Origin: Pseudonocardia sp. TRM90224
Lineage (GTDB): Bacteria > Actinomycetota > Actinomycetes > Mycobacteriales > Pseudonocardiaceae
Length of the DNA: 64,000 bases
Direction of reading: 5' to 3'
NCBI RefSeq assembly: GCF_021245725.1
Contig: NZ_JAJGSX010000003.1
Location: 372,001-436,000 of the forward strand
Positions 1 to 64,000 of this stretch are shown here, in pieces. The notes below the pieces were generated by a model. That model made no database searches. It saw only the letters and a list, made by a program, of their open reading frames with translations, and was not told where the DNA came from. Position numbers and translations under genes: made by a program. The first letter of the stretch is position 1, and each line of letters starts with the position of its first letter.

Positions 1-3
1 ATC

Positions 4-3000
4 GTGCAGGCGCGGGAGGCACTCGGACCACTGGTGCACGGCGAGGGATCCCTGCTCGGCGGGCGTTCCGCCACCGATGCCGAACGGGTCGTCGCGCAGA
101 CCGTCGCCACCCGCTCCTCCACCGGTCGGCGCATCCCGGCCACCTCGGACGAGCTGATCGGCCTCACCGGCGGACTCGACCACCTCGCCTTCGAACCCGT
201 GCGGTGCCCCGGCGTCTGCGTCGTGCGCGGGTTCAACGACGACGTCAGTGCTCTCGGCGGTACGCCGCTGGTCGCGTGGTCGGGGCCCGACGGCTGGATC
301 TACCTCGACGAGCGCGTGCACGCCGCGCTGCAGGCCGGTGTGCTGGACGCGGCGGCGCGCCGCAGCCTCTTCCGGTACCACCTCGACCGGATCGCCGACC
401 GGCGCGATCAGGCGAACGCGGGTCGGCTGCGCTACGGCCGGCTGCCCGAGCTGGCGCCGCTGGCCGCGTCCCTGGAGGTGCCGGCCGGGCCCCCGGCGGC
501 CTACCGGTCGATCGACGTCGGCGACGGCGTCGTCACGTGGCAGGCGCCGCAGCTCCCGACGGCGCCGCACCCGTTGCTGGACCGCGTGGTCCGCGTGCGT
601 GTCATCGACGGTGCGCGGGACCGCACGTACTCCGGTTCGGGATTCCTGTTCAGGATCGATGGACGGCGCGGCGTTCTGGTGACCAACAACCACGTCGCGA
701 CACCCGAGGGCGTCGAGGCCGTCGAGAAGATCAGGATCGAGGTCGAGGTCCGGACGCCGACGGGGAACATCGTCCTGACCGGTGCCGTACTGCCGCGCCC
801 TTCGAGGGAGCGTTTCGCGGCGGCGGCGGACCTCGACGTCGCCGTGATCGTCCTGGACGACAAGCGGCTCCTCGGCCTCCAGCTGCCGCCCGTCCCGATC
901 ACACCCGTCGCACGGCACGGGCTCGTTGCGATGATCGGGTTCCCGGGGGACGCCCACGTCCGCGTCCGCACCGCGGACGGTGCCGCTGCCCGCACGACGA
1001 CCGGCTCGGAGCGCCTCGCCAGCGCCGGGATCGTGCACGACGATCCGCTCGCACGTGGCATCGAGGACCGTACCGGGCTCGAGACGATCGTCGTCGGGAA
1101 CCACGTCGTGCGGGAAGGGCACTCCGGCGGACCCGTCGTCGGCATCAGCGCGGACGGCCTCAGGGGGGAGGCGGTTGTCCACGGTCTCGTCAGCACCGTC
1201 GCAGAGGGATTGCTCGCCGGCCGGGCGGCCGACGAATCCGCGATCGACGTCGTCGGCGACGCCGCGCTGCGGGCGTTCCTGCTGGCGAGCGGTGTTCCGC
1301 TCGCCGCATCGCCGAGCCCGACCATGTCTCGGCGGGTCGTCGACGCGCTCACCGCCCTGCCGAGGGCGAAGGCCGCCGACGCCTGGAAGCTCGCGATGTC
1401 GCTGCGGGTGGATGAGCGCCTGCTGGTCGAGGAGGCGCGGCGATCGGGCCGGCTGTTCGTCACCCGGCCGTCGGGCGGCCGGTCACCGATGGTCGTGCTC
1501 GCGCCGGACGGTGTCGACGCGCTCGACCACACGCCGGTGCAACCCGGCCGGCAGGCCGCGCTCGTCCGCCTCGGCGACGGGAGGCGGTTCCCGATCACGG
1601 GTCCGACGGCCGTGGTCGGCCGGAGGAGCGGATCCGATCTGGTGCTCTCGGCGGAGCCCACGCTGTCGAGGGTCCACGCGGTGCTCGTGCACCGGCGCAC
1701 CGGCTGGTTCCTCGTTCCGCTGCTGACCGCGACTCCGACGACGGTCCGCGGCCGGACCGTCACCACCACCGTCCCCGTGTTCGACGGCGACGTCATCAAG
1801 CTGGGCAGCGATCTCTACGAGCTGCGTCTGGATGCCGGGCCGGGTCCCTCCGGTGGGCGGCCCGCGGTGGGGCCGGGTACCGGGGCTGCCGGGATCGGCC
1901 GCCCCGCGGTTGCCGTCGAGGACGCGCCGGCCCGGTCGGCTCGCGTGCCGGTCGTCGGCGGTGCGACGGCGGCGTTGCTGCTCGCCGGCGAGCCGGCGCT
2001 CGCCGCGACCGGCGGTGCGGTCGACGGTGGGGACCTGTTCAGCGGCTTGGCGGGGCCGGTGCTCGTCGCCGCGGCCGCCGCGACGATCGTGCTCGGGGCA
2101 TTCGCGCTGGTCAGGCACCTGAGACGGCAGCGGGGCCCGCCCGCGCCGTCGGAGGTGCGTGCGGCCGCACCCGAGCCGGACTGGCTCCTGGTGGCCGACC
2201 TGACCGAGCCCGAGCGGCAGGTGCTGGCGAAGGTACTGCCGGAGAGTTCGGCCATCCGCGCGGCGGGCGTCGGGCGGGTCGTCGTGGTTCCGGCTGCCGA
2301 GCTGGAGTGGCGGGTCGCTGCAGAAGGCTTCGACCCGGCGATCGTGCGGCGACTGGTGCTGGGCAGCGCCGGGAGCCGGTCGTTCGTGACCGACGCGGTG
2401 CTGCGCGAGGCGGCGCTGCACGAGGAGCACGGCCGCCTCGACGCGGGATGGCGGGAGCGGCTGCTGGGACTCGGGCCGTGGGGAGAGGGGCGGCTGGGCC
2501 TGGTCGAGGACCTCGTCGAGGCGCGCACGCGGTGGGCGGCGGCCGTGCACGGGACCGGTGGCCCGACACCGTCGCCGCGGCGCGAATGGGCGGCGTGGCT
2601 GGACGGGGCGTGGGAGGCGCGCGCGGCCATGGCCGCGGACGTGATCGCGTGGGACGGCATGCACTTCGGCGACCGCCCATGGCGCGAGTGGTCGGAGACG
2701 GCGGCCATCGAGATGCTGCGGGAGCGCCTCGGGCAGGCGGCCCGCCTGGTGGAAGACCCGGCGGTCGACGTGCGGGTGATCAGCGGCGTGGTGGTCGACC
2801 CGGTGCTGGGCCGGCTCGACGGTCCGGACCAGGTGTGGCGCGACGGGCGCTGGCACGTCTACGCCCGAGATGCCGGCGATCTCGCCCGCCTCGGGGTGCA
2901 ACACCGGTTCGCTCCGGAGGAGGGCCTGAGCGGCAGGTCCGCGCACCAGATCGCGCTGATCACCGAGGGGATCCTGCCCGGAAGGCGACCGGCGAGCGGG

Positions 3001-4215
3001 TCGAGGGACGGCGTGCACTTCCTGTCGCGCACCGTCGTCGACGACCTCGCGCGGCTGGCCGACGGCAACCCGACCGGGCTGGTGGTCCTGCTGGACGGGA
3101 TCGCGCGGATCCGCGCCGAGCTCGACGACGACCTGTCCGACCACATCGCGTGGCGCGAGCTGGTGTTCCGCAGGCTCGTCCGGCTGGAGCGGCACGTCGC
3201 CCGGCTGGCGCTGCTCACGGACGCCCGAGCCCTTAGCGGTGTGGTGCCACCGCACCTCGTCGACGTCCACGCCGAGCTGAGCCGGTTGCTACCGGAGGTC
3301 CGCAACCTGAAGGAAGACACGTTGGTGGGGGAGCTGGAGGTTGCTCACGCGCAGCGCGTGTTCCGGGCGATGTGGGGAACACCGGAGGTGCAGGCGCTGG
3401 TGGACGTGTGGGGAGGGCGGTCCAGCAACCAGTTCAAGGCCGTCATCGGGCTCGACGGCGCGATGTGGATCATGCCGGCGGCGCTGTTCGAGGACGGTAC
3501 GGCCCAGTACAAGTTCAGCCATGCGGTGGTGCTCGGTGGCCGTGCTGCGCAAGGCGCCTACACGCTCGTCCTGAAGAAGGGATCCTGGATCGACACGACG
3601 GTCGTCGCGACCGTGCCGTGGAGCGGTCACTACCACGGCGGCTTCACCGTCGAGCAGAACTGGCGGGCACTCGCGCTGCTGGAGTTCCTGTTCCGGGTGC
3701 ACGGCTCGACGGTCCGCCGGGACGCGTTCCCCGCTGACGAAGCGGCGTTGATGCCGCCGGAGCCACAGTTCACCGCCCATACCGTCGTCGATCTCTTGAT
3801 GGGTCTTCGCCCGCCGGTGTTGCCGGTGGCTGTGGTAGCCGATCACTCGCGGGTCGGCTGGGACGAGGTGCTGCGGGTCGTGGGCGCGTCGCCGCGGCTG
3901 ACGCTGATCCAGCCCGACCCTCGGCAGGGATTGATCGTGCTGCTGGGCAGGCCCCGCAACGCGGCCGACGAGCTCACCGTCGGCACCTGCCCTTCGTGCG
4001 GGGCGATGGTCGTCATACCGATCGACAACTTCTGCGGCCGGTGCGGCGCCGGTCTGAAGCGCGCAGAGCCGGGTCCGCTGGCCGACGGCCTCGACACGAC
4101 GGAGGTCGCGGCCGCGGAGCGGATGGCGCGCACGGCGTGGGCCGACGTGTCGGCGGGCCGGCGCACCGGGCGGGTGATCCGCAACCACGGACAGCCGGGC
4201 ACACCCGGGCTGTAG
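4..4215 (+). CDS. Giant FHA / trypsin-like serine protease membrane protein (5' end may lie outside window)
   Basis: Multidomain protein of about 1400 residues. Residues about 190-420 form a trypsin-like protease: the TNNHV motif carries His230, DLDVAV supplies the Asp (276 or 278) and GHSGGP carries Ser374, so the triad looks intact. Residues about 520-605 form an FHA phosphothreonine-binding domain (GRRSGSDL, then LSRVHA). Hydrophobic stretches at about 649-665 and 681-703 should anchor it in the membrane. The C-terminal half is unassigned and ends in a four-Cys zinc ribbon (CPSCG, then CGRCG, from about residue 1329). GTG at 4 is the first start visible, but the frame is open to base 1, so the gene may begin upstream. 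It lies 9 nt ahead of the next ORF, suggesting an operon. The architecture recalls proteases of conflict or signalling systems; the function is inferred only. Confidence 0.85.
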   Translation: MQAREALGPLVHGEGSLLGGRSATDAERVVAQTVATRSSTGRRIPATSDELIGLTGGLDHLAFEPVRCPGVCVVRGFNDDVSALGGTPLVAWSGPDGWIYLDERVHAALQAGVLDAAARRSLFRYHLDRIADRRDQANAGRLRYGRLPELAPLAASLEVPAGPPAAYRSIDVGDGVVTWQAPQLPTAPHPLLDRVVRVRVIDGARDRTYSGSGFLFRIDGRRGVLVTNNHVATPEGVEAVEKIRIEVEVRTPTGNIVLTGAVLPRPSRERFAAAADLDVAVIVLDDKRLLGLQLPPVPITPVARHGLVAMIGFPGDAHVRVRTADGAAARTTTGSERLASAGIVHDDPLARGIEDRTGLETIVVGNHVVREGHSGGPVVGISADGLRGEAVVHGLVSTVAEGLLAGRAADESAIDVVGDAALRAFLLASGVPLAASPSPTMSRRVVDALTALPRAKAADAWKLAMSLRVDERLLVEEARRSGRLFVTRPSGGRSPMVVLAPDGVDALDHTPVQPGRQAALVRLGDGRRFPITGPTAVVGRRSGSDLVLSAEPTLSRVHAVLVHRRTGWFLVPLLTATPTTVRGRTVTTTVPVFDGDVIKLGSDLYELRLDAGPGPSGGRPAVGPGTGAAGIGRPAVAVEDAPARSARVPVVGGATAALLLAGEPALAATGGAVDGGDLFSGLAGPVLVAAAAATIVLGAFALVRHLRRQRGPPAPSEVRAAAPEPDWLLVADLTEPERQVLAKVLPESSAIRAAGVGRVVVVPAAELEWRVAAEGFDPAIVRRLVLGSAGSRSFVTDAVLREAALHEEHGRLDAGWRERLLGLGPWGEGRLGLVEDLVEARTRWAAAVHGTGGPTPSPRREWAAWLDGAWEARAAMAADVIAWDGMHFGDRPWREWSETAAIEMLRERLGQAARLVEDPAVDVRVISGVVVDPVLGRLDGPDQVWRDGRWHVYARDAGDLARLGVQHRFAPEEGLSGRSAHQIALITEGILPGRRPASGSRDGVHFLSRTVVDDLARLADGNPTGLVVLLDGIARIRAELDDDLSDHIAWRELVFRRLVRLERHVARLALLTDARALSGVVPPHLVDVHAELSRLLPEVRNLKEDTLVGELEVAHAQRVFRAMWGTPEVQALVDVWGGRSSNQFKAVIGLDGAMWIMPAALFEDGTAQYKFSHAVVLGGRAAQGAYTLVLKKGSWIDTTVVATVPWSGHYHGGFTVEQNWRALALLEFLFRVHGSTVRRDAFPADEAALMPPEPQFTAHTVVDLLMGLRPPVLPVAVVADHSRVGWDEVLRVVGASPRLTLIQPDPRQGLIVLLGRPRNAADELTVGTCPSCGAMVVIPIDNFCGRCGAGLKRAEPGPLADGLDTTEVAAAERMARTAWADVSAGRRTGRVIRNHGQPGTPGL

Positions 4216-4224
4216 GACGGGGAC

Positions 4225-4572
4225 GTGCTCGTGCTCGTCGGCCGCCAGCAGCAGATCGACATCCTCGTCGAGGACAACCTCGACCACGCGGCCGCGACCC
4301 GGATCGTCGACCGGCTCTACGCATTCGGGTTCCGCGACGAGCCGAACGGCGTGGTTGTCATGTCCGCCGAGCGGCATACCGAACTGCGCGGGAACGAGAC
4401 CGTTCAGGCCGTGCTCGCGTACGAGCGGCGCTTCCGCCTCGATCCGGACCACCCATACACCGAGCGGCAGCGCCTCGACGAGGAGCGGCGGCTGCTCGGT
4501 CTCGTGAAGGGACCGCAACCGATCCCGGCCCTGGCCGGCTGGTCGTGGGCGCTGTGGTTGTTGGCGCTGTAG
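4225..4572 (+). CDS. Small unknown protein, possibly the N-terminal part of the following ADP-ribosyltransferase-like protein
   Basis: ORF of 115 codons starting GTG nine bases after the preceding stop. I do not recognise the family. The first ~100 residues look like a compact soluble domain with charged helices (for example LRGNETVQAVLAYERRF). The last dozen residues, in the -1 frame relative to the next gene, turn into a Trp/Leu run exactly where the neighbouring frame encodes a Val/Gly/Ala membrane segment. This suggests that a frameshift (real, programmed or a sequencing error near 4530-4545) separates what could be one protein of about 440 residues. As two genes they would overlap by about 28 nt and be translationally coupled. 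Confidence 0.6.
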   Translation: MLVLVGRQQQIDILVEDNLDHAAATRIVDRLYAFGFRDEPNGVVVMSAERHTELRGNETVQAVLAYERRFRLDPDHPYTERQRLDEERRLLGLVKGPQPIPALAGWSWALWLLAL

Positions 4573-4586
4573 TTGTTGGCGCGGCG
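4542..4586 (+). repeat. Three tandem copies of a 15-bp unit at a reading-frame switch
   Basis: Three consecutive imperfect 15-bp units (GTCGTGGGCGCTGTG, GTTGTTGGCGCTGTA, GTTGTTGGCGCGGCG) encode Val-Val-Gly-Ala-Val/Ala three times in the ADP-ribosyltransferase frame. The upstream ORF ends in the TAG at 4570-4572, inside the second unit. Gain or loss of whole units keeps the frame but changes the length of the membrane segment. Confidence 0.7.
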
Positions 4587-5555
4587 GCCGTGCTCGGCGC
4601 CCTTGCCGTCACGACCGGGTTCGCCGTCATGGGGATCATCGGTGCCGCCTCGACGTGGGTCGCGGCGGCGGTCACGGACGTGCTGGGGCACCGGCGCCGG
4701 GCGTGGATCCGGCGTGTCGGGTCGGTGCTGGTGGCAGGCGTGGCGGCGATCGGCGTCGCCGTCGTGGCCGGTGGATCGGTTGCCTCGGCGCTCGGCTCCG
4801 GAGCTGTAGTCGGGCTGGCCGGGCACGCCGTGGTGCGCGGTGTGCCGCTGTGGTTCGGCGGGCGCACACCGGAGGTGCGTGCCCTCCGGGAGCTGCGGGT
4901 TCGGCTGGCGCTGCTCCACGGGTTCGGCCGGCTCGTCACATGGCACTACCGCATGTCGGTGCGACCGACGGAGGCCGAGTCCGAGGTCCTGCGCGGATAC
5001 ATCAGGGACGCCGCCGCCCTCTACGCGCCGCTCAACGCGTGGCTGCGCGGGGGCTCCTTCCCCGGGGGCGATCCGGCGCCGCTCGCGACGGCGCTGCGGA
5101 CGATCGTCGGGCTCTTCGCGCGGTATCGGCTGCCAGTGGCGATACGCGTGAACCGGACGGACGGTCGCCTGTTCCTGCTGCCGAGGTACCCGATCGGCAG
5201 CACGTTCACCGACGCCGGTGTCGTGTCGACGTCGATCTGGCGGAGCCCCTTGGACAGGCAGGTCGACATGACGATCCTCGTCCCGGCCGGTACGGAGGTC
5301 ATCCGCCCGCTCGGCGTCGGCGCACCGCGGGACGAGCGTGAGGTCATGCTGCCACCGGGCACCCGCTTCATGGTGCTGGCGGACAGGCGTGGATCACGGA
5401 TCGGCAAGGACCTCGTCGAACGCCGCATCGCCCTGGTGGCCGTGCCGCCGGTGAACGGCGCGGATGACCCTGCGCTCACGACACCGGAGGCGGTGGCGGT
5501 GCTCGCCCGCCACGGCGTGGACGCGTGGCGCCTCATGGAACCTCGTGGTCGTTGA
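4545..5555 (+). CDS. Membrane-anchored ADP-ribosyltransferase-like protein
   Basis: The frame opens with two Val/Gly/Ala-rich membrane segments (about residues 1-80), the first built from a 15-bp tandem repeat. A cytoplasmic domain of about 240 residues follows. That domain shows signatures of the R-S-E class of ADP-ribosyltransferases: an Arg in VAIRV, an STS motif (nt 5226-5234) and an ExE loop followed by VMLPPGTRF (Glu codons at nt 5334 and 5340). In this fold the second Glu of ExE is catalytic, so an active enzyme that modifies a protein or nucleic acid from NAD is plausible. No convincing ribosome binding site precedes GTG 4545 (GTG 4554 is an alternative), which supports coupling or fusion to the upstream ORF. 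The family call rests on motif reading only. Confidence 0.65.
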   Translation: MGAVVVGAVVVGAAAVLGALAVTTGFAVMGIIGAASTWVAAAVTDVLGHRRRAWIRRVGSVLVAGVAAIGVAVVAGGSVASALGSGAVVGLAGHAVVRGVPLWFGGRTPEVRALRELRVRLALLHGFGRLVTWHYRMSVRPTEAESEVLRGYIRDAAALYAPLNAWLRGGSFPGGDPAPLATALRTIVGLFARYRLPVAIRVNRTDGRLFLLPRYPIGSTFTDAGVVSTSIWRSPLDRQVDMTILVPAGTEVIRPLGVGAPRDEREVMLPPGTRFMVLADRRGSRIGKDLVERRIALVAVPPVNGADDPALTTPEAVAVLARHGVDAWRLMEPRGR

Positions 5556-5690
5556 CGGGCCCGTTTCAGCAGCCGCACGGTTCACGAGGCTGTTTCCCGT
5601 CAGCCCGAATGTCTGCGGGCGGCGCGCAGCGCGACCGGGGCGCCTGCGAGGTCAGCGGTCTGCATTGCTCTGTTGCCGCGTTGGGCCGCG

Positions 5691-6218
5691 ATGCTCCACC
5701 CTGACGTCGTGGCCGCTCTCCCGGTCGTCAGAATCGGATGTGCTGCCGATGAAGACGGTCTAGCTTCCGTGATCCCGGACCCTGGCCGTCGGGCGTGGAG
5801 GATCCGGAACGCGGAGTCCGGGACGGAACAGCTCTTGGTTGCCGAGGAGGGTTCTCGGATCGTCGGCGCGGTCTCGATCCGCTGGAACGGTGAGTGCGAT
5901 CCGCCGAACCCGTGGATCTACGGGGGCGAGGTCGAAGAGGCCTGGCGTGGTCAGGGCGTCGGCTCGCTTCTGTGGCGCGAGGCCCATCGAGCGTGTTCGG
6001 CTCGTGGTGCACTGGCGGTGAGCCTGGACGTCGACTCGACGAACGCAAGAGCGCGCCGACTGTACGAGCGACTGGGGTACGAGGTCGTCGGTCCGCACGC
6101 GCACCAGTGGGTGGCACGGGATCCGGAAACGGGCGCCGTGGCCGCCGAAGGTGTTGCTGAAACTTGGCTGATGAGGTGTCGCCTGCCAGTCGTGGGGCCG
6201 GCGAGCCCGGCGCCTTGA
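5691..6218 (+). CDS. GNAT family N-acetyltransferase
   Basis: Protein of about 175 residues with the GNAT fold. The acetyl-CoA loop RGQGVGS lies at about residue 86, followed by the conserved DSTNARARRLYERLGY strand-helix near the end. It transfers an acetyl group from acetyl-CoA to an unknown amine; the substrate cannot be read from sequence. I chose ATG 5691; a TTG at 5673 would add six residues. It follows the ADP-ribosyltransferase-like gene after 135 bp with no visible gene between and is probably a separate transcription unit. It is the last accessory gene before the terminator and tRNA-Gly. Confidence 0.85.
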   Translation: MLHPDVVAALPVVRIGCAADEDGLASVIPDPGRRAWRIRNAESGTEQLLVAEEGSRIVGAVSIRWNGECDPPNPWIYGGEVEEAWRGQGVGSLLWREAHRACSARGALAVSLDVDSTNARARRLYERLGYEVVGPHAHQWVARDPETGAVAAEGVAETWLMRCRLPVVGPASPAP

Positions 6219-6373
6219 TCCTGTAGAGCGGATTCGGCCGCGACGTGCGGTTACGGCTCATCCCCACATTGACGCCAGTGGACGAGCGCCGGGGCCGGCA
6301 GACTCGCCCCGACGGCGAGGGCGATGAAGTGGCTCAGTTGCTGCGAACGCTGTCGACCATGAGAACGACAAGG

Positions 6374-6412
6374 GCCCAGCTCCGGTGTGGACACCGTCTG
6401 AGCTGGGCTTTT
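6374..6412. terminator. Strong intrinsic terminator between the GNAT gene and tRNA-Gly
   Basis: A 9-bp perfect stem (GCCCAGCTC with GAGCTGGGC) encloses a second 6-bp stem (CGGTGT with ACACCG). It is followed on the + strand by TTTT at 6409-6412, so it fits best as the terminator of rightward transcription. The hairpin also lies just beyond the 3' end of the leftward tRNA and may serve both directions. Confidence 0.75.
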
Positions 6413-6416
6413 GCAG

Positions 6417-6490
6417 TGGAGCGGATGACGGGAATCGAACCCGCGTATTCAGCTTGGGAAGCTGATGTTCTACCATTGAACTACATCCGC
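6417..6490 (-). tRNA. tRNA-Gly (anticodon CCC), CCA encoded
   Basis: Read on the minus strand it folds as a complete cloverleaf. The 7-bp acceptor stem is GCGGATG/CATCCGC, the anticodon stem TCAGC/GCTGA carries the loop TTCCCAA (anticodon CCC), and the T-arm is GCGGG-TTCGATT-CCCGT. The discriminator T and a genomically encoded CCA follow at 6420-6417. M. tuberculosis also has a glycine tRNA next to dcd, as I recall. The 3' end faces the accessory genes at 1-6218, the side on which tRNA-targeted elements insert. Confidence 0.97.
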
Positions 6491-6503
6491 ATCGTGCTCC
6501 CGA

Positions 6504-6531
6504 AGCGTAGCACCTCACGCTGGGTGATCAA
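6504..6531 (-). promoter_or_regulatory. Promoter of tRNA-Gly
   Basis: Reading the minus strand, TTGATC (6531-6526) and TACGCT (6509-6504) are separated by 16 nt and resemble housekeeping -35 and -10 boxes. The -10 ends 13 nt before the mature tRNA 5' end at 6490, a normal spacing for a tRNA promoter. Confidence 0.7.
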
Positions 6532-6676
6532 CCTCGCTGGTTTCGTACACCCATCTGAGTGGTTCTCACTCGAACGGAATTCTCTTCGGCGGTCTGGGGT
6601 CGACGTCGTGTCGCAGTCCGGTTCACACTGTCCGGACCCGCAAGGCCAGCTCCCCCGGCCGCTAAGGACCCTGAGC

Positions 6677-7807
6677 ATGACCGAGTTCGACCCCCGTCTG
6701 GGACCGCTCCCGGATCAGGATCACGACCACGACGTGCTCCTGATCGCGGGCAGCCGTCCGGAGGTCGCGCGGCTGGCGCCGGTCGCCACCGCGTTCGGCA
6801 ACGTGGACCGCATCCGCGCGCTCACCGTCGCCACCGGGCCCGATCCGATGGCCGTGCACGAGGCGTTCGAAGCGCTCGGGGTGCCGGCCGACATCACGAT
6901 GCTGCTGCGCGAGCCGCCCGACCCGTACCCGGCCGCGACCGCGGCGGCGCTCATGTCGCGGCTCGACGGCCTGCTGGTCGACCTCGACCCGTCCGCCGTG
7001 ATGGTCAACGGCGGTGGGATGACGGCGGTGGTCGCCGCACAGGTCGCCTTCTGGCGGCAGATCCCGATCGTGCACCTGCAGGCCGGGGTCGCGTCGGACG
7101 ACCTGCTCTGCCCGTTCCCGCAGGAGGCCAACCGCCGGGTGATCGGGCAGCTCGCGTCGCTCTTCCTCACCACCGACGGCTCGGCGCTCGGCAACACGAC
7201 CGGGCCCAACACGATTGCGGTCGGCGACACGATGGCGGCGAACCCGCAGCCTGCCGACCTCCGGTTCGCCCGACTCGTCCGCAGCGTGCGCGCGGGCGGT
7301 CCGCGGGTGGTGCTGGTCGGGCTCGACCGCGCCGACTCCCTCGGGGTGCTCGCCGGCCTGCCCGACCTGCTGGAGCGCGAGCCGGACATCCACGTCGTCC
7401 TGTTCGGCGAGCTCGCGGCGCACGGCGTGGCGCACCCGCTCGCGCTGCACAACCGCGCGACTGTCGTGCGCAGCCTTCCGCTCGCCGAGCTGGTGGGGCT
7501 GATCGCCGCCAGCACCGTGCTGGTGTCGGACAACCCCGAGCTGGTGGCCGACGCGCCGGGCCTCGGCACACCCGCCGTGCTGGTCGACGGCCCGCACGTC
7601 CCGCAGCCGGGCGACTCGATCCGCAGCATCCACAGCCCGGCCGTCATGATCACGATTCGGCAGCTGCTGGCCACGCGGTCCACCACCACGATCGAGCCGT
7701 CGGACGGGCTCGAAGCCGCGCGCGTCGAGCAAGCGGTCGCGTGGATGTTCGGGCTGTGCCCATCCCCGGTGTTCACCTCGCCCTTCCCCACGAACACCGA
7801 CGTCTGA
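6677..7807 (+). CDS. UDP-N-acetylglucosamine 2-epimerase family protein (WecB-like)
   Basis: 376-residue protein with the GT-B-like epimerase fold. It has an N-terminal Rossmann start (LLIAGSRPEVARLAP), the VHLQAG segment that in WecB precedes the active-site Glu, and a C-terminal nucleotide-binding half (LVSDNPELVADAPGLGTPAVLV). In this family the reaction interconverts UDP-GlcNAc and UDP-ManNAc for cell-envelope polymers. Several canonical WecB residues look changed (for example GVASDD where WecB has GLRT), so the exact substrate is uncertain. ATG 6677 is preceded by an AAGGAC-like ribosome binding site. The open frame continues upstream over the tRNA region, but that part is not coding. 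Confidence 0.8.
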   Translation: MTEFDPRLGPLPDQDHDHDVLLIAGSRPEVARLAPVATAFGNVDRIRALTVATGPDPMAVHEAFEALGVPADITMLLREPPDPYPAATAAALMSRLDGLLVDLDPSAVMVNGGGMTAVVAAQVAFWRQIPIVHLQAGVASDDLLCPFPQEANRRVIGQLASLFLTTDGSALGNTTGPNTIAVGDTMAANPQPADLRFARLVRSVRAGGPRVVLVGLDRADSLGVLAGLPDLLEREPDIHVVLFGELAAHGVAHPLALHNRATVVRSLPLAELVGLIAASTVLVSDNPELVADAPGLGTPAVLVDGPHVPQPGDSIRSIHSPAVMITIRQLLATRSTTTIEPSDGLEAARVEQAVAWMFGLCPSPVFTSPFPTNTDV

Positions 7808-7825
7808 GGCCCGCGACTGGGCCGT

Positions 7826-7831
7826 TAGGGT
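7826..7831 (+). promoter_or_regulatory. -10 element of a leaderless promoter for dcd
   Basis: TAGGGT ends 6 nt before GTG 7838, so transcription should start at or beside the start codon. No ribosome binding site is visible. Confidence 0.55.
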
Positions 7832-7837
7832 TGGCCC

Positions 7838-8422
7838 GTGCTGCTCTCGGACGGTGATCTGCGCAAGGAGCTGGAGTCCGGGCGTCTCGTGCTCGACCCG
7901 TGGGAGCCCGCGATGCTCCAGCCGTCGAGCGTCGACGTGCGACTCGACCGCTACTTCAGGGTGTTCCAGAACTCGCGCTACACCCACATCGACCCGGCGG
8001 AGCAGCAGGACGAGCTGACCTCACCGGTCGAGCCGGAGGGCGACGACCCGTTCGTGCTGCACCCCGGCGAGTTCGTGCTGGGCTCGACGTTCGAGTCGGT
8101 CTCGCTGCCCGACGACCTCGCCGGCCGGCTCGAAGGCAAGAGCTCGCTCGGTCGCCTCGGCCTGCTGACGCACTCGACGGCCGGGTTCATCGACCCCGGC
8201 TTCACGGGGCACATCACGCTCGAGCTCTCGAACGTCGCGAACCTGCCGATCACGCTGTGGCCGGGCATGAAGATCGGGCAACTCTGCCTCTTCCGGCTCT
8301 CCAGCCCCGCCGAGCGCCCCTACGGCAGCGACGGCGTCGGCTCCCGCTACCAGGGGCAGCGCGGTCCGACGCCGTCGCGGGCGCACCAGAACTTCCACCG
8401 GGTGGAGACCCGCCGCCAGTAA
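7838..8422 (+). CDS. dcd: dCTP deaminase (probably dUMP-forming, bifunctional)
   Basis: 194-residue protein of the dUTPase/dCTP deaminase fold. Recognisable motifs are the N-terminal [21 protein letters not shown], the [10 protein letters not shown] loop that binds the triphosphate, and [16 protein letters not shown] with the Glu that deaminates cytosine. It makes dUMP or dUTP for thymidylate synthesis. Mycobacterial Dcd performs both deamination and dUTP hydrolysis, and the length and motifs here fit that type. The GTG start at 7838 has a -10 hexamer 6 nt upstream and no Shine-Dalgarno, so the mRNA is probably leaderless. The tRNA-Gly/dcd neighbourhood is conserved in actinobacteria. Confidence 0.96.
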
Positions 8423-8428
8423 CACCCC

Positions 8429-9211
8429 TCAGTGCCGCGGGTCCCACTTGAAGTTGCGGGACGCCAGCACCGCGAACACGATCGGCCACGCGACCGTCGC
8501 CACCAGCGAGGGCAGCCCGGCCGGGAGCCCGCCCGGTCCGGCGACCCACATGTCGCCGTTCATCGCGATCTGCACCAGCGTCCCCATCGCCGCGCCCGGC
8601 ACGACGACGAGCGCGTGCCACCAGCCGTCGAGCGGGATGACCGCCATCGCGATGGCAGCGCCGAGCAGCACGAACGTCAGCGGCAGCGTCGTGATCTGGC
8701 TGCGCTCCGGGGTCGGAGTGACGATCGACGTCGCGAGCGCCGCGGTGACGGCTAGCGCGACGCCGCCCACGACCGCGACGATCAGCGCGAGCGGGTCCAG
8801 CGGTAGCGGCGCCCCCGTCACCGCGTTGATCACCGCGAAGATCACCAACTGGGCCACGCCCAGCACGACGCTCGGCGCGATCGTCGCGGTGAGCAACCCC
8901 CGGTCGGTGAGCCCTGTCGTGCGCATCCGCTTGAGCACCCGCGAGTGCCGGCGCGCGACCAGCGTCTGCGTCCCCGTCACGTAGATCCCCATGCCGAGCA
9001 CCACGGCCAGTTGGAGCGCGACGACAACGGCCTGCCGGGCCGGATCGCCCCCGCTGTCGAACGTGATCGCCCAGAAGATGCCGAGCGCTACCGGCAGGAT
9101 CATCGAGCTGACCGCCACCGTCTTGTTGCGCAGGATCAGCTTCGTCTCCGCGGCCGCGAGCGCGATCACCGGATTGCCCGGTACCGCCGTTGCCGGCGTT
9201 GCGGTGGTCAT
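8429..9211 (-). CDS. ABC-2 type transporter permease
   Basis: 260-residue integral membrane protein with about six hydrophobic segments (LPVALGIFWAI, LQLAVVLGMGIYV, VVLGVAQLVIFAVI, LIVAVVGGVALAVTAAL, LPLTFVLLGAAIAMAV, TVAWPIVFAVLA), typical of ABC-2 exporter subunits. Its ATG overlaps the stop of the ATPase gene by 4 bp (ATGA at 9208-9211), so the two are translated together. The pair is divergent from a sensor kinase/regulator pair, the arrangement seen for antibiotic or lipid exporters controlled by a DesK/NarL-type system. The substrate is unknown. Confidence 0.9.
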   Translation of the reverse strand: MTTATPATAVPGNPVIALAAAETKLILRNKTVAVSSMILPVALGIFWAITFDSGGDPARQAVVVALQLAVVLGMGIYVTGTQTLVARRHSRVLKRMRTTGLTDRGLLTATIAPSVVLGVAQLVIFAVINAVTGAPLPLDPLALIVAVVGGVALAVTAALATSIVTPTPERSQITTLPLTFVLLGAAIAMAVIPLDGWWHALVVVPGAAMGTLVQIAMNGDMWVAGPGGLPAGLPSLVATVAWPIVFAVLASRNFKWDPRH

Positions 9212-10158
9212 CGGGAACCCTCCTGCTCGTTGCGAACCGCGTGGTAGACCTCGGCGAGCGACGCAGGCGCGGCTCGCAGGTCGGGCAGCTGCACCCCTCG
9301 TTCAGCTGCCCAGTTGAGGAACGTGGTGAGGTCGGCCTGCAGGTCCGCGGTGCGCACGCGCAGGCGGAAGCCCTCGACGTCGGCCCTGCCCGCCAGTGCC
9401 GGCAGCTCCCCCGAGCCTGCCGGTACCGTCGCGCTGAAGCTCGCCGGCTGCGCCGCGACGATCTCCGTGAGCGTGCCGGACACCGCGATCCGACCCTCGT
9501 GCATGATCGCGACCCGGTCCGCGAGCGCCTCGGCCTCCTCCAGGTAGTGCGTGGTCAGCAGCACCGTGCGGCCGGCCTCCTGCAGTTCCTGGATCGCGTC
9601 CCAGGTCCGGCGGCGCGACTCGGGGTCGAGGCCCGTCGTCGGCTCGTCGAGCACCACCAGCTCCGGCGACCCCCACACCGCCAGCGCCAGGTCGAGTCGC
9701 CGCTTCTCCCCACCGGAGAGCTTCCCCACGGCGACGTCCTGCCGCGGGCGCAGCTCGAACCGCTCCAGCAGCCGCTCCGGGCGGTCGGGCCGCTCGACGA
9801 GCCGCTGCCACAGCTCCAACGTCTCGCGGACGGTCAGCTCCTCGATGAAGCCGCCCTCCTGCAGCTGGACGCCGATGCGGTGGCGCAGCCGCGCCCTGTC
9901 GACGGCCGGGTCGAGCCCGAGCACGGACACCGATCCCCCGGTCCGCGTCCCGAACCCCTCCAGCACCTCCAACGTGGTGGTCTTCCCGGCGCCGTTGGTG
10001 CCCAGCAACGCGAAGATCTCGCCGCGGTGGACGTCGAGGTCGATGCCCCGCACGGCCTCGAACTCGCCGTACCGCACCTGCAAACCGCGGACCGTGACCG
10101 CGAGACCCGGCCCGGACGGGGCGGCGGCCCGTTCGCCGAGTTCGGTCGTCTGTGTCAT
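9208..10158 (-). CDS. ABC transporter ATP-binding protein
   Basis: 316-residue ATPase. It shows Walker A GTNGAGKTT, a Q-loop in GVQLQEGGF, the signature LSGGEKRR (a variant of LSGGQ), Walker B LVVLDEP and a C-terminal extension of about 80 residues typical of drug-export ATPases. ATG 10158 gives an N-terminus that begins just before the first strand; the open frame extends farther upstream without support. It pairs with the overlapping permease gene. The 148-bp gap to the divergent kinase gene should hold the promoters of both units. Confidence 0.93.
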   Translation of the reverse strand: MTQTTELGERAAAPSGPGLAVTVRGLQVRYGEFEAVRGIDLDVHRGEIFALLGTNGAGKTTTLEVLEGFGTRTGGSVSVLGLDPAVDRARLRHRIGVQLQEGGFIEELTVRETLELWQRLVERPDRPERLLERFELRPRQDVAVGKLSGGEKRRLDLALAVWGSPELVVLDEPTTGLDPESRRRTWDAIQELQEAGRTVLLTTHYLEEAEALADRVAIMHEGRIAVSGTLTEIVAAQPASFSATVPAGSGELPALAGRADVEGFRLRVRTADLQADLTTFLNWAAERGVQLPDLRAAPASLAEVYHAVRNEQEGSR

Positions 10159-10293
10159 GGGAACGAGGTTCGTCCGTGCACGCAGGTGACCGGTAGTAGC
10201 AGCGGTCACCGCCGCGGCTGACACCACGTCGGCGTCGGGATGACAGGTGTCATCACCGGGGCGGCGGCGCCGGGCCGACCGCCCGGCGTCGGT

Positions 10294-10299
10294 TAGGTT
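10294..10299 (+). promoter_or_regulatory. -10 element of a leaderless promoter for the sensor kinase
   Basis: TAGGTT ends 7 nt before GTG 10307. No ribosome binding site is visible. Confidence 0.5.
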
Positions 10300-10306
10300 C
10301 GTTGTC

Positions 10307-11497
10307 GTGACCGGAACGCCGCTGGCAGGGGCCGACGAGCGCACCGTGCGCGCGGCGCGCCGCTTCGGGCGCATCGGGCTGGCGATCACGATCTTCTGGC
10401 TGCTCATCGCACCGGTGTCGGCGCTGACCTTCGGGGCACCGATCACGCCGCCGTGGGCGATGGCGCCGATCTTCGTCCTCTACCTCGTCGCCGTCGGGTT
10501 GCACGTCTGGCGCATCCGCGAGCTGGTCACGTCGCTCGGGAAGCCGGCACAGCCGTGGTTCATGGCGAGCGCGGCGATGGTCGGGGTGGCGCTCGCCCTG
10601 GTCGGGCTGGCCACCAGCTACACCGGCTTCATGTGGTCGCTGGTGGCCGGGGTGCTGCTGGGCGACATCGTGGGTGGGCTGCGGGCCCGCTGGGTCGTCG
10701 TGTGGGTCGCCGCCTCCACCGTCGTCGTCCTGGGCGGCGGCTACCTCGTCAGCGCGGCGCTGTACGAGACGTTGCCGTTCGAGGCGACGCCGTGGTTCAG
10801 CGTGGCGATCGCAAGCATCTACATCGCATCGATGTGGACGGTCGACTTCGAGCGGCTCTGGTGGCTCAAGGCCGTCACCGACCTCGACGACTCCCGCCGG
10901 GTCGCCGCCGACCTCGCCACGGCCCGCGAACGGCTGCGTCTCGCCGACGACCTGCACGACATCCTCGGGCACGCGCTGGAGGTGGTCGCGTTCAAGAGCG
11001 AGCTCGCAGCACGCCTGCTCGACGCCGACCCGGCCCGCGCGGCCGCCGAGATGGAAGAAGTGCAGCGCGTCGCGCGCGAGTCGCTCACCGAGGTGCGCTC
11101 GCTCGTGCGCGACACCCGCTCGATCGACCTGGTGACGGAGCTGGCCGGCGCGCGGGCGGTGCTCGACTCGGCCGGCATCCGGCTGGTGGTGCACGGCGAG
11201 CCGGGATCGCTCGGCGCCACCGCCCGCAACGTCTTCGGCAGGGTGCTGCGCGAGGCCATGACCAACGTCCTGCGGCACGCCCAGCCCAGCAACTGCACGA
11301 TCGAGATCGACGTGCAGGAGGGGACGGCGCGGCTGCGGGTCGTCAACGACGGGGTGCTGCCGACGCACGACGTCGACACGGGCACCGGGCTCGTCGCGCT
11401 CGGCCGCTACCTCGACGAGCACTCGGGCAGCCTCGAGTCCGGGCTCTCCGCCGACGGCACGTTCCACCTCGACGCCCGGCTGCCGGTCGCCCGATGA
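10307..11497 (+). CDS. Sensor histidine kinase (NarL/DesK type, HisKA_3)
   Basis: 396-residue membrane kinase. Five to six transmembrane segments occupy about residues 25-180, without a large external loop, so sensing probably occurs within the membrane. They are followed by the dimerisation/phosphoacceptor helix LADDLHDILGHAL with His217, and an ATPase domain ending with GTGLVALGRYL. Its stop overlaps the response regulator start (ATGA at 11494-11497). It is divergent from the ABC exporter genes, which are the likely target. GTG 10307 lies 7 nt after a -10-like TAGGTT, suggesting a leaderless mRNA. Confidence 0.92.
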   Translation: MTGTPLAGADERTVRAARRFGRIGLAITIFWLLIAPVSALTFGAPITPPWAMAPIFVLYLVAVGLHVWRIRELVTSLGKPAQPWFMASAAMVGVALALVGLATSYTGFMWSLVAGVLLGDIVGGLRARWVVVWVAASTVVVLGGGYLVSAALYETLPFEATPWFSVAIASIYIASMWTVDFERLWWLKAVTDLDDSRRVAADLATARERLRLADDLHDILGHALEVVAFKSELAARLLDADPARAAAEMEEVQRVARESLTEVRSLVRDTRSIDLVTELAGARAVLDSAGIRLVVHGEPGSLGATARNVFGRVLREAMTNVLRHAQPSNCTIEIDVQEGTARLRVVNDGVLPTHDVDTGTGLVALGRYLDEHSGSLESGLSADGTFHLDARLPVAR

Positions 11498-12099
11498 TCA
11501 GGCTGGTGCTCGCCGACGACGAGTCGCTCACCCGCGGCGCCGTCGGCACGCTGCTCGGGCTCGAACCGGACCTCGTGGTCGTCGGCGAGGCCGCGACCGG
11601 CGACGAGGCGGTCGCCAGCATCCGTGAGCACCGCCCCGACGTCGCGGTGCTCGACGTCGAGATGCCCGGTCGCGACGGCGCCGAGGTGGCGAAGTGGGTG
11701 GCGGCCAACGAGCCGGCGGTCCGCTGCATCATCCTCACCCGCCACGCCCGGCCCGGTGTGCTGCGGCGCGCGCTCGCCGCCGGCGCCGCGGGGTTCGTCA
11801 CGAAGAGCGCCCCCGCGAGCGTGCTGGCCGAGGTCATCCGGCGGGTCCACCGCGGCGGCCGCTACGTCGACCCCGACCTCGCGATGACCGCCCTCATGGC
11901 CGAGGAGTGCCCGCTCACCGACCGCGAGCTGGAGGTGCTGCGCAATGTCGAGGCGTCCGGAACGGCCGCCGACATCGCCGGGCGCGTGCACCTCTCGCCG
12001 GGGACGGTGCGCAACTACCTCTCCTCCGCCATGCAGAAGCTGGGCGCGTCGACACGGGCGGAAGCCGCGCAACTCGCCCGCGACAACGGCTGGCTCTAG
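11494..12099 (+). CDS. Response regulator, NarL/FixJ (LuxR HTH) family
   Basis: 201-residue regulator. The receiver domain (residues 1-120) has DDE near the N-terminus, the phosphoacceptor Asp54 in AVLDVEMPG and Lys in FVTKSAP. The DNA-binding LuxR-type helix-turn-helix occupies about 140-201 (LTDRELEVLRNV, then GTVRNYLSSAMQKLGA). It overlaps the kinase gene by 4 bp, so the two form a cognate pair. It should control the divergent ABC-2 exporter. It converges on the methyltransferase gene with only 3 bp between stops. Confidence 0.94.
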   Translation: MIRLVLADDESLTRGAVGTLLGLEPDLVVVGEAATGDEAVASIREHRPDVAVLDVEMPGRDGAEVAKWVAANEPAVRCIILTRHARPGVLRRALAAGAAGFVTKSAPASVLAEVIRRVHRGGRYVDPDLAMTALMAEECPLTDRELEVLRNVEASGTAADIAGRVHLSPGTVRNYLSSAMQKLGASTRAEAAQLARDNGWL

Positions 12100-12102
12100 C
12101 TT

Positions 12103-12723
12103 TCAGCCGGCCGCCTTGAAGAACGTGCAGCGCGAGCCGAGCACCGAGCGGTGACCGGTCTCCGCGACGTCGGTGAAGCCCGCTTCGCGCAGGCGCTGCG
12201 GGATGGCGTCGCCGGAGTTGGCGGCGAGGCGCCGGTTGCGCCGCAGCGGGTTGTGCTCGTGCTCGCCCCCGAAGTCGACGATGTGCAGGCTGCCGCCGGG
12301 CCGCAGCACGCGCCGGATCTCCGCGAGCGCCGTGACCTGCGCCGGGCCGTCGAGGTGGTGCAGCGCGAGCGCGGTCAGCACGCGATCGAAGCTCGCTCCC
12401 TCGAACGGCAGGTCGCCGCCGAAGCCACGCACCCAGCGCACCGGCAGGCCCGCCCGGTCGGCCTTGAGCTCGGCCCGCGCCAGCGCGAGCGGGTCGGGGT
12501 CGAGCCCGTTCACTGTGGCGGCGGGATGGCGGCGCGCGACCGTGAGTGCCACGTTCCCGGTGCCGGTCCCGACGTCGAGCACGTCGTGGTCCGGACCGAT
12601 GGCGGCCTGCGCGACCAGGTGGCGGTGCAGCGAGCGGGCCCCGACGAGCTGGGTGAACGGGTCGTAAAGCGGCAGCAGCCAGTTGCGGCCCATGGCGGGG
12701 ATGTAGTCGTTCGTGGTAGACAA
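12103..12723 (-). CDS. Class I SAM-dependent methyltransferase
   Basis: About 206 residues with a Rossmann-type methyltransferase core: motif I VLDVGTGTGNVAL, acidic motif II NGLDPDPLAL, motif III GGDLPFEGASFDRVLTALALHHL and the post-motif LRPGGSLHIVDFGGEHEH. The acceptor substrate is unknown. I prefer TTG 12723, giving the N-terminus LSTTNDYIPAMGRNWLLPLYD, because the segment before the ATG at 12693 looks conserved-type sequence; the frame is open up to 12810. It is divergent from the AraC gene with an 85-bp gap. Confidence 0.88.
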   Translation of the reverse strand: MSTTNDYIPAMGRNWLLPLYDPFTQLVGARSLHRHLVAQAAIGPDHDVLDVGTGTGNVALTVARRHPAATVNGLDPDPLALARAELKADRAGLPVRWVRGFGGDLPFEGASFDRVLTALALHHLDGPAQVTALAEIRRVLRPGGSLHIVDFGGEHEHNPLRRNRRLAANSGDAIPQRLREAGFTDVAETGHRSVLGSRCTFFKAAG

Positions 12724-12808
12724 GCCGGTCTCCGATCGCAGTTCTTTACGGTCCCCACCGAGTGTTCTTGCGTCCTCACCAGCGCGCCATGGAGGATCTG
12801 CGGCAGCC

Positions 12809-13720
12809 ATGGAACGTTCTTCGGTTCCGGTCGCGGTCTACGACCGCATCCCCGGGGTGCCGCCGGTCACCGTGTTCCGGGTCGGCACCGCCGGTGAGCT
12901 GCCCACGACGGAGCTGCTGGCCCGTCCGCACACGCACGACTTCATGGTGCTGCTGTACGTGGTGCGGGGCATGGGGAGCTTCCGCAAGGAGGGTCGCGAG
13001 TGGCAGCTCACGCCCGGCGACCTCTTCCTCATCTCACCCGGCGAGGTCATCGACCCCGGCCCCGCCTACGCGTACACCGACGTGGACGTGTGGATCGTCC
13101 TGTTCCCGCCCGACGTCGTCGAGTCGGACGCGTTCCTCTCGTGGCGGTCGCACCCACTGCTCTTCCCGTTCGTGCGCGGGCTGGCGGGCGGCGCGCAACG
13201 CGTCCCCGTCCCGGACGGGGACCGCACCCGCATCACCGACCGGTTCGCCGCGCTGCACACGGAGCTGCGGGAGCGGCGCGACGGCTACCACGAGGCCACG
13301 CTCGCGCACCTGACGTTGCTGCTGGTCGACGTCTCGCGGCTGGCGGGCGACGTCGCCGACGGGATGGTGCTGCGCGACGAGCCCGTGCTCGCCGCCGTCT
13401 TCGACACCATCGAGTCGCGGTTCACCGAACCGATCTCGCTGAGCGATGTCGCCGCCGACGTCGGGCTCACCGCCGGCCACCTGACGACGCTCGTCGGGCG
13501 CAAGACCGGCCGCACCGTGCAGCAGTGGATCACCGAGCGGCGGCTGGTCGAGGCCCGCAAGCTGCTGGCCGGCACGGACCTGACGGTGGCGACCGTGGCG
13601 CGCAGGGTCGGCTACCGCGACACCGGCTACTTCATCCGCCGGTTCCGCTCCGCACACGGCATCACTCCGTTGGAGTGGCGGACGGCCGGACGCCCGTCCA
13701 CGACCCCGGCCGGCCGGTAG
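12809..13720 (+). CDS. AraC family transcriptional regulator
   Basis: 303-residue regulator. An N-terminal cupin-like ligand-binding domain (residues 1-170: HTHDFMVLLYV, then LTPGDLFLISPGEV) is followed by a C-terminal double helix-turn-helix (about 205-300) with LSDVAADVGLTAGHLTTLVGRKTG and the signature VARRVGYRDTGYFIRRFRSAHG. It probably regulates itself or the divergent methyltransferase. ATG 12809 is the best start; the open frame runs back into the divergent gene. The inducer is unknown. Confidence 0.92.
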   Translation: MERSSVPVAVYDRIPGVPPVTVFRVGTAGELPTTELLARPHTHDFMVLLYVVRGMGSFRKEGREWQLTPGDLFLISPGEVIDPGPAYAYTDVDVWIVLFPPDVVESDAFLSWRSHPLLFPFVRGLAGGAQRVPVPDGDRTRITDRFAALHTELRERRDGYHEATLAHLTLLLVDVSRLAGDVADGMVLRDEPVLAAVFDTIESRFTEPISLSDVAADVGLTAGHLTTLVGRKTGRTVQQWITERRLVEARKLLAGTDLTVATVARRVGYRDTGYFIRRFRSAHGITPLEWRTAGRPSTTPAGR

Positions 13721-13723
13721 CCT
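13718..13723 (+). promoter_or_regulatory. -10-like element just upstream of the 13733 membrane protein gene
   Basis: TAGCCT ends 9 nt before ATG 13733, and no Shine-Dalgarno is present. It overlaps the end of the AraC gene (stop at 13718-13720). Confidence 0.4.
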
Positions 13724-13732
13724 CGGGCAGCG

Positions 13733-14605
13733 ATGGACGAGCGCCGCGACACCCCCGCCCGGCTCCCGGTCGCGCGCACGCCCGGCGAGCCGCCCCCGGC
13801 GGAGCGTCGTCGCGGTCCCCGCTTCTCGTGGCGGGCGCTCGTCCGCTCGCCGCGCGGCGCCGTCGGGCTCGCCGCACTCGCGGCCGCGCTCCTGCTTTGG
13901 CCGTTCTCCGGCCTGTCGTGGATCCCGTGGCTCGCGGGTCTCGGTGCGCTGCTCGTCCTGCGGATCCTGCGGCTGGAGGGCCCGCTGCGCGGCTGGGACC
14001 TCCCGCTCGCCGCGGTGATCGTCGTCGTCGGCCTCATGCTGAGTACCGGGCCGTGGGCGTGGGCGTTCGCCGCGAGCATCGGGGTGCTGCTCGCCGGGCT
14101 CGCGCAGCTGCCGTGGTGGCGGCTCGCCGCGGTCGGGGCGGTGCTGTGCTTGATCACCGGTGCCGGGTTCGGGTTCGCGAACTGGCAGACGCGCGAGCAG
14201 GCGGCCCGAGAACATGCCGCGACCAGCGAGCGGACCTTCGCCGTCATGGGCGAGCGGAAGCCCGAGCGGGTGCTCGGCGCCTTGCTGGAGGGCATCGGTC
14301 AGGGCGACGTGGTCGGCGTCTGCGGCCTGATGGACGAGCAGGCGCGGGCGGCGTTCGTCCAGGCCGCCAAGACGGCCTCGTGCGCCGACGCGGTGCTTGC
14401 GTTCAGGCAGGCCGCCGGCGCTCCTCCGCGATCCGAGCGGCTCGACGCGACGGTCGTCCCGGTCGGAGGTGCTTGGCTAGCCGACGGCTGCCGCACGGCA
14501 TGGGCGCAGGCCCCGCTCGGCGGGCCGGCGCTGGGCCGTCTCGAAGTGCGCAAGTCGGCACCGCCGGGCGAGACCTACTTCATCGCCGCTTTCGCGGCGT
14601 GCTGA
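13733..14605 (+). CDS. Polytopic membrane protein with extracytoplasmic C-terminal domain, unknown function
   Basis: 290 residues. A Pro/Arg-rich cytoplasmic N-terminus (1-45) is followed by about four tightly packed transmembrane segments (46-145: LAALAAALLLWPF, GLGALLVLRIL, LAAVIVVVGLML, AVGAVLCLITGAGFG). A soluble domain of about 140 residues carries Cys in VCGLMD, ASCADA, DGCRTA and the C-terminal AAC. The soluble part has the look of a SnoaL/NTF2-like or lipoprotein-type domain (VLGALLEGIGQGD), but I do not recognise the family. It converges on the Fe-S oxidoreductase with 6 bp between stops. Confidence 0.8.
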   Translation: MDERRDTPARLPVARTPGEPPPAERRRGPRFSWRALVRSPRGAVGLAALAAALLLWPFSGLSWIPWLAGLGALLVLRILRLEGPLRGWDLPLAAVIVVVGLMLSTGPWAWAFAASIGVLLAGLAQLPWWRLAAVGAVLCLITGAGFGFANWQTREQAAREHAATSERTFAVMGERKPERVLGALLEGIGQGDVVGVCGLMDEQARAAFVQAAKTASCADAVLAFRQAAGAPPRSERLDATVVPVGGAWLADGCRTAWAQAPLGGPALGRLEVRKSAPPGETYFIAAFAAC

Positions 14606-14611
14606 CGCCCG

Positions 14612-16897
14612 TCAGCTGCTGGACTCCTGCTCCTGCTCCTGGTCCTGCTGCTCGGCGGTCGCGTCCGCCTGGGCTGTCCCGTTCGTGGAGGCGTCGCCGC
14701 GCTTGACCGCGGTGAGCAGCATCTGCGCGACGTCCTGGACCTGCACGTTCTCGCCCGCGCCGGCCGACTGCTTCTCGGTGAGCCCGTCGGTCATCATCGT
14801 CTTGCAGAACGGGCAGCCGACCGCGATCGTGCCTCCTGCGCCGGCGCCTTCGAGGGTGGTGAGCGCCTCCTCGGTGCGGTTGACGTTCACCCGCTGCCCG
14901 ATCCGCTCCTCCATCCACATCCGCGCGCCGCCCGCGCCGCAGCACATCGAGCGGTCGGCGTGGCGGGGCATCTCGGTGAGCGTCGCAACGGCCCCGACGA
15001 GCTCGCGCGGCTCCTCGTAGACCTCGTTGTGGCGCCCGAGGTAACACGGGTCGTGATAGGTGACCGGCGCCTTCTCGTCGGCGTCGGGTGCCGCGACCGG
15101 CACCAGCTTGCCCTCGCGGACCAGCTTGTTCAGCAGCTGCGTGTGGTGCACGACCTCGTAGTGCCCGTCGAGCTGCGGGTACTCGCGGCCGAGGGTGTTG
15201 AGGCAGTGCGGGCAGGTCGTGACGATCTTGCGGGTGCCCGGCTCGCGGCCCTCGAACACCGCGTTGAGCACCTCGACGTTCTGCTGGGCGAGCATCTGGA
15301 AGAGGAACTCGTTGCCCGACCGCCGGGCCGGGTCGCCGGTGCAGGTCTCCTCCGGCCCGAGCACGGTGTAGTTCACGCCGGCGCGGTGCAGCAGCTCCGC
15401 CGTGGCCTGCACGGTCCGCTTCGCGCCGTCGTCGAACGCGCCCGCGCAGCCGATCCAGAACAGGTACTCGACCTCCGGCGCCAGCTCGCCGTCGAAGACG
15501 TTGACGGTGAATCCGAGCTTCTTGGTCCAGTCGAGGCGCTCACGCTGGTTCTGGCCCCACGGGTTGCCCTTGTTCTCCAGGTTCTTGAAGAGCACCCCGA
15601 GCTCCGAGGGGAACTCCGACTCGATCAGCACCTGGTGGCGGCGCATGTCGACGATGTGGTCGACGTGCTCGATGTCGACGGGGCACTGCTCGACGCACGC
15701 GCCGCAGGTGGTGCACGACCACAGCACGTCGGGGTCGATCACCCCGCCCTGCTCGAGGGTGCCGACGAGCGGGCGGGCGGCCTGCTCGGGGCCGGAGCCG
15801 CGGACGCGCTCGAAGCCCGACTCGGGCACCCCGTGCACGTTCTCGTGGTCCTTGAGCCCGGCGGAGAAGTCGATCGCGCCTTCCTCGGGCGCGTCCTTGC
15901 CGCCGATGATGTAGGGCGCCTTCGCGAGCAGGTGGTCGCGCAAGTCCATGATCACCAATTTGGGTGAAAGCGGCTTGCCCGTGTTCCAGGCGGGGCACTG
16001 GCTCTGGCAGCGCCCGCACTCGGTGCAGGTCGCGAAGTCCAGCATCCCCTTCCAGGTGAAGTCCTCGATCTTGCCGCGCCCGAAGACGTCGTCCTCGCCC
16101 GGATCCTCGAAGTCGATCGGCTCGCCGCCCGACTCCATGACCGGGAGCGGGCCCAGCGCCTTCGGGAAGCGCTTGGCCGAGACGTTGATCGGCGCCGTGA
16201 AGATGTGCAGGTGCTTGCTGTAGGCGATGATGATCGTGAACGCCAGCATCACGCCGATGTGCAGCAGCAGCCCGACGCTCTCCAGCACGTACAAGGTGCT
16301 CTCCGGCACGCCGCGGAAGAGCTGGCCGACAGCGATCGACGCCCATGCACCCGACTCGTACGGGAACACACCCACGGCCGCGGACGCGCCGCGGAACAGG
16401 AACATCGTCCACAGCACGTTGAAGATCATGAAGAGGATCAGCCACGCACCGCCGGTGTGCGAGCCGTAGAAGCGCGACTTGCGGGCCTCGCGCTCCGGGT
16501 TGTTGCGCAGCCGGATCACCGAGAACACACCGAGCGAGATCAGCGCGAGCACAGCGATCGTGTCCTGGAGGAACCCGAGCACCGGCCAGCGGCCGATCAG
16601 CGGGATGTGGAAGTCGTGGTCGAACAGCGCGCCGTAGGCCTCGAGGTAGACCGACGCCAGGATCACGAACGCCCAGAAGGTGAAGAAGTGCGCGAGCCCC
16701 GGCACCGACCACTTCAGCAGCTTGCGCTGCCCGAACACCTCGACGAACTGCGCGCGGACCCGCTGGCCCAGCCCGTCGGTGCGGTCGTTCGCGGGTTGCC
16801 CCGATTTGATCAGCTTGTAGATCCAGAACGCCCGACGGCCGGAGATCGCCAGGGCGACCACCGTCATCAGAATGCCGATGACCAGTCTCACAACCAC
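14612..16897 (-). CDS. Membrane-bound (Fe-S)-binding oxidoreductase, HdrD/GlpC-like (Rv0338c type)
   Basis: 761 residues. The N-terminal ~270 residues carry five or six membrane helices of the NarI/HdrE type. Two [4Fe-4S] motifs follow (CTECGRCQSQCP and CTTCGACVEQCP), then two CCG domains of the heterodisulfide-reductase D family (CPHCLNTLG, CCGAGGARMW). It is expected to pass electrons between the membrane quinone pool and a soluble partner; the partner is unknown. GTG 16897 is chosen because GGAGG stands five bases upstream. The C-terminus is a low-complexity Gln/Glu/Ser tail. An essential orthologue (Rv0338c) exists in M. tuberculosis, as I recall. Confidence 0.92.
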   Translation of the reverse strand: MVVRLVIGILMTVVALAISGRRAFWIYKLIKSGQPANDRTDGLGQRVRAQFVEVFGQRKLLKWSVPGLAHFFTFWAFVILASVYLEAYGALFDHDFHIPLIGRWPVLGFLQDTIAVLALISLGVFSVIRLRNNPEREARKSRFYGSHTGGAWLILFMIFNVLWTMFLFRGASAAVGVFPYESGAWASIAVGQLFRGVPESTLYVLESVGLLLHIGVMLAFTIIIAYSKHLHIFTAPINVSAKRFPKALGPLPVMESGGEPIDFEDPGEDDVFGRGKIEDFTWKGMLDFATCTECGRCQSQCPAWNTGKPLSPKLVIMDLRDHLLAKAPYIIGGKDAPEEGAIDFSAGLKDHENVHGVPESGFERVRGSGPEQAARPLVGTLEQGGVIDPDVLWSCTTCGACVEQCPVDIEHVDHIVDMRRHQVLIESEFPSELGVLFKNLENKGNPWGQNQRERLDWTKKLGFTVNVFDGELAPEVEYLFWIGCAGAFDDGAKRTVQATAELLHRAGVNYTVLGPEETCTGDPARRSGNEFLFQMLAQQNVEVLNAVFEGREPGTRKIVTTCPHCLNTLGREYPQLDGHYEVVHHTQLLNKLVREGKLVPVAAPDADEKAPVTYHDPCYLGRHNEVYEEPRELVGAVATLTEMPRHADRSMCCGAGGARMWMEERIGQRVNVNRTEEALTTLEGAGAGGTIAVGCPFCKTMMTDGLTEKQSAGAGENVQVQDVAQMLLTAVKRGDASTNGTAQADATAEQQDQEQEQESSS

Positions 16898-17337
16898 GGG
16901 TTCCTCCCAGGACCGCACAGGCGAGCGGGTGGTGGACCGCCGCCGTTGCGCAGCAGACTAATCCGCTGCTCCCGTCAGATGCCGGAGGCGTTCCGGCAGA
17001 TCAGAGACAACCTACTCATGGGTAACCCATGGCTTCCATGTGACGTTGCCCCAACTCTGCGTACCCGCTTGGTCGCAGCCGCTGACCGGCTGCCGTCACT
17101 CGATCGGTTCAGCAATTCGTTGGAATGGCGCAGTGGGCCGTCTGAGCAGGCATGTTGCTGTCCGTGCGGCCGCGGTGCCGCCGTGCGAGCGAACCTCTAT
17201 GCTCGCGCTGGTCAGCATGGTCTACTCGATGCGGATCGGCGCGCCGATCCGGAAGCAGACCAGGTCGGGTGCCACCTGCCCGAGGGGGTCGGTATCGGCA
17301 GCCTCGGGCGTGGTCGGCACCACGAGGAGGAGCCGTC
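16898..17337. other. 440-bp divergent intergenic region
   Basis: I see no gene here. It separates the leftward Fe-S oxidoreductase from the rightward type IV secretion operon and must hold both promoters. It contains an inverted repeat GCCGGA-N5-TCCGGC (16981-16997) and the 15-bp palindrome at 17017-17031. The ribosome binding site GAGGAGG at 17324-17330 belongs to the 17338 gene. Confidence 0.7.
17017..17031. promoter_or_regulatory. Palindromic operator candidate
   Basis: CATGGGT-A-ACCCATG is a perfect inverted repeat with 7-bp arms around one central base. The size and symmetry fit a TetR- or GntR-type operator. It lies between divergent promoters, 120 bp from the oxidoreductase start and 306 bp from the 17338 start, and no regulator gene is adjacent. 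Confidence 0.5.
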
Positions 17338-17598
17338 ATGACCGGACCCGAGGCCCTTGCGCTTGCTGCGCAGGGCCTGACCACCACTGGTCTTCAGGGC
17401 TGGATCCAGGACAACGTCGTACCGCTCGTCCTGCTCGGCATCGCGATCATCCTGCTGTGGATCGGCGGCCGTGGTGACAACGCCGGTGTGGCACGGCGCA
17501 GCGTCGGGCTCGTCATCGGACTCGTGGCGCTCGGCATCGCCGTGTCCGGGAACGGCCCGGAGATCGGCAATTTCCTGGCCGGCCTCCTCACTGGGTGA
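17338..17598 (+). CDS. Small membrane protein, first gene of the type IV secretion-like operon
   Basis: 86 residues with two hydrophobic helices (VVPLVLLGIAIILLWIGG and SVGLVIGLVALGIAVSG). Size and topology fit the small VirB2/VirB3-like or PrgI-partner proteins at the start of Gram-positive type IV secretion loci. ATG 17338 has an excellent GAGGAGG site 7 nt upstream; longer open frame upstream is not coding. The next gene starts 5 nt after its stop. Confidence 0.8.
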   Translation: MTGPEALALAAQGLTTTGLQGWIQDNVVPLVLLGIAIILLWIGGRGDNAGVARRSVGLVIGLVALGIAVSGNGPEIGNFLAGLLTG

Positions 17599-17602
17599 TC
17601 GA

Positions 17603-18013
17603 GTGCTCGTCCGCACCGACGACGAGGTCTACCGCGTCGACTCCGTATGGCTCGGTCCACCGAGAGCAACCTTCCCCTGGCGTGCCCGGTACGTGAGCTA
17701 TGGGGTAGGACTACTCACCATGATCTTGATCATGTTCATCCAACGGCGGGTGGGCATCGGTCTGGACTTCTTCTCCGTCGCGTGGGCGCTGCTGCTGACG
17801 GTGGCCATCACCCGCTTCATCGGGCAGCGGATCGACTACGAGCGCCCGCTCGGGCAGGTGCTGGAGCTGTTCCGGCACGAGATCACCGGGCCGCGGGTGC
17901 GCACCGCGGCCGGGGGCGGTCCGGTCCGTTCCGGCCACGTGCGCGTCGGGCCGGCCGTGCGTCCCCGCAAGGCGCGCAAGCACGGGAAGGGGCGTTCGCG
18001 TGCGACGTCGTGA
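17603..18013 (+). CDS. PrgI-like membrane protein of the type IV secretion locus
   Basis: 136 residues. A short N-terminal strand region (DDEVYRVDSVWLG) precedes two transmembrane helices (YVSYGVGLLTMILIMFI and FFSVAWALLLTVAITRFI) and a basic tail. This is the layout of PrgI/VirB3-like partners that precede VirB4 ATPases. GTG 17603 is the only suitable in-frame start. The 3' end overlaps the VirB4-like gene by 14 nt, indicating coupling. Confidence 0.75.
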   Translation: MLVRTDDEVYRVDSVWLGPPRATFPWRARYVSYGVGLLTMILIMFIQRRVGIGLDFFSVAWALLLTVAITRFIGQRIDYERPLGQVLELFRHEITGPRVRTAAGGGPVRSGHVRVGPAVRPRKARKHGKGRSRATS

Positions 18014-21000
18014 CGCCGCGCGCGACTCCGGGAGGTCCAGGAAGAACGCCGCCGCCGAACCGCAGAGCGGTCGCCGCGGCCGTGCGCTCGCGGGCGAGGC
18101 CGGGCTGCCCAAGTACGTCCCCGAGATCGCGCTCCGCTCGATAGAAGGCCACCTGACGCGGACCGGCACCCAGGTGATGGCCTGGTACCGGCTCGCGGCG
18201 CAGGCGTGGAGCTTCCGCAGCGACTCCCAGCGCGAGGTGCTGATCCGGCAGATCGCCGCGCAGCTCGGCGAGCTGCAGGGGCGCTGGCTGCACCTGCGGG
18301 TGACGACCCGGCCCTATCCCGTCCACATGTGGGCGGAGTCGTTCGACAACAACGCGCTCGGCCGCATGCCCGACGTCGCCGGCGCGCTCGGCTGGGACGG
18401 TTTCCTCGAGGGCGAGCAGCGCCACCTCATGGGCTTGTCGATGTCGGACAAGGAGGTCTTCCTCGGCATCGAGGTCTCCGGGCGCAGCATGCTCGACCGC
18501 TGGGTGGAGAAGGCGGCTCCGGTGCTCGGCAAGGTCGCCCCCGCGGCGGTGCGCGCCGAGATCGCGGCCCTCGAGTCCGAGGTGCGCCACCTCGACTCGC
18601 TCGTCGCCGGCAGCGGGCTCGACGCCATGCCGGCCACCAGCGACGACATCGCGTGGCTCATGCACCGCTCCTGCGCGCTCGGGCTGCCGGCGCCGCGGAC
18701 GATGTCGATGATCCCCGGCACCGTCACCCGCTGGGAGACCGAGGACCTCGCCGCGTTCACCGACGGCGTCGACATGCACCAGGAGCCGTACGCGCCCACC
18801 GTTCGTGTGGTCGGCCGGATCCGGTCGCAGACCATGTCGCGCAACGTCGCCGTGCTGAGCGTCGGGCTGATGGAAGGGCTGCGGATCCCCGAGGTCGACG
18901 ACCCGTGGATGCAGCACTCCGACCGGCTCCCGTTCCCCGTGGAGTGGTCCGCGCGGATCTACGTCCGCAGGCCGGAGGAGGTGGCCGGCGAGCTGCAGCG
19001 CCAGATGGGCAAGGTGCGCAGCCAGATCAGGCACTACACCCACGACCACGACCTCGACCCGCCGATGTCGCTCGCCCGCCAGGCCGACCGGGTGCTGGAG
19101 GTCGAGGACGAGCTGACCAGCGGGCTCACCCAGCTCAACACCCGCCTCTACGGGTGGTGGCGGATCGCCGTCGCGGGCAAGGACGAGTCGGAGGCGATCG
19201 GCCGGGCGCAGCAGGTCCTCGACATCTACCGGCCCAAGGTGCAGATCGAGCACCCCGAGGCGCAGTACCGCTACGCGCGCGAGTTCATCCCGGGTGAACC
19301 GCTCGCGTCGACGGCCTACCGCAGGCGCGGGTCCGTCACGTGGGCGGCGGCCGCGGTGCCGGCGGCCACCGCCTCTGTCGGCGACCGGCGCGGCATCATG
19401 ATCGGCGAGACCTGCACCGCGACCCGCAGGCCGGTGGCGTGGGACCCGTGGCTCGCGCAGGAGGTGCGCAGGGCGTCCGGCCTCACCGCGGTCGTCGGCG
19501 GCCTCGGATCCGGGAAGTCGTTCCTGACCGGCGTGATCGTCTACAAGACGCTGCGCTCCGGCGCGCACTGGACCGTGCTCGACCCGTCGGGGCCGCTCGC
19601 CGAGCTGACCCGGCTCCCGGAGCTGGCGCCGTTCTCCCGCCACATCAACCTGCTGCGCGCCGACCCCGGCATCCTCAACCCGTACCGGGTGGTCGCCGAG
19701 CCGCGCCGCGACCACTTCCTCGACGAGGAGGACCCGGAACGAGCGTGGCGGCGCGAGCGCTCGCTCGCCGCGGCCACCCGCCGCAGGCTCGTGCTCGACG
19801 TCCTCACCGGGTTGCTGCCGTTCGAGGTCGCGAAGCTGCCGCACAGCCGGATCGTGCTGCTGCGGGCCGTCCGCGAGGTCGGCGGTGCAGCCGACCGCCA
19901 CCCCGGCCAGGTGATCGACGCGCTGCGGCGCCACGCGCGGGAGGGCGAGGAGCACGCGGGGGTGGTCGCCGACTTCCTCGAGGAGCGCCGCGAGCTGCCG
20001 CAGGCCGCGCTGCTCTTCCCGGACGCCTCGCGCGACGACCCGTGGCAGGCCGACCGGGACTACCGGCTGACCGTGCTCACGATGCAAGGAATGACGCTGC
20101 CGCGTCCCGGCAGCCCGCGCGAGGAGTGGACCGACAACGAGGCGCTCGCCGTCGAGCTGCTGAACCTGGCGTCGTGGCTCACCCAGCGGACGATCTACGA
20201 CGCCGACCGCAACCTGCGCAAGGGGGTCGCGCTCGACGAGACGCACTTCCTCTCGCAGGTGCCGACCGGCAAGGTGCTCATCGACCGGCTGGCCCGTGAC
20301 TCCCGAAAGTTCAACGTGCGGGCGCTCTTCGCGTCGCAGCTCGCCGGCGACCTCCTGCGGGTGTCGGGCTTCGCGTCGCTGGTCAACGCCGTGTTCGTGG
20401 GCCGGACCGACGACGACGAGGCGCAGGGCGAGGCGCTGCGGCTGCTGCGTGTGCCCACCGGGGTCGGCTACGAGCAGATGCTCGGCACGCTCTCCCCCCG
20501 CCCGCGGCACGACGACCGGCCGGACGACACCCCGCGGCAGTTCATCTTCGCCGACGGGCACGGCGGGGTCGAGAAGATCCGCATCGACCTCGAGGCCCCG
20601 CACCTCGAACACGTCCGCGAGGCGCTCGACACCAACCCGGACGCCAGCCGGGTGGCCGCCAGGGGCGTCCCGGCCGCGACGGCCTACCCGGCGGTCAGGG
20701 CTCCCGACGAACCGCCGCCGCGCGGGCCGGAACCGATCAGCGGGCCCGTGCTCGGCGGCCCCACGATCGACGACCGACGCGCCCACCGCATCGTCGACCA
20801 GCGCATCGACCAGCGCATGGTCCTCGCCGACGACCTCGACGACGACGAGTTCGCCGAGCTCGACGACCCCGACGGGCTGCTGCGCGACGGCAACGGGCAC
20901 CGGAGCAGCTCGACGGTCCTCCCCGGCGGCGCCGCACTGCTCGACGACGAGGCGCTCGACCTGCTCGGCGACGTCGACGTGGACGACGGCATCGAGATCG

Positions 21001-21056
21001 TCGAGGGCGCGCCCGGCGACGGGCGCGACCGGTCGTCCGGGGAGGCCGTGAGGTGA
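18000..21056 (+). CDS. VirB4-like conjugation/type IV secretion ATPase
   Basis: 1018 residues. The N-terminal half (about 40-440) has the VirB4/TraC-type region seen with SCO6880-like actinobacterial proteins. Walker A GGLGSGKSF lies near residues 500-508 (Lys506), Walker B GVALDE near 743-747, and downstream helicase-like motifs include FASQLAGDL. The last 150 residues are acidic and low in complexity. It should power substrate transfer or pilus assembly at the inner membrane face. GTG 18000 has a purine-rich site (GGAAGGGG) upstream. The stop overlaps the next start (GTGA at 21053-21056). Confidence 0.88.
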   Translation: MRRRDAARDSGRSRKNAAAEPQSGRRGRALAGEAGLPKYVPEIALRSIEGHLTRTGTQVMAWYRLAAQAWSFRSDSQREVLIRQIAAQLGELQGRWLHLRVTTRPYPVHMWAESFDNNALGRMPDVAGALGWDGFLEGEQRHLMGLSMSDKEVFLGIEVSGRSMLDRWVEKAAPVLGKVAPAAVRAEIAALESEVRHLDSLVAGSGLDAMPATSDDIAWLMHRSCALGLPAPRTMSMIPGTVTRWETEDLAAFTDGVDMHQEPYAPTVRVVGRIRSQTMSRNVAVLSVGLMEGLRIPEVDDPWMQHSDRLPFPVEWSARIYVRRPEEVAGELQRQMGKVRSQIRHYTHDHDLDPPMSLARQADRVLEVEDELTSGLTQLNTRLYGWWRIAVAGKDESEAIGRAQQVLDIYRPKVQIEHPEAQYRYAREFIPGEPLASTAYRRRGSVTWAAAAVPAATASVGDRRGIMIGETCTATRRPVAWDPWLAQEVRRASGLTAVVGGLGSGKSFLTGVIVYKTLRSGAHWTVLDPSGPLAELTRLPELAPFSRHINLLRADPGILNPYRVVAEPRRDHFLDEEDPERAWRRERSLAAATRRRLVLDVLTGLLPFEVAKLPHSRIVLLRAVREVGGAADRHPGQVIDALRRHAREGEEHAGVVADFLEERRELPQAALLFPDASRDDPWQADRDYRLTVLTMQGMTLPRPGSPREEWTDNEALAVELLNLASWLTQRTIYDADRNLRKGVALDETHFLSQVPTGKVLIDRLARDSRKFNVRALFASQLAGDLLRVSGFASLVNAVFVGRTDDDEAQGEALRLLRVPTGVGYEQMLGTLSPRPRHDDRPDDTPRQFIFADGHGGVEKIRIDLEAPHLEHVREALDTNPDASRVAARGVPAATAYPAVRAPDEPPPRGPEPISGPVLGGPTIDDRRAHRIVDQRIDQRMVLADDLDDDEFAELDDPDGLLRDGNGHRSSSTVLPGGAALLDDEALDLLGDVDVDDGIEIVEGAPGDGRDRSSGEAVR

Positions 21057-22945
21057 TCCCCGGCTGGTTGCCGGCAGCCCTCGTCCTGCTGGCCGCGATC
21101 CTTGTCGCCCGGCGCAGGAGCCGCCGGACCGAGCCTCCCGGACCCCGATCCCCCCGCCATGCGGCGCTGCTGGTGGTCGTCGCGCTCGTCGGCGGATCGG
21201 TGCTGCTCGGGTCGCCCGCGATCGCGCAGCCGTTCGACTGCAAGCAGTCGCCGGAACCCGACCGGCCCGGGACCGGGCTCGTCGGGTCCCTGGACCCGCC
21301 GACGCTGAGCGCCGGTGAGCCGGGCAGCGTCTACAACGAGGTCGGCTACGCCGGGCTCGTCTGGCACAACTACGACCTCGGCTGCGCCGGGTCCGCGGTG
21401 TTCAACCCGGCGAGCACCACCGACACCTGGCTGGGCAACCAGGGCTTGAACGCGGCCAAGTTCACCGTCGGCGGCGTCAACTGGGCGCACTACCTGATCG
21501 CCGACGGCGGTGAGCTGCTCGAACCGCTCGACAAGCTGGTGAGCGACGGCACCCGCGCGATGTACGACGCGGTGTTCACCACGTGGATCGGCCCGGTGCT
21601 GGCGATCCTCGCGGTGATCCTGCTCTTCCTCGCGCTGCGCGGCGATCTCGCGCGGCAGGCCCAGCGCGCCGCGTTCGCCGTCGCCGCGCTCGTCGTCGGC
21701 TCGGCCGCCTACCTCGCGCCGGTGGACTGGTCGAAGGCGGCCGACGGGCTGCTGCTCGACGGCATCACGCAGATGCAGGAGGGTTTCCTCGGCCAGATCG
21801 GGCTCGGCGACCGCGACACGTTGCCGACCGTGCTGGTCGAGCAGGTCGTCTACCAGAACTGGCTGCGCGGCGAGTTCGGCGCGCCCGAAGTGCCGCAGGC
21901 GCAGGAGCTCGGCCGGGACCTGCTGCGCGCGCAGACGTTCACGAAGCCGGAGATCGCGGAGCGCAAGGACACGCTGGAGCTGGCCGAGCAGAAGAAGGCC
22001 GACTTCGCCGCGCTCGCCGACCGGATGGGCGACCGCTACCCCTACTTCCAGGGCAAGGCGGGCAACCGGGTCGGCGTCGGGATCCTGGCGGTGGTGCAGG
22101 CGATGTGCATCGCGCTGTTCCAGCTGCTCTCGAAGGTGCTCGTGCTCGTCGCGATGCTGCTGCTGCGGCTGCTCGTGATGACAGCGCCCGCGATCGCCGT
22201 CGTCGCCATCCTCAAACCGGACATCCTGCCGGCGCTGCTGCGGGTCGCGGGCGCAGCGATCGTCAACACGCTGGTCGTCGGGGCGCTCGCCGGGTTGCAC
22301 GCGCTGCTCGTGATCTCGCTCTTCCGGCCGGGGTCGGGCATCGACCTCTGGCTCGCGCTGCTCGTCACGGGTGTTGTGACGGTGGTCCTGTGGGCCGTCG
22401 CGCGGCCGTTCCGCAGGCTGGTGTCGATGGTCTCGCTCACCCGCGAGCAGTTCGGCGGCATCGTGCCGGGCGCCGGCACCGGCCCGATGTCGCGCGTGTG
22501 GCAGCGCGTGCGCGGCGGGCCCACCGAGGATCGCCAGTCGCGCTGGTGGGACGAGCGCCGCGGCGCGGCGGAGGGCGCCGGCGGCATCGACGGCGCACGT
22601 CCGGAGTCGGAGGCCGTCGGCCGCGTCAGCGTGCGGGCCACCCGGGTGCCGCGGCAGCGCACGGAGGCCGACGTGCCCACCCCCACGCTCATCCCCGCCG
22701 CACGCCGGCAGGCGCTGCCGAGCGGGCCGGAGGGCGGCCGCGTCAGCCAGTCGGCGCGGCCGAGCTGGTCGGATCCCGGTGAGGTCGACGACCGGACCAT
22801 CTACCGCAGGCCCGACGCCGTGCCGCTGCGGCCGGGCAGCGCACGGCCCGTGCAGGCCGAGCTGGTCGACGGCGTGCCCGTCTACCGGATCTACCGGCCG
22901 CGCCCGACGCAGTCGGCGTACGGCCCGAGCAGCGGGTCGGGCTGA
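21053..22945 (+). CDS. Polytopic membrane protein, TrbL/VirB6-like
   Basis: 630 residues. An N-terminal hydrophobic segment and a second one ending AIAQPF (a possible cleavage site) are followed by an extracytoplasmic region with paired Cys (FDCKQ, LGCAG). A cluster of five or more membrane helices lies at about residues 180-460, and a long Pro/Arg-rich cytoplasmic tail closes it. This matches the large membrane channel subunit of actinobacterial type IV secretion loci. GTG 21053 overlaps the ATPase stop, and its own stop overlaps the next ATG by one base (TGATG). Confidence 0.8.
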   Translation: MIPGWLPAALVLLAAILVARRRSRRTEPPGPRSPRHAALLVVVALVGGSVLLGSPAIAQPFDCKQSPEPDRPGTGLVGSLDPPTLSAGEPGSVYNEVGYAGLVWHNYDLGCAGSAVFNPASTTDTWLGNQGLNAAKFTVGGVNWAHYLIADGGELLEPLDKLVSDGTRAMYDAVFTTWIGPVLAILAVILLFLALRGDLARQAQRAAFAVAALVVGSAAYLAPVDWSKAADGLLLDGITQMQEGFLGQIGLGDRDTLPTVLVEQVVYQNWLRGEFGAPEVPQAQELGRDLLRAQTFTKPEIAERKDTLELAEQKKADFAALADRMGDRYPYFQGKAGNRVGVGILAVVQAMCIALFQLLSKVLVLVAMLLLRLLVMTAPAIAVVAILKPDILPALLRVAGAAIVNTLVVGALAGLHALLVISLFRPGSGIDLWLALLVTGVVTVVLWAVARPFRRLVSMVSLTREQFGGIVPGAGTGPMSRVWQRVRGGPTEDRQSRWWDERRGAAEGAGGIDGARPESEAVGRVSVRATRVPRQRTEADVPTPTLIPAARRQALPSGPEGGRVSQSARPSWSDPGEVDDRTIYRRPDAVPLRPGSARPVQAELVDGVPVYRIYRPRPTQSAYGPSSGSG

Positions 22946-23547
22946 TGCCGATCCGATCCCCCCGCGGCCGGTCGGCCGCGTACCGCGGGCTGTGGCAGTG
23001 GCCGCTGCGCTCGCCCGCCCGGCTCGTCGTGACGCTGGTGGTGCTCGTCGCGGTGGCCGCCGGCGTCGGGTTCGGCGTCGCCGCGCTGAGCGGCCCGAAC
23101 CGCAGCGGCCTGCCGCCGCTGCCGTCCGCGGGCGCGACGAGCACGGCGCAGCCGCCGCGCCAGCGCACACCCTCGTCACCCACCCCGACCGTGCTGCCGC
23201 CTGTGCAGGACCTGGAGCCGACGACCCTGGCGACCAGCCAGGCCTCGCCCGTCGCGCTGGACGTCGCGGCGCGCTGGACGACGGCGTGGCTGCGGCCGCC
23301 CGACGGCACCCCCGTGCAGCAGTGGCTCGACGGCCTCCGCCCGCTGACGACCGACGAGTACCTCGGCGTGCTCAGCGGCGTCGACCCCGCGAATATCCCC
23401 GCCACCCGCGTGACGGGCCCGCCGAAGCCCGTCCGCGTCGCCGGCAGCTCGGTGCGCATCGAGGTGCCGACCGACGCGTTGACGCTGCTCGTGCTGGTGG
23501 TCGACACGGGAGCCGGCTGGCGGGTCGCCGGCTACGACAAGGTCTGA
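22945..23547 (+). CDS. Membrane-anchored TcpC/VirB8-like conjugation protein
   Basis: 200 residues. A basic N-terminus and a single membrane helix (ARLVVTLVVLVAVAAGVGFGV) are followed by a Pro/Ser/Thr-rich linker and an extracytoplasmic NTF2-like domain of about 110 residues (WTTAWLRPP, then GLRPLTTDEY). TcpC and VirB8 proteins have this topology and act in the periplasmic part of the channel. It sits between the membrane channel gene and the cell-wall hydrolase, as in conjugation clusters of Gram-positive bacteria. Confidence 0.78.
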   Translation: MPIRSPRGRSAAYRGLWQWPLRSPARLVVTLVVLVAVAAGVGFGVAALSGPNRSGLPPLPSAGATSTAQPPRQRTPSSPTPTVLPPVQDLEPTTLATSQASPVALDVAARWTTAWLRPPDGTPVQQWLDGLRPLTTDEYLGVLSGVDPANIPATRVTGPPKPVRVAGSSVRIEVPTDALTLLVLVVDTGAGWRVAGYDKV

Positions 23548-23554
23548 GCGTGCC

Positions 23555-24556
23555 GTGAAGCTGTGGCGGCTGCTGGTCCCGGTGGTGGCGATCGCCGCCG
23601 CGCTGGCCGTGTTCCTCGGCATCGCGTTCGTCGCCTACACCGTCGGGACGGGTGGCGGCGTGTACGGCACCTACGGCAGCTGCGACGCGGCGCTGCGCTC
23701 CTCCGGCGCGCTGGCCGGGGGCCGGGCGGGCGTCACCGCGAGCACGCTCAGCGACGAGCAGCGGCAGAACGCCACGACGATCATCGGCGTCGCCCGGGAC
23801 CTGGGCGCGCCGCCGCGGGCCTGGCTGGTGGCACTCGCCACCGCCATGCAGGAATCGACGCTGCGCAACATCAACTACGGCGACCGCGACTCGCTCGGGC
23901 TCTTCCAACAGCGTCCCTCGCAGGGCTGGGGATCACCGTCGCAGGTCACCGATCCCGTCTACAGCACGACGATCTTCATCGAGCGCCTGCTCGAGGTGCC
24001 GAACTGGGAGGGGCTGCCGGTCACCGTCGCGGCACAGACCGTGCAGCGCTCGGCGTTCCCCGAGGCCTACGCGAAGTGGGAGCCGCTCGCGTCGGAGCTG
24101 GTGCAGCAGCTGGCGGACGTCGCCAACCCGGCTGCGGCGTGCGGGCCTGCAGTGCTCGCCGAAGGCGTCGCCCGCGCGGCGATCGGGTTCGCGCTCGGCG
24201 AGCTGGGCAAGCCGTACGTCTGGGGCGCGACCGGGCCGAACACCTACGACTGCTCCGGCCTGATCATGCGCGCGTTCCAGTCGGCCGGGATCAACCTGCC
24301 GCGGGTGTCGCGCCAGCAGTTCTACGCCGGCGGCCACGTGCCCGTCGCCCAGGCGCAACCCGGTGACCTGCTGTTCTACGCGACCGATCCCAGTGATCCC
24401 GCCACGATCCACCATGTGACCATGTACCTGGGAAATGATCAAATGGTCGAGGCCCCCTACACCGGCGAGGAGGTCAGGGTGCAGCCCGTTCCGTGGGACT
24501 ATCACGAGCTCGTGCCGCTGGCCACCCGGCCTGGTACGACCCCGAACCGCGCCTGA
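23555..24556 (+). CDS. NlpC/P60 peptidoglycan hydrolase of the secretion locus
   Basis: 333 residues. An N-terminal membrane anchor (residues 4-30) is followed by a lysozyme/transglycosylase-like region (ALATAMQESTLRNI with Glu100, then DSLGLFQQRPSQGWG). The C-terminal NlpC/P60 endopeptidase has the catalytic Cys233 in YDCSGL and the His pair 286-287 in IHHVTMYLG. It should cut glycan and peptide bonds to open the wall for the secretion channel (VirB1-like role). GTG 23555 begins 7 nt after the previous stop. Confidence 0.9.
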   Translation: MKLWRLLVPVVAIAAALAVFLGIAFVAYTVGTGGGVYGTYGSCDAALRSSGALAGGRAGVTASTLSDEQRQNATTIIGVARDLGAPPRAWLVALATAMQESTLRNINYGDRDSLGLFQQRPSQGWGSPSQVTDPVYSTTIFIERLLEVPNWEGLPVTVAAQTVQRSAFPEAYAKWEPLASELVQQLADVANPAAACGPAVLAEGVARAAIGFALGELGKPYVWGATGPNTYDCSGLIMRAFQSAGINLPRVSRQQFYAGGHVPVAQAQPGDLLFYATDPSDPATIHHVTMYLGNDQMVEAPYTGEEVRVQPVPWDYHELVPLATRPGTTPNRA

Positions 24557-24581
24557 GAACGGGTACGAGCAGGAGTTCGCA

Positions 24582-25010
24582 ATGCCCCCCGATGCACCCA
24601 CCCCGGCCTCCACGACACCGGTGCAGGACTACCTCGACCGCCAGGCGCCCGGCGCCACCGCCGACCACCTCGTCGTGCCGCGCTCGCTCGCGCAGTCGAT
24701 GCCGCTGCGCTGGCAGCAGGTGTTCGTCGGGCTCATGGCCGATCTGCACGACGCGTACGCGCACATGTCGTGGCCCGACTACCGCGTCGTGCCGAGCCGC
24801 TGGGAGCTGCTCGTCGACCTCGACGAGGAACAGCTCGCCGCCGCGGGCTTCCACGCCGACCTGGGCCCCGACGGCGAGCTCGAGTACCGCGACGCGGAGG
24901 AGAACCTGGTCACCGCGCCCGAGACGCACCGCGTGCTCGCACCCATCGCCGACCCCCTGCCCCCCGCCGCGGCGGGCCGGGTGGAGCCGAGGCCGGCCGC
25001 ACCGATGTGA
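24582..25010 (+). CDS. Conserved hypothetical protein, last gene of the type IV secretion-like operon
   Basis: 142 residues, soluble and acidic, with no signal peptide or membrane segment. I do not recognise the family. ATG 24582 follows an AGGAG site and lies 25 nt after the hydrolase stop, so it probably belongs to the operon. Motifs such as MPLRWQQVFVGLMADLHDA suggest an amphipathic helical core. Confidence 0.8.
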   Translation: MPPDAPTPASTTPVQDYLDRQAPGATADHLVVPRSLAQSMPLRWQQVFVGLMADLHDAYAHMSWPDYRVVPSRWELLVDLDEEQLAAAGFHADLGPDGELEYRDAEENLVTAPETHRVLAPIADPLPPAAAGRVEPRPAAPM

Positions 25011-25026
25011 GCCGGGCTACGGCCGG

Positions 25027-25806
25027 CTAGCGGATGCCAGCAAGTAGCTCGTCCAGGTCGGAGACCATGCGGGCCTCGTTCGTCGGACCGATCGTGACGA
25101 CGTCGCCTGCGTCGGTCGGCCGCCGCAGCTGCCGGAAGTGGCCGGCCGGGGTGCGGTGGAAGCCCACCACCCCGGACGCCCGCCGCACGCGCGTGCCGTC
25201 GCCGAGGCGGGCCGATGCGCCGAGCTGGCCGCGCAGGCCCGCGCCGCGGCAGGAGCCGACGAGCGCGCGGACATCGGCACGGTCCGTGCCGAGGCGGACC
25301 AGCTCGTCCGCGAACGCGTCGGACTCGACCGTCCCGGCCGATGCGGCGGCGTCGAGCACCCCGGCCGGCAGCCGCACGTCGCGCCCCTGACCCGGCACGA
25401 TCGGCCCCAGCAGCCCGATGAGCGACCGGCCGAAGTCCTCCGGCGGCACCCAGAGCAGCGCGATCTCCTTCGCGCGGCGGACGGCGAGCGCGCACCGTCC
25501 TGCTCTGCAGGAGGCAACCCCGGCGACGAGCGTGTCGGCGAGGTAGCGGATGTCGGCCGCCCACTCGGGGTAGGCGAGCGTCGCCATCAGCTGGGCGACG
25601 TCGCCGCGGGGATGGCTGCCGTTGCCGAGCCCGCGCTGCTGCATGGCGTGCAACGCGCCCTGCACGATCGCGCGGCGGGCCTCCCAGGTGCGGCCCGATC
25701 GCGGCGGGTCGAGCTGCCACGGGGTCTCGCCGAGATCGAGCATCTCCCACGTGACCTCGAACTCGGTGGTGCTCAGCACGATCGCGTGCGCCCAGTCGGG
25801 GGTCAT
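25027..25806 (-). CDS. ESX secretion-associated protein EspG-like
   Basis: 259 residues. The opening (LSTTEFEVTWEMLDLGETPWQLD) and the alternating alpha/beta pattern fit the EspG family, cytosolic chaperones that bind the tip of PE-PPE substrates and deliver them to the type VII secretion apparatus. It lies directly downstream of a PPE-like gene, overlapping it by 4 bp (ATGA at 25803-25806), exactly the partner expected. ATG 25806 is the start; the open frame upstream belongs to the PPE coding region in another frame. Confidence 0.82.
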   Translation of the reverse strand: MTPDWAHAIVLSTTEFEVTWEMLDLGETPWQLDPPRSGRTWEARRAIVQGALHAMQQRGLGNGSHPRGDVAQLMATLAYPEWAADIRYLADTLVAGVASCRAGRCALAVRRAKEIALLWVPPEDFGRSLIGLLGPIVPGQGRDVRLPAGVLDAAASAGTVESDAFADELVRLGTDRADVRALVGSCRGAGLRGQLGASARLGDGTRVRRASGVVGFHRTPAGHFRQLRRPTDAGDVVTIGPTNEARMVSDLDELLAGIR

Positions 25807-27017
25807 TCGTCCCGCCCTTCGATGACGCCCTCGGTGTGCGGCGGGAGCGGGACGTCGAACGCCTCCGTCGACGGGATCCAGTAGCGGGTCTTGCGTTCCG
25901 TCGGCTGGTCCCCGCCGCCTGCGCCGGCCGTGCCCATGAACGGCGTGCCGTGCCCGAGCGGCCGGGCGCCTTGCGGACCGGGACCGCCGGGTGAACCGGG
26001 CCGCTGCCCGTGCGGCTCGTTGCCGGACGAGAGCTTCGTCCCGAAATCGTGGCCGGTCGTGCGGTTCGGGATGCCGCTGCTCGCCGGGTTGCGCCAACCG
26101 GGAGCGGGTGGACGGCTACCTGCTGTCGGTTTGTTCTGGTCGAACGCCTGGAACGGCGGCGGATAGGCGCTCGTGTTCGACGCCGTCGTGGGGAGGGCAG
26201 GCCCGAGCCGGTCGAGCGGGGTGCCCGGGAGCGGCGGGACCGCGGGGCCCGGAGGGATGTTGGCGGTCGGCGGCGGCACGCCGTTCGGCAGTGCCGTGAG
26301 CGTCGGGCCGGCGGGCAGCCCGACCGGTGCCGGCTGCGGCCCGTTCGGCAGCACACCGGTGACCGGGGTGAACGTGGTCGCTGCTGGGACCGGGCCGGCG
26401 CCCAGCGGTGTCTGCGGGGGCAGCGCGGGGCCGGGACCGGTCGGCCCGCCGTTCGGGGCGACGGAGGCGGTCTCGATCGTGGGGAACGCGCCCACCGCCG
26501 CCCGGCTCTGCGCTTCGTGGTCGTAGAGGGCCCGGTTCGCAGCTGCCTCCGACGTGCGGTTCTCATCGACGGTGGCCATGAAGTCGGACTGGATCTCGAA
26601 CAACCCCACCGAGTTGAGGCTGGTCCCGTACACGTCGATGGCCAGGTCCAACCAGTCGTAGGCCCCCGGGTCCTTCCAGAAGACCTTGCCCCGCATGTCG
26701 TCGAACGAGCGCCCGTAGCCGTCGACGGACCCACTCCCACCCTGCCCGGCCGCCCCGACCGTGCCGCCACGGTTCGCGGCGGTGTGCAGAACCTGCCCCG
26801 CGGCGACCGCGGCGTCGCCGGCCCATGTGACGCCCATCTCGGTCATCACGGTGTCCACGGCCTGGTCGGAATCGACGTAGGAGATGCCCATGTTCCCCAA
26901 CATCGCCCGGGTCGGATCCACCGCCGCGCTGCCGACAGCGGTCGTCGTCCAGCTCGCCTTCTCCTGCAACGGGATGTTCTCGTAGAGGTAGTAGCCGATG
27001 TCGATCATGTCATCCAC
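25803..27017 (-). CDS. PPE-like protein, putative type VII secretion substrate
   Basis: 404 residues. The helical N-terminal domain (about 1-190) contains a WxG-type turn (TWAGDAAVAAGQ) and helices like those of Pseudonocardiaceae PPE-like proteins. The remainder is a Pro/Gly/Asn-rich disordered tail (about 200-400). It should be exported by an ESX system with the EspG-like chaperone encoded downstream. GTG 27017 overlaps the DUF3558 gene; ATG 27008 is an equally possible start. No secretion ATPase of the ESX type is in this window. Confidence 0.75.
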   Translation of the reverse strand: MDDMIDIGYYLYENIPLQEKASWTTTAVGSAAVDPTRAMLGNMGISYVDSDQAVDTVMTEMGVTWAGDAAVAAGQVLHTAANRGGTVGAAGQGGSGSVDGYGRSFDDMRGKVFWKDPGAYDWLDLAIDVYGTSLNSVGLFEIQSDFMATVDENRTSEAAANRALYDHEAQSRAAVGAFPTIETASVAPNGGPTGPGPALPPQTPLGAGPVPAATTFTPVTGVLPNGPQPAPVGLPAGPTLTALPNGVPPPTANIPPGPAVPPLPGTPLDRLGPALPTTASNTSAYPPPFQAFDQNKPTAGSRPPAPGWRNPASSGIPNRTTGHDFGTKLSSGNEPHGQRPGSPGGPGPQGARPLGHGTPFMGTAGAGGGDQPTERKTRYWIPSTEAFDVPLPPHTEGVIEGRDE

Positions 27018-27582
27018 CTGCTTGTCGGATCAGGGTCTGCATCGCGAACTCGGCCGCCGTGCGCGCCTTCTGACAGGCCTGCTCGTCGGTCGAGTCGCTG
27101 CCGCCGTTGTTGATGAAATAGGTGACGACGAGCGCCTGGGTATCGGCGACATCGATGACGAAAATGCACTGGCTACCCCGGGGGGCGTATGGATTTCTGG
27201 TCCGTACCGCGGGAAATCCTGCGACGACAGTTGAAGATGCTCCGGGAGTTTGAAGTGCTGGGCCGGCTCCTGCTCTCGCGCTGGTTTCAACCGAGTAGGA
27301 TATGTAGGCCGTGCTGGAATTCGCGCGCCACGAGCACCGCCTCGACCCAGGTGTGTCATCCGCTCTCGACGGATTCATGCTGGGCATCCCGATGCCCAAC
27401 AAAGATCGACTCTGCTGATCGAGTGCGGAGCATGGATCGAAGTTGTCGACAGGAACATCTCGCGGACGACTGGGGAGTGCTGGAGGAGGAGTTGTGGTGG
27501 GTGCGTCCGGATGCGAGAGGGTGCATCCAGTAGATGCCAGCACCGACACAGTCACGGCGAGCATCACGAGACGGCGGATCAC
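27010..27582 (-). CDS. DUF3558-type lipoprotein
   Basis: 190 residues with a lipoprotein signal peptide (VMLAVTVSVLASTGC, lipobox Cys near residue 20), then a Pro/Thr-rich linker and a DUF3558-like domain (NFDPCSALDQQSRSLLGIG, RRCSWRAN, then QACQKARTAAEFAMQTL) whose Cys pairs probably form disulfides. Such lipoproteins are common beside ESX-type genes in Pseudonocardiaceae. GTG 27582 overlaps the stop of the upstream gene. The coding DNA is visibly less GC-rich than the flanks. Confidence 0.82.
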   Translation of the reverse strand: MIRRLVMLAVTVSVLASTGCTLSHPDAPTTTPPPALPSRPRDVPVDNFDPCSALDQQSRSLLGIGMPSMNPSRADDTPGSRRCSWRANSSTAYISYSVETSARAGAGPALQTPGASSTVVAGFPAVRTRNPYAPRGSQCIFVIDVADTQALVVTYFINNGGSDSTDEQACQKARTAAEFAMQTLIRQAGG

Positions 27583-27935
27583 TTCGAGCTAACGAAGGAC
27601 GATGCGATCTCGTCGTCCGTGTAGCCGTAAAAGCGGGCGGTTTCGTCGAGTGCGTGCGCCGCCTGACGTAAGTCCCTATTGTATGAAAAGCAGCCGTCAA
27701 TCAATGCCAATGTGCGCTCATTGAATGCGGCCTGGGCATCGCGAGACACGGGGTCGCCGCCGCAGAGGCCCATCCCCTTCCAACTCGCGATGTGAGTTTC
27801 GACGATCGCGTCGAGACGATCCGCTTCCGCCAGCAGTGCCGCTCGTGCCTTCAGGACGTTCTCGCGGTTCACCTGCAGTGCCAGATGGGCAACGGCGGCG
27901 TCGAGTCGTGGTCGAAAGGGTCCGGGTTCGGTCAT
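27579..27935 (-). CDS. WXG100-like protein, candidate type VII secretion substrate
   Basis: 118 residues, all helical by inspection. A WKG tripeptide at residues 52-54 sits in the turn between two long amphipathic helices, the WXG100 (EsxA/B) layout. A YGYTD motif at 103-107 matches the YxxxD/E export signal of type VII substrates. It starts the four-gene cluster WXG-like, DUF3558, PPE-like, EspG, each overlapping the next. ATG 27935 has no strong ribosome binding site. The family is inferred from these motifs and the neighbourhood. Confidence 0.6.
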   Translation of the reverse strand: MTEPGPFRPRLDAAVAHLALQVNRENVLKARAALLAEADRLDAIVETHIASWKGMGLCGGDPVSRDAQAAFNERTLALIDGCFSYNRDLRQAAHALDETARFYGYTDDEIASSFVSSK

Positions 27936-28188
27936 GGTGGTGAGGGTAGAGTTCCGCGGCCTCTTCCCGTGGGCGTTCGGGAGAACTCGTGGGTGTCAGC
28001 GCGATCCCGTTCAAATGAAAGCCACCCCGTTCCTTCTAATGTTTGCTGCTGGTGTCCAGCGTAGGGAGCGACGGCTGTTCCGATGCGGTTTCCGATGAAC
28101 TCACCCGTCCCGAACGGACGCATTCTGAAGGTGCCCCCGGGGGCTCGGGAACACGACCGGCACCCCGCGCGTTGGACCGGGCAAGCAA

Positions 28189-28209
28189 GTTGAGCGAGCT
28201 CGGCTCAAG
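28189..28209 (+). promoter_or_regulatory. HAIR-like HspR operator 1 overlapping the probable dnaK -35 box
   Basis: GTTGAGC-N7-GCTCAAG is an inverted repeat with one arm mismatch, close to the HspR consensus CTTGAGT-N7-ACTCAAG. TTGAGC (28190-28195) could serve as the -35, with CTAGGT (28215-28220) as a weak -10 at 19-nt spacing. Confidence 0.7.
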
Positions 28210-28244
28210 ACCACCTAGGTCGGCCGGCCGAGGCTCGTGGCAGA

Positions 28245-28265
28245 CTTGAGTGCAGTCAACGCAAG
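28245..28265 (+). promoter_or_regulatory. HAIR operator 2 upstream of dnaK
   Basis: CTTGAGT-GCAGTCA-ACGCAAG matches the HAIR consensus with one changed base, and it lies 22 nt before the dnaK ATG. HspR, encoded by the last gene of the same operon, should bind here and repress at normal temperature with DnaK as co-repressor. Confidence 0.85.
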
Positions 28266-28287
28266 CAAGCTCACGGAGGCAACCACC

Positions 28288-30140
<1,853 letters not shown>

Positions 30141-30144
<4 letters not shown>

Positions 30145-30815
30145 CCGATCACGACCGTGACGAGAGCGCCGAGTACGGCGCCGACGCCGAGCGGGTCGTG
30201 GTCCGTGACCGTCGCCGGATCGACCCGGTGACAGGTGAGGTTCGCGTCCCGGCAGGAGGCCCGTCCGCTGACGGCGCCCCTGCCGGGGCCGGGCCCGCGG
30301 CGGACACCCTCCCCGAGAACGGCGTCGACGTCGCAACAGCCGAGCTCGCCGCGCAGGTGGCGGAGCGGACGGCCGACCTGCAGCGGGTCAGCGCGGAGTA
30401 CGCCAACTACCGGCGCCGCGTCGACCGCGACCGGGAGACCGTGCTGGTCGGCGCCCGCGTGCAGTTCGTCTCCGAGCTGCTCACCGTGCTCGACGACCTC
30501 GAGCGGGCAGAGGCGCACGGCGACCTGAACGGCCCGTTCAAGGCGGTGGCCGACAAGATCGTCGCAGTGGTGCAGAAGCTCGGCCTCGAGTCGTTCGGCG
30601 CGGAGGGGGAGCTGTTCGACCCGTCCGTCCACGAGGCCGTGCAGCACGAGACCAGCGACGCCGCCGGGCCGGTCGTGCCGGTGCTGTCGAGCGTGCTGCG
30701 CCGCGGCTACCGCATCACCGACCGCGTGCTCCGTCCGGCGATGGTCACCGTGGTCGACCAGCCCGAGCCCACCGCCGGGCAGGCGACCGCGGAGCCGGGC
30801 GAGAACCCGGCTTGA
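30141..30815 (+). CDS. grpE: Nucleotide exchange factor GrpE
   Basis: 224 residues. A disordered acidic N-terminus is followed by the long dimerisation helix (about 65-110: [17 protein letters not shown]) and the beta domain ([12 protein letters not shown], then [20 protein letters not shown]). It releases ADP from DnaK. GTG 30141 overlaps the dnaK stop by 4 bp. It is the second gene of the HspR-controlled operon. Confidence 0.97.
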
Positions 30816-30847
30816 CCACCGTTCCGACGAGCTGAAAGGGGGGCGGT

Positions 30848-32032
30848 ATGACCCAGCGCGACTGGATCGAGAAGGACTTCTACCGTGAGCTGGGCGTCGC
30901 CTCCAGCGCATCCAGCGACGAGATCAAGAAGGCGTACCGGAAGCTCGCCCGCGAGCTGCACCCGGACGCCAACCCGGGCGACGCCAAGGCCGAGGCCCGG
31001 TTCAAGTCGGTGTCGGAGGCCTACGGCGTCCTGTCCGACGAGAAGAAGCGCAAGGAGTACGACGAGACGCGTGCGCTCTTCGCGGGCGGCGCGGGCTCCT
31101 TCCCCGGCGGCTTCGGCGGCGGAGCCGCCGGGCAGGGCTTCGACCTGAACGACCTGTTCAACAGGGCCGGCGCCGGTGGCGGCGGCGGTGCTGGTGGTGG
31201 GCTCGGCGACCTGTTCGGAGGCATCTTCGGCAACCGCGGCGGCCCGACGACCACCACGGCGAGCCGCGCACAGCGTGGGGCCGACGTCGAGAGCGAGCTG
31301 ACGATCGACTTCGCCGACGCCGTGCGCGGGGCGGAGGTGCCGATCAGGCTCTCCTCGCCGGGTCGTTGTGACCGCTGCGGCGGCACCGGCGCCCGACCGG
31401 GCAGCACCCCACGCACCTGCCCGACCTGCGCCGGGGTCGGTCTCGTCAGCCGCAGCCAGGGCGCGTTCGCGTTCTCCGAGCCGTGCCGCGACTGCCGCGG
31501 CACCGGCCGGATCATCGACGACCCGTGCCCCGAGTGCGGCGGTGACGGCGTCAGCACCCGCATCCGCTCGCTCACCGTGCGGGTGCCGGCCGGCGTCGAC
31601 AACGGGCAGAAGGTCCGGTTGAAGGGGCAGGGCGAGCCCGGCCGTGGTGGGGCGCCGGCAGGCGACCTCTACGTCACCGTGCACGTCATGCCGCACCGCC
31701 TGTTCGGGCGGTCGGCGCGCAACGCCGACGACCTGACCTTGTCGGTGCCTGTCACCTTCCCCGAGCTCACGCTCGGCACGACGATCACCGTGCCGACGCT
31801 CGAGTCGACCGTCTCGCTCAAGGTGCCGGCCGGCACCGCGAGCGGGCGGACGTTCCGGGTGCGCGGTCGTGGCGTGCAGCGCAGCAACGGCAAGACCGGC
31901 GACCTGCTCGTCACCGTCGAGGTGGCCGTCCCGGCCAAGCTCGACAACGCCGCGGCCGATGCGCTGCAGGCCTACGCCGAGGCGACGAAGGCGTTCGACC
32001 CGCGCGCCGACCTGCTGCGGAGCGAGCGGTGA
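30848..32032 (+). CDS. dnaJ: Chaperone DnaJ (type I Hsp40)
   Basis: 394 residues. The J-domain has the HPD tripeptide at 38-40, followed by a Gly/Phe-rich region (about 80-130) and a zinc-binding region with four CxxCxGxG-type repeats (CDRCGGTG, CPTCAGVG, CRDCRGTG, CPECGGDG). The C-terminal substrate-binding domains complete it. It stimulates DnaK ATPase and delivers substrates. ATG 30848 is preceded by an AAAGGGGGG site. The last base pairs overlap hspR (GTGA at 32029-32032). It matches the DnaJ1 of actinobacterial dnaK operons. Confidence 0.97.
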   Translation: MTQRDWIEKDFYRELGVASSASSDEIKKAYRKLARELHPDANPGDAKAEARFKSVSEAYGVLSDEKKRKEYDETRALFAGGAGSFPGGFGGGAAGQGFDLNDLFNRAGAGGGGGAGGGLGDLFGGIFGNRGGPTTTTASRAQRGADVESELTIDFADAVRGAEVPIRLSSPGRCDRCGGTGARPGSTPRTCPTCAGVGLVSRSQGAFAFSEPCRDCRGTGRIIDDPCPECGGDGVSTRIRSLTVRVPAGVDNGQKVRLKGQGEPGRGGAPAGDLYVTVHVMPHRLFGRSARNADDLTLSVPVTFPELTLGTTITVPTLESTVSLKVPAGTASGRTFRVRGRGVQRSNGKTGDLLVTVEVAVPAKLDNAAADALQAYAEATKAFDPRADLLRSER

Positions 32033-32463
32033 GCGGCCCGTCGTTGCCGCCGGGTGCCACACCGGACAGCCCGGTGTTCGTCATCTCGGTAGCGGCGGAA
32101 CTCTCCGGGATGCATGCGCAGACCCTGCGCAGCTACGACCGGCTGGGGCTGGTGAGCCCCGGCCGGTCGGCCGGTGGCGGGCGGCGCTACTCCGCCCGCG
32201 ACATCGCGCTGCTGCGCGAGGTGCAGCGCCTCTCCCAGGAGGAGGGCGTCAACCTCGCCGGCGTGAAGCGGATCATCGAGCTGGAGCAGCTCGTCGACGA
32301 GCTGCGCTCGCGTCTGGAGGAGATGGCTGCGGAGCTGGCCACCGCACATGCGGCGGCCGAGCACGCCGCAGCCGCGGTCCACGCCTCCTACCGCCGCGAC
32401 CTCGTCCCGGTCGACCGCCGCCAGTCGCTGGTGGTGTGGCGGCCGAAGCCGCGGCGCAGCTGA
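32029..32463 (+). CDS. hspR: HspR, MerR-family heat-shock repressor
   Basis: 144 residues. A MerR-type winged helix-turn-helix (VAAELSGMHAQTLRSYDRLGLVSP) precedes a coiled coil (about 85-120). HspR represses the dnaK operon and clpB by binding HAIR repeats. Matching repeats are visible before dnaK (two) and clpB (one) in this window, so the regulon can be read directly. GTG 32029 overlaps the dnaJ stop. A strong hairpin follows the gene. Confidence 0.96.
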   Translation: MSGPSLPPGATPDSPVFVISVAAELSGMHAQTLRSYDRLGLVSPGRSAGGGRRYSARDIALLREVQRLSQEEGVNLAGVKRIIELEQLVDELRSRLEEMAAELATAHAAAEHAAAAVHASYRRDLVPVDRRQSLVVWRPKPRRS

Positions 32464-32483
32464 CGCAATCGAGAGCCGAACCG

Positions 32484-32514
32484 CAGCGCTGTTCCTCCCG
32501 GAGGAGCAGCGCTG
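32484..32514 (+). terminator. Strong hairpin downstream of hspR
   Basis: A 14-bp stem with a single G-T wobble and a 3-nt loop begins 21 nt after the hspR stop. There is no long T-run after it (TTCGTCG), as is usual in very GC-rich actinobacteria. It lies between convergent genes. Confidence 0.7.
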
Positions 32515-32536
32515 TTCGTCGTCCGGGTGGGGTGGC

Positions 32537-32968
32537 TCAGCCCAGTGCGTCGAGAACGAGCGGAGGGAGGCTGATGTCGTTGCCGGCCGAGCTGGAGGCC
32601 CGGAAGCCGAACTCGATCGTGCCGCCTGCGGACGCTGCCACCGGGTAGGTCACGCGACCATCTGCTGTGAGTGGCCACGGCGCATGTAGATACATGCTCA
32701 CCAGGTCCTGGACGTCACCCAGCAGGGTCCGTGCGAACGGGCCGATCCCACTTTCTTCGAGCTGCTGAGGACGGTGCGTCGACTGCGTGACCAGCGTCCG
32801 CGTCCGCCTGCCGTCCACAGCCGCGAGCACCATCTGGTCGGCCGCCGCCACCAGTGTCAACGGCTCGGGGAGCAGATCGGAGAGGTGCTCGGACAGGTGG
32901 GCCAGCACCATGGCCGTGAGATGGTCGATCCACGGCTGATCAGATCTCAACGCGGGGTGATGAGGCAT
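32537..32968 (-). CDS. Hypothetical protein
   Basis: 143 residues, soluble, no recognised domain. It has a helical N-terminal part (LTAMVLAHLSEHLSDLLPEPLTLVAAADQMVLAAV) and a beta-rich C-terminus (GRVTYPVAASAGGTIEFGFRA). ATG 32968 lies inside the end of the preceding minus-strand ORF (22-bp overlap), so the two are probably translated together and work together. It converges on hspR. Confidence 0.6.
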   Translation of the reverse strand: MPHHPALRSDQPWIDHLTAMVLAHLSEHLSDLLPEPLTLVAAADQMVLAAVDGRRTRTLVTQSTHRPQQLEESGIGPFARTLLGDVQDLVSMYLHAPWPLTADGRVTYPVAASAGGTIEFGFRASSSAGNDISLPPLVLDALG

Positions 32969-33400
32969 TCATTTACCGCCGAAATGTAGGTCGTTCGCGT
33001 CGCAGGTGAGAAGTGTGCAGCCTGAAGCTTGTAGCGGTCGCCGAAGTACCAGCCGTCCGTGACTCTGAAAGCTGTGTGAAAATTGTCATCCTTGAAGTTT
33101 ATTTGAGGCTTTCGGGGAACTCCATCGATTACGTGGGACCAGTTGTACAGTCCTGGACGGGCCGCAACGTCATTGATGAACCAGAAGATCGTGAGGGTGG
33201 TGTAGGTGCCGGTAGCTGGGTCAAGTCGAAGATCGACTTCGACCCGACCTCCTGGTTCATGGTGCACGTAGTTGATACAGGGAGGGATCTGGGCCGCGAC
33301 GGCAGTACTCAGGGGCGCACAGGATTGAGCCAGCGGCAAGGCACAGGCATCCGCAGATGCAAGTCAGACCGTGGATCAACTTCCGATTGATTGTGCGCAT
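32947..33400 (-). pseudogene. Hypothetical secreted protein, apparently frameshifted in its signal region
   Basis: The mature-type domain (about 130 residues, from a TTG near 33339 to the stop at 32947) has no ATG in its frame, and a stop lies just upstream. In the -1-shifted frame an ATG at 33400 begins MRTINRKLIHGLTCICG, a basic then hydrophobic stretch like a signal peptide. A one-base indel near 33360 would join them. The domain is rich in Tyr, Trp and Thr (TIFWFINDVAARPG, RVTDGWYFGDRYKLQAAHF), with two Cys that could pair. The DNA is visibly less GC-rich than its neighbours. I do not know the family, and a sequencing error is possible. Confidence 0.5.
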
Positions 33401-33582
33401 GAGTCATGTTGGCCGACCTGGACCGGTCGGGCCATTAAAGAGGGTAGGTCCGCCCGATTGCAGGAGTTGAAACCAACCACCCTTGCCGTGCAAGGTTCTA
33501 AGAACCCAAGCAATCGGTCGCTACAAATCTCCGGTGGAGCCGTGCTCTTAGCGTCTGGTCGCCTTCAGAGCCCGCGACCGGG

Positions 33583-34755
33583 TCAGTCCATCGTGAACGG
33601 GTCGTACTTGATGCGGTCGAGCGGGGTGCCGGCCACGAGCATCCGGGAGACGGTCGCCCTGATCATCGGCGGTGAGCCGCAGACCAGCACGTCGTGGTCG
33701 GCCCACGCGCCGTAGCGGGTGACGACGTCGGCGAGGGTGCCGCGCTCGGCGCCGGAGGCGGTGTCGTCATTCTCGACGACGGGGATCACGTCGAGCCACG
33801 TGTTGCTGTAGGAGAGCTTGCGCAGCGTGGTGAAGTCGTAGAGGTCGTCCCACGTGCGGCCGCCGACGAACACCTGCGTGCGCGGCGGGTCGGGGCGCTC
33901 CGCGATGTCCTCGAGCAACGCCTTGATCGGGGCCATGCCGGTGCCGCCGGCGACCATCAGCACCTCGCGTCCGGAGGCGGGGTCGACGTGCATCCGGCCC
34001 ATGGGCGGCCCGATCCGCCAGGTGTCGCCGACCTGGGAGTGCGCAACGATCGCGCGGCTCACCCAGCCACCGTCGACGGCCCTGACGTGGAAGTCCAGGA
34101 CGCCGTCGCTGCGTGGGGCGTTCGCGGGTGACAGGTAGCGCCACAGCCGCGGCCGCTGCGGGGTCTCGACGCTCAGGTACTGGCCGGCCCGGTACGGGAT
34201 CGGCTCCTCGGTCTCGACGGTGATCCGCGCGAGGTCCCAACCCATGCGCTCGTGCCCGACGACCCGGCCGCGCCACGACGCCGGCCCGCGCTCGGCGTCG
34301 GCCGCCCGCGACATCGCGGCCGAGACCATCTCGTACGCCTCGTGCCACGCGGCGTCGACCTCCGCCGTCCAGGCGTCTTCGGAGAAGGTCCGGATCGCGC
34401 TGATCAGCGCGACGCCGACGGCGTCGTAGTGCGTCGCGAGCACCCCGAACTTGCGGTGGTCGCGGCCCAGCTGCTCCAGGAACGGGAAGAGGTCGTCGGT
34501 CTGGTCGACCATTTGCACGACGTGGACGAGCGCGCGCAACAGCCTGCTGCGCTGCACCTCCATGTTCACCGGGAACAGCGCCCTCGTCTCCGGCGCGCGG
34601 CTGAACAGGACGCCGTAGAAGTGCTTCCCGAGCTCCTCGTGGTGCTGCTCGACCTTCTCGAAGCTGGCGCGGATGGTCTCCACCATCGTCGAGCGCCGGC
34701 CGCGCGTCCCGCGCACCGAGGGGAGGTCGGCCGCGAGCAACTGTTCAGCTGTCAT
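33583..34755 (-). CDS. Flavohaemoglobin-type globin-reductase fusion
   Basis: 390 residues. The globin domain (about 25-150) has the probable haem-binding His100 in LGRDHRKFGV. The ferredoxin-reductase domain follows, with FAD motif RYLSPA and the NAD(P) motif GGTGMAPIKALL, ending in the family-typical FTMD. Such proteins turn nitric oxide into nitrate with NAD(P)H and oxygen. A homologous gene (Rv0385) lies beside clpB in M. tuberculosis, as I recall. ATG 34755 is chosen; the N-terminus is about 25 residues longer than in classic Hmp. Confidence 0.9.
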   Translation of the reverse strand: MTAEQLLAADLPSVRGTRGRRSTMVETIRASFEKVEQHHEELGKHFYGVLFSRAPETRALFPVNMEVQRSRLLRALVHVVQMVDQTDDLFPFLEQLGRDHRKFGVLATHYDAVGVALISAIRTFSEDAWTAEVDAAWHEAYEMVSAAMSRAADAERGPASWRGRVVGHERMGWDLARITVETEEPIPYRAGQYLSVETPQRPRLWRYLSPANAPRSDGVLDFHVRAVDGGWVSRAIVAHSQVGDTWRIGPPMGRMHVDPASGREVLMVAGGTGMAPIKALLEDIAERPDPPRTQVFVGGRTWDDLYDFTTLRKLSYSNTWLDVIPVVENDDTASGAERGTLADVVTRYGAWADHDVLVCGSPPMIRATVSRMLVAGTPLDRIKYDPFTMD

Positions 34756-34983
34756 CGACTGCCGACTCTCTTCCTGCGCTCGGAGGGACCGCTTCGGGGA
34801 GCGGGTGCCCGGAATGCGGGACGGGTTGTGCCAGCGTAGCGCGCTGAAGAGCCCCAGGTGACTCCGAAGAACGGCAGATGGCACCGTAGAGGTGTGTCAC
34901 TGCGTATCCCCGGCCTCACCCGTCCAGGCTCCCCCGTTCGGGGCACTACGACTGGTCCTGATGACCTAGAGTGTGCCCGACCG

Positions 34984-35655
34984 GTGCAACAACCGGGCTC
35001 AGCGGGTGAACATGCACTTCAATGCGCCTACGGCAGCACCGAGCGGGCCAACCGGTTCTACGCCGACCAGGTACGCGACCGACTACTCCCTGCGATGATT
35101 TCCTTCATCGGTCGGATGGAGATGGTTTTTGTCGCGTCGTCCGACGCGAAGGGCGAATGCGACGCGTCGCTGCGTGCCGGCCCGCCCGGATTCATCAGGG
35201 TGCTGGACGCCCGCACGCTCGCCTATCCGGAGTACCGGGGGAACGGCGTGCACGCGAGCCTCGGCAACATCGCCGAGAACGGCCACGTCGGGCTGCTGAT
35301 GGTCGACTTCGTGCAGGACATGATCGGCCTGCACGTCAACGGCGCGGCCCAGATCGTCGAGAACACCCAGTTCCGCGGCCTCTACGCGGCGGTCCCCGAG
35401 GACCCCACCCCCGGGCGCCGGGCGGAGCGGTGGGTGGTGGTCGACGTCGAAGAGGCCTACATCCACTGCCGCAAGCACATCCCGCGGATGGCGCGCATCA
35501 CCGAGAAGCGCGAATGGGGTACCGACGACCCTGGCCGGAAGGGTGGGGACTACTTCGGCGCGAAGAGCACACCGTCGACGGCGCCGCGCCCGCGGCGCCG
35601 GTTCCCCAGCACGACCCACCTCGGCTCCGGCACCTCCTCTCGGGCGCTGCGTTAG
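34984..35655 (+). CDS. Pyridoxamine 5'-phosphate oxidase-fold (flavin-binding) protein
   Basis: About 223 residues with the split-barrel core: EMVFVASSDAKGECD, RAGPPGFIRVLD, LAYPEYRGNGVHASLGNI and GLLMVDF are characteristic of the PNPOx-like family often annotated as general stress or pyridoxamine oxidase. It probably binds FMN or F420; the substrate is unknown. The start is uncertain. GTG 34984 keeps the conserved GSTERANRFYADQV segment, whereas ATG 35095 would lose it. TAGAGT at 34967-34972 could be its -10. Its 3' end overlaps the stop of the TPR gene on the other strand by 4 bp. Confidence 0.8.
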   Translation: MQQPGSAGEHALQCAYGSTERANRFYADQVRDRLLPAMISFIGRMEMVFVASSDAKGECDASLRAGPPGFIRVLDARTLAYPEYRGNGVHASLGNIAENGHVGLLMVDFVQDMIGLHVNGAAQIVENTQFRGLYAAVPEDPTPGRRAERWVVVDVEEAYIHCRKHIPRMARITEKREWGTDDPGRKGGDYFGAKSTPSTAPRPRRRFPSTTHLGSGTSSRALR

Positions 35656-36671
35656 CGCCGCCCCCGGCGGAACAGCCCCACTACGACGGCGAGCAGCGCC
35701 AGCGCGACCAGCACCAGGATGATGAAGGCGCCGAACAGAGCGAAGCCGGTGACGGCGGTGGCGACGAGCGCCAGCACGCAGAGCGCGAGTGCGCCGTAGG
35801 TGATCGCCAGCGGGACGTCGGAGCGCAGCGCCGCCATCAGCACGGGCCGGGTCTGCGGCGGCAGGTCGCGGCTCGAGTGCCACATCAGCACCCCGCCGAC
35901 GACGAGGGCGGCGATCGCGAGCAGCTGCGCCACCGTCGTGTGCTGGCCCGCCGAGCGGCCGGACGCCGTCATGATCACGATCGTGGCGATCCAGATGCAG
36001 ATCCGCAGCCGCCACGAGAGCCGCCACAGCACCGCGGCGACGTTGGGCAGCAGCGTCGACTGGCCCGGCGCCAGCGCACCGGCCTGCATCAACCCCTGCA
36101 GGGCGCGGCCGGGGCGGCGCGCCCGCAGGTCGAGCACGGCCAGGTCGTGCTGGGCTAGCGCGTGCTGCGGGTCGAGCCGCAGCGCCTCGGTGTAGGCGGC
36201 GCGTGCCGTCACCATGTCGCCCATGTCGCTGGTGATGTCGGCGATCAGGAAGTGCGAGTCGGCGGTGTGCGGCGCCATCGTCACGACCAGACGTGCCACG
36301 TTCAGCGCGTCGCCGAGCCGGCCGGCCCGTTGCAGGATCTCCGCATACGCGGTCGCGACGGTCGGGTGCTCCGGCTCGATCGAGACCGCGAGGTAGCCGG
36401 CCTCGACGGCCTCCGGGTGGCGGCCCATCGCGGAGAGGGCGAGCCCGCGCAACCGATGTGGCCGCTCGTGCTCGGGCGCGGCCCCCGTGGCCGCGTCGGC
36501 GGCCGCGAGCGCCTCGTCGAACCGCTTCTTCGCCAGCAGCACCGCGGACAGCTCGCAGAGCACGTCCGGGTGCGTCGGCTCGGCCGCGAGCGCGGAGCGG
36601 GCCTGCTCCTCGGCGTCGTCGAGCCTGCCGAGCAGGCGCAGGTGCGCGACCCGCTCCGCGGCGGTGTTCAC
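35652..36671 (-). CDS. TPR-repeat membrane protein
   Basis: 339 residues. About five tetratricopeptide repeats (residues 5-200, for example LLGRLDDAEEQARSALAAEP and AEILQRAGRLGDALNVARL) are followed by four hydrophobic helices in the last 130 residues. The TPR part should be cytosolic and bind a partner, and the tail anchors it. GTG 36671 overlaps the stop of the AAA+ gene (GTGA at 36668-36671), so it probably tethers or adapts that ATPase at the membrane. Confidence 0.85.
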   Translation of the reverse strand: MNTAAERVAHLRLLGRLDDAEEQARSALAAEPTHPDVLCELSAVLLAKKRFDEALAAADAATGAAPEHERPHRLRGLALSAMGRHPEAVEAGYLAVSIEPEHPTVATAYAEILQRAGRLGDALNVARLVVTMAPHTADSHFLIADITSDMGDMVTARAAYTEALRLDPQHALAQHDLAVLDLRARRPGRALQGLMQAGALAPGQSTLLPNVAAVLWRLSWRLRICIWIATIVIMTASGRSAGQHTTVAQLLAIAALVVGGVLMWHSSRDLPPQTRPVLMAALRSDVPLAITYGALALCVLALVATAVTGFALFGAFIILVLVALALLAVVVGLFRRGRR

Positions 36672-37891
36672 AGCTTGCGGTGCTTGCGCAGGTAGGCCGC
36701 CAGCTCGTCGTAGCTCCCGTCGGTGTTGCCGAACGTCACGACGTTGCGCGCGGTCGCGAACCACGGGCCCGTGCTCGGGCGGACCTCGCGCAGCGCCGCG
36801 ACGAGGTCGGACGTCGTGAGCGGGCGCAGCTGCCCTGCCTCCATCGACGCGGCGAGCGCCTGCTCGGCGGCCGTCTCGCAAATGTGCGCGAGGTCGGCGC
36901 CCGAGTAGTGCTCGGTCGCCGCGACGAGCTTGCCGATGTCGATCGACGACGTGGGCCGCTCGCGCAGGTTGTACTCGAGGATCGCCGCCCGGGCCGGCGC
37001 GTCCGGGGGCAGCACCAGCAGCGTCCGGTCGAAGCGGCCCGGCCGGCGCAGCGCGCTGTCCATGTCCCAGGGGTGGTTGGTCGCGCCGAGCACGAAGACG
37101 CCGTCGTTGCCGCCGCCGAGCGAGTCCATCTCGGAAAGCAGCTGGTTGACGGTGTTGCGCATGCTGCTCGAGTGGGTGAGGTGCGAGCGCTTCTGCCCCA
37201 GCGCGTCGACCTCGTCGAGGAACAGCACGCACGGCGCGGCTCGGCGCGCGGCCTCGAAGATCTGCGCGAGGTTGCGCTCGCTCGCCCCCGTGTAGATGTC
37301 GAGCACGTCGGCGATCCCGACGTTGAAGAAGTTCGCGCCGAGCTCGCCGGCCACCGCACGGGCGATGAACGTCTTCCCGCACCCCGGCGGGCCGTAGAGC
37401 AGCAGCCCGCCGGCGAGGCTCTTGCCGAAGGCCTTCGCCAGCTGCGGGTTGCGCATCGGGCCGAGGAACGCCGCTTCGAGGCGCTGCTTGACGTTCTCCA
37501 TCCCCCCGACGTCGGACAACCGCACTTTCGGGCGCTCGATGTCCTCGATCGTCGGCGACGGGATGAGATGATCGGCCGGGTCGGGGGTCGCGATGTCGGC
37601 GACCTGCTCCTCGGCCTGGCGCCAGTCGAAGCCGGTTGGTGACGGGTCCGGTGGCGGCGTGGCGGCCGGCGACTCCGGTTGTGGCGCGAGCAGCGTCGTC
37701 AGCCGCTGCAGCATCGCGAGGGCCGCCGGGTTGCCCGGCTCCACGGCCAGCGCGTGGGTGCAGTGCTGGAGCGCTTCGGTGAGCCGGTCGCGTTCGGCGA
37801 GGAGGCCGGCGACGTGCACGCGGAGCGGGACGTCCTCCGGTGCGGCGGCGACGGCCGAGAGCAGACTGGAGAGCAGGGCGTCGTCGGACAT
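36668..37891 (-). CDS. AAA+ ATPase with N-terminal TPR-like region
   Basis: 407 residues. A TPR-like helical region (about 1-70) and a Pro-rich linker precede a Cdc48/FtsH-class AAA domain with Walker A GPPGCGKT (167-174), Walker B LFLDEVD (223-229), a sensor in [10 protein letters not shown] and the arginine finger RRPGRFDR. No protease domain is attached. It is coupled to the membrane TPR gene downstream and divergent from clpB. The shared 128-bp region contains an HspR operator, so it may also respond to heat. Confidence 0.9.
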
Positions 37892-37929
37892 CGAAGCGAA
37901 GTATCACCCGTAAGTGGAAGCCGGAGCAG

Positions 37930-37950
37930 CTTGAGTGGAACACACTCAAC
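37930..37950 (+). promoter_or_regulatory. HAIR operator for clpB
   Basis: CTTGAGT-GGAACAC-ACTCAAC differs from the HspR consensus in one base. It lies 70 nt before the clpB ATG and 39 nt before the divergent AAA+ gene start, so HspR bound here could affect both. Confidence 0.88.
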
Positions 37951-38019
37951 TTTTCTGACGTTGGACGTGTGTGGGCTCGCACCCGGAGCCCGGATGACCA
38001 TTGCAGGAGGACGTGCGGG

Positions 38020-40635
<2,616 letters not shown>

Positions 40636-40638
40636 CCC

Positions 40639-40716
40639 AACTTCCCCACCGTTTTGCCTATCCACACACCCGAAAGCCCGTGCAGGTTGGCAAAACGGTG
40701 GGGAAGTTCGGGTGTG
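40639..40716. repeat. Long intergenic inverted repeat after clpB with two competing pairings
   Basis: A perfect 20-bp inverted repeat has arms at 40639-40658 and 40689-40708 around a 30-nt loop. A second inverted repeat pairs CACACCCGAA in the loop (40665-40674) with TTCGGGTGTG (40707-40716), so the two structures compete. It starts 3 nt after the clpB stop and may terminate transcription. Confidence 0.85.
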
Positions 40717-40769
40717 CGTGCGGGGCGCCCGGTGGCGTGGCGTTCCTCACGGGATGCGGCCGTCCGGTC

Positions 40770-40775
40770 TAGGCT
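40770..40775 (+). promoter_or_regulatory. -10 element of a leaderless promoter for the 40782 gene
   Basis: TAGGCT ends 6 nt before GTG 40782. No ribosome binding site is visible. Confidence 0.55.
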
Positions 40776-40781
40776 CCCGAC

Positions 40782-41426
40782 GTGGGCCTCTCGTCGACGG
40801 TGTGGTTTCTGATCGCGGTGGTAGCGCTGGCGCTCGGCGCCGTGCTGCTCTTCGTCGACCGCTCCGGGGGCGGTGGCGGGAAGGACCGGCGCCGGTGGGC
40901 CGCGATGCGCGGCTGGGAGTACCTCGACACCGATCCGGTGCTGCCCAGCAGGTGGCGCTACGGGACGATCCACCAGGGCGGGCCGGGCGTCGCCCGCAAC
41001 CTGATCAGCGGTGACGTCCCGACGCCCGACGGGCCCCGGCAGGCCTACGTCTTCGACCACGAGCAGGCCGGCCGGCTCAACTCCGTGCTCGTCGCGGTGC
41101 AGGTGCAGGCCCAGCTGCCGGCCGCGGTGGAGCTGCGGCTGCCGTCCGCCCCGCTGCCCGACGACGCCGGGCTCGACCTGCTCGAACCCGTCGGGGAGCG
41201 CTACGCGTTCGTGTCCGACGCCGATGCCGTGCGCCCGTTGCTCACCCAGCGCCTGTCGGAGGCGAGCGACGCGGTCGGCGACGACGTCGAGCTGCTGTGG
41301 GCGGAGGAGTCGTGGGTGCTGGCAACGGCCCCGCTCGGCTCCTCGGCCGACCGGCTGCAGGACCTGCTCGCCGACCTCGCCGAGGTGGCGACCGCGCTGG
41401 AGCAGAGCCAGGACGCCAAGCGGTAG
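40782..41426 (+). CDS. Conserved membrane-anchored hypothetical protein (Rv0383c-like position)
   Basis: 214 residues. One N-terminal membrane helix ([19 protein letters not shown]) is followed by a Gly/Lys/Arg-rich hinge and a soluble domain of about 175 residues of mixed alpha/beta character ([15 protein letters not shown], then [14 protein letters not shown]). I do not recognise a catalytic motif. A membrane protein of this kind also lies between clpB and pyrE in M. tuberculosis, as I recall. GTG 40782 is probably translated from a leaderless mRNA. Confidence 0.85.
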
Positions 41427-41462
41427 CAGGGCGCCCCGCCCTGCGCCCCGAGAACAGATCGT

Positions 41463-41468
41463 TAGGGT
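41463..41468 (+). promoter_or_regulatory. -10 element of a leaderless promoter for the SDR-pyrE unit
   Basis: TAGGGT ends 7 nt before GTG 41476. No Shine-Dalgarno is present. Confidence 0.55.
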
Positions 41469-41475
41469 TCTCGGC

Positions 41476-42249
41476 GTGCCCACCGCCCTGATCACCGGAG
41501 CGACTGCTGGCATCGGTGCCGCCTTCGCCGCACGGCTGGCCGCCGACGGCCGCGACCTCGTGCTCGTCGCCCGTACGAAGGAACGGCTCGACGAGGTCGC
41601 CGAGAAGGCGCGGGCCCGGGACGTGACCGTCGAGGTGCTGCCCGCCGATCTCGCCGACGCGGCGGACCGCGCCCGCGTCGTCGCCCGGCTCGCCAACCCC
41701 GATGTCGCGCCCGTCGACCTGCTGGTCAACAACGCCGGCTTCTCGCTGGCCGGCGGCGGCTTCCTCGACCAGGCACCGGACGAGCTGCAGCGCCAGCTCG
41801 ACGTGAACGTCACCAGCGTGATGCAGCTGACGAGGGCGGTGCTGCCGGGCATGATCACACGCGGCCGCGGCGCGGTGGTCAACGTCTCCAGCGTCCTGAG
41901 CTTCTTCTCGGGCGGCTCCACGTACGGGGCGGAGAAGGCGTGGGTGACGTCCTTCACCGAAGGTGTCGCCGGATCGTTGGCGGGGACCGGCGTGCGGGCG
42001 ATGGCGCTCTGCCCCGGCTTCGTGCGCACCGAGTTCCACGAGCGCGCCGGCATCGACATGGGCGCGCGCACCGGGCCGCTGTGGCTCGATGCCGGGCGGG
42101 TGGTCGACGACTGCCTCGCCGATCTTGCGAGAGGAAAGGTCGTGTCCGTGCCGAGCCTGCAGTACAAGGCGATCGTGACGGCGGTGGATCTGCTGCCGCG
42201 CCCGCTGGTCAGGATGCTGATGGCGTTCGGCGAGCGGGACCGGACGTGA
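41476..42249 (+). CDS. Short-chain dehydrogenase/reductase
   Basis: 257 residues with the classic SDR pattern: cofactor loop TGATAGIG near the N-terminus, NNAG, catalytic Ser in NVSSVLS and YGAEK with Tyr150 and Lys154. An Arg at the end of the second strand (VARTKER) suggests NADP. The substrate is unknown; the type resembles SDRs acting on lipid or keto compounds. Its stop overlaps pyrE (GTGA at 42246-42249), so both are cotranscribed from the leaderless promoter. Confidence 0.93.
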
Positions 42250-42803
42250 GCGCCGACGCCGAGCGCGAGCAGCTCGCCGCGCTGGTCAGGGAGCTGGGCG
42301 TGGTGCACGGCAAGGTCACGCTCTCCTCCGGCACCGAGGCCGACTACTACATCGACATGCGACGGGTCACGCTCGACCACCGCGCCGCACCGCTGGTCGG
42401 GCGGCTGATGCGGGTGCTCACCGCCGACTGGGAGTACGCGGCGGTCGGCGGGCTGACCCTCGGCGCCGACCCGGTCGCCGTCGCGATCATGCATGCCTCG
42501 GCGGCCGAGGCCGGGGTCCAGCCCGTCGACGCGTTCGTCGTGCGCAAGGAGCAGAAGCGGCACGGCATGCAGCGCCGCATCGAGGGGCCCGACATCGTGG
42601 GCCGCCACGTGCTGGTCGTCGAGGACACCTCGACGACGGGCGCGTCGCCGCTGAGCGCCGTGGCCGCCGTCCGGGAAGCCGGCGCGACGGTTGTCGGTGT
42701 TGCGACCGTCGTCGATCGCGACACCGGTGCGCGCGAGGTGATCGAAGCGGAGGACGTGCCATACCGCTCGTTGCTCCAACTGGCCGACCTCGGACTCGCC
42801 TGA
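42246..42803 (+). CDS. pyrE: Orotate phosphoribosyltransferase
   Basis: 185 residues. The type I phosphoribosyltransferase core shows the PRPP loop [12 protein letters not shown] (about 123-134), the flexible catalytic loop with RKEQKRHGM, and [17 protein letters not shown] near the N-terminus, which is specific to PyrE. It joins orotate to PRPP, giving OMP in pyrimidine synthesis. It is separated from the rest of the pyr genes, as in mycobacteria, and overlaps the SDR gene by 4 bp. Confidence 0.96.
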
Positions 42804-42913
42804 GCAGGTCTACCAGGCGAAACGCCCGTTTTGTCCTCCCCGGACGGCTCATTCCCACGCCCGTTCCGTGACTCATACTCGTAAATCACGAGCAGGTCAC
42901 GGCGGGAGGTCCC

Positions 42914-43579
42914 ATGGCGTTCCGGACCTGGCGACCGACCCGGGGGATCTGGGCGCTCGCCGTGCTGCTCCTCGTGGCGTGCGGGGCGCCTGAATACACC
43001 TACGTCACCAACTCGGCCGACCGCACGTACCTGCGGATCCCGAGCTCGTGGCAGCCGATCGACGAGCGGGCGCTGGTCGTGGCCGTCGGTCTCGACCCCG
43101 CCGTGGAGAACGAGGACCGCGGGCTGTGGCTCGAGGCCTACGACGCGGACGCGGCGCCCTCGCCGGACCACCTCTTCGGTCAGCACGCCGCGGCGCCCGC
43201 AGTGCTGGTCAGCGTCCAGGACGTGGCACCTGCCCGGCGCGGCCAGCTCTCGCTCGACGCACTGCGTGACGCGTTCTTCCCGGTCTCACCGACGGCGCGC
43301 GAGCAGCTGGCGGCCAGCCCGTTCGCGATGCTGAGCGACTTCGCGCTGGTCGCCGACGAGGTGCTGACGCCAGGCAACGGCATCCGCGGCGTGCACTCTG
43401 TCTTCCGGTACCGGATGGGCGGCGGCCCGCTGCAGATGATCAACCAGACGTCCTACACGAACGATGACGCCAGCAAGCTCTACCTCTTCTACGTCCGCTG
43501 CTCGACCGAGTGCTACCAGCAGCGCCAGAAGGAGATCGAGAACGTGGTCTCCTCCTTCACCGTCCGGGAGAAGCCATGA
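42914..43579 (+). CDS. Lipoprotein of unknown function
   Basis: 221 residues. A signal peptide ending in the lipobox LLVAC (Cys23) precedes a soluble extracytoplasmic domain (RTYLRIPSSWQPIDE, then MLSDFALVADE) with a Cys pair near the C-terminus (VRCSTECYQQ). I do not recognise the family. Its stop overlaps the ATG of the FtsH-like gene (ATGA at 43576-43579), so it may be an extracytoplasmic partner of that membrane protease. Confidence 0.88.
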   Translation: MAFRTWRPTRGIWALAVLLLVACGAPEYTYVTNSADRTYLRIPSSWQPIDERALVVAVGLDPAVENEDRGLWLEAYDADAAPSPDHLFGQHAAAPAVLVSVQDVAPARRGQLSLDALRDAFFPVSPTAREQLAASPFAMLSDFALVADEVLTPGNGIRGVHSVFRYRMGGGPLQMINQTSYTNDDASKLYLFYVRCSTECYQQRQKEIENVVSSFTVREKP

Positions 43580-45993
43580 CCGCACGGTCCGACCAGATCC
43601 CCGCCCGGGAGGGCCTCACCCCGCCCGACGAGCCGCCGCACGGCGCCCCGAGCGCCACCCGCAAGCGCATGGGGCTCTGGGACCGGATCCGACTGCTGCT
43701 CCTGTTCAGCGTCGCGTGGCTGATCATCGTGTGGGCCGCGATGGCCGACAACCCGCTGCTGCCCTTCGTCGACGCCGCGCGGATCCAGGCGGTCGACTCG
43801 CAGTGGCTGCTCTGGCTCGCCGGCGCCGAGCTGCTGCGCCAGATCCACTTCCTCGTCAGCGAGCGGTCGGCGCCCTACCACCGGTTCTGGTCGCAGCGGG
43901 TGTTCGGCGGCACCGAGCGGGCACTGCGGCGGCGCTTCTCCGACTGGACCCGCTTCCGGTTGGCGCGCCTGCTCAAGTGGCTGGCGTTCATCGTCCTGTT
44001 CGCGCTGGTCGCGGGCCAGATCCTGGAGACGTCGCCGGTGCTGGCGATCTTCCAGGCGCCCGCACTGCTCTACGACGCGCTGCCGTTCATCCTGCAGCTC
44101 GCGTTTGCGTTCTTCTTCGTCGCGTTCCAGTTCATCGGCCTGTTCTGGCTGCTCACCCGCGGTGGCGTCGACACCTACTACCCCGACGACATCACCACGC
44201 GCTTCAGCGACGTCTGGGGCCAGGACCACGTCGTCGCGCGGATCAAGGAGAACATCGTCTTCCTGGAGAACCCCGACGAGATCGAGGCCAAGGGCGGGTA
44301 CGTCCCGTCGGGCCTGCTGCTATGGGGGCCGCCGGGGACGGGCAAGACGCTGATGGCGGAGGCGGTGGCGGGCGAGACCGGCAAGCCGTACGTCTTCGTC
44401 GACCCCGGCGCGTTCACGAACATGTTCATGGGCGTCGGGATCCTCAAGGTCAAGTCGGTGTTCCGGAAGCTGCGCAAGCTCGCGCTGCGCTACGGCGGCG
44501 TGATCGTCTTCTTCGACGAGGCCGACGCGCTCGGCAACCGGGGCACGCTCGCGCAGGTCGGGCCGGGCGGGCAGCGCGGCTTCGGCGCGTACCACCCGGC
44601 GGGCTGCCACGGCGTGTCCTACCTGTCCGACGACACCCGGTGGCTGCTGGCGAAGGAGTCGATGCGCGCCCACGCTGAGCCGGCCGAGGCGCCGCGCAAC
44701 CGGTTCGTCATGGGCGGGATGGCCGGCGGCGGGGGCGGGATGGGCACGCTCCAGGCCCTGCTCACGGAGCTGTCCGGGCTCAAGAAGCCACGCGGGATCA
44801 TCAACCGGGTCGGCCGGCGGATCCTCGGGATGCGGCCCAAGCCGCCGCCCAAGTACCGGATTCTCGTCATGATGGCGACGAACATGCCGGAGGCCTTGGA
44901 CGAGGCGCTGCTGCGTCCCGGGCGCATCGACCGGATCTACCGGGTCGGCTATCCGAGCAAGGCGGGCCGGGTCAGGACGTACGAGGGCTACCTCGCGAAG
45001 GTCTCGCACGAGCTGGAGCCCGAGCAGATCGACAAGCTCGCGACGATCACCCCGTACGCGACCGGCGCCACCATCAAGGACCTCGTCAACGAGGCGCTGA
45101 TCATCGCCATCCGGGACGGCCGGGAGATCATCACGTGGAAGGACGTGATGCGGGCCAAGCAGCTCAAGGACCTCGGCCCACCCGAGGACGTCGAGTACAT
45201 CGAGCGCGAGCGGCACGCCGTCGCCGTGCACGAGGCGTGCCACGCCGTGGTCGCGTTCCGCACCCGGCGGCACATGGAGATCGACATCGCGACGATCGAG
45301 AAGGGCAGCGACTACCTCGGGATGGTCGCGAGCATCCCGCCGGAGGACCAGTTCACCCGCTGGCGTTCGGAGTTCGAGGCCGACATCCTCGTCTCGCTCG
45401 CGTCGCTGGCGGGGGAGCGGATGTTCTTCGACGGCGACTCGTCCTCCGGTGTGTCCGGCGACCTGGAGTCGGCGACCGCGGTCGCGTCGTTCATGGAGGG
45501 CTACTGGGGGATGGGCTCCACCATCTCGTCGTACTCGACGGCGCGGCGGCTGGAGGTCGGCAGCCCCGGCGGTGGCCGCGGCGGCCCGCAGAAGGGCGAG
45601 AGCACGGAGTCGGTGCTGCGCAGGGCGCTCGCCGACCGCATCGAGGACCAGCTCGCCGAGCTGCTCGGCAAGGCCGAGGCGATCCTCACCGAGAACCGGG
45701 CCGCGGTACTCGCCGTGGCGCACGCGCTCGAGACGCACAAGACGCTCACCGGCGACGACGTCGAGGCGATCATCGACCGCCGCCCCGGCATCACGCTGGA
45801 CGGCACCGCCTACGCCGACCCGCAGTTCGTCACGCAGCTGGAGGAGTACCACGCGGCAGCGGCCGGGGCCCACCGCGGCCACACGGGCATCACCCTCGCC
45901 CTACCGGCCGGCCACCGCGAAAGGGACCCGGAGACGGACACCGCAGCCGCCACCCCGACCCACCAAGGCGAGCCGCGCATCCCGGAGCGGTGA
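43576..45993 (+). CDS. FtsH-like membrane AAA+ metalloprotease
   Basis: 805 residues. Four or so N-terminal hydrophobic helices (about 35-195) come first. The AAA domain has Walker A GPPGTGKT (near 251), Walker B VIVFFDEADAL and arginine finger RPGRIDR. The peptidase M41 domain has the zinc motif HEACH (552-556). The AAA domain carries a Gly-rich insertion (about 345-400: MGGMAGGGGGMG), and the membrane part is longer than in classic FtsH, so this looks like a second, divergent FtsH-type protease. The tail is Pro/Thr/Glu-rich. It is coupled to the lipoprotein gene upstream. Confidence 0.9.
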   Translation: MTARSDQIPAREGLTPPDEPPHGAPSATRKRMGLWDRIRLLLLFSVAWLIIVWAAMADNPLLPFVDAARIQAVDSQWLLWLAGAELLRQIHFLVSERSAPYHRFWSQRVFGGTERALRRRFSDWTRFRLARLLKWLAFIVLFALVAGQILETSPVLAIFQAPALLYDALPFILQLAFAFFFVAFQFIGLFWLLTRGGVDTYYPDDITTRFSDVWGQDHVVARIKENIVFLENPDEIEAKGGYVPSGLLLWGPPGTGKTLMAEAVAGETGKPYVFVDPGAFTNMFMGVGILKVKSVFRKLRKLALRYGGVIVFFDEADALGNRGTLAQVGPGGQRGFGAYHPAGCHGVSYLSDDTRWLLAKESMRAHAEPAEAPRNRFVMGGMAGGGGGMGTLQALLTELSGLKKPRGIINRVGRRILGMRPKPPPKYRILVMMATNMPEALDEALLRPGRIDRIYRVGYPSKAGRVRTYEGYLAKVSHELEPEQIDKLATITPYATGATIKDLVNEALIIAIRDGREIITWKDVMRAKQLKDLGPPEDVEYIERERHAVAVHEACHAVVAFRTRRHMEIDIATIEKGSDYLGMVASIPPEDQFTRWRSEFEADILVSLASLAGERMFFDGDSSSGVSGDLESATAVASFMEGYWGMGSTISSYSTARRLEVGSPGGGRGGPQKGESTESVLRRALADRIEDQLAELLGKAEAILTENRAAVLAVAHALETHKTLTGDDVEAIIDRRPGITLDGTAYADPQFVTQLEEYHAAAAGAHRGHTGITLALPAGHRERDPETDTAAATPTHQGEPRIPER

Positions 45994-46076
45994 GTCGCCA
46001 CTTCCAGCACGGTGAGTCGTCACTTTCGGCACGGTGAGTCGACGGTTCCAGCGCGGTGGGTCGTCACTTCGGGCAG
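45989..46076. repeat. Four tandem copies of a 22-bp unit at the end of the FtsH-like gene
   Basis: Units at 45989-46010, 46011-46032, 46033-46054 and 46055-46076 share the pattern GGTGAGTCG then a CACTT-like core then CAGCAC/GGCAC. The first unit contains the stop codon of the protease gene. The last unit ends 17 nt before the TrmH-like start. Confidence 0.85.
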
Positions 46077-46093
46077 GCGTGCATCATCGCCTG

Positions 46094-46771
46094 GTGAGCG
46101 TGTCGATCCCGGACGAGCCGGAGGCGGGCCCCACCGAGTGGGCGGTGCCGGGTCAGGTCGGCGTCGGGCCGTGGCCGGGCGGCCCCGCGGAATGGCCACG
46201 TGACGAGCGGTTCGACCCGGAGCTGCTCGAACACGGCGACACCCGCAATGTGGTCGACGCGTACCGCTACTGGCGGCGCGACGCGGTCGCGGCCGATCTT
46301 GCCGCGCGGGCACACCCGTTCCACGTGGCGATCGAGAACTTCGGGCACGACCACAACATCGGGACGGTCGTCCGCACCGCCAACGCGTTCGGCGCCGCCG
46401 GCGTGCACATCGTCGGGCGCAAGCGCTGGAACCGGCGCGGTGCGATGGTGACCGACCGCTACCTCGACGTGCGCCACCACGACGACGTCGGCGGCCTGCT
46501 GGCGTTCGCGGACGAGCGTGGGCTGCAGGTGGTGGCGGTGGACAACACACCGGGCGCGCAGCGGCTGGAGACCGCGAGCCTGCCGCGGGACTGCATGTTG
46601 CTCTTCGGGCAGGAGGGCCCTGGCGTGACGTCAGCGGCGCGGGACGCAGCTGCGCTGACGGTCTCGATCGCCCAGTTCGGCTCCACCCGCTCGATCAACG
46701 CCGGTGTGGCGGCCGGCGTCGCGATGCACGCGTGGGTGCGCCAGCACGCCGACCTGGGAACAGCCTGGTGA
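46094..46771 (+). CDS. SpoU/TrmH-family RNA 2'-O-methyltransferase
   Basis: 225 residues. The SPOUT knot methyltransferase motifs are visible: FHVAIENFGHDHNIGTVVRTAN (motif 1, with the Asn and Arg), LLFGQEGPGV (motif 2) and IAQFGSTRSINAGVAAGVAMHAW (motif 3). It methylates a ribose 2'-OH of tRNA or rRNA with SAM; the target site is unknown. Two GTG starts (46094, 46100) are possible. A similar gene (Rv0380c) occurs in this neighbourhood in mycobacteria, as I recall. Confidence 0.92.
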   Translation: MSVSIPDEPEAGPTEWAVPGQVGVGPWPGGPAEWPRDERFDPELLEHGDTRNVVDAYRYWRRDAVAADLAARAHPFHVAIENFGHDHNIGTVVRTANAFGAAGVHIVGRKRWNRRGAMVTDRYLDVRHHDDVGGLLAFADERGLQVVAVDNTPGAQRLETASLPRDCMLLFGQEGPGVTSAARDAAALTVSIAQFGSTRSINAGVAAGVAMHAWVRQHADLGTAW

Positions 46772-46776
46772 GTCGC

Positions 46777-47232
46777 TCAATGTGAGCAGAAGAAGCAGTG
46801 CCCGCCGGCGTCCCCATCGTCGGTGCCGGCTTCGAGGTCCTCGTCGCGCACTACGAGCAGCGCGGGGACGGGTGGCCCACCGGGCGCCCGGTAGAGATCG
46901 TTCGCCGCGAACAGCCAGCCCGCCGACTCGGGGAACTCCAGCAGGTGGACGGCACCGCTCTCCAGCTCGACGAGCTCACCCGGCACGAGCGTCCGCCCTG
47001 CCCGCACCAGCTCACCCAGCTCGTTCAGCACCGCGCCACCGACCCGCTGCGACGTCGCGAACAGGATGAGCTCGGCGTGCTCGAAGCCGGAGAGGCCGAC
47101 GGTGTAGACGAACGGCGGCCCGTCGTCGTCGCCGAGCACCGCCTGCAGCGCCCAGCCGTGGCGGCGGATGGTCTCTCGCTGCCACGCGTCGTACTGGTCG
47201 ACGAGGTGGGTGAAGCGCTCGTGGTCCTCCAT
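46777..47232 (-). CDS. DUF4262 domain protein
   Basis: 151 residues. RRHGWALQAVLGDDDGPPFVYTVGLSGFEHAELILFA is the diagnostic opening of DUF4262 proteins, and the C-terminus ends in CFFCSH. The function is unknown. ATG 47232 is the likely start. It is divergent from the HAD gene with 54 bp between. Confidence 0.85.
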   Translation of the reverse strand: MEDHERFTHLVDQYDAWQRETIRRHGWALQAVLGDDDGPPFVYTVGLSGFEHAELILFATSQRVGGAVLNELGELVRAGRTLVPGELVELESGAVHLLEFPESAGWLFAANDLYRAPGGPPVPALLVVRDEDLEAGTDDGDAGGHCFFCSH

Positions 47233-47273
47233 GCCCGCCACGGTATTCCGGGGCACCGACAGAACCGGGTCTC

Positions 47274-47279
47274 TACGAT
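47274..47279 (+). promoter_or_regulatory. -10 element of a leaderless promoter for the HAD hydrolase
   Basis: TACGAT ends 7 nt before GTG 47287. No Shine-Dalgarno is present. Confidence 0.55.
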
Positions 47280-47286
47280 TCGTCGG

Positions 47287-47970
47287 GTGCACCGACAGAC
47301 GCTGATCTTCGACGCCGACGACACGCTCTGGGAGAACAACGTCGTCTTCGAGCGTGTGATCGACGACTACCTCGCCTGGCTCGCCCACCCGACGCTCGAC
47401 CGGGCGGCCACCCGCGCGGTGCTCGACGACATCGAGCGCGCCAACGTCGAGGTGCTCGGCTACGGCAGCGCGAGCTTCCTGCACAGCCTCGGCGAGTGCT
47501 TCGAGCGGCTCAACGAACGGCCCGCCACCGACGCGGAGCGGGCGCAGATCGCCGAGCTTGCGGCGGCGTTGGTGAACCACGAGGTCGAGCTGGTGCCCGG
47601 GGTCGCGGAGACGCTCGCCGACCTCGGCACCCGCCACGACCTGATGCTGCTGACCAAGGGCGCGCTCGACGAGCAGCAGCGCAAGATCGACGCGTCGAAC
47701 CTCGCGCACCACTTCGGCAGCGTGCACATCGTCGTGGAGAAGAACGAGTCGACCTACCGCTCGCTGGTCGCCGAGCGGTCGCTGACGCCGGCGTCGACGT
47801 GGATGATCGGCAACTCGCCGAAGTCGGACATCCGACCGGCCCGGGCCGCGGGGCTGGGCGCGGTCTTCATCCCCAACGCGCACACCTGGGTGCTGGAGCA
47901 CGACGAGCTGCCCGACGATGCCGGCGTGCTCCACCTCGAGCACTTCACGCAGCTGGTCAAGCACTTCTGA
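47287..47970 (+). CDS. HAD family hydrolase
   Basis: 227 residues. HAD motif I is FDADDTLW, a long cap (about 20-100) follows, motif II is LLTKG, a Lys lies near VEKNE and motif IV is MIGNSPKSDI. It is a phosphatase or dehalogenase-like hydrolase of the YjjG/Gph type; the substrate is not readable. GTG 47287 lies 7 nt after the -10-like TACGAT. The downstream intergenic region holds a long inverted repeat. Confidence 0.92.
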   Translation: MHRQTLIFDADDTLWENNVVFERVIDDYLAWLAHPTLDRAATRAVLDDIERANVEVLGYGSASFLHSLGECFERLNERPATDAERAQIAELAAALVNHEVELVPGVAETLADLGTRHDLMLLTKGALDEQQRKIDASNLAHHFGSVHIVVEKNESTYRSLVAERSLTPASTWMIGNSPKSDIRPARAAGLGAVFIPNAHTWVLEHDELPDDAGVLHLEHFTQLVKHF

Positions 47971-47990
47971 GCGGCGGGTCGAGCCCGACG

Positions 47991-48051
47991 GGAGGGCAGC
48001 AAAGCCACTTTCCTGCCCTGTGAGGGCCTGAAGGTGGCTTTGCTGCCCTCC
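47991..48051. repeat. Intergenic inverted repeat, 22-bp arms
   Basis: Arms 47991-48012 and 48030-48051 are complementary at 21 of 22 positions around a 17-nt loop. They contain AAAGCCACTTTC, the core also found in the element at 55741-55794. It lies between convergent genes and could act as a bidirectional terminator. Confidence 0.88.
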
Positions 48052-48076
48052 GGCCGGAGGCCGGAACTCGGCGCGG

Positions 48077-48709
48077 CTAGCGGCGGCTGTACTCCGCGAC
48101 CCGCTCCATGACGGCGGCGCCGACCTTGCTGGGGTGCCCGGCGTCGAACGGCGGCTGCGGGTCGTACTCGATCTTCACCTGGGACGCCTGCGCCGCGATG
48201 TCGTCGAAGAGGAGCTCCAGCAGCCGCAGCGCCATGTCGATCCCGGCGGAGACCCCGGCCGCGGTGACGATCCGCTGGTCGAGGTGCTCTACCACCCGCT
48301 GCGTCACCGGTACGGCGCCGAGTTCGCGCAACGTCGTGAACGAGCCCCAGTGCGTCGTCGCCGTCAGGCCGTCGAGCAGCCCGGCCGCGCCGAGCACCAG
48401 CGAACCCGTGCAGACCGACGTGGTGAACCGGGTACCGCCGTGCACGTCACGCACCCAGTCGACGAGCGCGCCGCCGGCGAGGTGGTCGCGCGCACCCGGC
48501 CCACCCGGCATCACGACGACATCGGGGGACGGCACCTCGGCCAGCGTCCGGTCGACGCTGAGGCCGAGCTGATCGGTCCCGGTCCGGACCTCGCCGCGCC
48601 GCTCGCCGACGAAGACGATCTCGAGCGCCGGGACGGCCTTGAGCACCTCGTACGGCCCGATCGCATCGAGCGCCGTGAGACGCGGGAACAGCGGAATCGC
48701 TACCTGCAT
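48077..48709 (-). CDS. DJ-1/PfpI family protein (copy 2)
   Basis: 210 residues. The class I glutamine amidotransferase-like fold has the nucleophile-elbow Cys in FTTSVCTGSLVLGAAGLL and the following TATTHWGSF. The N-terminus MQVAIPLFPRLTALDAIGPYEVL is shared almost identically with the neighbouring gene. Members include isonitrile hydratases and glyoxalase-like enzymes; the precise activity is unknown. It lies 11 nt downstream of the first copy and is probably a tandem duplicate in the same operon. Confidence 0.9.
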   Translation of the reverse strand: MQVAIPLFPRLTALDAIGPYEVLKAVPALEIVFVGERRGEVRTGTDQLGLSVDRTLAEVPSPDVVVMPGGPGARDHLAGGALVDWVRDVHGGTRFTTSVCTGSLVLGAAGLLDGLTATTHWGSFTTLRELGAVPVTQRVVEHLDQRIVTAAGVSAGIDMALRLLELLFDDIAAQASQVKIEYDPQPPFDAGHPSKVGAAVMERVAEYSRR

Positions 48710-48720
48710 GGTCCTGCCTC

Positions 48721-49359
48721 CTATACGCGGATCTTGGTGTACTCGGCGAGCCGCTCGACGACGTCGGGTCCGACCTTGCTCGGATGCCCCGCGTCGAACG
48801 GCGGCTCGGGGTCGTACTCGATGAACATCTGCGCCGCCTGCGCGGCGACGTCGTCGAACAGCACCGCCAGCAGCCGGATGGCCATGTCGATGCCGGACGA
48901 GACCCCGGCCGCGGTGACGATCCGCCGGTCGAGGTGCTCGACGACCCGCTCGCTCACGGGTGTCGCGCCGAAGCGGGCCAGCACGTCGAACGCTCCCCAG
49001 TGCGTGGTCGCGGTGAGCCCGTCGAGCAGCCCGGCCGCGCCGAGGATCAGCGAGCCGGTGCAGACCGACGTCGTGAACCGGGTGCCGGCGTGCGCCGCGC
49101 GCACCCAGTCGACGATCGGCCCGCCGTCGAGGAACGCCCTGCTGCCCCGCCCACCGGGCACCACGACGATGTCGGGATCGGGCAGCTCGTCGAAGGTCCG
49201 GTCGACGACCAGCCCGAGGAAGCCGTTCTCGGTGCGCACCTCGCCGCGGGTCTCCCCGACGAACGTCACGTCGAGCTCCGGGACGCGCTGCAGCACCTCG
49301 TACGGCCCGATCGCGTCGAGCGCGGTGAGCCGGGGGAACAGCGGGATCGCAACCTGCAT
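48721..49359 (-). CDS. DJ-1/PfpI family protein (copy 1)
   Basis: 212 residues. It has the same fold and order of motifs as the next gene (elbow Cys in TSVCTGSLILGAAGLLDGL, ending DAGHPSKVGPDVVERLAEY). The two differ mainly in the loop around residues 30-70. ATG 49359 is the start, 2 nt after the stop of the GATase-AraC regulator, so all three genes form one transcription unit. Confidence 0.9.
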   Translation of the reverse strand: MQVAIPLFPRLTALDAIGPYEVLQRVPELDVTFVGETRGEVRTENGFLGLVVDRTFDELPDPDIVVVPGGRGSRAFLDGGPIVDWVRAAHAGTRFTTSVCTGSLILGAAGLLDGLTATTHWGAFDVLARFGATPVSERVVEHLDRRIVTAAGVSSGIDMAIRLLAVLFDDVAAQAAQMFIEYDPEPPFDAGHPSKVGPDVVERLAEYTKIRV

Positions 49360-49361
49360 GG

Positions 49362-50381
49362 TCAGGTCCTCTCGGTCAGGGTGAAACGGCGCCGGTAGTG
49401 GTCGGGGGCGACCCCGACCCGGCGGAGGAAGGCCTTGCGCATCGATTCGGCGGAGCCGAAGCCGGCCCGGGTGGCCGCCGCGGTGACGAGCAGCGGTTCC
49501 GACTCCAGCAACCGGCGCGCGACGTCGACGCGGACCTGCTCGACGTAGTCGCCGGGCGGGCTGCCCAGCGCCTTCGTGAACTCGCGGCTGAAGTGCCGCT
49601 CGCTCATCCCCACCCGCGAGGCGAGCACCGGAACGCGCAGGTCGGCGGCCGGATCGCCGTGGATGATCTCCTGTGCCGCCTTGATCGACGGCTGCCGTGC
49701 CGGCGGCGCCCACACCGGGCCGGCGAACTGGCTCTGCCCACCGGGCCTGCGCAGGAAGACGACGAGCTCGCGGGCGACGTCCTGCGCGACCTCCGGCCCG
49801 TGGTCGACCTCGATCAGCGCGAGCGCGAGATCGATACCGGCCGTGACACCGGCGGACGTCCAGATCCGGCCCTGCCGCAGGTAGATGGCGTCGGCGGTGA
49901 CGTCGACGGCGGGGTGAGTGGCGCCGAGCTCGTCGGCGTGGCGCCAGTGCGTCGTCGCGCAGAGCCCGTCCAGCAGCCCGGCCGCGGCCAGCGGGAACGC
50001 GCCCGTGCAGACGGAGACGACCCGCCTCGACCGTTCGGCCGCGCCGCGCAGCCACGTGACGAGCCAGCCGTCGGCAGGGGCCTGCCGAGCACCGCGCCCG
50101 CCGGGGACCAGCAGGGTGTCGATCTCCCCTTCCGGTAGCCCTTCCGCGACGAGCTGCAGCCCACTGGACGTCGTCACCGGCCCCGGGACGGCGCTGACCA
50201 GCCGGATCTCGTACCCGTCCGCCGTGCCCACGAACGACGTCGCAGTGGCGAAGGCCTCGTGCGGCCCGGTGACGTCGAGCGACTGGACGCCGTCGAAGAC
50301 CGGGACGATGACTCGGCTGGTTGGCACCCCTCCACCGTCGTCGACCTCGCGGATGGCGTCAACGACCGGTGTCCCACACAT
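49362..50381 (-). CDS. GlxA-type transcriptional regulator (DJ-1/PfpI domain plus AraC HTH)
   Basis: 339 residues. The N-terminal DJ-1/PfpI-like sensor domain (about 20-200; elbow VVSVCTGAFPLAAAGLLDG) is fused to a C-terminal AraC DNA-binding domain (about 235-335; VGMSERHFSREFTKALG, then AGFGSAESMRKAFLRRVG). It probably controls the two enzyme genes that follow directly, which share its sensor fold. ATG 50381 is taken, but GTG 50327 is possible and would remove 18 residues. Confidence 0.88.
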   Translation of the reverse strand: MCGTPVVDAIREVDDGGGVPTSRVIVPVFDGVQSLDVTGPHEAFATATSFVGTADGYEIRLVSAVPGPVTTSSGLQLVAEGLPEGEIDTLLVPGGRGARQAPADGWLVTWLRGAAERSRRVVSVCTGAFPLAAAGLLDGLCATTHWRHADELGATHPAVDVTADAIYLRQGRIWTSAGVTAGIDLALALIEVDHGPEVAQDVARELVVFLRRPGGQSQFAGPVWAPPARQPSIKAAQEIIHGDPAADLRVPVLASRVGMSERHFSREFTKALGSPPGDYVEQVRVDVARRLLESEPLLVTAAATRAGFGSAESMRKAFLRRVGVAPDHYRRRFTLTERT

Positions 50382-50405
50382 TCAGCCATCAGGCAGACTG
50401 GTCTG

Positions 50406-51485
50406 ATGGGCGTTCCGGACATCGACTGGTCGGAACGGGCGGCGATAGCGGAGCGGGCCATCCTCCGTCGCCACCTGCGCCGGGTCGCCGGCGTGCTCCC
50501 GGGTACCCGCATAGCGCGGATCCGCTGGCCCCGCCGGGTCCCGGCCTCGCCGAAGCCGTGGCACTTCTGGTGGCAGGCGCAGCTGCTCGACTGCCTCGTC
50601 GACGCGCAGCTCAGGGACCCCTCGGCGCGCAGGGCGCGGACGATCGCGAAGGCGACCCGCACGGTGCGGCTGCGCAACCTCGGCTCGTGGACCAACCGCT
50701 ACTACGACGACACCGCGTGGCTCGGCCTCGCCGTGCACCGGGCGGGCGCGCTCACCCGCTCCCACGGCGCGCCTGCGCTCACGGCCATCACCCAGCGGCT
50801 GCACGAAGGATGGACCGAGGACGGCGGCGGCGGGATCGTCTGGCACCACGGCGACCACGTGAAGAACGCGCCGTCGAACGGGCCGGCCGCGATCCTGCTC
50901 GCCAGGGTCGGCCAGCTGGACTTCGCGTCGTCGATCGTCGACTGGGTCGCCGACACGCTCGTCGACCCCGACACCGGGCTGGTGCGCAACGCCGTCCGGC
51001 TCGCACCGGACGGATCGGTGCAGCACGTCGTCCGCCACGTCTACACGTACTGCCAAGGCGCCTACCTCGGCGCCTGCGTCGAGCTGGCCGAACGCGACGG
51101 GCACTGGCGGTGGACCGACCGCGCTGCCGGCGTCGTCGATGCCGTCACCAACCGGCTCGTGAGCCGCGACGGCGTGCTGCCCGGCGACGGCGGGGGCGAC
51201 GGCGGGCTCTTCGCGGGGATCCTCGCGCGCTACCTCGCCGACGCCGCGGTGCGTCGACCGGAGCTGGCACCTACGGCGTCACGGCTCGTCCTCGCCAGCG
51301 CGGAAGCGGCGTGGGACGGCCGCGCGGAGGTGGGCGGCGGCCCGGTGTTCGCGGCCGACTGGTCCGCCCCGGCCCGCCCACCGTGCCCCGGCGCACCGGA
51401 AGCGGACCTCTCCGTGCAGCTCGCGGCGTGGATGCTGCTCGAAGCCGCGGCCCGGATCCGGCAGACGCCCAACGGCAGGGGCTGA
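50406..51485 (+). CDS. Glycoside hydrolase family 76-like protein
   Basis: 359 residues without a signal peptide. NRYYDDTAWLGLAV carries the Asp pair typical of GH76 endo-alpha-1,6-mannanases, and the repeating helix pattern (GPAAILLARVG, AYLGACVELAERDG) fits an (alpha/alpha)6 barrel. The Gly-rich loop DGGGGIVWH is also family-like. It should act on alpha-mannosides inside the cell or be inactive as a secreted enzyme. The M. tuberculosis orthologue (Rv0365c) is likewise near DedA and fba, as I recall. Confidence 0.85.
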   Translation: MGVPDIDWSERAAIAERAILRRHLRRVAGVLPGTRIARIRWPRRVPASPKPWHFWWQAQLLDCLVDAQLRDPSARRARTIAKATRTVRLRNLGSWTNRYYDDTAWLGLAVHRAGALTRSHGAPALTAITQRLHEGWTEDGGGGIVWHHGDHVKNAPSNGPAAILLARVGQLDFASSIVDWVADTLVDPDTGLVRNAVRLAPDGSVQHVVRHVYTYCQGAYLGACVELAERDGHWRWTDRAAGVVDAVTNRLVSRDGVLPGDGGGDGGLFAGILARYLADAAVRRPELAPTASRLVLASAEAAWDGRAEVGGGPVFAADWSAPARPPCPGAPEADLSVQLAAWMLLEAAARIRQTPNGRG

Positions 51486-51499
51486 ACCCTGGACCGCCG

Positions 51500-52144
51500 C
51501 TACGCGGCGTGCGCTCCGCCGCGGCGCGCGCGGACGATCTCGACGACGATCGGCAGGAGCGACAGCGCGACGATCAGGATCAGCATCATCTCGATGTTCG
51601 AGCGGACCCACTCGAACTGGCCGAGCCAGAACCCGAGGATCGTCACCCCCGCCGCCCACACGACGCCGCCGATCAGCGAGTACGTGAGGTAGCGCTTCGG
51701 CTCCATCCGGCCGACACCGGCCATGACCGTGATGAACGTGCGCACGATCGGCACGAACCTGGCCAGCACGATCGCGCGGTTGCCGTATTTGTCGAAGAAC
51801 TCCTGGGTCTTCACGACGTGTTTCGGCTTGAACACCTTCGACTGCGGCTTGTCGAAGATGGCCGGCCCAGCGGCCCGGCCGATGTAGTAGCCGACCGCGT
51901 TGCCGACGAACGCCGCCACCACGAGGATCAGGCACACCAGCCACAGCGGTGCCTGGATGGCGCCCTGCGCGACGAAGAGCCCCGCGGTGAACAGCAGGGA
52001 GTCGCCAGGGAGGAAGAAGCCGAGCAGCAACCCGCACTCGGCGAACACGATGAGCGCCAGCCCGACCAGTGCCCATGGGCCCAGCCAGGCGATGATCACG
52101 TCGGGCTTGAGCCACTCAGGGCCGAGTGCGAGCGTTGTCGTCAC
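51500..52144 (-). CDS. DedA family membrane protein
   Basis: 214 residues. The SNARE-associated/DedA domain shows ECGLLLGFFLPGDSLLF, NAVGYYIGR, and the conserved RFVPIVRTFITVMAGVGRM, plus four or more hydrophobic helices. DedA proteins support membrane homeostasis, and some members flip undecaprenyl phosphate. GTG 52144 lies 27 nt after the small membrane gene, in an apparent operon led by a sigma factor gene. Confidence 0.93.
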   Translation of the reverse strand: MTTTLALGPEWLKPDVIIAWLGPWALVGLALIVFAECGLLLGFFLPGDSLLFTAGLFVAQGAIQAPLWLVCLILVVAAFVGNAVGYYIGRAAGPAIFDKPQSKVFKPKHVVKTQEFFDKYGNRAIVLARFVPIVRTFITVMAGVGRMEPKRYLTYSLIGGVVWAAGVTILGFWLGQFEWVRSNIEMMLILIVALSLLPIVVEIVRARRGGAHAA

Positions 52145-52171
52145 TCCGAAAACGGTACCGGGCGGCGCACG

Positions 52172-52387
52172 TCACCCGAGAGGGGGTAGGACCCCCGGCA
52201 CCAGAAGTGATAGCAGCGCGAACCCCCCGCCGAGCACGGCGCCGAGCAGCAACGCCAGCAGCAGCGCGGTGCGTGCGCTCGCGCCCGACGGCTCGTCGAC
52301 GTACTGCCCGGCAGGCCGTCCGGCACCGGTCGCGCGTGCCCGCAACGCCTCGGCGAGGCGCTGCTCCGGCTCGTCGCCCCTGGTCAT
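52172..52387 (-). CDS. Small single-pass membrane protein downstream of a sigma factor gene
   Basis: 71 residues. A charged cytoplasmic N-terminus (MTRGDEPEQRLAEALRARA) precedes one membrane helix (TALLLALLLGAVLGGGFALLSLLV) and a short outer tail. It starts 4 nt after the sigma factor stop, the position of a membrane anti-sigma factor, but it lacks a zinc-finger motif and is very short. The role is inferred only. Confidence 0.75.
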   Translation of the reverse strand: MTRGDEPEQRLAEALRARATGAGRPAGQYVDEPSGASARTALLLALLLGAVLGGGFALLSLLVPGVLPPLG

Positions 52388-52391
52388 GCGC

Positions 52392-52985
52392 TCACCCCGG
52401 CCCCGGGTTCATCACGCGCCCGACGGCGTCGAGCGCGCGGCTGGCAGTGGACTTGACCGTACCGCGGGTGATGCCGGTCGCCTCGGCGATCTCGGCCTCC
52501 GACAGCCCGCCGTAGTAGCGCAGCACGAGCACCTCACGCTGCCGGGGCGGGAGCGACGCCAGCGCGTCGACGACGGCCTGGTGCTCTGCGGAGAGCATCG
52601 CGAGCGACTCGGCCGAGCGTGCGTTCACCTGGTGCGGCGGCACGTAGTCGCGGGCGGTGCGCCTGCGCCGCAGCACCGAGCGCGAACCGTTGACGACGGC
52701 CGTGCGCAGGTAGCCGACGGCAGCGGCCTCGTCGCGCAGCCCTGCCCAGTGCCGGTGCAACCCGGCGAACGCCTCCTGCACGACGTCCTCCGCCGTGCTC
52801 GGATCGTCCACGAGCAGCACCGCGAGGCGCACCATGCGCATGCGGTGGTCGCGGTAGAGGTCCGCGAGCGTGCGCGGACTCGAAGGACCCGGACCCTGTG
52901 AAGGTGCGGGTACGGGACGGTCATCGAGCACGCGCAACCGAGTGAGCGTCTGCTCGACGGCGTTGTACCCCGCATCGCCGACCAT
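52392..52985 (-). CDS. SigE-family (ECF-like) RNA polymerase sigma factor
   Basis: 197 residues. Region 2 (about 40-105: LYRDHRMRMVRLAVLLVDD, AEDVVQEAFAGLHRHW) and region 4 (about 130-190: LSAEHQAVVDALASLPPRQREVLVLRYY, then LSEAEIAEATGITRGTVKSTASRAL) are both present. It should direct transcription of a small stress or envelope regulon, perhaps including the small membrane protein and DedA gene that follow. It is divergent from fba with a 129-bp gap. ATG 52985 is chosen. Confidence 0.92.
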   Translation of the reverse strand: MVGDAGYNAVEQTLTRLRVLDDRPVPAPSQGPGPSSPRTLADLYRDHRMRMVRLAVLLVDDPSTAEDVVQEAFAGLHRHWAGLRDEAAAVGYLRTAVVNGSRSVLRRRRTARDYVPPHQVNARSAESLAMLSAEHQAVVDALASLPPRQREVLVLRYYGGLSEAEIAEATGITRGTVKSTASRALDAVGRVMNPGPG

Positions 52986-53114
52986 GAACCACAGCCTATT
53001 CCGTAGCGTGCACAACAAGACACGGGCATGGGTGAGCTTGCCGACCGGCGCCCGTCGTGCCCGGTAGCAGGTGCTGGATACTTGTCCGCGAACCGCGGAC
53101 AGGAGGGTCACACC

Positions 53115-54149
<1,035 letters not shown>

Positions 54150-54178
54150 GCGAATAGCCCACCCGGCAGGATGGGGTC

Positions 54179-54583
54179 ATGACCAACCTGCTCGGTCCTG
54201 ACCCCACCCTGCTCCCGGTGGACCCCGCCGCGGCCGACCTCGACCGCGGTATCGAGCCGGCCGAGGTCGCCGCGGCGCGCCCGACGTCGAGCCTCGCTTG
54301 GGCCGTGCTCGCCGAGCGCGCGCTCGAGGACGGCCAGACCATCACCGCCTACGCCTACGCCCGCACCGGCTACCACCGCGGGCTCGACCTGCTGCGCCGC
54401 AACGGGTGGAAGGGCTTCGGCCCCATTCCGTGGTCGCACGAGCCCAACCGCGGGTTCCTGCGTGCGCTCGCGGTGCTGCACAAGGCCGCCGTCGCCATCG
54501 AGGAGACCGACGAGGCGGAGCGCTGCCGCGTCTTCCTCGCCGAGTCCGACCCGGCAGCGCCCGCGGCGCTCGGGATCGACTGA
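54179..54583 (+). CDS. DUF3151 protein
   Basis: 134 residues. LLGPDPTLLP at the N-terminus and GYHRGLDLLRRNGWKGFGPIPWSHEPNRGFLRAL are the hallmarks of DUF3151, an actinobacterial family with TPR-like helices and unknown function that regularly accompanies fba. It is soluble, with no catalytic motif. It lies 29 bp after fba and 41 bp before the membrane gene. Confidence 0.92.
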   Translation: MTNLLGPDPTLLPVDPAAADLDRGIEPAEVAAARPTSSLAWAVLAERALEDGQTITAYAYARTGYHRGLDLLRRNGWKGFGPIPWSHEPNRGFLRALAVLHKAAVAIEETDEAERCRVFLAESDPAAPAALGID

Positions 54584-54624
54584 GCCGGCCCCGAACGAAC
54601 CGACCCCGAGAGACAGCAGGAACC

Positions 54625-55722
54625 GTGGCCGCGCCGACCCGGACCGAGCGGCTCCGCGCCCACCTGACGGCGCGGAGCCGCCGGGTCGGGGTGTCGGCGT
54701 TGCCCATCGTCCAGTGCGCGGTCGCGGCCGGCGTGGCGTGGTTCGTCGCGGGCGACCTCGTCGGCCACGCCAGGCCGTTCTTCGCGCCGATCGCGGCCGT
54801 GATCAGCCTGGGCGTCTCGCTGAGCAGCCGGCTGCGCAGGGTCGTCGAGCTGGTGGTCGGGGTCAGCCTCGGGGTGCTGGTCGGCGACCTCCTGATCTCC
54901 CAGATCGGCAGCGGCCCGTGGCAGATCATGCTGGTCGTGGCGCTGGCGATGACAATCGCCGTCTTCGCCGACGGCGCCGCGCTGCTCGTCGCGCAGGCCG
55001 GGTCGTCGGCGGTGCTGGTGGCGACGCTGCTGCCGCCGGGGGAGACCGGCGGGTTCGACCGCTGCATCGACGCGCTGATCGGCGGCGGCGTCGGTGTGCT
55101 GATCGCGGCCCTGCTGCCTTCCGACCCCGTCGCGCCGGTGCGCCGCGAGGCCCGGGCGTTGCTCGACGAGCTCGCGGCCGTCCTCACCGCGACCGCCGAC
55201 GCGCTGCGCAACCGCGATGCCGAAGCAGCCGGTGCCGCGCTGCAGCAGGCCCGGGCGAGCCAGCCGCTGATCGACGGGCTGCGGGCGGCGCTGCGCGGCG
55301 GCAACGAGGTTGCGACCGTCGCGCCGCTGCACCGCAGGCGACGACGGGTGCTCGGCAAGTTCGCCGAGGTCGCCGAGCGGGCCGACTACGCGATGCGCAA
55401 CGCCCGGGTGCTCGGGCGGCGCGCGTACACGGCGCTGCAGGACGACGAGCCGGCGGTGCCGGAGCTCGCCGACCTCATCAGCGAGCTGGCGTCGGCCGTC
55501 ACCGCGCTCACCGCGCAGCTGGACCGCGACGGCGACCGGACGCTCGCCCGCGAGCCCGTGCTGGACGTCGTCCGGCACGCGGTGGCGCTGCAGCGCCAGT
55601 GGGAGCCGGGTCCGTCCGAGCAGGTGATGCTGGCCCAGCTGCGCTCGATCGCGCTCGACCTGCTGCAAGCCACCGGTCTGACCAGAGGCGCAGCCCTACG
55701 GGAAATGCGCGAAGACCCCTAG
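54625..55722 (+). CDS. FUSC-like / aromatic acid exporter family membrane protein
   Basis: 365 residues. Six or so hydrophobic helices lie within residues 25-165 (IVQCAVAAGVAWFV, FFAPIAAVISLGVSLSS, VVELVVGVSLGVLVGDLLI, ALAMTIAVFADGAALL). A long cytoplasmic helical domain follows (170-365). This half-size layout is that of FUSC/ArAE-type transporters, which export aromatic acids or other amphiphiles. The substrate is unknown. GTG 54625 has GCAGGA just upstream. Confidence 0.85.
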   Translation: MAAPTRTERLRAHLTARSRRVGVSALPIVQCAVAAGVAWFVAGDLVGHARPFFAPIAAVISLGVSLSSRLRRVVELVVGVSLGVLVGDLLISQIGSGPWQIMLVVALAMTIAVFADGAALLVAQAGSSAVLVATLLPPGETGGFDRCIDALIGGGVGVLIAALLPSDPVAPVRREARALLDELAAVLTATADALRNRDAEAAGAALQQARASQPLIDGLRAALRGGNEVATVAPLHRRRRRVLGKFAEVAERADYAMRNARVLGRRAYTALQDDEPAVPELADLISELASAVTALTAQLDRDGDRTLAREPVLDVVRHAVALQRQWEPGPSEQVMLAQLRSIALDLLQATGLTRGAALREMREDP

Positions 55723-55740
55723 GAAGGCACCCTCCGGGTG

Positions 55741-55794
55741 TGCCAGGAAAGCCACTTTCCTGGCACGAGACGTCCGGAAAGTGGCTTTCCTGGC
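55741..55794. repeat. Intergenic inverted repeat with a nested hairpin
   Basis: Perfect 19-bp arms lie at 55742-55760 and 55776-55794 around a 15-nt loop. The left arm plus flank (55741-55765) also folds on itself with perfect 11-bp arms, so two structures are mutually exclusive. It shares the core AAAGCCACTTTC with the element at 47991-48051. Confidence 0.88.
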
Positions 55795-55867
55795 GCCCCG
55801 GACGCCGCCGTCCGGGTGGTGTTCGCCCGCAGCGGAACCTCTGCGGCGGTGATGTCGTTCAGGTCAC

Positions 55868-56530
55868 GTGCATCTGCTTGTGCGCTGGCTGCTGGCGCCG
55901 CTCGCCCGACTTCTGTACAGGCCGATCGTCCGTGGTGCCGACCGCGTCCCACGGGAGGGCGCGGTGATCATCGCTGCGAACCACAGGGCTGCGGTCGACA
56001 CCGCGGTCATCGCGCTGACGGCCGGGCGGCCGGTCTCGTTCCTCGGCAAGTCGGAGTACTTCGAGGGCATCGGCATCAAGGGCAAGGCGCTGGCCGCGTT
56101 CCTCTCCGCGCTCGGGTACGTGCCGGTCGACCGCACGAACGCCAAGGCGGGGCTCGCCGCGCTCGACGCCGCCCGCACGGTCCTGGAGGCGGGTGGCGCG
56201 TTCGCGATCTACCCGGAGGGCACCCGGTCGCTCGACGGCAGGCTGCACCGCGGCCACACCGGTGTCGCGACGCTCGCGCTGGAGACCGGCGCGCCAGTCG
56301 TCCCGGTCGCGTTGCACGGCACCGAGCGGGTGCAGCCGGTCGGCAAGAAGTTCCCCCGGCTGCGCCGCGTCACGATCCACTACGGCGAGCCGCTCGACTT
56401 CTCCCGCTACGACGGCCTCTCCAGCTCCAACGTGATCCGCCGCGCCGCGACCGACGAGATCATGGACGCGATCGCGCGCATCTCGCAGCAGGAGTACGTC
56501 GACACCTACCACCAGCGCCCCGCCGCCTGA
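55868..56530 (+). CDS. 1-acyl-sn-glycerol-3-phosphate acyltransferase (PlsC family)
   Basis: 220 residues. The acyltransferase motif NHRAAVD contains His39 and Asp44 (HX4D), followed by PVDRTNAKAGLAAL and IYPEGTRSLDGRLHRGHTGVA. It transfers an acyl chain to lysophosphatidic acid or a related lipid at the membrane. GTG 55868 is the likely start; the region before it has no better candidate. It converges on the reverse transcriptase gene with 15 bp between stops. Confidence 0.9.
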   Translation: MHLLVRWLLAPLARLLYRPIVRGADRVPREGAVIIAANHRAAVDTAVIALTAGRPVSFLGKSEYFEGIGIKGKALAAFLSALGYVPVDRTNAKAGLAALDAARTVLEAGGAFAIYPEGTRSLDGRLHRGHTGVATLALETGAPVVPVALHGTERVQPVGKKFPRLRRVTIHYGEPLDFSRYDGLSSSNVIRRAATDEIMDAIARISQQEYVDTYHQRPAA

Positions 56531-56545
56531 GTTCCCCAGGCCGGG

Positions 56546-57823
56546 TCAGGGCCAGCGGATCGCGTCGAAGAGCGCGCGCAACCGGTCGGCGCGGCGCGGC
56601 CGCCCGGTCGAGACCCAGGCGATCCGACCCAGCAGGTGCTCGCGGAACGCGGGATGCTCCGCGGTGTTCTGCTCGTCCGGGCCGGTGCGGGCGCAGTTGT
56701 GCAGCAACGCCCGCAGCGCGTCGTACTCGCGGCGAGCCGCTCCCGGCTCCGCGTTGACCACGAGCCCGGTGACCCGCTGCCGGTGGTGGGACGGCAGGAC
56801 ACGGGTCTTCGTGGCGTGCAGCCGGAAGCCCTCCTCCTCGGCGATCCGGCCGATGCGCGTGATGAGCCCGCTGGCCGGCAGCGTCGCCGCGGAGAACACG
56901 AGATCGTCGGCGTAGCGGCCGTACGTGGCACCGAGCGCCGCCGCGAGCCCGGCGAGGCGCCGATCGAGCCGGAACGCGAGGAGGTTCGCCGCCGCCGGTG
57001 ACGTCGGAGCACCCTGCGGCAGGTGCGGCGCGGCGAGCCGGTCGAGCAGCCGCCGCCGGGCCTCCCAGGCTCCCTCGGCGGCGGGCGCGGATCGCAGGAC
57101 GGGCTCCGGCGTGGCCGTCACGAGCAGCCCGGCCAGCGCCGCGGCCACGGCGGGCGGGTAGCCGGCGATGCGCATCAGGCCGGCCAGCCGCTCGCCGGTG
57201 ACGTGCCCGAAGAAGCCTTCGAGGTCAACCTTGACGACCATCGCACGACCCGCGTGCAGAGCGGCGAGCGTCGCGGGCGAGCGCCCGCGGACGTAGCCGT
57301 GCGCGGCGTCGTGCACCGGGATGCGCGCCAGCACGTGCCGGCCGACCCGGCGTTGCAGCTCCTGCAGGCGCGGACCGGGCGACTCCAGCAGTCGCGGTGT
57401 GCCGGAGCGGGCCGTGACCCAGCGGCGCCGGTAGTGGTGCAGCGGCCCGGCCGGCGTGCGGCGCAGCCACCCGCCCGGGTCGGCGAACCATTCGAGCTCC
57501 CCGTCGCGCAGGTCCAGGCCGAGCGCCAGCGCGTCAAGATCGGTCCACTGCTGCACCGGCCACCGCCAGATCGGCACGTCCGGTTCGAGATCGGGTGGGC
57601 GGGTGCCCGGCCGGGCTGCGAGCAGCCCTTCGACCTCGGTGACAACCCGCTCGAACGGCCGACGTGGCCGCGCGCGCCAGCGGCCGAGCAGGATCGCGAC
57701 GACATCGCCGATCTCCTCGGGGCTGCGCCACTTCCCGTGCTCCGCGAGCCGCTCGGTGAGCGGTTCGAGCTGCCACGGACCGGCCAGCGCCGCTGCGGCG
57801 ACGGTGTGGGGATCAGGAGCCAT
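56546..57823 (-). CDS. Retron-type reverse transcriptase
   Basis: 425 residues. RT motifs run in order: AAHGYVRGRSPATLAALHAG before motif A, KVDLEGFFG with catalytic Asp200, LPQGAPTSP (268-276), YADD (304-307), then TKTRV and RQRVTGL with the VTG tripeptide (351-353) of retron enzymes. There is no maturase, HNH or integrase domain, so it is not a group II intron protein. The N-terminal extension of about 150 residues is longer than in compact retron RTs and recalls the long myxobacterial ones. ATG 57823 is 28 nt after the msr-msd-like element. It should make multicopy single-stranded DNA from that RNA. Confidence 0.9.
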   Translation of the reverse strand: MAPDPHTVAAAALAGPWQLEPLTERLAEHGKWRSPEEIGDVVAILLGRWRARPRRPFERVVTEVEGLLAARPGTRPPDLEPDVPIWRWPVQQWTDLDALALGLDLRDGELEWFADPGGWLRRTPAGPLHHYRRRWVTARSGTPRLLESPGPRLQELQRRVGRHVLARIPVHDAAHGYVRGRSPATLAALHAGRAMVVKVDLEGFFGHVTGERLAGLMRIAGYPPAVAAALAGLLVTATPEPVLRSAPAAEGAWEARRRLLDRLAAPHLPQGAPTSPAAANLLAFRLDRRLAGLAAALGATYGRYADDLVFSAATLPASGLITRIGRIAEEEGFRLHATKTRVLPSHHRQRVTGLVVNAEPGAARREYDALRALLHNCARTGPDEQNTAEHPAFREHLLGRIAWVSTGRPRRADRLRALFDAIRWP

Positions 57824-57850
57824 CGGGCCCGCCCCGGTTGGGGTGGGAGT

Positions 57851-58044
57851 GGTGATGCAGCGGCGCGCGAGCGACCGGTGTTCCCGTCCGCCGCGCGCCG
57901 TCGGCACTCTTCCTGTGCCTCGCGCGCGCGGGACGCCATGCTGCGCAGAAGTGGTGCACCCCGGGGTTGCCCCGGAGCAGCAAGGCCTGCCGTGACGTGC
58001 ACGGGCAGGTTCTCGCCGTCTCGTTCGTACGCCGCTGCATCACC
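57851..58044 (-). ncRNA. Putative retron msr-msd RNA (a1-msr-msd-a2)
   Basis: Read on the minus strand, a perfect 15-bp inverted repeat GGTGATGCAGCGGCG encloses 164 nt, with a1 at 58044-58030 and a2 at 57865-57851. Inside are a hairpin at 58009-57986 (9-bp stem, one bulge, 5-nt loop) and a hairpin at 57975-57961 (6-bp stem, 3-nt loop). A long stem lies at 57935-57885 (CGTCC/GGACG, then seven CG-rich pairs, then GGCAC/GTGCC, loop of 7). Two short stems then one long stem between a1 and a2, just ahead of an RT gene, is the retron layout. The branching G and exact msr/msd border cannot be fixed by eye. Confidence 0.75.
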
Positions 58045-58095
58045 TACGACGCTACCGACGCCCACCGACGCGACCGAGATCGCCAGCCCGCGCCG

Positions 58096-58290
58096 TCAGA
58101 GCCGGCGGAGCGGGCAGTCGCGGCACCGCACGGTGGCCGCGCGGCACTCCTCCTGCCGCGTCCGGCGCAGATCGGCCAGCTCACGCCGCGCCCGATCAGC
58201 GGATTCGCGCTGGTCGGCCACGGTGACCGCAACAGCGAGCGCCAGCAGGAACAGGAACGCCATGCCGACGAGGGCAACCATCAGATCCAT
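58096..58290 (-). CDS. Small single-pass membrane protein, candidate retron accessory
   Basis: 64 residues. An N-terminal membrane helix (LMVALVGMAFLFLLALAVAV) is followed by a charged helical segment (ADRARRELADLRRTRQEE) and a Cys-rich tail (Cys at CRAATVRCRDCPLRR). ATG 58290 has an excellent GGAGGAGG site 7-8 nt upstream, which makes it a real gene despite its size. It ends 51 nt before the a1 repeat on the same strand, so gene, RNA element and RT may form one transcript. I know no family for it. Confidence 0.65.
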   Translation of the reverse strand: MDLMVALVGMAFLFLLALAVAVTVADQRESADRARRELADLRRTRQEECRAATVRCRDCPLRRL

Positions 58291-58353
58291 CCGAGCCGCC
58301 TCCTCCGAGGGTTGGCGGTGGCCCCGAGCACCCCGCGATGCAAGCTGCCGTTA

Positions 58354-58393
58354 AGGTAGCCAGCAACTCGCTTGCTAGCGTAGTGCTACATAG
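58354..58393. promoter_or_regulatory. Palindrome-rich operator candidate between the retron unit and the XRE gene
   Basis: GCTAGC (58374-58379) and GTAGTGCTAC (58380-58389) are adjacent perfect palindromes, with further TAGC repeats on both sides. The cluster is less GC-rich than its surroundings. It lies in the 225-bp divergent region and may bind the XRE regulator encoded next to it. Confidence 0.4.
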
Positions 58394-58515
58394 CAGATCG
58401 CACCACTCGAAAAGCTTCGTAACGATTGGGCAGCTGACAGCGAGCCGATCCGTCGCGGGTGGAACGATCACCCGACCCTGCTGCTGAACGTGCGTGCGCA
58501 CGGGAAGGAACGCTT

Positions 58516-59373
58516 GTGGACGACTCCGCGGGTATGCGGCGCCGACTCCGTGTGGAGCTCCGGCGAATGCGCGGCGAGGCTGATCTCACGCAACGCGATG
58601 TCGCGGCGGCGCTGGACTGGTCGCCGTCGAAGGTGATCCGGATCGAGAGCGGCCAGGTGGGGATCAGCGTCACCGACCTTCGCGCGCTGCTCGCGCTCTA
58701 CGGCCTGACCGACGGCGACGCGGTGGACGAGCTGGCCGGCATGGCCCGCGGCTCGAAGCGGCAGCCGTTCTCCGACTACCGCGACGTCCTGTCCGCAGAG
58801 ACGATCCGGTTCTTCGGCTATGAGGCGTCCGCCTCGCTGATCCGCCACGTCCAGCCGCTCGTGGTCCCCGGGCTGCTGCAGACCGAGGACTACACGCGGG
58901 CGCTCCTGCACGCCTACGGCACCGACGCCAAGTCGATCGACCGGATCGTCGAGAGCCGCCGCGAACGGCAGGAGGCGCTCGACCGCGCGGAGCCGCCGGA
59001 GGTCTTCACGATCCTCGACGAGGCGGTGCTGCGCAGGCGCGTCGGCGGCACCGCGGTGATGACCCGCCAGCTGCGGCACCTGGAAGTGCTCGCCGAGCGG
59101 TCGAAGGTGACGATCCAGGTCGTACCGTTCGACCACGGCGCCTACGAGGCCATCCAGGGCCCGTTCGTGCACCTGGAGTTCCAGGTGCCGTCCGACCCCG
59201 ATGTCGTCTTCGTCGACAACGTGCGCAATGCCGCGACATTCATCGACGACGTGGAAATCACCGCACAGTTCCAGGAGTCGTTCTTCGCGCTCGAAGATCT
59301 TGCCGCGCCACCGGGGAAGTTCGGGCGCTTCGTCGAACGCGCGATCGGCAGCTTCTCCGAATCCGCCGAATAG
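58516..59373 (+). CDS. XRE-type helix-turn-helix regulator with DUF5753-like C-terminal domain
   Basis: 285 residues. The N-terminal Cro/CI-type helix-turn-helix (LTQRDVAAALDWSPSKVIRIESG) is followed by the large C-terminal domain typical of actinobacterial regulators (VVPGLLQTEDYTRALLHAY, then PFVHLEF). These genes usually pair with a DUF397 gene, as here. GTG 58516 follows a GGGAAGGA site; the open frame before it is not supported. It is divergent from the small membrane gene and retron element. Confidence 0.92.
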   Translation: MDDSAGMRRRLRVELRRMRGEADLTQRDVAAALDWSPSKVIRIESGQVGISVTDLRALLALYGLTDGDAVDELAGMARGSKRQPFSDYRDVLSAETIRFFGYEASASLIRHVQPLVVPGLLQTEDYTRALLHAYGTDAKSIDRIVESRRERQEALDRAEPPEVFTILDEAVLRRRVGGTAVMTRQLRHLEVLAERSKVTIQVVPFDHGAYEAIQGPFVHLEFQVPSDPDVVFVDNVRNAATFIDDVEITAQFQESFFALEDLAAPPGKFGRFVERAIGSFSESAE

Positions 59374-59501
59374 CCACGCCGGAACGATCTTCGACACTGC
59401 CTGGTCACGTGCTGCTGGCCACTCGTGGGTGGCAGGCAGCCGTGCCGCTACCTAGGCTGGCCGTGCCGCAGGGTGCACGGGCCGGATCGAGGGGTGGCGG
59501 G

Positions 59502-59705
59502 GTGTCCGATCAGGGGAACGGTTCCGATGGGTGGCGCAAGAGCTCGTTCAGCGGGTCCAACAACGAATGCGTCGAGGTTCGGCTGGGAAAGAACGAGGTC
59601 GAAGTCCGTGATTCAAAAAGGCCGCAGGGTTACGTTCTTCGGTTCACAACCGCCGAATGGTCGGTGTTCCTGAACGGAGTGCGGGCGGGCGAGTTCGACA
59701 CCTGA
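59502..59705 (+). CDS. DUF397 protein
   Basis: 67 residues. WRKSSFSGSNNECVEVRLG, VRDSKRP and the C-terminal FTTAEWSVFLNGVRAGEF are the complete DUF397 signature. The family almost always follows an XRE/DUF5753 regulator and may act as its small partner or antagonist. GTG 59502 gives the usual length; GTG 59463, just after a TAGGCT hexamer, would add 13 residues. Confidence 0.93.
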   Translation: MSDQGNGSDGWRKSSFSGSNNECVEVRLGKNEVEVRDSKRPQGYVLRFTTAEWSVFLNGVRAGEFDT

Positions 59706-61786
<2,081 letters not shown>

Positions 61787-62232
61787 ACGCCCGTCCGCCG
61801 CCGAACTGCCGCCGGTTCGCCGAGCGGTGGAACCGATCGGAGATCGTTTCCGTCCGAGTGATGAACGGAACGCACGGGAGGGAGGGTCGGGACGGGGAAC
61901 GCGGAGCGCTGCGCGACGGCTGCTGGGCAGCGGGCGGCTCGCGTCGGCGGTTGCGGAGCGCCGCGCAACGGGTAGCGCCGACCCGCTCGCGCGACGGGCT
62001 GCGTGACGCGCCCCCGCGATGCGGGAGGCGTGCCGGGCGGGCACGCGGGCGTGGCGCGCGCACGCGCGGGTTGGCCGCCCCCGCTCGGCCGGCGCAGTGG
62101 GAGGCCGGGCGGCCCGCGCGGTGGAGTAGGCCCGGGTGCCCGGGTGGCCGGTTCAGCCGCCCGTAGGCGCTGCCCGACCTGCCCGGCCGGCGGCCCCGCC
62201 GGCTTGGGCGGCCCAGGGGCCCGCGCGGCCCG
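61787..62232. other. 446-bp convergent intergenic region of extreme GC content
   Basis: No gene is visible between the convergent purA and MarP-like genes. The segment is almost all G and C from about 61890 onward, with Arg/Pro/Gly-type spurious frames on both strands and no ribosome binding sites. I see no clear terminator or repeat. Confidence 0.65.
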
Positions 62233-63429
62233 CTACGCCGCGCAGGCGCCCGTCTTGACCGCGCGGGTGCGGCCGCTCGCGGCGTCGAGCGCGGGTGTGA
62301 CCTGCTTGACGGTGAGCACGAACCCGGTCTCGACGTCGTCGAGCGCCGCGCCGAACACCACGCCGATGACCTGGCCGGACGTGTCGATCATGGGCCCGCC
62401 GGAGTTGCCCGACTGCACCCGCGCGCGCACGGTGTAGACGTCGCGGGTCACCTCGGGGCCCTCGTAGATGTCGGGGCCCTTGAGCGTGATGTTCTGCCGC
62501 ACGCGCCCGGCGGTGATCGTGAACGGGCCGTCGAGCGGGTAGCCGAGAACGATCGCGTCGTCGCCGGTCTCGGCCGGCGTCGGGCGCAAGGTCATCGGCT
62601 CGGCGTCGAGATCGGGCACCCGCAGCACCGCGACGTCGACCTCGGGGTCGTAGAGCACCACCGTCGCGTCGAGCGGGACGACCGCCCCGCGCCGGCCGCG
62701 GACCTCCACCGCGACCTCCGACGTGCCCGCCACGACGTGCGCGTTGGTCATCACCAGCTGCGGTCCGACGACGAACCCGGTGCCTTCGAGCTCCTTGCGG
62801 CACGACGGCGCGCGCCCGCGGACCTTGAGCACACTGCTGGCCACGGCCGTCACCGCCGGGCTCTCGAGCAGCGCCGGGTCGGGCGCGGCGACCTCGGAGA
62901 TCGGGGTCTTCGAGAACGGGCTCAGCACGTCGGGGAAGCCGGAGTTGTCGAGCAGCTGCCGCAGCTCGCTGGGCAGCTGCTTCGCGCCCTCCGGCATGAT
63001 CGTGTCGACGGCACCGAGCACCGTCGAGCCACGAACGCCGGCGGCGAGCCCCGGGAAGCTCGCGGAGGCCAGTGGCAGCGCCACCAGCCACGCGGCGAGC
63101 ACCACCGTGATGGCCTGCAGGATCGACCCGAGCGTCGAGTCGACCTTCAGCGAACGCTCACCGGTGATCCGATCGCGGATCCGCCGCCCGAAGAACACAC
63201 CCGTGGTCTCGCCGAGGGCGACGAGCAGCACCACGACGATGATGCTGACGACCACCCGGCTGTTCGGGTTCTCGACGCCGACGGCGAGCAGCGGCGCCAG
63301 CCGGACACCGAGGATCGCTCCACCGAGCACGCCGACGAACGAGAGCAGCGCGACCGCCATCCCGTGTCGCCACCCGGAGATTCCCGCGATGATCGCCAGC
63401 GCGATGACGACCAGGTCAACCCAACTCAC
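62233..63429 (-). CDS. marP: MarP-like membrane serine protease
   Basis: 398 residues. Four N-terminal helices of the CvpA type (about 5-135) precede a trypsin-like protease with His231 in MTNAHVV, Asp in VDVAVLRV and Ser343 in QSGNSGGP, and a Cys pair typical of the periplasmic domain (PSCRK, then TGACAA). MarP (Rv3671c) protects mycobacteria against acid by processing cell-wall hydrolases. GTG 63429 gives the N-terminus VSWVDLVVIALAI. The NUDIX gene lies upstream in the same direction, as in M. tuberculosis. Confidence 0.93.
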   Translation of the reverse strand: MSWVDLVVIALAIIAGISGWRHGMAVALLSFVGVLGGAILGVRLAPLLAVGVENPNSRVVVSIIVVVLLVALGETTGVFFGRRIRDRITGERSLKVDSTLGSILQAITVVLAAWLVALPLASASFPGLAAGVRGSTVLGAVDTIMPEGAKQLPSELRQLLDNSGFPDVLSPFSKTPISEVAAPDPALLESPAVTAVASSVLKVRGRAPSCRKELEGTGFVVGPQLVMTNAHVVAGTSEVAVEVRGRRGAVVPLDATVVLYDPEVDVAVLRVPDLDAEPMTLRPTPAETGDDAIVLGYPLDGPFTITAGRVRQNITLKGPDIYEGPEVTRDVYTVRARVQSGNSGGPMIDTSGQVIGVVFGAALDDVETGFVLTVKQVTPALDAASGRTRAVKTGACAA

Positions 63430-63481
63430 GAAATGGCCTCGGCTCCCGTGGTGTCCCGTGTCGGCGGCAACCCGTCCGAGC

Positions 63482-64000
63482 TCATGATCCTGCGACCTCC
63501 TGCCGAAGGGCCCGGGCCGCGTCGAGTGCCGCGTCCAGGTCGTGGACCGGGGAGCCGTCCCACGGTCGAGCCCATCCCCCGAGATCCAACAGGGCGGACA
63601 ATAGGCCCCCGGTGAAGCCCCACACGAGCAGCCCCGGGACGAGGAACGCGGGGCCCGTGAACCCGGATGGGTGCGCGACCCTGATCCGCGCGGACGGGTC
63701 GAGGAGGTCGGCCAGCGGCACCCTGGCGACGGTGGCCGTCTCACCAGGGTCGACGGCGTGCACGGCGGTCGGTTTCGCCCAGTGTGCGATCACCGGCGAC
63801 ACGACGAATCCCGACGGCGGCACGAACAGCTCCGGCAGCACCGTGAGCGGGACGACGCCTTCCGGGGCGAGCCCGGTCTCCTCCTCGGCCTCGCGCATCG
63901 CAGTGGCGATGGGCCCGTCGTCGCCGGGATCGGCGGCCCCGCCGGGGAACGCCACCTGTCCCGGGTGGCTGCGCAGCGTGCTGGCCCGCTCGACGAGCAG
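63482..64000 (-). CDS. NUDIX hydrolase, CoA pyrophosphatase-like (5' end beyond window)
   Basis: The frame is open to base 64000, so the start is outside; about 173 residues are visible. The NUDIX box is present (REAEEETGL), with the preceding QVAFPGGAADPGDD close to the UPF0035/CoA-pyrophosphatase signature. These enzymes hydrolyse CoA or related dinucleotides. It precedes the MarP-like gene by 52 bp on the same strand, the same order as Rv3672c-Rv3671c. Confidence 0.92.
   Translation of the reverse strand: MLVERASTLRSHPGQVAFPGGAADPGDDGPIATAMREAEEETGLAPEGVVPLTVLPELFVPPSGFVVSPVIAHWAKPTAVHAVDPGETATVARVPLADLLDPSARIRVAHPSGFTGPAFLVPGLLVWGFTGGLLSALLDLGGWARPWDGSPVHDLDAALDAARALRQEVAGS

Follow-up and report, generated by a model that had tools for sequence, protein, structure and literature searches.

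The window, by which we mean the whole stretch of 64,000 nucleotides of Pseudonocardia DNA that was analysed, carries on its minus strand a reverse transcriptase (RT) gene preceded by a structured RNA, in the order a1-msr-msd-a2-RT. The RT open reading frame runs from the ATG at 57823 to the stop at 56546 and encodes 425 residues, in which the Asp200, LPQGAPTSP, YADD and VTG motifs named by the earlier note are all present. The spacing between repeat and RT is 27 nt (57824-57850, ahead of the ATG) and not the 28 nt that had been given. The features referred to below are these.

56546-57823, minus strand: retron RT of 425 aa, read as an open reading frame; residues ~1-95 are an N-terminal extension and the remainder is the RT core
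57851-57865, minus strand: a2 arm (inverted repeat; covarying helix 1)
57851-58044, minus strand: the whole msr-msd noncoding RNA (ncRNA), as matched by the covariance model R1 described below
57891-57931, minus strand: core of the long msd hairpin, predicted template for reverse transcription, with approximate ends (helix 3)
57959-57977, minus strand: msr hairpin 2, CUCCGGGGCAACCCCGGGG, nearly invariant (helix 2, 99.7% of cells paired)
57978-58018, minus strand: msr hairpin 1, whose length varies among relatives (centroid fold)
58020-58022, minus strand: invariant GAG at the inner end of the a1/a2 stem, identical in 42 of 42 family RNAs
58030-58044, minus strand: a1 arm of the msr-msd RNA (inverted repeat; covarying helix 1)

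The two arms pair at 15 of 15 positions, which bears out the perfect 15-bp inverted repeat of the earlier note (58030-58044 with 57851-57865). They enclose 164 nt, and the stem that they form reaches 24 nt at 88% complementarity. This is the sole perfect 15-bp inverted repeat with a gap of 80-260 nt in the window. Such repeats arise 0.17 times per window in dinucleotide shuffles (n=60), and when the 600-nt region is shuffled 5000 times, 7 of the products contain one. The enclosed RNA has a folding energy of -119.3 kcal/mol (z -5.5), a value that none of 200 shuffles reaches, and its fold presents three hairpins, one of them longer than the other two, as had been read from the letters.

Comparison with related loci provides the evidence that this fold is conserved as a structure. 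Inspection of 46 family loci (L001-L030 and L051-L066) led to an accepted pair of a1/a2 arms in 42. Among the remaining four, the RNA was located later by R1 in L051, in L062 and in the genome of L005, where it lies ~1 kb upstream of the RT and is visible in a longer stretch (L034:6857-7043, the ncRNA being separated from the RT by ~1 kb of other sequence). The fourth, L064, gave no ncRNA by arm inspection or by R1, and the RT there is a different one (32% identity). The RNAalifold consensus of the 42 family RNAs holds 28 pairs, with changes on both sides in 19 of them; an alignment of homologous RT loci for covarying stems, proposed by the earlier note as a check on its call, thus turns out in its favour. 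Across the 42 RNAs, the share of paired cells is 97.5%; sliding the partners by 1-3 columns lowers it to 38-55%, and none of 500 shuffles attains any of five pairing measures. Because the arms were first found by their complementarity, the covariation of helix 1 is partly selected; helices 2 and 3 (double changes in 2 of 8 and 5 of 6 pairs, respectively) and the held-out loci are free of this selection bias.

The held-out loci were searched with R1, a covariance model trained solely on the 42 family RNAs; detection of inverted repeats by itself proved noisy, and the model was relied on in its place. The test set comprised 70 of the 80 named RT loci, the ten from the training family being omitted and the Amycolatopsis loci L075 and L076 being retained. 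R1 matches 69 of the 70 at E<=1, of which 62 also pass the stricter E<=0.01, in several phyla, and all of these matches share the strand of the RT and precede it. The single miss is L130, whose sequence starts 158 nt before the RT match. Other R1 matches in the 1.03 Mb number five, opposite-strand echoes at identical places. The repeat and hairpins upstream of homologous RT genes, on which the earlier note had made its call depend, are therefore present in the relatives. At E<=0.5 the model matches 24 of 25 RT loci from the order, the phylum and Myxococcus (L168 is missed; L183 of this set shares its genome with L093 of the 70-locus set) and 39 of 40 family loci (L064 is missed), many of which overlap the training set. 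Among 80 viral contigs with other retron-like RTs, none is matched at E<=1. In the 9.38-Mb genome the single R1 match at E<=0.001 is 57851-58044 itself (126.7 bits, E 4.9e-19), a score that is not independent, the sequence being among the 42 training RNAs.

The RT leads to the same class of element. In PADLOC it scores highest with RT_other (528 bits) and RT_outgroup (507), followed by RT_XIII (272), and the best 25 of 55 PADLOC matches are every one a retron RT model; RT_other and RT_outgroup each also match 73 of 73 diverse relatives. Pfam returns RVT_1 only. The NCBIfam retron models St85, TIR and Ec67 match the RT below their cut-offs, and the best matches among solved structures are RTs of retron Ec86 (E ~1.7e-44). 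A grouping with non-retron clades, the other point on which the call had been made to hang, is not what these searches return: PADLOC, NCBIfam and the solved structures are all retron-led. D200, together with the Y and both D of YADD, is invariant in 73 of 73 aligned rows. Region X of the window RT reads LAALH, a NAXXH motif with A and H kept and N replaced; the N is also replaced in 2 of 16 validated retrons (PMC6868368). Region Y reads VTGLVVN, and many relatives have AG or other variants there. Judged by these motifs, the RT is catalytically complete. The genome (113 contigs) contains one match to it.

These results also bear on the reading that there is no retron here, the repeat being a product of chance or the RNA a cis-regulatory element beside a non-retron RT. 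Rfam gives the window RNA nothing at gathering score and three weak sub-threshold matches, as such a reading would have it; the covariation, the matches of the model at held-out loci and the retron-led matches of the RT argue against it, and we regard it as highly improbable. On sequence grounds, the window system is a genuine retron, and the a1-msr-msd-a2-RT arrangement called by the earlier note is supported.

The extension ahead of the RT core (residues ~1-95) is found across phyla, several relatives matching from query residue 2-8. Thirteen family RTs of 334-346 aa (L013, L015, L017-L022, L024-L026, L029 and L030) begin after the extension and keep the ncRNA and the RT core, so the extension was ruled out as a general effector; where present, it may still act as one. 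Two RT reading frames, those of L060 and L062, are longer still (696 and 830 aa), and in L062 several hundred in-frame bases interrupt the RT match.

Comparison with described systems places the window RT near models that carry little annotation. RT_other (PDLC02949) and RT_outgroup (PDLC03740, labelled retron) match it over nearly its full length, N-terminal extension included, and both are untyped, with neither effector nor mechanism assigned. The nearest typed model is that of type XIII retrons, at about half the RT_other score; unlike for type XIII retrons, no recurrent partner genes were found beside the lineage of the window RT. The Retron-Eco1 (Ec86) RT, the best solved-structure match, has its RT motifs in common with the window RT, but at ~320 aa it lacks the extension. 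Retron-Eco1 is a tripartite system with a cis effector.

A second comparison is with the myxobacterial retrons. Seven outlying Myxococcus RTs (L232-L238) split from the window clade with branch support of 100/100. We take these to be of the Retron-Mxa1 (Mx162)/Retron-Mxa2 (Mx65) type, partly on stem geometry: five of the seven loci have a 26-33-nt stem, three with a 213-nt gap. Their identity to the window RT is 39-41% over the aligned part, and R1 finds no convincing match at these loci (best 16.4 bits, E 0.087). RF00170 has no match in four genomes of myxobacterial loci, nor in any control, so that its absence there carries no weight. The window RT thus differs from the Mx162 type in lying outside that clade and in the lack of a convincing R1 match to the ncRNA there, the Myxococcus loci being putative members of that type. 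Related RTs are found in 27 of 27 Myxococcus genomes, with a close full-length one in 13. According to PMC6868368, the Mx162 and Mx65 RTs have an extended N-terminus like that of the window RT, the priming context of Mx65 is GAGC, which resembles the invariant GAG of the window RNA, and vertical inheritance is reported for Mx162; the same paper reports putative actinobacterial retrons. That some retrons lack proximal effectors is stated in a 2022 review (PMC8867640), and PADLOC uses msr-msd covariance models (PMC9252829). The window RNA is not described in the available portions of PMC12548924, PMC12262390, PMC4244168, PMC6498646 and PMC8934634, and a search of the titles and abstracts of one literature collection returned none on this arrangement.

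The RT clade extends through Actinomycetota, Pseudomonadota, Planctomycetota, Acidobacteriota, Verrucomicrobiota, Gemmatimonadota and Myxococcota. On the tree, phylum requires 10 changes versus 23.7 for shuffled labels; the RT therefore looks largely inherited within groups, and some transfer or sampling noise looks to be present besides. One locus titled Vibrio cholerae 35D (L114) has an RT that falls among Arthrobacter and other Micrococcales in the tree, and it is probably mislabelled or a contaminant contig. At E<=1e-20 an RT match is found in 71 of 298 genomes of the order and in 6 of 396 of the phylum.

In Amycolatopsis the median dN/dS is 0.18 (range 0.11-0.26; 28 pairs from eight RTs), which argues that the RT is maintained in this genus. 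This purifying selection, seen in the one genus analysed, speaks against a dispensable, decaying retroelement without benefit to the host, as do the invariance of D200 and of the Y and both D of YADD and the finding that no mobility genes recur beside the RT among 126 flanking open reading frames. Remnants and scars of the retron are common (L191, L194, L202, L216, L219 and L225, described below), and they are what such a reading would lead one to expect; all told, we think it unlikely.

The setting implied by the earlier note was the standard one of phage defence with an effector encoded in cis, and it is the part of that note that is not supported: no linked or fused effector gene was found for this RT lineage at the loci examined. 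Gene calling and clustering revealed no partner gene common to the 80 named loci, with the proviso that these neighbour counts come from a crude gene caller and that sequence clustering may miss diverged partners. The largest non-RT cluster occurs within 6 kb in 10 of the 80 loci, at varying positions, and reads as an ABC-type ATPase, judged from a matching cluster in the related set; the next-largest clusters are local synteny. The downstream gene is convergent with the RT in 43 of 76 loci, and 19 of 76 have a same-strand gene within 100 nt after the RT, its identity differing among loci. Pfam and PADLOC scans covered 126 of 148 flanking open reading frames. The most frequent Pfam group was pentapeptide repeats, with four members (the next has three), and the PADLOC matches were single and scattered.

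Two neighbours of the window copy itself were considered as effectors and rejected. A 64-aa open reading frame (58096-58290, minus strand) lies ~50 nt upstream of the ncRNA and has a hydrophobic stretch at its N-terminus as well as a CxxC pair; among the matches listed for the related loci there was no convincing homologue of it. On the plus strand, at 58459-59705, an HTH_31/DUF5753 regulator followed by a DUF397 protein lies between the retron and a conserved gene at 59706-60416. Of 41 family loci, the window is the only one with an HTH or DUF397 match no more than 3 kb from the RT, and the pair therefore stands outside the retron unit.

A recurrent neighbourhood exists within the family. The gene dnaE2 lies upstream of the RT on the same strand in 17 of 40 relatives (L040-L042, L044-L046, L049, L051, L052, L057-L060, L062, L065, L066 and L068), with none to several open reading frames between, and the usual order is imuA'-imuB-dnaE2, then the RT; the names imuA', imuB and dnaE2 are our own assignment. 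A pentapeptide-repeat gene follows the RT in 15 of the 40 relatives (12 of the 17 dnaE2-linked ones and three others), in nine of the 15 within 30 bp of the RT match; the gene of L041 is partial. The pentapeptide gene is much the commoner of the two: 205 of 294 family genomes carry it (E<=1e-25), and the RT is found in 58 of 297 (E<=1e-3). Ten pentapeptide-gene loci were taken from genomes without a full RT beside that gene, and in nine of them a same-strand dnaE2 precedes; in L193 dnaE2 is on the opposite strand. An Amycolatopsis locus of this set carries a retron scar (L191:6546-6642) in which part of the msr and the last bases of the RT remain, most of the msd and of the RT being deleted; R1 still matches the scar with 41 bits. 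In L194 the tail of the RT remains. The pentapeptide-repeat protein was rejected as effector on these grounds, being commoner than the RT and persisting beside dnaE2 where the RT is gone, and the loss of the retron with this neighbour kept argues against a toxin restrained by the retron. The imuA'-imuB-dnaE2 genes were rejected as a partner, being a host locus that persists without the RT, and the PENTAPEPTIDE and mutasome lead was likewise set aside in the search for an effector, these neighbours outlasting the retron at RT-less sites.

The same neighbourhood raises the question of a host function in stress or DNA damage, with the retron co-expressed with the SOS mutasome imuA'-imuB-dnaE2 that lies nearby in several family genera. 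The same-strand dnaE2 upstream fits such a role. So does the occurrence of a perfect actinobacterial LexA-type box in 16 of the 17 dnaE2-linked loci versus 1 of 24 other loci scanned, with boxes located upstream of the retron cassette or of dnaE2; the scan used a presumed consensus of such boxes. The window copy, though, sits at plsC, and no LexA-type box with fewer than 2 mismatches to this consensus occurs in the 64-kb window. No shared site was seen outside the family among the 80 named loci, and the mutasome persists where the RT is missing. As an account of the retron in general, a DNA-damage role is rather doubtful.

The plsC site of the window provides a second view of gain and loss. 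We searched 60 Pseudonocardia genomes and compared the 30 best plsC loci. An RT stands beside plsC in five of the 30, the window included (L201, L208, L211, L213 and L218; the RT of L211 is truncated by the end of the locus, ~0.8 kb from plsC), and a decayed RT in three (L202, L216 and L219), while L225 has a decayed RT on the opposite side of plsC. The other 21 have no RT match within the 1.5-kb flanks, and in seven of these the conserved gene (59706-60416 in the window) follows within ~70 nt after plsC, with purA next. In L032 the gap between plsC and the conserved gene is occupied by the RNA and the RT alone. plsC was rejected as effector, since it is intact where the RT is decayed or absent. 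In both Amycolatopsis and Pseudonocardia there are thus sites that hold the retron, remnants of it or nothing, with the neighbouring genes intact, and these two host sites show that gain and loss concern essentially RNA plus RT.

With these comparisons made, a tripartite abortive-infection retron, in which the pentapeptide-repeat protein, the HTH/DUF397 pair, plsC or the 64-aa open reading frame would be the cis effector, appears very unlikely. The close spacing of RT and pentapeptide gene in relatives is what would recommend it, along with the HTH/DUF397 pair and the 64-aa open reading frame that flank the window copy. Each candidate fails on distribution: the pentapeptide gene outnumbers and outlives the RT beside dnaE2, the HTH/DUF397 pair is near the RT in the window alone, the 64-aa open reading frame is without a convincing homologue among the matches listed, and plsC stays intact at decayed and empty sites.

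Our preferred reading, which we hold with considerable confidence, is that the locus is a two-component chromosomal retron, which should make msDNA and act without a cis-encoded effector. The msr-msd RNA (57851-58044, minus strand) folds through the a1/a2 stem, as the covariation shows. The guanosine that follows a1 in the invariant GAG, its last G at 58020, is predicted by analogy to be the priming residue for msDNA synthesis by the neighbouring RT. The RT would then copy the long msd hairpin into a short msDNA, probably ~60-80 nt, attached to the msr, and would remain bound to the RNA-DNA as a nucleoprotein. What is gained, decays and is lost at the two host sites is essentially this RNA and its RT, with no recognisable effector gene travelling along. 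In the last and weakest step, the RT-msDNA complex itself, or a partner elsewhere in the chromosome, might act as a sensor or defence component. As no recognisable partner toxin gene lies beside the retron or its relatives, it is most likely unlike the suicide-type retrons of phage defence.

Within this two-component reading, our leading guess for function is defence through a partner in trans or through the RT-msDNA complex itself, and an effector may be encoded in trans. An antiphage retron whose defence is performed by that complex or by an effector elsewhere is a serious possibility, which we would put at somewhat below even. Those relatives of the RT that have been typed belong to defence retrons, and in Pseudonocardia the retron is patchily distributed and repeatedly lost, in keeping with the turnover of defence genes. 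Set against this are the distance of viral relatives (identity <=35% among the best 80 of 220 on viral contigs), the lack of any match to the RT at E 1e-40 among 72,556 plasmids, and the scatter of PADLOC matches around the RT, which are single occurrences among the 126 flanking open reading frames.

A broader proposal can be put forward, at a level of confidence that is low: this RT lineage would represent a large, mostly chromosomal class of toxin-free bipartite retrons, in which the RT-msDNA complex benefits the host in a non-suicidal manner, and the tie to the SOS mutasome may hold in part of its range. If true, damage to DNA might, for example, trigger the synthesis of msDNA, which would then serve as a signal or supply the error-prone polymerase machinery with a single-stranded substrate. 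Genome-editing tools for high-GC genomes also gain a new starting point in the conserved RNA and the long RT. Retrons without effectors, from the first myxobacterial ones on, have posed a long-standing question. The lineage described here is widespread in culturable actinomycetes, comes with a defined ncRNA model and offers natural strains with an intact retron, with a decayed one or with a clean empty site, which makes the question of effector-less retrons testable.
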